Assembly: GCA_025928215.1 (NCBI GenBank)
Contig: JAICJW010000003.1
Location: 1-32,354, forward strand
Length of the DNA stretch: 32,354 nt
DNA from: Chloroflexia bacterium
GTDB taxonomy: Bacteria > Chloroflexota > Chloroflexia > Thermomicrobiales > JALYUS01
Direction of reading: 5' to 3'
Position 1 is the first letter of the stretch. Each line of letters opens with the position of its first letter. Shown piece after piece: positions 1 to 32,354 of this stretch. Under the pieces are notes generated by a model. The model did not search any database, had not been told where the DNA came from, and saw nothing but the letters and a program-made list of their open reading frames with translations. The translations under genes were made by a program, and so were the position numbers.

Positions 1-2
1 AC

Positions 3-587
3 GGCCCGGCAATCCAGGATACCGATGAACTGGTGCTGATCGAGCGGGCAATCGCCGGCGACGAAAAGGCGTTCGCGGAACTCGTTACGCGCTATCAGAC
101 GGCTGTCTACAACCTCGCCAACCGGATGCTCGGCGATGCGGGCGAGGCGGAGGATGCCGCACAGGAAGTCTTCCTCCGTATCTACCGGCGGCTGGCAACG
201 TACGATGCCGATCACCGCTTCTCGACGTGGGTCCTTTCGATTGCCAGCCATTATTGCATTGATCTGCTTCGCCGCAAGCGCCCCTGGCTCGTGCCGATCG
301 AAAATATCTCCAACTGGATGCGCGCTCGCTCGCGCGGGCCGGAAGCATCGGCGCTCGTACAGGAGCAGCAGGATACGGTGCGCAACCTGCTCGCGAAACT
401 GCCCGAACATTATCGTCTCGTCCTTTTGCTGCGGTACTGGCACGATCTCGGCTATGAGGAGATCGCGCAGGTCGTTGATCTGCCCGTCAGTACAATCAAG
501 GCGCGTTTGCACCGGGCGCGGAACGCGCTTGCGGCGCTCGTGAATGGGGATGGGAGGCTTGCCGATGCATTGCAAGCAAACCCGTAG
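3..587 (+). CDS. ECF-type RNA polymerase sigma-70 family factor, 5'-truncated by window edge
   Basis: Translation has sigma-70 region 2 (AFAELVTRYQTAVYNLANRMLGDAGEAEDAAQEVFLRIYRRL) and region 4 (LPEHYRLVLLLRYWHDLGYEEIAQVVDLPVSTIKARLHRARNAL). The frame is open to the left edge (GPAIQDTDELVLIERA), so the true start is probably outside the window. Confidence 0.92.
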   Translation, partial: GPAIQDTDELVLIERAIAGDEKAFAELVTRYQTAVYNLANRMLGDAGEAEDAAQEVFLRIYRRLATYDADHRFSTWVLSIASHYCIDLLRRKRPWLVPIENISNWMRARSRGPEASALVQEQQDTVRNLLAKLPEHYRLVLLLRYWHDLGYEEIAQVVDLPVSTIKARLHRARNALAALVNGDGRLADALQANP

Positions 588-1116
588 CCTTCTCCTCCAA
601 TCGCTGGAACATCCTCTCGACGCCGAATGCGAGCGCATCGTTCAGGCGCACGTCGTGGAATGCACTGAGTGCCGCCGGTTTGCCGAGGCGATGCGGATGT
701 GGCCAGCCCATGCCGCCGCCCAGCAGCGTCGCCGGAATGCGCCCGACCTCACCGAGCGCGTGCTCGCCAATGTCCGGCCCTTGCCGCCGCCGTGGGTCTA
801 CCGGCACGAGCAACAAAACAAGCAGGTGCCGCAAATGGTCGCCTTCGTCGTCGGCGCGCTGGGGGTTTCGCTCGCCTTCCTGATGCTCTGCCTGACGTTC
901 GTCGTTGCGATTACGGGGCAGACGCGGCCCGCAGCGAGGGGCCAGGAACAACTGATGGTGCCGGAAGTGTGGCACGATATTCAATTGTGGATGAACAGTA
1001 TCCCGAGCGATCACGCACACGCCGTCGTGACCGTGGTCGTCGCGCTCGCGTTCACCGCCCTCGTCGTCACCTGGTTCCGCACCCTCTCGGTTCATGTTGG
1101 CCGTGACCGCCAATAA
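565..1116 (+). CDS. Anti-sigma factor with N-terminal zinc-finger (zf-HC2/ZAS) and two predicted TM segments
   Basis: HxxxCxxC motif (HVVECTEC) near the N-terminus, hydrophobic segments MVAFVVGALGVSLAFLMLCLTFVVAI and AVVTVVVALAFTALVVTWF. Overlaps the sigma gene 3' end. ATG at 565 is preceded by GGGAGG. Confidence 0.82.
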   Translation: MHCKQTRSLLLQSLEHPLDAECERIVQAHVVECTECRRFAEAMRMWPAHAAAQQRRRNAPDLTERVLANVRPLPPPWVYRHEQQNKQVPQMVAFVVGALGVSLAFLMLCLTFVVAITGQTRPAARGQEQLMVPEVWHDIQLWMNSIPSDHAHAVVTVVVALAFTALVVTWFRTLSVHVGRDRQ

Positions 1117-1903
1117 CGCTCCCGCCGGACTCCCCCCGACTCCCATGCCGGTTCCAACCCCGATCCCGATCCCGATCATTCGCTTCGAGCGCGCGACCCG
1201 TCGGTACACGACGGGTCGCGGCATCGTCACCGCGCTCCACGAGGCGACCTTCACGGTGGCGCGGGGCGAGTGGGTGGCGATTGTCGGGCCGTCCGGCAGC
1301 GGCAAGAGCACGCTGATGAATCTTCTCGCCGGTATTGATCGGGCGAGCGCGGGCGAGGTATGGGTCAACGGCCAGGACTTGACGCAGCTCTCGGAGGAGC
1401 GGCTGGCACGCTGGCGCGGGCGCGAGGTCGGCATCGTCTTCCAGTTCTTCCAGTTGATGCCGACGCTGACGGCGGTCGAAAATGTCGTCCTGCCAATGGA
1501 GTTGCGCGGTCGGTGGCGTGGCGAGCGGCGGAAACGGGCGCTGGCCTTGCTGGATCGGGTCGGTGTCGCTGATCTCGCGGCCAGTCTGCCCGCGCAGATG
1601 TCGGGTGGGGAGCAGCAGCGCGTCGCCATTGCCCGTGCGCTCGCCAATGACCCGGCGATTTTACTCGCGGACGAACCGACGGGCAATCTCGACTCGGCGA
1701 CGGGGGAGCGGATTATCGAATTGCTCGCGGAACTCGCCGATGGCGAGCGGACGTTGCTGATTGTCACGCATGACGCGCGCCTGGCGTCTCGCGCGCCACG
1801 AACGATTGGCCTTGCGGATGGCGTCATCATGCAGGACACTAACGTATCCGCCGGGACGGTCCTCGCTGAGGCGCCGCTCGCAGAGGCGAACGAAACGGTA
1901 TAG
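1094..1903 (+). CDS. ABC transporter ATP-binding protein (MacB/LolD type)
   Basis: Walker A GPSGSGKST, signature MSGGEQQRVAIARAL, Walker B ILLADEPTGNLD, H-loop VTHD. Confidence 0.95.
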   Translation: MLAVTANNAPAGLPPTPMPVPTPIPIPIIRFERATRRYTTGRGIVTALHEATFTVARGEWVAIVGPSGSGKSTLMNLLAGIDRASAGEVWVNGQDLTQLSEERLARWRGREVGIVFQFFQLMPTLTAVENVVLPMELRGRWRGERRKRALALLDRVGVADLAASLPAQMSGGEQQRVAIARALANDPAILLADEPTGNLDSATGERIIELLAELADGERTLLIVTHDARLASRAPRTIGLADGVIMQDTNVSAGTVLAEAPLAEANETV

Positions 1904-1941
1904 CGGGTGGGCGCGGCGCGACGGATCGGTATATCACGCGC

Positions 1942-4284
1942 ATGACGATACTGATCACCAAAACAATCCGCGATTTCGGCGTGCGCCGCCTCCGGTCGGC
2001 ATTGCTGCTGCTGGGCATCGTAATCGGTGTCGCGGGGGTCGTCGCCATCGCCTATACCGCGCGAAACCTCGCCGCTGCTCAGCGCGCGGCGTATGTCTCC
2101 GCCTCGCAAGCTGATCTCTTCATCAATGTGCGGAGCTTTCCTGCCGCGCTCACCAATGTCATCCGGGAGACGGACAATGTCCAAACCGTCGAATCGCGCG
2201 TCAGCGATTACCTCCAGTGGTCGAATGGTGGCCCTTATCGGGATGTGCTGATCTATGGCGTGCATGATTTCAACAACATGCAAATCAACCGCCCGACGCT
2301 GATCGCGGGGCGCTGGCCGGGGAAGGGAGAGGCCGTCCTCGATTATTCATCCCAGCGGCTGCAACCCGTGGCGATTGGTGACACGATCGCGCTGCGGGAG
2401 AGCGTCGCGACCCCACCCGTCTATGCGCGCATCAGCGGCTTCACGCGCACGCCGGGGGAGCCGGATGCCTCGATTCAAAACCGTGCGACCGGTTATGCAC
2501 CGGCGGCGGATGTGCAACTGTGGCGTCAGGAGCCGGGAGATAACCAATTGCTTGTGCGCCTCGGAGAACTCCGGCGGGCGACTGAGACGCGACAAGCGAT
2601 CATCCGCGTGCTGGACAAGCGTGGCATCGCGCATGGGCAAGGAGCGATCCGCGATCCGCAGCAGGCGGTTGGGACGAAAGAACTCGGCGTGCTCCTGCTC
2701 CTGATGTCCGTCTTCTCGGTGATTGGCGTCGTGCTCAGTGGATTTCTCGTCTGGAACACGATGACGGCGGTGATGTCCGAGGAGATGCGGCAAGTCGGTA
2801 TCCTGCGCGCCCTCGGCGCCAGCCGCTGGCAGGTATTGCGCACCTATCTGTTCCCCGCAATCCTTGTCGGCTTCGTCGGCAGCCTCGCCGGTATCGCCGT
2901 TGGGGTGATCGGCGGCGGCGCGCTTGCCGCGTTTCTCGGCGGATTGATCGGCCTCGCCTTGCCGCCATTCACGCTCGCGCCGCGGGAGGTGGTGCTCGGG
3001 TCGCTGGTCGGCATGGGTGTCGGGATGGGTGCGGCGATCTTCCCCGCGTGGCAGGGAACGCGTGTCACGGCACTGGAACTGCTGCGCAATTACGGCGTTC
3101 GCGCGGACTATGGGGTCGGATTCATCCAAACGATGCTCGCCCGCTTGCAGGGAACGAGCGCGATGGTCGCGATGGCGATACGGAACACCTGGCGGCGGCG
3201 CGTTCGGTCGGTCGTGACGATGCTCGTCGTCGGCGTCGGCGCGGCGGCCTTCATCGGCACCCAGGCGCTCAATGCGTCAGTATCCCATACCGTAGATAGT
3301 TTGTACGCGATCTATGCGGCGGATGCGTGGCTGAGTTTCAACCGCGCAATGAGTCTCCAGTTTACGGACGAACTGCGCCGGGATCCCGACATCGTCGCAT
3401 CGGAGGGGTGGGTGCGCGACGACGCATATGTGCAACAAACATTGACCGACCTCTGGGGCATTCCGGCCGACACGGCGCTCTACCTTCATCAGGTAACGGC
3501 GGGGCGCTGGTATGCCGCGCATGACCCGGCGGAAGTGGTGGTGACGGCAAATCTCGCGCGCAGCCTCGGCTTGCATGCGGGCGATCCGCTGAACGTCGTC
3601 TACCGCAAGCGGCAGCAGACGTACAGTATCGTCGGAATCGTGGATGACGCGAGCACCTATCTGGGCAGCCGCGCCACCGGCAAGGTCTTCATGACGCCGG
3701 AGAACGCGAACACTCTGCGGGGAACGGGCAATGTCGCGGATTTCTTCGCGGTCCGCTTCACGGACTCGTCGCCGGGCGGGGTGAATGCGGCGCTCCGGCA
3801 GGTCGAGCAACAGTTCCGCACCGACGAGCCATCGGCACTTGCCGCGTATGAGGATCGCGCGAATACCCAGAACGTCACGCGCATCCTCACGGTGTTGCTC
3901 GATGCGATGGTGGTCGTGGTCGCGGTGATCGGGATGGTCGGCCTCGTCAATACGCTCATACTCAATATCACCGAGCGGCGGCGCGAACTGGGCATCTTGC
4001 GCTCGATTGGCGCGGGTGGCGGCGCGCTCATCCGGCTGCTCGTCAGCGAGGGGATTGTGCTCGGCGGGCTGGGCTACGGGCTTGGGCTTGTCGGCGGCTA
4101 CGCGCTCGCCCGCTATCTCGTCGCGTTGGCGGGGGCGGAACTCTTCCGCATGCAATTTACGCTGTCGCCGCTTGTCCTTCTGCTCACCGGCGTATTGACG
4201 CTCGTCGTCGCGGCGGGGGCGAGCGTGGCACCCGGCATCCTTGCGGCGCGGCTCCGCCCCATCGAGGCGGTGCGCTATGAGTAG
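1942..4284 (+). CDS. ABC transporter permease with duplicated MacB-PCD/FtsX modules
   Basis: 780 aa. Two similar halves, each starting with a TM segment (RRLRSALLLLGIVIGVAGVVAIA; RRRVRSVVTMLVVGVGAAAFIGTQ) and ending in FtsX-like TM clusters (MRQVGILRALGASRWQVL; RRELGILRSIGAGGGALIRLL). Confidence 0.92.
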   Translation: MTILITKTIRDFGVRRLRSALLLLGIVIGVAGVVAIAYTARNLAAAQRAAYVSASQADLFINVRSFPAALTNVIRETDNVQTVESRVSDYLQWSNGGPYRDVLIYGVHDFNNMQINRPTLIAGRWPGKGEAVLDYSSQRLQPVAIGDTIALRESVATPPVYARISGFTRTPGEPDASIQNRATGYAPAADVQLWRQEPGDNQLLVRLGELRRATETRQAIIRVLDKRGIAHGQGAIRDPQQAVGTKELGVLLLLMSVFSVIGVVLSGFLVWNTMTAVMSEEMRQVGILRALGASRWQVLRTYLFPAILVGFVGSLAGIAVGVIGGGALAAFLGGLIGLALPPFTLAPREVVLGSLVGMGVGMGAAIFPAWQGTRVTALELLRNYGVRADYGVGFIQTMLARLQGTSAMVAMAIRNTWRRRVRSVVTMLVVGVGAAAFIGTQALNASVSHTVDSLYAIYAADAWLSFNRAMSLQFTDELRRDPDIVASEGWVRDDAYVQQTLTDLWGIPADTALYLHQVTAGRWYAAHDPAEVVVTANLARSLGLHAGDPLNVVYRKRQQTYSIVGIVDDASTYLGSRATGKVFMTPENANTLRGTGNVADFFAVRFTDSSPGGVNAALRQVEQQFRTDEPSALAAYEDRANTQNVTRILTVLLDAMVVVVAVIGMVGLVNTLILNITERRRELGILRSIGAGGGALIRLLVSEGIVLGGLGYGLGLVGGYALARYLVALAGAELFRMQFTLSPLVLLLTGVLTLVVAAGASVAPGILAARLRPIEAVRYE

Positions 4285-5269
4285 GCGGCCAGCAATCGCA
4301 CTGGGGTTGCTCCTTGTCGTGGTCGCTGGCGTCGCCATTTGGGCGGGATTCTTCCGCACATCGCGCGGTAGTGTCCATACGGTGACGGTCGAACGCCGCG
4401 CCGAATTGAGCGCGACCGTGCAAGCGACGGGCAAGGTGGATGTGACCGGAAAGCTGGTCATCCCCCTCTCGCAGACGGGCACCGTGCGCGTCGTCGCTGT
4501 CAAAGTCGGCGATAGCGTGCATACGGGCGATCTGATCGTGGCGATGGATGATGCCCGCCAGCGTCAGGATGTTCAGGCGGCATCGGATGCGCTCGATGCG
4601 GCGCAATATGGCCTGACGAGCGCTCGCGCCCGTGGCGGTGGCGATCCGGGCGGAAGTGCGGCGATCATCACCGCCGAAGCGGCGGTGCAGGACGCACAAC
4701 GCCGCCTTGACACCGCGCGGGACGCTCTCAGACGCACCCTCGTGCTCGCGCCGATAGATGGCACGATCCTCTCGCTGTCCGTTGTGGAGAAGGGCAGTTA
4801 CAATCAGGGGCAGGAAGTCACCCAGATTGCCAATGTGCAGAATCTCGTCCTGACGGTTGATCTGGACGAACTCGACGTGCCGCGCCTCGGGGACAACCGC
4901 GCGACGAAAATCATCTTTGACGCCTTCCCCGGCAACGAAATCACCGGCACACTCACCGCTATCGCGCCAGTGGCGACGAATCGGGGTGGGCGCACGATCT
5001 ATGAAGGGACCGTCACCTTTGCCCGCCCGCCGAATCTCGATCTCCGGCCCGGTATGGGCGCGGACGTCACCATCGCGACCCGCACCGAGCAGAATGTGCT
5101 CGTCGTGCCGGATCTCGCCGTGGAGACGATTGGCGCGAAGACCTTTCTCACTGTTCTCCACGATGATGGATCGCGCGAACGTGTCGAAGTACGCACCGGT
5201 ATCCGCACGAACGGCGTGATCGTCATCGCAAGTGGCGTCAGCGAAGGCACACACGTCGTCGTGCCGTAG
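4277..5269 (+). CDS. Efflux periplasmic adaptor / HlyD-family membrane fusion protein
   Basis: Lipoyl/barrel-sandwich pattern (VQATGKVDVTGKLVIPLSQTGTVRVVAVKVGDSVHTGDLIVAMDD), coiled coil, then LVLAPIDGTILSLSVVEKGSYNQGQ. ATG overlaps the permease stop (ATGAGTAG). Confidence 0.9.
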   Translation: MSRRPAIALGLLLVVVAGVAIWAGFFRTSRGSVHTVTVERRAELSATVQATGKVDVTGKLVIPLSQTGTVRVVAVKVGDSVHTGDLIVAMDDARQRQDVQAASDALDAAQYGLTSARARGGGDPGGSAAIITAEAAVQDAQRRLDTARDALRRTLVLAPIDGTILSLSVVEKGSYNQGQEVTQIANVQNLVLTVDLDELDVPRLGDNRATKIIFDAFPGNEITGTLTAIAPVATNRGGRTIYEGTVTFARPPNLDLRPGMGADVTIATRTEQNVLVVPDLAVETIGAKTFLTVLHDDGSRERVEVRTGIRTNGVIVIASGVSEGTHVVVP

Positions 5270-5279
5270 GAGAGATATG

Positions 5280-5309
5280 GGTGGTGGCAGGCTGAAGCCC
5301 GCCACCACC
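5280..5309. repeat. Intergenic palindrome (REP-like; possible bidirectional terminator)
   Basis: GGTGGTGGC-A-GGCT-GA-AGCC-C-GCCACCACC: 9-bp perfect outer stem plus 4-bp inner stem between convergent genes. Confidence 0.7.
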
Positions 5310-5324
5310 GGGAAGAGTGCTATC

Positions 5325-5708
5325 CTATGTGGATGTCCCGCTGCTGTGTGACTCGACGGACGGCTTCGCGGGTTCGTCGAGGACATTCACGTACTGATTG
5401 AGGCGCGACTTCGCCTCGTCGCCGAGCCGGTTAATCTCATCGCTCAGGCTGCTAACGCCCTGTTGCAGCATTTCGATTAGCCGGTCAATAGCCTCCTCGA
5501 TCAGCGGCATATTCTCGCGCACCGCGCCCTGAAGTTGCTCGTCAATGTTCGCGAACTGCGAACCGAGCAGCGAAGAGAGTTTCGCTCGCCCCTGCTCGCT
5601 CCGCATATACATAATGAGTGCGACTGCCCCCGCCGAGAGGGCGCCGCCCGCGCCGAAGCGCGCGAACTTCTGTCCTTTTGTCTCCGCGTCGTTCGTCGTC
5701 ATTGCCAT
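5325..5708 (-). CDS. Small membrane-anchored YtxH-like hypothetical protein
   Basis: Single N-terminal hydrophobic segment (GAGGALSAGAVALIMYM) followed by an amphipathic helical region; last gene of the minus-strand recO operon. Confidence 0.55.
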   Translation of the reverse strand: MAMTTNDAETKGQKFARFGAGGALSAGAVALIMYMRSEQGRAKLSSLLGSQFANIDEQLQGAVRENMPLIEEAIDRLIEMLQQGVSSLSDEINRLGDEAKSRLNQYVNVLDEPAKPSVESHSSGTST

Positions 5709-5744
5709 CGGTCTCCTCCTCTTTCCGTACAACCCTATTGCAAC

Positions 5745-6590
5745 TTACGCGCCGCCGGAATTCCGCTCCTTTTCCTCGTCTATCTCCGGGATGAGTCGTT
5801 CGAGTATGGCCGCGAGCCGTTTCGCGCTCTGTGCCCCTTGATGTACCACGTCGGTGTGCGAGAGCGATTCCGCCCCCACGATATTTGTGATCGAGGAGAA
5901 GGCGAGGACATCCATGCCGCAACACCGCGCGACCAGCGCTTCCGGCGCGGTAGACATCCCGACCGCATCCGCCCCGATCGCGCGGAGGAAACGCTGCTCG
6001 GCGGGGGTTTCGTAACTCGGGCCGCCGACCATCGCATAGACCCCTTCGCGCAGCACGATGCCCGCGCTCGCGGCGGCGATGTGGGCGCGGGCGCGCAGGT
6101 GGGGCGTGTAGACATGCGTGCAATCGAGGAAGTTCGGCCCGCCGCGCAGGGGGTTGTGGCCGATGAGGCCGGGCAAGTTGATATGATCGCCGAGAACCAT
6201 CAGATCGCCGACGCCGTAGTCCGGGTTGAGGCCGCCCGCCGCGTTCGTGAGGATGAGCGTCGTGATCCGCGCGTGGTGCAACAAGCGAACGTACTCCGTG
6301 ACCGCCGCGATACTGACACCCTGATAGGAGTGCAGGCGGCCGCTGACGAGCAGGATGGGGACGGTGCCGCAGTTCACGAGCGCAAATTCCCGGCGATGGC
6401 CGGGTACGTCGCCCGCGTCGCTGCGCATGAAGGACGACCACGACCAGCGCCCGATGACCGGCCATGCCGCCAGCGCGTCACCGAGGCCCGATCCGAGGGT
6501 GACGGCGATGCGTGGCTGCGTGCCCGTTGCCTCGATGACAGCGGCAAACGCGGTTTCGGGGTCGGGTGTTGTCGAGAGACGTGCGGCCAT
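5745..6590 (-). CDS. punA: Purine-nucleoside phosphorylase
   Basis: VTLGSGLGD, SGRLHSYQG, LTNAAGGLNPDYGVGDLMVLGDHINL, GGPSYETPAEQRFLRAIGADAVGMSTAPE are hallmark PNP motifs. Confidence 0.93.
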   Translation of the reverse strand: MAARLSTTPDPETAFAAVIEATGTQPRIAVTLGSGLGDALAAWPVIGRWSWSSFMRSDAGDVPGHRREFALVNCGTVPILLVSGRLHSYQGVSIAAVTEYVRLLHHARITTLILTNAAGGLNPDYGVGDLMVLGDHINLPGLIGHNPLRGGPNFLDCTHVYTPHLRARAHIAAASAGIVLREGVYAMVGGPSYETPAEQRFLRAIGADAVGMSTAPEALVARCCGMDVLAFSSITNIVGAESLSHTDVVHQGAQSAKRLAAILERLIPEIDEEKERNSGGA

Positions 6591-6600
6591 AATTCGGCTT

Positions 6601-7257
6601 TCAGATACGGTTGAGCAGTTCGGCGCGCTTCGCGTCATATTCGGCCTGCGAGATCGCACCGCGATCCCGGAGATCGGCGAGTTTCGCGATCAGAGAGGCG
6701 GCATCTTCCTGTCTGACCGGCGCGATGGCGGGCGGAGCGGGACGGTAGCCGCTTATCCGGTCGGTGTAGGAATCGCGCGCCGCGAGCACGGCCCGTTTGA
6801 AGGCGAGCGGATCGGCGACGTGCTCAAGCAGGTCCGCGCCGACATCATTGCCGGTGACGATCTCCATATCGCCGTAGTTGAGCATGCGGCCAAAGAGCGT
6901 TTGATTGAGCACGAGGTCGTTGATCATATTGAGCGATGAGTCAATCGTGTGCTTGCCGAGCAGGCCGGAGACCTGGATAACGCGGCGATCGGTGATGATG
7001 TAGTGCTCGTTGCGCCAGCGCAGAAACTGGATGAAGACTTGCAGATAAAAGATGAGCGCCAGGGCGAGGAAAACAATCAGGACGATCAGGCCGACTCTGG
7101 CGTTGCTGATCTTCACCTTCGCGACAATGCCGATGATGAGGAGGAGAATCGTCAGGAGCGCGTTGCCGGCGACCCGCTTTGCCAGAACCGTCCAGTGGGG
7201 ATGCGCGGCGAACAGTTTTTCCTCGCCGTTGCCGAGCAGGTCATCAATGTATGCCAT
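6601..7257 (-). CDS. PH-domain (bPH2) membrane protein with C-terminal SHOCT domain
   Basis: Two TM segments, bPH2-like YIITDRRVIQVSGLLGKHTIDSSLNMINDL, SHOCT tail LIAKLADLRDRGAISQAEYDAKRAELL. ATG at 7257 overlaps the recO 3' end. Confidence 0.85.
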   Translation of the reverse strand: MAYIDDLLGNGEEKLFAAHPHWTVLAKRVAGNALLTILLLIIGIVAKVKISNARVGLIVLIVFLALALIFYLQVFIQFLRWRNEHYIITDRRVIQVSGLLGKHTIDSSLNMINDLVLNQTLFGRMLNYGDMEIVTGNDVGADLLEHVADPLAFKRAVLAARDSYTDRISGYRPAPPAIAPVRQEDAASLIAKLADLRDRGAISQAEYDAKRAELLNRI

Positions 7258-8056
7258 CCCGTCCCTCCCTTTCCGCCCGATAGCCGTCGTCCATCCGTTG
7301 CAACACGAGAGGCGAGCGGAGATCGTGCTCGGCAGCGGCGCGAATCCACCGGCCAAGCACCGCGCCCGCCTCGTCCAGCGCCTCCGGCGGCAATCGCACC
7401 TGCACGATCCGCGCGAGTGACTCCCGCGCGAGGAGACGGAGCGCCTTGATTGTCGCCGTCTCAATTGGTTGCGCGAGCACATCCAGGTGGCGGCACGCCG
7501 GGCAGAGCAGGCCGCCCCGTTCGATGCTGGCGACATATGGCACGTCCGGCGCAATCGGCGCGTCGCACCTAGCGCACGCCGACCAACTGGGCGCGAGGCC
7601 ATTGAGGGTGAGGATGAACAACTCGAACCAGCGACAGGTCGCCGATGCGTCCGCGCCGACATCGAGCGCGACGAGCGCGGCGACAAATGCGTCATAGAGC
7701 GCACGGCTGCCGCTCTCCTCCTCGGAGAAGGTATCCACCAGTTCCGCGAGATAATAGGCGGGGCCGAGGAGATCGAGGTCCGTGCGGAGGCGCATAAACG
7801 GTTCGATCATCTCGACCTGCGCGATGATATCGAGGTCGTGCCCTTGCGCGAGCATCATCGCGCAACGACAGAATGGCTCCAGATGCCCCGATTTCTTGCT
7901 CGTCATTTTCCGCACGCCCTTCGCAGCGGCGCGCACTTTCCCGCGATCGGGCGTGATGATCGTCAGAATGCGGTCCGCCTCGCCCAGATCGCGACCACGC
8001 AGGACGATCCCTTCGGTGCGGTAGGTTCGTTGTCCCGTTGCGCGTGGCACCGTCAC
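7244..8056 (-). CDS. recO: DNA repair protein RecO
   Basis: YRTEGIVLRGRDLGEADRILTIITPDRGKVRAAAKGVRK...SKKSGHLEPF; zinc-binding CARCDAPI...GGLLCPACR. Confidence 0.95.
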   Translation of the reverse strand: MTVPRATGQRTYRTEGIVLRGRDLGEADRILTIITPDRGKVRAAAKGVRKMTSKKSGHLEPFCRCAMMLAQGHDLDIIAQVEMIEPFMRLRTDLDLLGPAYYLAELVDTFSEEESGSRALYDAFVAALVALDVGADASATCRWFELFILTLNGLAPSWSACARCDAPIAPDVPYVASIERGGLLCPACRHLDVLAQPIETATIKALRLLARESLARIVQVRLPPEALDEAGAVLGRWIRAAAEHDLRSPLVLQRMDDGYRAEREGRDGIH

Positions 8057-8120
8057 TCTCCTTTCGAGAGTGCGATTATCGCAGAGGACGCGCCGCCGCG
8101 CACGCTATTTCGCCGTTTTC

Positions 8121-8174
8121 GGTGGGAGCGGTTTTCCCGCCTATCATCCGGCTGGCTGGAAGCCTGTTCCCACC
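8121..8174. repeat. Imperfect intergenic palindrome
   Basis: GGTGGGAGCGGTTTTCC ... GGAAGCCTGTTCCCACC: imperfect inverted arms (8121-8137 / 8158-8174) between divergent recO and ccdA. Confidence 0.55.
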
Positions 8175-8243
8175 ATATTTTGCTCTGGATACCGCGAATC
8201 GCGGTATCATAGCGGGGCGGTGTGTCGCGCTGGAGGTTCGCCC

Positions 8244-9092
8244 GTGTTGCTCGTCCTCACTGTACACGTTCAAGGGGCGCCGCTGATTTTCGGGATACCG
8301 CTCGCATTCCTGGGGGGGTTCCTCTCCTTTGTGTCGCCGTGTGTCCTCCCGCTCGTGCCGGGATACCTTGGCTACCTGGCGGGTATGTCGGTGGCGGAGG
8401 GGAGCGTGCCGCGTCGCCGGACGCTCCTGCTCACCGGGGTGGCGTTCGTCCTCGGTTTCTCGGCGGTGTTCACGCTCTTTGGCATCGCGATCGGTCAGTT
8501 CCTCACGAATGTGCAGGCGGCGCAAGGCTACATTCGCTGGATTGGCGGCGTGGTGATTATTCTTCTCGGCTTTCATATGCTCGGCGTAATCCGTGTCCCG
8601 ATGTTGGATCGTACCGTGAAGGTGCAGCCGGGCGCGGCATTCATGCGGAGCAATCGGGACCGCCTGGGGATCATCGCCCATTCCCGCGTGACGCCGGAGC
8701 AGGAAAGCGAGGCGCGGACGCTCGTCGCGGAGCGGCGAACGACCGTGGCGCTGTTCGGGCGGTCGTTCCTGATCGGGATATTCTTCGCGGCGGGGTGGTC
8801 GCCCTGTGTCGGCCCGATCCTGGCGGGCATTTATGGCGTCGTCGGGGCACAACCGGCGAACGGCGGCATCCTGCTTTTCGTCTACTCGCTCGGCCTCGGC
8901 GTGCCTTTTCTCTGCGTCGCGCTGCTTTTCGGTAACGCGAGCGGCGTGCTCCGGCGCGTCAATCGCTGGTACGGGGTCATTTCAATCGCGAGCGGGCTGT
9001 TCCTGATTGCCATTGGCTGCCTACTGTTGACGGACACCTTTACGCGGCTGGCGCGGTATGCGCCCGCGATCAGCCTCCCCGGAGTGACTTGA
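8244..9092 (+). CDS. ccdA: Cytochrome c biogenesis protein CcdA (thiol-disulfide transmembrane transporter)
   Basis: Two conserved Cys-Pro motifs (SFVSPCVLPLVPGYLGYLAG; AAGWSPCVGPILAG) in a polytopic membrane protein. GTG start at 8244 preceded by TGGAGG. Confidence 0.93.
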   Translation: MLLVLTVHVQGAPLIFGIPLAFLGGFLSFVSPCVLPLVPGYLGYLAGMSVAEGSVPRRRTLLLTGVAFVLGFSAVFTLFGIAIGQFLTNVQAAQGYIRWIGGVVIILLGFHMLGVIRVPMLDRTVKVQPGAAFMRSNRDRLGIIAHSRVTPEQESEARTLVAERRTTVALFGRSFLIGIFFAAGWSPCVGPILAGIYGVVGAQPANGGILLFVYSLGLGVPFLCVALLFGNASGVLRRVNRWYGVISIASGLFLIAIGCLLLTDTFTRLARYAPAISLPGVT

Positions 9093-9114
9093 GCGAGCAT
9101 GCATGCGCTCCTGG

Positions 9115-9255
9115 TCAACCTCACCCCCGGCCCCTCTCCGTCAAGCGGCAAGGGGTGACTCGTTGCGTTAGCGGGGTATTTCCCAAACCCCCCGATCTCC
9201 AAGAAGTTGCTTCCCCGCGTCATCGCAACGGAGAGGGGGCCGGGGGTGAGGTTGA
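9115..9255. repeat. MITE-like/extragenic palindromic element
   Basis: Terminal arms TCAACCTCACCCCCGGCCCCTCTCCGT (9115-9141) and ACGGAGAGGGGGCCGGGGGTGAGGTTGA (9228-9255) are near-perfect reverse complements (one indel). A further inner similarity is CGTTGCG...GCGGGG / CCCCGC...CGCAACG. Confidence 0.8.
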
Positions 9256-9303
9256 TTAGCGATCCATGAGCGAATCTTCCTCGCGCGATGGAGACGATCC
9301 CTG

Positions 9304-9312
9304 TGGTATAAT
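9304..9312 (+). promoter_or_regulatory. Candidate extended -10 promoter upstream of resB
   Basis: TGGTATAAT at 9304-9312 (TGn + TATAAT); no clear -35. About 80 bp before the ATG at 9393. Confidence 0.35.
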
Positions 9313-9392
9313 TCCGCCTGGTTGGAGTGGTGTGCGGGCGGCTCACGGACGCCACTTCCGTGACCGTGGATGCAAACAACGGAGTTTGCCCC

Positions 9393-10907
9393 ATGTCTCC
9401 CTCACCGACGACCGACACCCCGACAACGACTGCGCGGCGCACCCTGACGGCGGCCCTCGATGCTGTCTGGTGGTTTTTCACCTCCGTTCGTGTCGCCCTC
9501 TGGTTGATCGGCACGACGATTGCCTGGGTATTGATGGCCACACTGGCGCAATCAACCTTCCCGGCATCGGTCGCACGGGCTATCCCCGTCACCGCTGGTC
9601 TGATGCAACGCTGGGCACGCTGGGCGGTCTGGGAATCTCCCCTCTTCCTGCTCACGCTCGGCCTGCTCGCCGTGAGTATCATCCTTGGCGGGATGGTGAA
9701 CCGCTGGCCCGGCATCGCGCAGCGCATCTGGCGGCCCGGCCTCCGCACCTCCACGGGCTTCTTCAGCGCCGTCAAGACCTCCAGGGAACTCGATCTGCCA
9801 ACGCCGGAGGCGGGCGTGAACGCGTTCACGGCGGTGTTGGGCGCGCATCGCTATCGCACGCTCGCCTGGCGCGATGAGAAGAGCGGTGCGACCCATCTCT
9901 ATGGCGACAAGAACCGCTATAGCCTCCTGGCGACCTTTCCGTTTCATACCGGCCTCGTGCTCTTGATGTTCGGCGCGTTGATCGCCGCGATGCTCGGCTG
10001 GCGCGAAATTGGCTTCCTCGTGCCGGACGGCTCTATCCGCCCCGTCGGGCATGGCACCGGCTTGAGCATTCGGAACAATGGCTTCATAGATGCCTATTAC
10101 ACCGATGGGCGCGCGCGGGATTACTACTCGGATATCACGATCTATCAAAACAACCAGGTCGTGAAGACGGGCCGTCTGCGCGTGAACAGCCCGATCAGTT
10201 ACGGCGGGGTGTCGCTGCATCAGGCGACGTACGGGCAGGCGGCGAAGTTCGTCATTACCGACACGGCGACGGGCGCGGTTCGCTGGGACGACAGTATTCC
10301 GATCTATGTCTCCGATGATCGAACGTTCGCGCGGCAGTTCACGGACGCGCTGGGGGAATTCGAGCCAACCGGCGTGCAACGGCTGGACGATCTCGGCCTC
10401 ACCGTGCGTCTGGTCGCCTCCGCCGGGTCGCAGGATGAGAAGATTGGCGTCGGACAGATGGCGATTGCCATCTTCGACAACCGGGCGGTAAAAGCGGGGT
10501 CTGCGCCGATTGGCACGGGCAAACTCGATCCGGGTGGCTCGCTCACGCTTGGCGGCCTGACCTTCACCTTTCAGCGCGAGGTGCGCTTCACGGGTTTGCA
10601 GATCACCCACAATCCGGGGCTGCCGATCATCATTGCGGCGGCAGCGATAATCTTTTTCAGTATTATGGTGACGTTCTACCTGCCGCACCGCCGCGTACGC
10701 GCGCTGGTCGTGCCGCAACCGGATGGCGCCGCCCGGATGCTCGTTGGCGCGCAGGTGAAACTGGATATTTTCGGTGCGAAGGAGTTTGAGCGGCTCGCGG
10801 GGGAGATCGGCGAGCGCGTCGAGAGCGCGGCGCGCGACGGCACCGGCCCACCGACGCCGGATCGTATGCGACCGGAGCCGGAGCCTGCGGCGCTCGTCAG
10901 TGATTAA
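9393..10907 (+). CDS. resB: Cytochrome c biogenesis protein ResB
   Basis: SVRVALWLIGTTIAWVLMATLAQ start region, FPFHTGLVLLMFGALIAA TM, extracytoplasmic domain with INSPISYGGVSLHQATYGQ-type motif, terminal TM PGLPIIIAAAAIIFFSIMVTFYLPHRRV. Confidence 0.93.
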   Translation: MSPSPTTDTPTTTARRTLTAALDAVWWFFTSVRVALWLIGTTIAWVLMATLAQSTFPASVARAIPVTAGLMQRWARWAVWESPLFLLTLGLLAVSIILGGMVNRWPGIAQRIWRPGLRTSTGFFSAVKTSRELDLPTPEAGVNAFTAVLGAHRYRTLAWRDEKSGATHLYGDKNRYSLLATFPFHTGLVLLMFGALIAAMLGWREIGFLVPDGSIRPVGHGTGLSIRNNGFIDAYYTDGRARDYYSDITIYQNNQVVKTGRLRVNSPISYGGVSLHQATYGQAAKFVITDTATGAVRWDDSIPIYVSDDRTFARQFTDALGEFEPTGVQRLDDLGLTVRLVASAGSQDEKIGVGQMAIAIFDNRAVKAGSAPIGTGKLDPGGSLTLGGLTFTFQREVRFTGLQITHNPGLPIIIAAAAIIFFSIMVTFYLPHRRVRALVVPQPDGAARMLVGAQVKLDIFGAKEFERLAGEIGERVESAARDGTGPPTPDRMRPEPEPAALVSD

Positions 10908-10941
10908 TCCGCGCGTTCAGCGGATGAAGGGGTAGTGCAAT

Positions 10942-11865
10942 ATGCTGGGAGCATTGAAGTTTTCATCCTACTGTCTGTACGGCGCGCTCGTCTGCGCTGT
11001 CGCGTCCACGATCCTCTACGCCGTCTATGGGGTCGGGCTTTTTCGTCTCCGTGCGGCGCGGATGCAGACAACGACGGGTGATACGATCACCACCGGCGTG
11101 ACCGCGCATCGCACGACGGAAGGGCCGACGATGGCCGGCTACCTCGCCACCTACATGCAGCGATCCGCCTTGCTCTTCATGATCGGCGCGCTCGTCTTCC
11201 GCACCCTCGTCTCGAAGCGTGGCCCGTACGGCAACATGTATGAGTTCGCGCTCGCCTTCGCGACGACGATCTGCCTCGCCTACTACATCATGTCGCGCCT
11301 CTATCCGGTCAAGGCGCTCGGCGCGATGGCGATGGCGGCGGCGTCCGCGATCATGCTCTACGGCATCTCCCGCCCCGCCTCCGAGAAGAATGTTGCGGGT
11401 CTCATCCCCGCCTTGCAGAGCAAATGGATCGCCATTCACGTGCCGATGGCGATGCTCGCTTACGGCTTCTTCACGATCGGCTTCGCGGCGGGCGTGATGT
11501 ACCTGTTGCAGGAGCGATTGAAGACGGACAAACTGCCGTCGCTCGACGTGCTCGATGAGGTGGGCTACCGGGCGACGGTCGTTGGCTTCCCGCTGATGTT
11601 CCTCACGCTCGTGCTCGGCGGCATCTGGGCATCGGAGGCATGGGGCGGCTTCTGGACGTGGGACCCGAAGGAGACCTCGGCGCTGGTGACGTGGCTGATC
11701 TATGGCTTCTACATGCATGCGCGCGTCGTCCGGGGCACGAAGGGGCGCGGCACGGCGATCATCCTGATCGTCGGTTTCGTGGCGACGATCTTCACCTATT
11801 TCGGCAACTACTGGTTCACCGGATTGCACGGTTTCATCGGGCCGGGTGGCCTCGGGGGTAGTTGA
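10942..11865 (+). CDS. ccsA: Cytochrome c biogenesis protein CcsA/CcsB (ResC)
   Basis: Heme-handling WWD-like motif ASEAWGGFWTWDPKETSALVTWLIYGFYMHAR; polytopic. Confidence 0.95.
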   Translation: MLGALKFSSYCLYGALVCAVASTILYAVYGVGLFRLRAARMQTTTGDTITTGVTAHRTTEGPTMAGYLATYMQRSALLFMIGALVFRTLVSKRGPYGNMYEFALAFATTICLAYYIMSRLYPVKALGAMAMAAASAIMLYGISRPASEKNVAGLIPALQSKWIAIHVPMAMLAYGFFTIGFAAGVMYLLQERLKTDKLPSLDVLDEVGYRATVVGFPLMFLTLVLGGIWASEAWGGFWTWDPKETSALVTWLIYGFYMHARVVRGTKGRGTAIILIVGFVATIFTYFGNYWFTGLHGFIGPGGLGGS

Positions 11866-11869
11866 ATCA

Positions 11870-12472
11870 ATGGCGGATTCGACGCACGACGCCATCACGC
11901 CGGAGACGGCGCCACCGCTGCGAACGCTGCCGCGCGGCGTGCAGGTCGGTGTCGGCCTGCTCCTCGCCGCCGCGATGATCCTCGGCGTCGCGCTCTTTAA
12001 TCGGGAGAACGGCGGCGCGGGCCTCACGGATCCGGGTCGCACCGTTCCGCGCGTGGGCGACCGGCTGGCCGCCCTGCCCCTGACGACGATGGACGGCGCG
12101 CCGTTTGATATGGCGACGTTGAACGGTCATCCGGTCTGGGTCAATTTCTGGGCTTCGTGGTGCGGGCCATGTAAGGCGGAGATGCCTGACCTGCAAACCG
12201 TCTACGCGCAGGAGCGCGCCGCGCATCCCGATCTCATCCTGCTCCTCGTCAATACCGCCGATGTGCGGCAGGACGGGGTGAAGTATTATCAGGACTTGCG
12301 GATGACCGGCACGCTCGTCTTCAACGACGGCTCGCGCGATGTCGGGCCGTACCGGATCACGAACTTCCCGACGCATCTGATGATTGACCGCAATGGCGTC
12401 GTCCAGCGTGTCTTGCAGCAATCGCTCGACCCGGATACCGCGCGCCAGGAATTGCAACATATCGTCGGCTAG
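11870..12472 (+). CDS. TlpA/ResA-family thiol-disulfide oxidoreductase
   Basis: N-terminal TM anchor, VWVNFWASWCGPCKAEMPDLQTVY (WCGPC active site), FPTHLMIDRNGVV. Confidence 0.94.
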   Translation: MADSTHDAITPETAPPLRTLPRGVQVGVGLLLAAAMILGVALFNRENGGAGLTDPGRTVPRVGDRLAALPLTTMDGAPFDMATLNGHPVWVNFWASWCGPCKAEMPDLQTVYAQERAAHPDLILLLVNTADVRQDGVKYYQDLRMTGTLVFNDGSRDVGPYRITNFPTHLMIDRNGVVQRVLQQSLDPDTARQELQHIVG

Positions 12473-12481
12473 CGCGGCGAA

Positions 12482-12510
12482 TTGCACGCCCCCGCGCCGC
12501 ATGGTACGAT
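12482..12510 (+). promoter_or_regulatory. Candidate sigma-70 promoter for tRNA-Lys
   Basis: TTGCAC (12482-12487) - 17 bp - TACGAT (12505-12510), about 17 bp upstream of the tRNA 5' end. Confidence 0.45.
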
Positions 12511-12527
12511 TTCGGCTGATGGGCAGT

Positions 12528-12602
12528 GGGCCTGTAGCTCAGCGGTAGAGCAGTGGACTTTTAATCCATTGGTCGTGGGTTCGAATCCCACCGGGCTCAC
12601 CA
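12528..12602 (+). tRNA. tRNA-Lys(TTT), CCA encoded
   Basis: GGGCCTG acceptor / CGGGCTC, D-arm TAGCTCAGCGGTAGAGCA, anticodon loop CTTTTAA (TTT), T-arm GTGGGTTCGAATCCCAC, ACCA end. Confidence 0.95.
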
Positions 12603-13020
12603 TGTTTTTCATGGTATATCAGCGAAATGACGAGTAGCGGGGTTCGAAGTTGGCTTCCCGCCATGCCCGTTGCAAGCAATATGAGCCACAGCGGGGCGTA
12701 GGGCGCGCCCTGAGCCATTGTGAGGAACGTTCGTGCTTCGGTTGCGTTCCACCACCCGTATTTGCGGGCGTATGCCCTTCGGCGGCTTAACGGCATCTGC
12801 CACGTTGCGATTGACAAGGCCTTGCTCGAAAGCGTGTTGCAGGGATTCGCGCATGATGCTGTGCAGGTACTTCACCGTGCGCGGCGACAACCCTCCCTCC
12901 TTGCCGTCCATTCGCCCGTCGCGCAGCTTTTCGCTGTAGAAATCGCGTAGTTGCGTAGGTGTCAGCCGCATGCTCGCCGCGCACAGCGATAGATGATGCG
13001 CATCCAGGGCGTCGCGGACC
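12603..13020 (-). pseudogene. Tyrosine recombinase/integrase remnant (frameshifted, both ends truncated)
   Basis: Minus-strand frame 12609-12971 gives a core-binding-domain-like RLTPTQLRDFYSEKLRDG...LSPRTVKYLHSIMRESLQHAFEQGLVNRNVADAVKPPKG. It continues in another minus frame (12539-12817) as RKYGWWNATEARTFLTMAQGAPYAPLWLILLATGM. The catalytic HxxR...Y region is missing. Directly abuts tRNA-Lys. Confidence 0.82.
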
Positions 13021-13077
13021 CTCCATGTGCTAAGATGGCCGCGTCGGAATCAGGTACAACAAAAAGGGGGGCGGACC

Positions 13078-14322
13078 ATGGCACCACGAGCGGCCGGGCA
13101 TGCCGACGTGCAGGACGTGACAGCGGGCAGGGCATTGAAGCGGCGGGGCATCCTCGCGGCAGCGGGAGCGGTCGTGGCAGGGTTCGTCGCCAAGCAGACG
13201 AGCCAACCCGTGGAGGCCGGCATCGACGGTGATGTCGTCGCCGCCGGATTGACCGTTGTGGCCGCCGCCACCGGCCTCCGCAACAACTTGGGTGGCAACT
13301 TTGTCACGCCCACGCTGACATGCATGCGAGGGCCGGACAACCAATTCCCCCCGCCGGGAAACTATGTAGCCAATGTTGCGTTGGTCGCGGACAGCAAGAG
13401 CAGCTCCGACGCAATCGGCGTTTGGGCGCTCGGGGATACGGCTATCCTCGCAGATGGCGGGGGGGCTGGTGTGCAAGCATACGCCGGCGCAGCTACCAGC
13501 ATCGCGGTGATGGGGCAGGCCGACCCGGCGGGCGCCATCGGCGCCATCGGCAAGAGCAGCGCCGGCGTCGGCATCAAGGGGGTCTCCGACACCGGCTTCC
13601 CGATCATCGGGCAGGCGGTCGCCCTCTGGAGCACCAACCCCGGCACTCTCGGTGTCGGCACGGCGGGGCCGGGGGTGCAAGGACAGTCGGCGGCGGGGCA
13701 TGGCTTGATTGGCTACACCAGTGCCAGCGACGGCCATGCCGCTCTCATCGGCTACGCACAGGCAGCGGGAGGGGTCGGGCTGATCGGGGTGGCACCCGGC
13801 AGCGCCGGACACTGGGCGGGGGTCTTCTACGGTGATGTCCATATCAATGGTACGACGAGCGCGCCCGTGCATACCACCGTGGTCAAGCATGCGGGAGACA
13901 ACACCTCCCGCGCCCTCTACAGCACGATATCACCCGAATCGTGGGTGGAGGACTTCGGCAACGGGACGCTGGCCGGGGGCAAAGCCAACATCGCCCTCGA
14001 TGCGGACTTCGCGGCGTTGGTGGACACGCGCACCATGCACCTCTTCATGACGGCACATGGGCCGCACTACCTGCACGTCGAGCAGCAGACGGTGGCGGGA
14101 TTCACGGTAGTCGCGACGGCAATCGGGAGCGGACAGGCAGGCGGACCGAAGCCAGCGGAGGGAGGGGGGACGTTCTCATGGCGGGTGGTAGCGAAGCGGA
14201 AGGACATTGTGGGGGAACGGCTGGCTAAGGTGCCGCCGCCGCTGCCGCTGAAGTCGATGACGCCGATCACGGTGCCGGAGACGCCCGCAGTCAAGCCACC
14301 ACCAAGAAGACCTAGCGAATGA
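13078..14322 (+). CDS. Putative Tat-exported Gly/Ala-rich repeat surface protein with C-terminal adhesin/stalk-like domain
   Basis: Tat-like RRGILAAAGAVVAGFVA. Degenerate repeats such as GAIGAIGKSSAGVGIKGVSDTG / GVGTAGPGVQGQSAAGHGLIGYTSASDGHAALIGYAQAAGGVGLIGVA. C-terminal ESWVEDFGNGTLAGGKANIALDADFAALVDTRTMHLFMTAHG...FSWRVVAKRKDI. ATG preceded by AAAAAGGGGGG. Confidence 0.7.
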   Translation: MAPRAAGHADVQDVTAGRALKRRGILAAAGAVVAGFVAKQTSQPVEAGIDGDVVAAGLTVVAAATGLRNNLGGNFVTPTLTCMRGPDNQFPPPGNYVANVALVADSKSSSDAIGVWALGDTAILADGGGAGVQAYAGAATSIAVMGQADPAGAIGAIGKSSAGVGIKGVSDTGFPIIGQAVALWSTNPGTLGVGTAGPGVQGQSAAGHGLIGYTSASDGHAALIGYAQAAGGVGLIGVAPGSAGHWAGVFYGDVHINGTTSAPVHTTVVKHAGDNTSRALYSTISPESWVEDFGNGTLAGGKANIALDADFAALVDTRTMHLFMTAHGPHYLHVEQQTVAGFTVVATAIGSGQAGGPKPAEGGGTFSWRVVAKRKDIVGERLAKVPPPLPLKSMTPITVPETPAVKPPPRRPSE

Positions 14323-14526
14323 GACAGCATGAGGCGTGACTACTGCCGACGCGGGCAAACATCGTTCCGCCATCGGGAGATTGCGCGTCGCGTGCTATCT
14401 ATCCGTCTATCCGTCGAATGGCCCCATCTTCGTCTTGGAGTTGACCCGATTCCGTACCGGGGTAACTCCAATCGTAGTGCGCGTAACAACGGTAGACACG
14501 ATACGGTTAGCGAGCGGCTTATGCAA

Positions 14527-15216
14527 CTACCCGCCGTAGCCGAACGAGTCGGTAGCGCCAAAGTCTATCGTCGCGATTACCTGCCCGAACTCACCGTCGA
14601 GCACGCCCTCTCTGTCGGGCGAGCACCGATAAATGATAACGGCCTCATCACCGCCAACTTGCCCGACCCACGTCGTGCCAGAGATTTGCAGTCCGTTATC
14701 CCGTTGGTAGTAGTGAAACTGACCAATATTCCCCTGATACGCGCCAACCTGTTGCTGTTGAGGTGCGCTCGTCACGACAAGAGACGTAATGTTGTCCCCC
14801 TTCCCGAACGTGTTCATTTCAGATTGCCAGGTTGACGCGTAGTCCCCACCTCTCGCACCTGGAAATCGGTAGATGTCGAGGGCTTCGAAATCAAACACGT
14901 TCGACGGTGAGGAGAGCGCGAAGCGATTCGGACTGTTGTGCTCCGGATCTTCGACGAGAGAGGGTGGGGCGAAAAAGCGAACATGGATGAGCGGATAGAA
15001 GGCAACCCATGAGCCGTATGCGGGCTGGATATCCGATCCGTAGCCAGCAGAGACACCGGAAGCCACCGCTGCAACGTTTATTGTTGGCAGTCGCGCCGTC
15101 GTCGAGATCGGCACGCTCCGCGTTGCGCCAACCACCACTGTGAGTGTGGCCACACCATTCGGCGTCGGGATCGGTGCGGGGGGAACTGCTGGATTCTGAG
15201 TAGGCAGTACACCCAT
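14527..15216 (-). CDS. Hypothetical protein (island cargo)
   Basis: 229-aa ORF between the tRNA repeats; no family recognised from the translation. Pro-rich N-terminus, aromatic C-terminal half. Confidence 0.5.
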   Translation of the reverse strand: MGVLPTQNPAVPPAPIPTPNGVATLTVVVGATRSVPISTTARLPTINVAAVASGVSAGYGSDIQPAYGSWVAFYPLIHVRFFAPPSLVEDPEHNSPNRFALSSPSNVFDFEALDIYRFPGARGGDYASTWQSEMNTFGKGDNITSLVVTSAPQQQQVGAYQGNIGQFHYYQRDNGLQISGTTWVGQVGGDEAVIIYRCSPDREGVLDGEFGQVIATIDFGATDSFGYGG

Positions 15217-15278
15217 AGCCGCCGACTCTTACCCTCCTACGCCTACGCGCCCTGCGCCTCGAATTTTGCCACGTACAA

Positions 15279-15319
15279 TTAATCCATTGACGTGAGTTCG
15301 AATCTCACCGGGATCACCA
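15279..15319 (+). repeat. Diverged duplicate of tRNA-Lys 3' end (candidate distal att site)
   Basis: TTAATCCATTGACGTGAGTTCGAATCTCACCGGGATCACCA vs tRNA TTAATCCATTGGTCGTGGGTTCGAATCCCACCGGGCTCACCA. Confidence 0.8.
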
Positions 15320-15405
15320 AGTAGAGAAACAGAAACCCTCTGCCGTTCGGTGGCGCGTTCCTTTATTCTCTCACATTCATTCCAAGCGATACTCATGGTA
15401 CACGT

Positions 15406-16536
15406 TCACTGATAGATGACGACGAGGGGGCTGGGATCGAGGGCGACGATGTCGGCGGGAGTCATCAGCGGCTTGTCCTGTTTATAGAAGAGTTTGATGC
15501 CGCCATACTGGATCAGTTCGTCGTGGACGAACTTCGTGTAGTTGCCGCTTTTCGCGCCGGGCGCACCGAACCCGTCCATCACCGTCACCAACTGGACATG
15601 CGGAGTCGGTTTGATATTCGCTTTGTCCGGCAGCATATCATCGCGGAACTGGTGAATCACCAGCACCTTATCAGTGATGCCATTGTGCGTCACGATGTCC
15701 GCAAGCATCGTCGCGGCAGTCTTTACTTCCGCGGCGCTGACGCTACCGAAGACCTCGCCCGGCACTTCGCCGTGTTGGACGTGGAATTCGGGGTCAATGG
15801 CGAGATGCACATAGGGGCGTTTGAGGACCGGCGCGAGCCGTGTCACCTCGTTCGCCATGGTGTCATATCCCAGTTGAATATCGAGAAGCAGCAAGCAGTC
15901 GTTCTGCGCCGCGATGTCCGCGTATTCCTCGATCAGGGGGAGGCGCGTCCGGTTGAGGTAGAGGCCATCGTCACCGGGCGTATCGGAGGCGACGGAGGCG
16001 ATCAATTCAATCGTCGGGATCGCCGGTCGGGAAGGGTCGGCGGTGTGATAGGCGGCGGCTTGCGCCTTGAGTTTGGCGATCATCGCCGCCGGTGTGGCGA
16101 ATTCACCGAGGATGCCGAGCCGGTTGTTGTCGGGATGGCCATAGCATGTGACGAGGCGACTGGTGAGGAGCGGGCCGTTCGGCACGACTGGCGCGGGCGT
16201 CGGCGTTGGCGGGGTCGGCGTTGGTGTCGGTTCGCTCGCCCGCAGGCCGACGGCGCGCGCCGCAACGAGCGGGATGACCGGCGGAGCAATCGTCGGTACC
16301 GCCGTTGGCTCGCGCGTCGCCTCCATCGTCGGCGCGATGAACTCCGTACCCGCGAACGCGGAACCGGGCGACGTGGCGCGCGGACGCTCGTGATTGTCTG
16401 GCACGCTCTCGCCGAAGCGAGGCAGCGCGATCGCACCAACGAGAATCAAGACAAGCACGGCGATCATCCGGACACGCCGCGCCGCAAGACCTTTCACCCT
16501 ACTGCACACTCCCTTCATGCGCACCGCCACGGGCAT
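15406..16536 (-). CDS. Secreted/membrane-anchored hypothetical protein with Pro/Thr linker and putative TIM-barrel-like domain
   Basis: N-terminal TM (MIAVLVLILVGAIALP), linker SEPTPTPTPPTPTPAPV, soluble domain with LLLLDIQLGYDTMANEV...PYVHLAIDPEFHVQ. Start codon uncertain. Confidence 0.65.
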   Translation of the reverse strand: MPVAVRMKGVCSRVKGLAARRVRMIAVLVLILVGAIALPRFGESVPDNHERPRATSPGSAFAGTEFIAPTMEATREPTAVPTIAPPVIPLVAARAVGLRASEPTPTPTPPTPTPAPVVPNGPLLTSRLVTCYGHPDNNRLGILGEFATPAAMIAKLKAQAAAYHTADPSRPAIPTIELIASVASDTPGDDGLYLNRTRLPLIEEYADIAAQNDCLLLLDIQLGYDTMANEVTRLAPVLKRPYVHLAIDPEFHVQHGEVPGEVFGSVSAAEVKTAATMLADIVTHNGITDKVLVIHQFRDDMLPDKANIKPTPHVQLVTVMDGFGAPGAKSGNYTKFVHDELIQYGGIKLFYKQDKPLMTPADIVALDPSPLVVIYQ

Positions 16537-16620
16537 GCCCGCGTAACCGAACCCCGGCGTCCCTATTGCAAGGGGTTCGCCACGAGAGATGCGAGCCTGT
16601 TGGCCCGATGAGAAGAACGA

Positions 16621-17745
16621 TTAGGCACGATGCGCGCCAACTACGGTGTCAGTGAGGGCGATGCCAAGACCGGGAGTATCCGGCAGGACATACATGCCAT
16701 CCTCGATGCGCTCGCTCGGTGTCAGCAGCGCGCCTCGCCACGGCACCTCGCCCCAGGCATGTTCGAGGGGGCGTACGCGGGGGAGGGCGGCGGCGACGTG
16801 CGCGCTCGCGGCCATCGAGACCGGCCCGCTCGGATTATGCGGCGCGACGGCGATACCGCATGCATCGGCAACGTTCCCAATGGCCACGGTCGCCGCGATG
16901 CCGCCGCAATGTTTCACGTCCGGCATGATGAGGTCGAAGAGGCGCGGGGTGAGATAGGGGAGGAATCCCGCGACGCCGTACAGCAGTTCGCCGCCGATCA
17001 ATTCCATGCCGAGATCGTGAACGTGGGAGCGCAATGTCCGTAAGCCATCCCGATCTTCCGTCGGTATCGGTTCCTCGAACCAGCGAACGCCGAGCGCGCT
17101 GAGTTCACGCGCCACCATATGCGCCGTTGGCAGGTCGAATTTGCTGTGGCAGTCCACATAGCAATCGATCGTGGGGCCAACGGCGTCCCGGACGGCGGCG
17201 ACGCACGCGATGCCGAGTTGTACGCGGTCGCGCTGATCGGATTCCTGGGCACGGCGCTGCTCCATCCCATCGAAGGGCGCGCATTTCACGGCGCGAAACC
17301 CCTCGGCGACCGCCTCTTTTGCGTGGCGGGCGAAACCCTCCGGCGTCCGCTCCCGCACGGCGCGGTTGATGTTCGCGTAGAGGGGGATTCGCGCGCGCAC
17401 CGGCCCGCCGAGCAGGCGATAGACCGGCACGCCCGCCGCTTTCCCCGCGATGTCCCACAATGCCTGCTCGCATGCCGAAACCGCCGTCGCTGCCGCGAGA
17501 CCGTCCACGAGCGGTTGCAGCGCCTCGCTGGCTGCCGTGACGGCGCGGGGATCCATGCCGAGCAGTACCGGGGCACACTGCGCTTCGAGGATGGTTGTGA
17601 CGATCTGATCCCGCTGCGGCGAGAAACCGCCGTGTGACGCCTCGCCGAGACCGACAATCCCTTCATCGGTCTCCAGATGGACGAAGATCCAGTCGCCCCG
17701 GTGATTGACGCGCACCCGCACTACGGACAGTCCGCTGATTTTCAC
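16621..17745 (-). CDS. Mandelate racemase/muconate lactonizing enzyme family protein (enolase superfamily)
   Basis: EGIVGLGEASHGGFSP, VKCAPFDG, DCYVDCHSKF, VRWFEEPIPTEDRDGL, LIGGELLYG, APHNPSGPVSMAASAH. GTG at 17745 preceded by GGGAGAGG. Confidence 0.88.
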   Translation of the reverse strand: MKISGLSVVRVRVNHRGDWIFVHLETDEGIVGLGEASHGGFSPQRDQIVTTILEAQCAPVLLGMDPRAVTAASEALQPLVDGLAAATAVSACEQALWDIAGKAAGVPVYRLLGGPVRARIPLYANINRAVRERTPEGFARHAKEAVAEGFRAVKCAPFDGMEQRRAQESDQRDRVQLGIACVAAVRDAVGPTIDCYVDCHSKFDLPTAHMVARELSALGVRWFEEPIPTEDRDGLRTLRSHVHDLGMELIGGELLYGVAGFLPYLTPRLFDLIMPDVKHCGGIAATVAIGNVADACGIAVAPHNPSGPVSMAASAHVAAALPRVRPLEHAWGEVPWRGALLTPSERIEDGMYVLPDTPGLGIALTDTVVGAHRA

Positions 17746-17898
17746 ATCGCCTCTCCCATCGTTCATGGCACGATGCCACAGGAGGAGCATAGCGGAGATG
17801 GCGTCTGGACGCACATCGCCGTTCCATCTTTTTACATCTCCTTCCCAATTCGCCGTGTGTACGGTACAAATTGGGCGAAGCGGCGGGTTGGATAGGCG

Positions 17899-18753
17899 GT
17901 GAAGAGGGGGACGGTCGTGCTGAAACGGATTGGTTCGTGTTTCGGTATCCTGACGTGTATCGGCCTTCTCTCTCTGTTGCCGGCGGCGCCGGTCGCGGCG
18001 GCGGGTCTCGTCGCGCGCGTGGCGGGTGGCGGCATCCAGTTCGATGGCAACGGGTTCTATCCCGGTGAACTCGTGCAGGTCAATGGCATTCGCTATGACG
18101 GCAGCACCATCCCGTACGGACCGGCGACGGCGAACGCGGCGGGGGCGATTACCGGCATCGTGCCGTATGCCGATGCCGCACTCTACCAGATTGACGCGCG
18201 GGGTTACGCTTCGGGGATGCATGCGGTGAGCAACGTCACCGGCGCATTGCCCTATCCCGTCGTGCCGCCCGGCTATCCGTACGTCACACAGGTCTCCCCG
18301 GATTACACCGTTTGCGCGCCGGGAACATTGCCGATCAATGGCGGCTACGCGAACACCGGCTATCCGTTCACGGGCGGACCATTTGGCGGCCTTTATCCGG
18401 GGCCGGGTTTCAATTACCCCGTCCCGTCGAGCGGCGTGGTGCTCTATCCCTATCTCAATGGCTGTCCGAGCAGCGTCCTCGGCACGCCCACATGGGGGCC
18501 GAACGTGCCCTCCGTCATCGTTGGCGTACCTATTACCTTCACGGGTGTCGGATGGGTTCCCGGCGCCCCGGTAACGCTCTGGGCCACCGCGCCCGATGGC
18601 ACCAATCAATCACCGACGCTCGCGACGGTTGGCAGTGATGGCACATTGACCGCGACATTCGTCTTCCCGGCACCGGGGGCGTGGCATATCTCCGCGCAGG
18701 CAAGCGGGATGACCAATCCGGTGAGTGCCGTTGTGCAGGTGACTACCTCGTAG
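17899..18753 (+). CDS. Secreted hypothetical protein (signal peptide; Pro/Gly/Tyr-rich; possible Ig-like C-terminal domain)
   Basis: Signal peptide FGILTCIGLLSLLPAAPVAAAG; repeated Gly-Asn/Phe-Tyr-Pro segments; C-term VGVPITFTGVGWVPGAPVTLWATAPDG resembles IPT/TIG-type folds. Confidence 0.6.
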   Translation: MKRGTVVLKRIGSCFGILTCIGLLSLLPAAPVAAAGLVARVAGGGIQFDGNGFYPGELVQVNGIRYDGSTIPYGPATANAAGAITGIVPYADAALYQIDARGYASGMHAVSNVTGALPYPVVPPGYPYVTQVSPDYTVCAPGTLPINGGYANTGYPFTGGPFGGLYPGPGFNYPVPSSGVVLYPYLNGCPSSVLGTPTWGPNVPSVIVGVPITFTGVGWVPGAPVTLWATAPDGTNQSPTLATVGSDGTLTATFVFPAPGAWHISAQASGMTNPVSAVVQVTTS

Positions 18754-18773
18754 GTCGCCAACGTTTATCAGGT

Positions 18774-18799
18774 ATCGGTGAGAGCAGGCTTCCACCGAT
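18774..18799. repeat. Intergenic palindrome between convergent genes
   Basis: ATCGGTG-AGAGCAGGCTTC-CACCGAT (18774-18780 / 18793-18799). Confidence 0.5.
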
Positions 18800-19555
18800 T
18801 TAGTGTACGGATGTCAGTTTTTCTGCCGCCGCCGCGTCGAGTAAGAATGTGACCATTCCTTCGGGTGTCCTGACCCCCTGTGCGGGGTACGCGGAAGGGT
18901 CAAATGGTCCCTCGATCACGTGCTGCACGGCGTCCGCCTTTTCGGCCCCGCCGACGAGAAAGAGTACATGCATCGCCGCGTCGAGTACCGGATAGGTGAG
19001 CGTCAGCCGCCATGAATCGAATTTCGGCACGTAGTTCGCCGTCGCCAGCCGTTCGGTCACTTCCAGCCCCTCGGTCTCGGGGAAGAGTGACGCCGTATGC
19101 CCGTCCGGCCCCATGCCGAGCAGAATCAGGTCGAAATGAGGAACGCGGCCCGGCGTGAGACTGAAGGCGTCACCGAGGGTGGCGTCATAGGTCATCGCCG
19201 CGCTCTGCGGATCGCGCTCGCCCTCCATGCGGAAGACCTGCTCCGGCAGCACCGGGACATGATCGAGCATCGCTTCGCGTGCCATCCGGTAATTACTCTC
19301 GCGGTCGTCGGGCGGCACGCACCGTTCATCGCCGAAGAAGAGATAAAGCGACGCCCACGGCACCGTATCGCGATACCGCTCGGAGGCGAGTAATCGGTAC
19401 AATCGTTCCGGTGTTGAGCCACCGGCTAAGGCAACGGTGCAGCGATTCGATTGGGCGACCGCGTCGTTCGCGATCGCGACGAACCGCCGCGCCGCCTCCT
19501 CGCTCACTGCGTCGAGATCGGGGAACACCACGACATCGCGATTCTCCTCGGTCAA
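18800..19555 (-). CDS. pgl: 6-phosphogluconolactonase
   Basis: VALAGGSTPERLYRLLAS, LYLFFGDERCVPPDDRESNYRMA, FDLILLGMGPDGHTASLFPET. Confidence 0.95.
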   Translation of the reverse strand: MTEENRDVVVFPDLDAVSEEAARRFVAIANDAVAQSNRCTVALAGGSTPERLYRLLASERYRDTVPWASLYLFFGDERCVPPDDRESNYRMAREAMLDHVPVLPEQVFRMEGERDPQSAAMTYDATLGDAFSLTPGRVPHFDLILLGMGPDGHTASLFPETEGLEVTERLATANYVPKFDSWRLTLTYPVLDAAMHVLFLVGGAEKADAVQHVIEGPFDPSAYPAQGVRTPEGMVTFLLDAAAAEKLTSVH

Positions 19556-20718
19556 TGGGAACCTCCACTTCGCGGGCTGGCGATGCGCATCGCGACCGCC
19601 AGCGCTTCATCGTAGACATGATCGCGGCGTACGGTGCTCACTTCCTCGGCGAGCATCTCCGCCACCGATCCCTCATGCATCGGTACGATCCGCTCCTGCG
19701 CCGTCTGGTCGCGCGCGCGCATGGTGACGACAGTATGCTCGCGGTCATCCGCGCGCTGGATCGTGAATGTGGCAATGCTCTCACCCGCCTGCGCGGTGAG
19801 CGTCGCGGAGAGGAGGCAACCGGGCGGTAGATCGGGTGCATGCCACGCGGAGAACTCCAACGTGACCGGCGCGTCGTCGTCGCGCATGACGACCATCATC
19901 TCCCGGCCAATGCGCCGGAGGTTCGGGATCGGCTCCCACGCGAGACGCGACGCGAGCCAGCTGCCATACAGCAATGCCTGCTCGGGATTGTAGTAGTCCT
20001 CGTCGCCGCAGGCGTATGTCACCTGTACCCGCTGGATATTGTCGAGATACGGGCGGATCGTTGGTGTATCGAAAAATTGGGCGGTCAGTTCCCGCCACGG
20101 TGTCAGGCGCGCCCAGGCGAGATCGCGGAGCGCGACGCCCGGATATTCCTCGGTGCCGAGCGCATGCAAACGTGAGAGCACCTGCACCGAATCGGGGAAC
20201 GCGCTGGAATCAATCACTAATTCGTCCGAGACATCCATGAGCGCAGGGAAAATCGGATGAGTGAACAATCCGTCGCCGGACCACCAGAGCACGACCGGCA
20301 CCTCAGGGACGAGGAGCGGGATGAGGGTGCCGGGTAACTGGCGAATGCCGTCTCCTGCCGCTTCGAGCGTCACCTGCTCGGAGCCTGATTGCTCCCTGCC
20401 CCCGCTGTAGTCGCACTGCGCGGATATCCAGGCGTGCAGGCGCGATTCGTCACCGTCCTCCGTGTGCAGAATGATCGTGCGGGAGGGATGCATTTGCCCA
20501 ACGCGCGCGGCGATTTCCTGCGCGTTCGCCGCGTTCGTTCCCGACCCCGCGAAGATAATGAGATTGAGGATGTATGCCTGCATGCTGGAACGGCCATCTG
20601 CATGGCTGGTCATCCAGAGCTGCGTCAACGCGTCCTCGATGTCGCGGACATCAACCGATTGCGGCCCGTTGCCCGGCGTGGCAATGGCGTTGGTCTCGAA
20701 GCCGTCCGTCACCATCAT
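19552..20718 (-). CDS. opcA: Glucose-6-phosphate dehydrogenase assembly protein OpcA
   Basis: Position between zwf and pgl; LIPLLVPEVPVVLWWSGDGLF and LDNIQRVQVTYA-type motifs typical of OpcA. Confidence 0.9.
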   Translation of the reverse strand: MMVTDGFETNAIATPGNGPQSVDVRDIEDALTQLWMTSHADGRSSMQAYILNLIIFAGSGTNAANAQEIAARVGQMHPSRTIILHTEDGDESRLHAWISAQCDYSGGREQSGSEQVTLEAAGDGIRQLPGTLIPLLVPEVPVVLWWSGDGLFTHPIFPALMDVSDELVIDSSAFPDSVQVLSRLHALGTEEYPGVALRDLAWARLTPWRELTAQFFDTPTIRPYLDNIQRVQVTYACGDEDYYNPEQALLYGSWLASRLAWEPIPNLRRIGREMMVVMRDDDAPVTLEFSAWHAPDLPPGCLLSATLTAQAGESIATFTIQRADDREHTVVTMRARDQTAQERIVPMHEGSVAEMLAEEVSTVRRDHVYDEALAVAMRIASPRSGGSH

Positions 20719-20725
20719 CCGCCTC

Positions 20726-22291
20726 CTATCGTGTCCGCAGCCGTCTCCACGTCCGGCCATCGCGCGCGAGGAGTTCATGCGCGCGCTCTGGCCCCCAGGT
20801 CCCGGCATCGTAATTCGGGAACTGGGGCGGCGCGACCATCTTCCAGCCCTCGATGATTGCCGTGATCAGCGCCCAGGCGACCTCGACCTCATCGCGTCGC
20901 GTGAAGAGCGTCGAGTCGCCGAGCATACAGTCCAGCAGCAACCGCTCGTAGGCGTCCGGTGGTTCCACACCAAAATACGTGCCATAACGGAAATCCATGT
21001 TCACCGAGCGGATTTGCACCGTCGGCCCCGGCACCTTCGAACCGAATTTGATCGAAATGCCCTCGTCCGGCTGGATTTGCAGCGCCAGCACGTTCGGTTC
21101 CATTGTCTCCGCCGCGCGATCAAAGAGGAGGTGCGGCGCTGGCTTGAACTGAATCGCCACTTCAGTGACGCGCTTCGGCAGCGCTTTCCCGGTGCGAAGA
21201 TAGAAGGGCACGCCCGCCCACCGCCAGTTATCTATGAAGAACTTGAGCGCGACGAAGGTCTCCGTCGTCGAGTTGGGCGGGACGCCGTGCTCGTCGCGGT
21301 AGCCGGGGATGGGATGCCCCGCGACATCGCCCGGCCCGTACTGACCGCGCACGGTGAACTTATTGACATCCTCCGGGTGGATTGGCCGGATCGCGTGCAG
21401 AACCTTCACTTTCTCGTCGCGCACGCCGGTCGCGTCGTTCGAGACGGGCGGCTCCATGCCGATCAGGGAGACGAGTTGCATCATATGATTCTGCACCATA
21501 TCGCGTAGCGCGCCCGACTCCTCATAGTAGCCGCCCCGCCCCTCAACGCCGATGCTCTCCGCCACGGTGATCTGCACGTGATCCACGTAGCCGCGATTCC
21601 AGAGCGGCTCGAAGATGCCGTTGGCGAAGCGGAAGACGAGGATGTTCTGCACGGTCTCCTTGCCGAGGTAGTGGTCAATGCGGAAGACCTGCCGTTCCGA
21701 GAAAACCTCGGCGAGTTGGTTGTTCAACTCGCGCGCCGATCCGAGATCGTGGCCGAAGGGCTTTTCGATGATTATTCGCTGCCACGGCCCGTCGTCCGGC
21801 ACGCCCGGCGCGGGGCGGCGTGCCAGCCCATGCTCGCCGAGTTGGCGGATGATTTCGCTGTAGTTCGGTGGTGCGGTGGCGAGATAAAAAACGCGATTGC
21901 CGCAGGTGCCGCGCTCGCGATCAATCTGATCGAGCAGTTCGCCAAGGCGCGCGTAGCCGTCGCTGTCATGGAACTCGCTCTGGTGGTAGAAAATGCCCTG
22001 CGAGAAGTTCTCCCAGACGGTCTCCTGCGCCGGACGCACGCGCGAGAACTCGTTGATCCCCGATTTCATCTGATCGCGGAAGGTCTCGTTGCCAATCGGC
22101 CGCCGCGCCACGCCGACGACGGTGAAGCCGCCCGGTAGCAGCCGCTCGCGCGTCAGATTATAGAGCGCGGGCACCAATTTTCGGCGTGTGAGATCGCCGG
22201 ACGCACCGAAAATGACCATCACGCAAGGCTCCGGCGTGCGTTGGAGGCGCAATCCCTCGCGTAGCGGGTTCACAACGGTCGTTTCGAGCAT
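20726..22291 (-). CDS. zwf: Glucose-6-phosphate 1-dehydrogenase
   Basis: MVIFGASGDLTRRKLVPALYNL, RIDHYLGKETVQNILVFRFAN, MQLVSLIGMEPP, YFGVEPPDAYERLLLDCMLGDSTLFTRRDEVE. Confidence 0.97.
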   Translation of the reverse strand: MLETTVVNPLREGLRLQRTPEPCVMVIFGASGDLTRRKLVPALYNLTRERLLPGGFTVVGVARRPIGNETFRDQMKSGINEFSRVRPAQETVWENFSQGIFYHQSEFHDSDGYARLGELLDQIDRERGTCGNRVFYLATAPPNYSEIIRQLGEHGLARRPAPGVPDDGPWQRIIIEKPFGHDLGSARELNNQLAEVFSERQVFRIDHYLGKETVQNILVFRFANGIFEPLWNRGYVDHVQITVAESIGVEGRGGYYEESGALRDMVQNHMMQLVSLIGMEPPVSNDATGVRDEKVKVLHAIRPIHPEDVNKFTVRGQYGPGDVAGHPIPGYRDEHGVPPNSTTETFVALKFFIDNWRWAGVPFYLRTGKALPKRVTEVAIQFKPAPHLLFDRAAETMEPNVLALQIQPDEGISIKFGSKVPGPTVQIRSVNMDFRYGTYFGVEPPDAYERLLLDCMLGDSTLFTRRDEVEVAWALITAIIEGWKMVAPPQFPNYDAGTWGPERAHELLARDGRTWRRLRTR

Positions 22292-22308
22292 CCGGGATCA
22301 CTCCTTGG

Positions 22309-22412
22309 TGAGTAGGCAGTAGTCAGTAGTCAGTAGGCAGTAGTCGGTAGTCAGTTGACAACGGAGGCGCTACGCCCTCTCTTCATTCTGACTACTGACT
22401 ACTGCCTACTCA
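22309..22412. repeat. Perfect 24-bp inverted repeat with internal AGTAGTC-type tandem units
   Basis: TGAGTAGGCAGTAGTCAGTAGTCA (22309-22332) and exact reverse complement TGACTACTGACTACTGCCTACTCA (22389-22412); additional AGTAGGCAGTAGTCGGTAGTCAGT units follow the left arm. Confidence 0.85.
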
Positions 22413-22413
22413 T

Positions 22414-23565
22414 TCAGCCAGCGGCCTGTGCGCCTGCCGCTCCAAATTTCTCGCTCTTCGCGCGCACATCCTTCATGATCGCCTCGAAGGAGTCGGAGAA
22501 CTGCTTGATCCCCGCGTCCTGCAAGTCCTGTGTCACCTTCGCCATATTAATGCCGGCGTCCGCGAGTTCCTTCAGGACGCGTTGCGCGCCCGGATAGTCC
22601 TCCTCAACGGAGTTGCGCACCCGCCCGTGATCGCGGAATGCCTCGATTGTCGGCGGCCCCATCGTGTCCACCGTGTCCGGCCCGATCAGTTCCTCCGCGT
22701 AGAGGATGTCTCGATAGGCGGGGTTCTTGGCGCCGGTGCTCGCCCAGAGCGGCCGCTGCACCTTTGCACCCTTCGCCGCCAGTGCCTCCCAGCGCGGGCC
22801 GCTGAAGGTCTCGCGGAAGACATGATACGCTTCCTTCGCGTTCGCGATCGCGGCCTTGCCAAGCAGGCTTTGCAACTTCTCCTTCTCGGCTCCAGAGGCA
22901 TTCTTGATCTTCTCGTCCAGCATCTTGTCCACTGCGACATCCACGCGGCTGACGAAGAAGGAGCCAACCGAGGCGAGGCGATCTACCGGCTCCCCACGCT
23001 GCACGCGCGCTTCAAGCGCCTCGATATACGCGTTCATCACATCGCGATAGGAGGCAATGGAGAAGACGAGCGTCACATTGACATTGATTCCCTCGCTCAG
23101 AGCCTGCTTAATGGCCGGGATGCCCTCCGGGGCGGCGGGAATTTTAATCATCACGTTCGGGCGATCCACGACCTTCCACAGGCGGCGCGCCTCTTCAACC
23201 GTGTGCTTTGTGTCGTGCGCGAGCGTCGGTGATACCTCGATAGAGACGTAGCCATCGTGGCCGTTCGTCCGCTGGTAGACGGGCGCGAAGAGATCGCAGG
23301 CGCCGCGCACATCGGTCGTCGTCAACACTTCGTAGATTTCATCCCCGTTCTTTCCCTGTCGGGCGAGATCGCGCATCTGCTCGTCGTAATCGGTCTTACC
23401 GACGATCGCCTCCTTGAAGAAGTTCGGGTTGGAGGTTTGGCCAACCACGCCGTCCTCATTAATCAGCCGCTGCAATTCGCCGTCGCGGACGAGGGAGCGG
23501 CTGATATTGTCATACCAGACGCTCTGGCCGAAGTTCGCGATTTCTGTCAGTGGATTCGCTGCCAT
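22414..23565 (-). CDS. tal: Transaldolase
   Basis: GQSVWYDNISRSLVRDG, GVVGQTSNPNFFKEAI, VSIEVSPTLAHDTKHTVEEARRLW, NVMIKIPAAPEGIPAIKQALSEGINVNVTLVFSI, RPLWASTGAKNPAYRDILYAEELIGPDTVDTMGPPT. Confidence 0.96.
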   Translation of the reverse strand: MAANPLTEIANFGQSVWYDNISRSLVRDGELQRLINEDGVVGQTSNPNFFKEAIVGKTDYDEQMRDLARQGKNGDEIYEVLTTTDVRGACDLFAPVYQRTNGHDGYVSIEVSPTLAHDTKHTVEEARRLWKVVDRPNVMIKIPAAPEGIPAIKQALSEGINVNVTLVFSIASYRDVMNAYIEALEARVQRGEPVDRLASVGSFFVSRVDVAVDKMLDEKIKNASGAEKEKLQSLLGKAAIANAKEAYHVFRETFSGPRWEALAAKGAKVQRPLWASTGAKNPAYRDILYAEELIGPDTVDTMGPPTIEAFRDHGRVRNSVEEDYPGAQRVLKELADAGINMAKVTQDLQDAGIKQFSDSFEAIMKDVRAKSEKFGAAGAQAAG

Positions 23566-23643
23566 TGGTGCCTCCTCATACGAAACCGTGCCTCCACAGT
23601 TTCAAACATCATCAGTTCCGCATCATATTCCGTGAATAGCAGT

Positions 23644-23691
23644 GGAGCAGGCTTCAGCCTGCGTCCCGGATGGCAGGCGGAAGCCTGCTCC
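23644..23691. repeat. Intergenic palindrome
   Basis: GGAGCAGGCTTCAGCCTGC (23644-23662) vs GCAGGCGGAAGCCTGCTCC (23673-23691): 18/19 complementary. Confidence 0.7.
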
Positions 23692-23717
23692 GCCCATACC
23701 TATCACAGCCTAACATC

Positions 23718-25220
23718 TCACCCTCTCGGCGGCACGAGCAGATCATAGAGATGGTCCTGCCGCCCGATGGCCGCTTGATAGATGCGATGCGCGTCCATGT
23801 TCGGTGTCACCGTCTCGCCGAGCGCGACGGATACGTCCTCCCATGATGGTATCGCACCCAACTGTTCAAGCGCGATGAGCGCCGCGCCCCTGCTTGTTGC
23901 CTCCGCCTCGCCGGACACTGTGAGTGGCTTGCCGAACACATCGGCGAGCATCTGCATCCATGGACGATTATTGAGCAGGGCGGAGCCGCTGATGATAATC
24001 TCTCGCGCATCCGGGTAATTCGCGGCGAGAATCCGCTCCATGAGCGCCAGCCGGTAACTGATCGCCTCAAGGAAGGCCCGAGCGATTTCCGGCGCCGTGG
24101 TGTCGAGCGAAAGACCGGTGATCGCCGCCCGCGCCCGCGCGTTGTAATTCGGGCTTCGCTCGCCGGCAAGAAAGGGCAGGATCATCAGGCCATGCCCGTC
24201 CGGTGGCACCGCCGCAATTTCCCGCGCGGTCGCGTCGTCATCTTCCAGCCGCATCCGCTCCTTCAGCCATGCCCATGCGTTGCCGCCATTGCTCTCCGCG
24301 CCACCAACAACGAAATGCCGCCGGTCCACCCGATAGGCCCAGAGACCCTCCGGTACGCGTACCGCCTCCGCGCGCAGCACTATCCGTATCGCAGTGGACG
24401 TGCCAGCATTGACGGCGACCCGCGATCCATTGACGCCACCGCTGCCGAGATTGCTCGCCGCCCCATCGCCGAGCGATGGATACCACGGCACATGCGCGAG
24501 CGGCGGCCATCGCTCCGCATAGGCAGCGGCTAACCCGATGAGCGGTTCATCCACGTCTCGCAGGGGCGATAGTTGATCGGCGCGCACCGGCAATGCCGCG
24601 ATCATCGTTTCGTCCCACTGGCATGCATTGAGATTGAGTAGGCCGCTACCGGAGGCCATCGAGAGCGAACAGGCCCGCTCGCCGAAGCAGAGAAAATGGA
24701 AATACTCGGTGAACGACATCCAGTACGTCACGCGCCCGACGAGTGCGCTGTCGGTCTCCGCGAGCCAGGCGAACTTGGCGGGCAGGTACATCGCGTGCAG
24801 CATGCAGCCGGTGCGCTCGTGGACCGCGCGCTCGTCGAGCCGGTGCCGCAGTTCGACCGCAGCGCGCTCGCTGCGCGTATCGGCCCAGGTGTAGAGCGGG
24901 GTGATTGCGGCGCCGTCCGCATCTACTCCGACGACGTTATGCCAGAAGGTATCCGAGGCGACGCCGCCGATCTTCTCGGCGTCCGCTCCGACTGCGGACA
25001 GCACGCCGTCAATCACTTTCGCCGTCCGTTCGACGAGGGCATCGGCGTCACAGAAGACGCCGCCGTCCGCGGTCGTCGTCATCTCGTGGGTAATTTGCGC
25101 GGTCATCCCATCAATGGGGCGCGCCCGCGCGTCGTACAGGAGGGCGCGCACGGACGACGTTCCGACATCGAAGGTCAGAACGAACGGCGATTGGGCATCA
25201 TCGAGAGAAACCTGAGCCAC
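23718..25220 (-). CDS. FGGY-family carbohydrate kinase (gluconokinase-like)
   Basis: LTFDVGTSSVRALLYD, GGVASDTFWHNVVGVD, NAGTSTAIRIV, LMILPFLAGERSPNYNARARAAITGLSL, IIISGSALLNNRPWMQMLADVFGKPL. Sits in the pentose phosphate operon. Confidence 0.88.
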   Translation of the reverse strand: MAQVSLDDAQSPFVLTFDVGTSSVRALLYDARARPIDGMTAQITHEMTTTADGGVFCDADALVERTAKVIDGVLSAVGADAEKIGGVASDTFWHNVVGVDADGAAITPLYTWADTRSERAAVELRHRLDERAVHERTGCMLHAMYLPAKFAWLAETDSALVGRVTYWMSFTEYFHFLCFGERACSLSMASGSGLLNLNACQWDETMIAALPVRADQLSPLRDVDEPLIGLAAAYAERWPPLAHVPWYPSLGDGAASNLGSGGVNGSRVAVNAGTSTAIRIVLRAEAVRVPEGLWAYRVDRRHFVVGGAESNGGNAWAWLKERMRLEDDDATAREIAAVPPDGHGLMILPFLAGERSPNYNARARAAITGLSLDTTAPEIARAFLEAISYRLALMERILAANYPDAREIIISGSALLNNRPWMQMLADVFGKPLTVSGEAEATSRGAALIALEQLGAIPSWEDVSVALGETVTPNMDAHRIYQAAIGRQDHLYDLLVPPRG

Positions 25221-25392
25221 GAACGGCCCCTTTCGCGTGTCACACGCGCGGCGCATCCTCTCCCTATCGCCACACGCCGTCAGTATACCTGTTTCCCCCG
25301 CGATGGTCGCGTTTTTGCCGCGTCACGGCGTTGACCGCCCCGCACCCGCGTAGTACGCTTCTGCGCGTGTGGGTTGCGAATATGAGATGGGA

Positions 25393-26058
25393 ATGACTGT
25401 GGCAAAGGATACGGAATCGGTCGAGGTCGTGGATGTTGCTGGTACCGGACCGATGGACCGGCCAGCGGCGCCCGATCAACCGGCGCGGTCGAACGCGGCG
25501 CGGGAACTGATTGAAACGCTGATTATCGCGGCGTTGCTCTTCTTCGGTATGCGGCTGATGATGCCGGCGGTCGTTGTGGATGGCGTCAGTATGGTGCCGA
25601 GCCTCCAGAACGCGCAGCACCTCCTGGAAAACCGGCTCGCCTACCGGAATATCGAGATCGGCGGCAAAAAATACTACCTCTTTCACGCGCCGAAACGGGG
25701 CGATATCGTCGTCATCAACCCGCCGGTCGCGCACGATAAGCCCTTCATCAAGCGCATCATCGGCTTGCCGGGCGATACGATTCTGATCCGTGACAACAAT
25801 GTGATGGTCAATGGCGTCGCGCTGCATGAGACGAATATCTCGGACGCGCCGCATTATACGTATCCGAGCGATGGACGCCCCTACACACTGGGGCCGGATG
25901 AGTACTTTGTTCTGGGGGACAACCGTAATGCAAGCGAGGATTCGCATTTCTTCGGCCCGATCCACAGCAGCGCGATCATGGGCAAGACGTGGATCTCATT
26001 CTGGCCGTGGAAGGACGTTGGGTTCTTGAAGCGTCCGGTCTACCCGATTCCATCGTAA
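25393..26058 (+). CDS. lepB: Signal peptidase I
   Basis: VVDGVSMVPSLQ (catalytic Ser), KPFIKRIIGLPGDTI (catalytic Lys), DEYFVLGDNRNASEDSHFFGPI. Start among nearby ATGs uncertain. Confidence 0.94.
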   Translation: MTVAKDTESVEVVDVAGTGPMDRPAAPDQPARSNAARELIETLIIAALLFFGMRLMMPAVVVDGVSMVPSLQNAQHLLENRLAYRNIEIGGKKYYLFHAPKRGDIVVINPPVAHDKPFIKRIIGLPGDTILIRDNNVMVNGVALHETNISDAPHYTYPSDGRPYTLGPDEYFVLGDNRNASEDSHFFGPIHSSAIMGKTWISFWPWKDVGFLKRPVYPIPS

Positions 26059-26078
26059 CGGTCAGGCTTTTGGGGGTT

Positions 26079-26104
26079 GGTAGCAGGCTGGAATGCCTGC
26101 TACC
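26079..26104. repeat. Intergenic palindrome (terminator-like)
   Basis: GGTAGCAGGC-TGGAAT-GCCTGCTACC, perfect 10-bp stem, just downstream of lepB. Confidence 0.7.
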
Positions 26105-26167
26105 GCCGTGTTTCTCTGGCGCAGTGTACGGTCGTGACGGTTTAGCGGTGAAGCGAGAGGGGATCGT

Positions 26168-28288
26168 GTGACGACGCAGACGGCAGGCGCGCGACCGCTT
26201 CGCGCCGGGGTTGATATTGGTGGTACCTTCACCGACCTGATCCTCTACGACGAACGCACGGGTAGCCTGAGCATCGGGAAAACGCTGACGACCCCGGACG
26301 ATCCGGCCCGGGCGGTTGAAACCGGCATGCGTGAGACATTGGCGGAGGCCGGTGAGTCGCCGGAAGCAGTCGGCAATGTGATCCACGGCACGACGCTCGT
26401 CACCAATGCCCTGATCGAACGGAAGGGCGCGCGAACCGCGCTGATCGCGACGCGCGGCTTCCGGGATGCCATCGAGATCCGCCACGAAGGCCGGTACGAC
26501 CTGTACGACCTCTTCCTCGAAATGCCGCCACCGCTCGCCCCGCGCCGCCTGCGGTTCGAGGTGGACGAGCGCATGCTCGCGGACGGCAGCGTGCATGAAC
26601 CGCTCGATACCGCCGCGCTCCCGGCGATCATCGCGGCGATGCGCGCGCAGGGGGTTGAAGCGGTCGGCGTCTCACTCCTGCATTCCTACCGCAACCCCGC
26701 GCACGAACGTGCGCTCGGTGACGCATTGGCGGAGCTTGCACCGGAGCTGGTCGTGTCGCTCTCCGCCGAAGTGGTGCCGGAAATCCGCGAGTACGAACGG
26801 ACCTCCACGACGCTCGCCAATGTCTATGTCCGCCCGCTCGTTCAGACCTATCTGCGGCGGCTCGAAGAGCGATTGCGCGCGCTCGGCATGCGCGACGCGT
26901 CGCTCTACATTATGCTCTCCAGCGGCGGCACGGCGACGGTCGAGACCGCGCAACGATTCCCGATCCGGCTGATCGAGTCCGGCCCGGCGGCGGGAGCGCT
27001 CGCGGCGGCGCAGTATGGCACGCTCACCAGCCGGCCGAATCTGCTCTCGTTCGACATGGGCGGCACGACGGCGAAGGCGTGCATTATCGAAAATGGCGAG
27101 CCACTCGTGTCGGCGGATTTCGAGGTGGCACGCGTCTACCGTTTCAAGCGTGGCAGCGGATTGCCCGTGCGCGTCCCTGTCATCGAGATGATTGAGATCG
27201 GCGCGGGCGGCGGCTCGATTGCCCGCATGGATAGCCTCGGCCTGCTCAAAGTCGGGCCGGACAGCGCGGGCGCGCAGCCCGGCCCTGCCTGCTACGGGCG
27301 TGGCGGCGACGCGCCGACCGTGACTGACGCCGATCTCCTGCTCGGCTATCTCGATCCCTCCTTCTTCCTCGGCGGCAAGATGCGGCTCGATACCGACGCG
27401 GCGGAGCGTGCCATCGCCACCCTCGGCGACCGGCTCGGCCTTGCCGCGATAGACGCGGCGTGGGGTATTCACCAGGTCGTCAATGAGAACATGGCGGGGG
27501 CGGCGCGCATCCACGCCGTCGAGCGGGGCAAAGATCCGCGTGCCTACCCGCTCTTCGCTTTCGGCGGCGCGGGGCCGGTCCATGCCTATCGCGTCGCGAA
27601 AATCCTCGATGTGCCGGAACTCGTCGTGCCACTTGGCGCGGGCGTCACCTCCGCACTCGGCTTTCTCGTCGCGCCGCTCGCCTTCGACTACGTACGCTCG
27701 TTCTTTTCGCCGCTACATGACCTCGACTTCGATCACGTCAACGCCCTGCTCGATGAGATGGCGGGAGAAGGCAGCGCGACACTGGCGGCGGCAGGCGTCG
27801 CGCCGGAGCAGATCACCTATCGGCGCACGGCAGAAATGCGCTACCGCAACCAGGGGCATGAAGTGCCGGTGCCGCTGCCGGACGGCGAGCTACGGGCGGC
27901 GATGCTTCCCGCTCTCGAAGCGGCGTTCGAGGATGTCTACCGGCGGCTGTATGGTCGCGTCGCCGAGGGTGTACCGCTCGAAGTGCTCAACTGGCGCATC
28001 GTCGCGAGTGGTCCCCGACCGGAGATCAATCTCGCCGCCGAAACAGTCGGCGCGTCTGATGCGTCGCGCGCGATCAAGGGAGAGCGGGCGATCTACCTGC
28101 CGGAGCAGGGCGGATTCGTACCGGTCCCCGTGTATGATCGTTATGCGCTGACGCCGGGAACGACCTTTCCCGGCCCCGCCGTGGTCGAGGAGCGTGAATC
28201 CACGACGATCATCGGCGGCGGCACGGTCGCGGTGGATACCTACCGGAACTTGATCGTCGCCATGAAGGGAGACGCCGCCCGTGCCTGA
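26168..28288 (+). CDS. hyuA: Hydantoinase/oxoprolinase family protein, A subunit
   Basis: RAGVDIGGTFTDLILYDERTG, VIHGTTLVTNALIERKGARTALI, LSFDMGGTTAKACII, EIGAGGGSIARMDSLGLLKVGPDSAGAQPGPACYGRGG, FGGAGPVHAYRVAKIL. Confidence 0.96.
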   Translation: MTTQTAGARPLRAGVDIGGTFTDLILYDERTGSLSIGKTLTTPDDPARAVETGMRETLAEAGESPEAVGNVIHGTTLVTNALIERKGARTALIATRGFRDAIEIRHEGRYDLYDLFLEMPPPLAPRRLRFEVDERMLADGSVHEPLDTAALPAIIAAMRAQGVEAVGVSLLHSYRNPAHERALGDALAELAPELVVSLSAEVVPEIREYERTSTTLANVYVRPLVQTYLRRLEERLRALGMRDASLYIMLSSGGTATVETAQRFPIRLIESGPAAGALAAAQYGTLTSRPNLLSFDMGGTTAKACIIENGEPLVSADFEVARVYRFKRGSGLPVRVPVIEMIEIGAGGGSIARMDSLGLLKVGPDSAGAQPGPACYGRGGDAPTVTDADLLLGYLDPSFFLGGKMRLDTDAAERAIATLGDRLGLAAIDAAWGIHQVVNENMAGAARIHAVERGKDPRAYPLFAFGGAGPVHAYRVAKILDVPELVVPLGAGVTSALGFLVAPLAFDYVRSFFSPLHDLDFDHVNALLDEMAGEGSATLAAAGVAPEQITYRRTAEMRYRNQGHEVPVPLPDGELRAAMLPALEAAFEDVYRRLYGRVAEGVPLEVLNWRIVASGPRPEINLAAETVGASDASRAIKGERAIYLPEQGGFVPVPVYDRYALTPGTTFPGPAVVEERESTTIIGGGTVAVDTYRNLIVAMKGDAARA

Positions 28289-29996
28289 CGCGCAGCAGAC
28301 GATTGACCCCATCACCCTCGAAGTCCTCTGGAACCGGCTGATCGCCGTCGTCAACGAGCAGGCGACGGCGTTGATGCGCACCTCGTTCACCACCGTCGTC
28401 CGCGAGTCGGGCGATCTCTCCGCCGGGGTCTTCGACCCACGCGGCTATATGATCGCGCAGGCAGTGACCGGCACGCCCGGCCACATCAATTCGATGGCGA
28501 CCTGCATCCATCATTTCCTCGCTGTCTATCCCGCCGCGACCTTGCGGCCCGGCGATGTGCTGATTACCAACGATCCCCAGAAGACCTCCGGTCAGCTGCA
28601 CGATTTCACGGTCATCTCGCCGATTTTCGATGCGGCCGACCGGCTGATCGCGTACTTCGGCTCGACGTGCCACGCAATTGATATTGGCGGGCGCGGATTG
28701 AGCGCGGATGCCCGCTCGATGTACGAGGAGGGGCTGTTTGTCCCGATCACGAAATGGTACGACGCGGGCAGGCCGAACGAGGAGTTGGTGAAGATCATCC
28801 GCGCCAATGTCCGTGAGCCGGATCAAGTCCTCGGCGACATCCACGCGCAGGTAGCGGGGAACAATGTCGGTGGCGCGCGGCTGAAGGAGTTCATGGCGGA
28901 GTTCGGCCTGACGAGCATCGAACCGCTCGCGGACGAGATCATCACCCGCTCCGAGCGCGCGATGCGCGATGCGATTGCCACCGTGCCGGACGGTGTCTAC
29001 ACCCACACCGGGCAGAGCGATGGCTTCGATGCGCCGGTTACGCTCGCCGTGACGATCACGAAAAAGGGCGACGCCATGCATGTGGACTGGACGGGATCAA
29101 GCCCGACCAGCCCGCGCGGCATCAATGTCGTGCTCAATTACACGCATGCCTATGTGACGTACGCGCTTAAGTGCGCACTCTGCCCCGATGTGCCGAACAA
29201 TGAAGGGTCGTTCCGCCCGGTCACCGTCACGGCGCCGCCCGGCTCGCTGCTCAATGCACTGCCGCCTGCGCCGGTGGCGGGAAGGCATGTGATCGGACAT
29301 TTCTTGCCGGGGATCGTCTTCGGCGCACTCGCACCGGTGCTGCCCGGCAAGGTAATCGCCGAGGGCGCGGCGAATATCTGGGCGACGCAACTGACCGGCA
29401 CGCACGCCAATGGCGACCCGTGGACGTACGTCTGGTTCTCCTGCGGGGGTACGGGCGCGCGCCCGACGAGCGACGGCATCCATACGACCGCCTTTCCGTC
29501 GGGCGTGATGGGCGTACCGGTTGAGGTGATCGAGAGCGTCGCGCCGCTCCTGATCCGGCGGCGCGAGATTGCCCAGGATTCGGGCGGGGCAGGCCGGTTT
29601 CGGGGTGGCTGCGGGCAATACATGGAAGTTGGCGCGCTGACTGGACGCGGCTACAACCTCGGCCCGATCTTCGATCGCACGCGCGTACCTGCTGAGGGGT
29701 ACGCAGGCGGCGGCCAGGGCGCACGCGGCGCAATCAGGCTCAGCGACGGCCGCGAACTGCTCGACAAGTCGCAGGTGTCCCTCGGAGCGGAGGAGCGCTT
29801 CACGCTGCAATTGCCCGGCGGCGGCGGCTATTTCGATCCGTTGACACGCGATGTGCAGGCCGTGCTCGATGATGTGCTCGACGGCTTCGTCTCCATTGAC
29901 GCCGCGCGCACGCAGTACGGCGTCGTCATGGACGCTGACTCGATGACCATTGACGATGCGGCGACGGCGGCGCTCCGCGCGTCAATGACCGGCTAG
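28281..29996 (+). CDS. hyuB: Hydantoinase B/oxoprolinase family protein
   Basis: DPITLEVLWNRLIAVVNEQATALMRTSFTTVVRESGDLSAGVFD, GDVLITNDPQKTSGQLHDFTVISPIF, SGGAGRFRGGCGQYMEV, LPGGGGYFDPL. 8-nt overlap with hyuA. Confidence 0.96.
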   Translation: MPDAQQTIDPITLEVLWNRLIAVVNEQATALMRTSFTTVVRESGDLSAGVFDPRGYMIAQAVTGTPGHINSMATCIHHFLAVYPAATLRPGDVLITNDPQKTSGQLHDFTVISPIFDAADRLIAYFGSTCHAIDIGGRGLSADARSMYEEGLFVPITKWYDAGRPNEELVKIIRANVREPDQVLGDIHAQVAGNNVGGARLKEFMAEFGLTSIEPLADEIITRSERAMRDAIATVPDGVYTHTGQSDGFDAPVTLAVTITKKGDAMHVDWTGSSPTSPRGINVVLNYTHAYVTYALKCALCPDVPNNEGSFRPVTVTAPPGSLLNALPPAPVAGRHVIGHFLPGIVFGALAPVLPGKVIAEGAANIWATQLTGTHANGDPWTYVWFSCGGTGARPTSDGIHTTAFPSGVMGVPVEVIESVAPLLIRRREIAQDSGGAGRFRGGCGQYMEVGALTGRGYNLGPIFDRTRVPAEGYAGGGQGARGAIRLSDGRELLDKSQVSLGAEERFTLQLPGGGGYFDPLTRDVQAVLDDVLDGFVSIDAARTQYGVVMDADSMTIDDAATAALRASMTG

Positions 29997-30049
29997 AGCC
30001 CGCCACCACCGGCTCAATGCTTCTGCAAAACGCTGTAATCGCTCCCGCG

Positions 30050-30478
30050 TCATGCGTGGGGCGCAAGCCCCAGTTGCTGCAACATCCCCAATTGATCGGA
30101 GCTGCCCCAGCGCTCGATGAGTTTGCCGTCGGCAAACTTGCCAATTTGCACGCCGCGAATCCGCATACGCTTCCCCGTCGGCGCGAACCCCATCAAGTCG
30201 CCCTGATGCGTGCCGGTCGCCGTGTAGGCAATGACGCCATTGTCCGCGTCAGCGACCATCTGCTCGACCTCGATGTGCAAATCAGGAAAGGCGGTGCGGA
30301 ATTGCGTGAAGAACTGCCGGAAACCTTCCGGCCCGGGAGCCTGGCCGGGGGCAGGGTCGTGATCTATCGCGCCGGGGGCAACGACATCGTTGAAGGCCGA
30401 GAAAGCGCCGCTGTTTACGGCAGCGCCAAAGCGCTCTTGCGCGGAAATGTTGCTTTCACGAGACACGTGTTCCTCCAT
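30050..30478 (-). CDS. SnoaL-like/ester cyclase family protein
   Basis: IDHDPAPGQAPGPEGFRQFFTQFRTAFPDLHIEVEQMVADADNGVIAYTATGTHQGDLMGFAPTGKRMRIRGVQIGKFADGKLIERWGSSD. Confidence 0.88.
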   Translation of the reverse strand: MEEHVSRESNISAQERFGAAVNSGAFSAFNDVVAPGAIDHDPAPGQAPGPEGFRQFFTQFRTAFPDLHIEVEQMVADADNGVIAYTATGTHQGDLMGFAPTGKRMRIRGVQIGKFADGKLIERWGSSDQLGMLQQLGLAPHA

Positions 30479-30570
30479 CTACTCAGGCTCTATCGCCTTC
30501 GCATGGAGGAGTGCAGCATGTCTGATACCAGCCATGGATCCGCGGATAGCTACTTTCGCACGCAGTCGCC

Positions 30571-31875
30571 TCAGATCGCGCCGACGGCGGTGCGAGAAGA
30601 CTCCGCGCCTTCACCGGCGGGCAGCATCCCCTCCCGGTAGAGACGCCGCAAAACCGGCCGGATACCACTGATCACCAGGAGCAGGACAATGAAGATCACT
30701 GCGGGTGGCCCCATCGCCAGCGGCGCCCCGATGCGGGCCGCCAGATACCCCATCCCCAGATTGCCGAACGACATCACTCCGCTCGCGCTCATCAGGAAGA
30801 TACCCGAGATGCGCCCGCGCAGATAGTCCGGCACCGCCTCCTGCATCATCGTGTTGGCCAGGGTCATGAAGAGCGTCGTCATCGCCCCGACGATGAAGAT
30901 CGAGGTCAGGGCAAGCACATTGTTCATCATTACCGCCATCAGCGCCGTCGCGACCCCGCTGCCAATGCCACCGACGAAGAGGAGCGCCCCTCGCTGCCGC
31001 CGTGAGTGCATCCCCGCCAGAATCAGCGCCGCGACAATCGAGCCAAGCCCCATGGCGGAGATGAGCGACGAATAGATCGCGCCATCCCCGCGCAGGTTCT
31101 GGCTCGCAAACAGTGGGAGCGTCGCATCGAACGCCATCGTCAACATACAGTGCAGGACGATGACCCCGAGCAGGAGGGCTATCGCGCCCTGATCGCGGAT
31201 GTAGCGCCCGCCCTCCTTGATCTGCTCAACCAGCGAGATGGGCGCGAGGGCCGCCTGCCGTGCCACGGACACGCGCAGCACCTGGCCGATCGCCAGCAGA
31301 TAGAGCGCGGCGATCACCAGAAAGGCCGGTCCCGCCCCCCGCGAGGCAAGGAGGGTCGCGACGAGGGCCGGCCCCGCGAACCGCGAGCCGCGCGTCGCCA
31401 AGTTGTTCAAGGAGAAGATATTGAGCAGCTCACCGCGCGGGACGAGACCGGGGAGGACGGTCTGCACGGTCGGTTGTTCGATCGCGCGGGCGATGCCGGA
31501 GGCGAAAACGAGGACCACCAATTCCGGCAAGGGCATCGCGTCGCGCATTGCCTGCACCCCGATGACGAGCGCGATCACGCCCTGCGCGGCCTCCGTGCAG
31601 AGGACGAGCAGACGGCGATCGGCGCGGTCGGCGAGGAGGCCGCCGAGGAGGGTGGCGAGGAAGAGCGGCAGCATCGTGGCAAAGGTGACAATGCCAACCG
31701 CGCCACTCCCGCCGAGGCGAAAGGCGAACCAACTGGAGGAGACGAGGAAGGCCGCTTGCCCGATACTCGAGAGCGTCGTGCCGAACCAGAAGACGCGGTT
31801 ATCGCGGTAGCGCAATGAGGAGAGGGGATTGGCGCGGAGCCGGGGCGGGGTATCGCGGTTGCGTTGGTGTTCCAT
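30571..31875 (-). CDS. MFS transporter (enterobactin-exporter/MFS_3-like)
   Basis: 12-TM-like pattern; FWFGTTLSSIGQAAFLVSSSWFAF; LATLLGGLLADRADRRLLVL; PDYLRGRISGIFLMSASG. ATG at 31875. Confidence 0.9.
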   Translation of the reverse strand: MEHQRNRDTPPRLRANPLSSLRYRDNRVFWFGTTLSSIGQAAFLVSSSWFAFRLGGSGAVGIVTFATMLPLFLATLLGGLLADRADRRLLVLCTEAAQGVIALVIGVQAMRDAMPLPELVVLVFASGIARAIEQPTVQTVLPGLVPRGELLNIFSLNNLATRGSRFAGPALVATLLASRGAGPAFLVIAALYLLAIGQVLRVSVARQAALAPISLVEQIKEGGRYIRDQGAIALLLGVIVLHCMLTMAFDATLPLFASQNLRGDGAIYSSLISAMGLGSIVAALILAGMHSRRQRGALLFVGGIGSGVATALMAVMMNNVLALTSIFIVGAMTTLFMTLANTMMQEAVPDYLRGRISGIFLMSASGVMSFGNLGMGYLAARIGAPLAMGPPAVIFIVLLLVISGIRPVLRRLYREGMLPAGEGAESSRTAVGAI

Positions 31876-32055
31876 CGTGTCCTTTGCGGTGAAACGAAAG
31901 CCAGGGAGGGCCAGATCGAGATCGCGATGATACTCGAGCCAGGGATAAACTATCGGGCAGTGGGAACGCCTGCCGCTCCTAAGTCTATACCAGGCTCTGG
32001 AATCATCGCGCACTGTCGGGAGTGTAGCATCTGATGGGCGATCTCGATAGATGAT

Positions 32056-32354
32056 TTGATCCCGTGCCTGATGAGTGCCTCTCGCAACCCGTGGGCAGCG
32101 GCGGAGGGGAACCCGTGGCGGTATACGGGAGCGTATTTGGACAGCACGGTTGTACAAGATGGGAGCGCGGTACTACGACCCGGCGAGAGGGCGGTTCACC
32201 CAACTCGATCCGCTCGGCAATGGCTATGCCTATGCCGATGACAATCCGGTCAACTTCACCGATCCATCTGGCCTTTGTAGTAGCAACGACATTGATGACG
32301 GTAGACGTGGCATTGGTTATCCCAGTGGAGGGGATGGCACAGTTGGTGGCACCG
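32056..32354 (+). pseudogene. Rhs/YD-repeat core C-terminal fragment (apparent frameshift; truncated by window edge)
   Basis: Frame 1: NPWRYTGAYLDST (about 32110-32148). The adjacent frame from 32150 gives LYKMGARYYDPARGRFTQLDPLGNGYAYADDNPVNFTDPSGL and stays open to 32354. Together they match the Rhs core consensus with about 1 nt missing. Confidence 0.8.

Follow-up and report, generated by a model that had tools for sequence, protein, structure and literature searches.

The DNA analysed here (the window; 32,354 nucleotides of a Chloroflexia bacterium contig) carries an intact tRNA-Lys gene and, further downstream, a partial copy of its 3' half whose T-stem differs from that of the intact gene at both partners of a base pair. 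This raises the question of what the copy is, and whether the paired change records a tRNA allele of another lineage, as was originally predicted. We consider the copy to be the scar of a small, now dead, mobile element that inserted in the tRNA-Lys gene (probability about 0.9), and the paired change to be probably either chance decay or a relic of an earlier tRNA of the host.

An intact tRNA-Lys gene and its displaced half

The only tRNA found in the window by ARAGORN and Rfam is tRNA-Lys(TTT), at 12528-12602. The partial copy has the same orientation as this gene, and together they enclose a 2.7-kb interval. The features of the locus are as follows.

12528..12602, + strand: intact tRNA-Lys(UUU) gene with encoded CCA (ARAGORN; Rfam RF00005, 75.9 bits)
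12559..12602, + strand: 3' half of this gene, starting in the anticodon loop (TTTTAATCC...) and ending with CCA (repeat pair)
12647..13031, - strand: frameshifted tyrosine integrase remnant adjoining the intact tRNA (phrog_1, tblastn, order search)
13027..14322, + strand: cargo ORF for a secreted-looking protein with a predicted RR-type signal near its N-terminus (own-genome family)
14527..15216, - strand: possible cargo ORF, GC 56-57% against ~64% around it, with no Pfam or NCBIfam match
15279..15319, + strand: displaced and decayed tRNA-Lys 3' half, the probable distal attachment-site remnant (repeat pair with the intact gene)
15406..16536, - strand: host chromosomal gene, beginning 87 bp past the copy (homologue search)

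The copy reads TTAATCCATTGACGTGAGTTCGAATCTCACCGGGATCACCA, or by parts TTAATCCATTG-AC-GTGAG-TTCGAAT-CTCAC-CGGGATC-ACCA, and is followed by AAGTAGAGAAACAG in the host flank at 15320-15405. No listed ORF of at least 60 aa runs across 15279-15319, and the neighbouring ORFs have no Pfam match. Inside the window the repeat formed by the intact gene and the copy has a blastn E value of 1.7e-5, the next best match being at 0.25, and is far above chance. Over an alignment of 42 nt the two sequences differ by four substitutions and one deletion. The T-arm is GTGGG-TTCGAAT-CCCAC in the intact gene and GTGAG-TTCGAAT-CTCAC in the copy, and both direct reading and the fold show that pair 52-62 changes from G-C to A-U with pairing retained. 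The original prediction was therefore right that both T-stem differences are paired, these being partners 52 and 62, and right also that the acceptor 3' strands differ (CGGGCTC in the intact gene against CGGGATC in the copy, with C70 replaced by A). Its description of the copy as a displaced 3' half that is now no tRNA was right as well. The 1-nt deletion that it reported is present in the variable loop (GGTC in the intact gene, GAC in the copy), but a substitution accompanies it there, and the anticodon loop is altered too, with CAATTAA in the copy against CTTTTAA in the intact gene 5' of TTAATCC.

The A70 of the copy opposes G3 of the present 5' half and forms no pair with it, so that the copy does not offer the present tRNA a matching 3' end. 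This mismatch and the base lost from the variable loop indicate that the copy has undergone some decay in any case. All of the substitutions at G/C sites of the copy are towards A/T, which is the usual direction of mutation in bacteria and is expected of their DNA when unselected (PMC2936535). At position 70, C looks ancestral because GGGC...GCTC acceptors are common across the phylum.

A probable small island at a recurrent integration site

The genes 5' of the tRNA belong to cytochrome c biogenesis (ResB, CcsB and a thioredoxin-like protein), and the gene beyond the copy has a homologue in 47 of the 61 genomes of the order, its own genome included. The integrase remnant between them matches phrog_1 (integrase) with an E value of 1.9e-7, and tblastn with the integrase of genome G012 gives E values of 4.9e-26 and 5e-7. 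In two different frames it aligns with a relative of 385 aa, over residues 88-182 and 164-218. What is left of it is the core-binding region and the start of the catalytic domain; the N-terminal domain is missing, as is almost the whole catalytic domain. Among intact integrases the closest (58% over 71 aa) is that of G012 (contig C98; L106, 925-2082), which ends ~110 bp from a tRNA-Thr gene. This position suggests that the tRNA targeted may differ among related integrases.

The cargo ORF at 13027..14322 has no Pfam or NCBIfam match, and its family has 12 matches in its own genome and none in 60 relatives of the order. None of its paralogues in that genome lies near integrases of the type found in the window. 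Near one of these paralogues ARAGORN calls a putative tRNA-SeC of 97 nt (L113:580-676).

At least six further genomes of the phylum have displaced 3' halves of tRNA-Lys(UUU) that start from the anticodon loop. In G039 (contig C230), a tRNA-Lys gene cut by the contig end is accompanied by a displaced half 6.9 kb downstream (L102:9-55 and 6925-6969), and the two are identical from GACTTTTAATCC onward. Halves of this kind, with their start in the anticodon loop, are also found in G078, G443, G298 and G409 (L131, L139, L133 and L135, respectively), with further possible cases in G021 and G054, where contigs end. In G029 an intact tRNA-Lys is followed by an integrase in the orientation seen in the window, and on another contig of that genome (C476; L105:1203-1249) a 3' half that has no 5' half lies beside a related integrase and reads as the element's own. 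Judged from these sequences, elements in the phylum have repeatedly used the anticodon loop of tRNA-Lys(UUU) as an attachment site.

From the G029 geometry we infer that the element would have brought in the 3' half at 12559..12602 when it integrated, and that the distal copy would be the former end of the host gene. This assignment is the reverse of the original prediction, in which the distal copy could be borne by the element. Both the provenance of each half and the order of the changes are our reconstruction.

The history that we propose would begin with a small integrative element entering tRNA-Lys(UUU) at the anticodon loop through tyrosine-integrase recombination. The attP of the element would have borne the 3' half of a tRNA, such that a whole tRNA was restored beside the integrase and the host's own earlier 3' half came to lie at the distal end, at 15279-15319. 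Later decay would have broken the integrase, and the displaced half, being unselected, would have gathered changes. The A52-U62 pair would reflect either two chance hits, both of them C:G to T:A transitions, or a prior allele difference between host and element. This history is built on what is observed, namely the repeated tRNA half, the remnant of an integrase, the host gene on the far side of the copy and the anticodon-loop signature in other genomes. None of the window proteins that flank the island was found beside tRNA-Lys in relatives. The family is represented in the sample by this genome alone, and no empty site in an island-free relative was seen or read.

Origin of the paired T-stem change

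The paired change can be explained about as well by chance decay as by an older allele of the host. We simulated decay of the intact half by Monte Carlo with the observed number of substitutions, and a compensated T-stem pair arose in 0.7-3.8% of cases, depending on the number of changes and the mutation model, if the remainder of the stem had to stay as it was, or in 1.5-7.5% when this condition was dropped. Covariation under pure decay is thus unusual, and its improbability counts against decay, yet it is not prohibitive and the pattern was spotted post hoc. With a simulated chance of ~1-4%, the earlier claim that random decay would not be expected to covary was too strong. The displaced half of G409 differs from its intact gene by a one-sided T-stem change, which implies that displaced fragments drift in the T-stem without covarying as well.

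The other explanation, a special case of the island history, holds that the copy preserves the A52-U62 pair that the host carried before integration and that the element overwrote this half with G52-C62, such that only A70 and the loop changes would be later decay. We regard this as a tentative possibility, with odds clearly below even. It would account for the compensation of the pair, and it is consistent with the geometry that makes the distal half the old host end. Among 400 genomes of the phylum, 16 have an A52-U62 pair in tRNA-Lys(UUU) (~4%, some of the matches being themselves displaced halves), a frequency comparable to the chance of ~1-4% under decay, and the exact GTGAG/CTCAC combination occurs in one genome of the phylum, G261, with another acceptor. 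However, every tRNA-Lys(UUU) gene listed for the order carries G52-C62, and A70, which does not pair with G3, requires some decay anyway. If this explanation is true, half of an essential tRNA gene was exchanged for good, through the element, for a version with a variant T-stem, and scars of this kind could reveal the tRNA that a host carried before a mobile element overwrote it.

It is very unlikely that the copy represents the tRNA-Lys of another lineage brought in by the element, since it is most similar to the intact tRNA of its own genome, at 37 of 41 positions. In favour of a foreign source, an exact 25-mer comprising the T-arm and acceptor strand (GTGAGTTCGAATCTCACCGGGATCA) is found in five IMG/VR contigs (L068-L072), in each case in the same tRNA-Lys(UUU), whose 5' acceptor is GATCCCG. 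These contigs are up to 373 kb long with large tRNA arrays, and look like giant phages. The tRNA that the original prediction proposed to search for is therefore found as far as the T-arm, the acceptor and GATCCCG are concerned, but its anticodon stem and its 3' tail are different, it has no CCA, and at 36 of 41 positions it matches the copy less well than the resident gene does. Two scans of 84,980 species genomes with exact patterns and no positive control, one strict and one with a relaxed anticodon arm, recovered no tRNA-Lys/Asn gene with the 3' half of the copy, and no viral contig of IMG/VR carries TTAATCCAT followed by a fixed 5-nt gap and GTGAG...CTCAC. Similarity to phages and plasmids is limited to tRNA-Lys genes or attP-like sites, with 86-93% identity among the matches listed. 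The copy and the resident gene share G49-C65, U50-A64 and CCATTG, a combination absent among the order relatives listed, and the distal end should derive from the host. With the resident gene as closest match, the empty genome scans and the G52-C62 pair of the listed order relatives, the cross-lineage transfer originally proposed is not supported.

The least probable explanation, with hardly any weight in our assessment, is a chance partial duplication of the tRNA unrelated to integration, which the short island and broken integrase would suit, but against which stand the integrase remnant at the tRNA, the shared orientation, the start at the anticodon loop and the recurrent cases at the same site.

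Relation to known tRNA islands

An intact tRNA, a 3' fragment in the same orientation and an adjoining integrase form the classic signature of a genomic island, and tRNA islands with an anticodon-centred attP are site class A of Islander (PMC4383910). The window shows several of the features by which Islander recognises islands: an intact tRNA with a downstream fragment in the same orientation that reaches the tRNA 3' end, an interval of 2.7 kb within the range of 2-200 kb, and a fragment that lies outside conserved coding domains. As for the integrase, the interval holds a frameshifted tyrosine integrase remnant only.

The interest of the scar is mostly one of housekeeping, in that it shows where a dead island begins and stops; it also places tRNA-Lys(UUU) among the recurrent integration sites of the phylum. 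Similar to the site-A islands of Islander, the locus has an intact tRNA, a displaced 3' fragment in the same orientation and tyrosine-integrase sequence beside the tRNA, but unlike those islands its integrase is a frameshifted remnant and its fragment has lost one base and changed at four others. Damage as such is not foreign to Islander, which has 148 entries as 'islands with damage' (PMC4383910). The copy also resembles the tRNA gene fragments of mobile elements (PMC9897764) as a partial tRNA copy produced through insertion, although, unlike those, it is too short for an ARAGORN call. As a decayed island scar at a tRNA-Lys gene, the locus belongs to a kind of feature that is already known.
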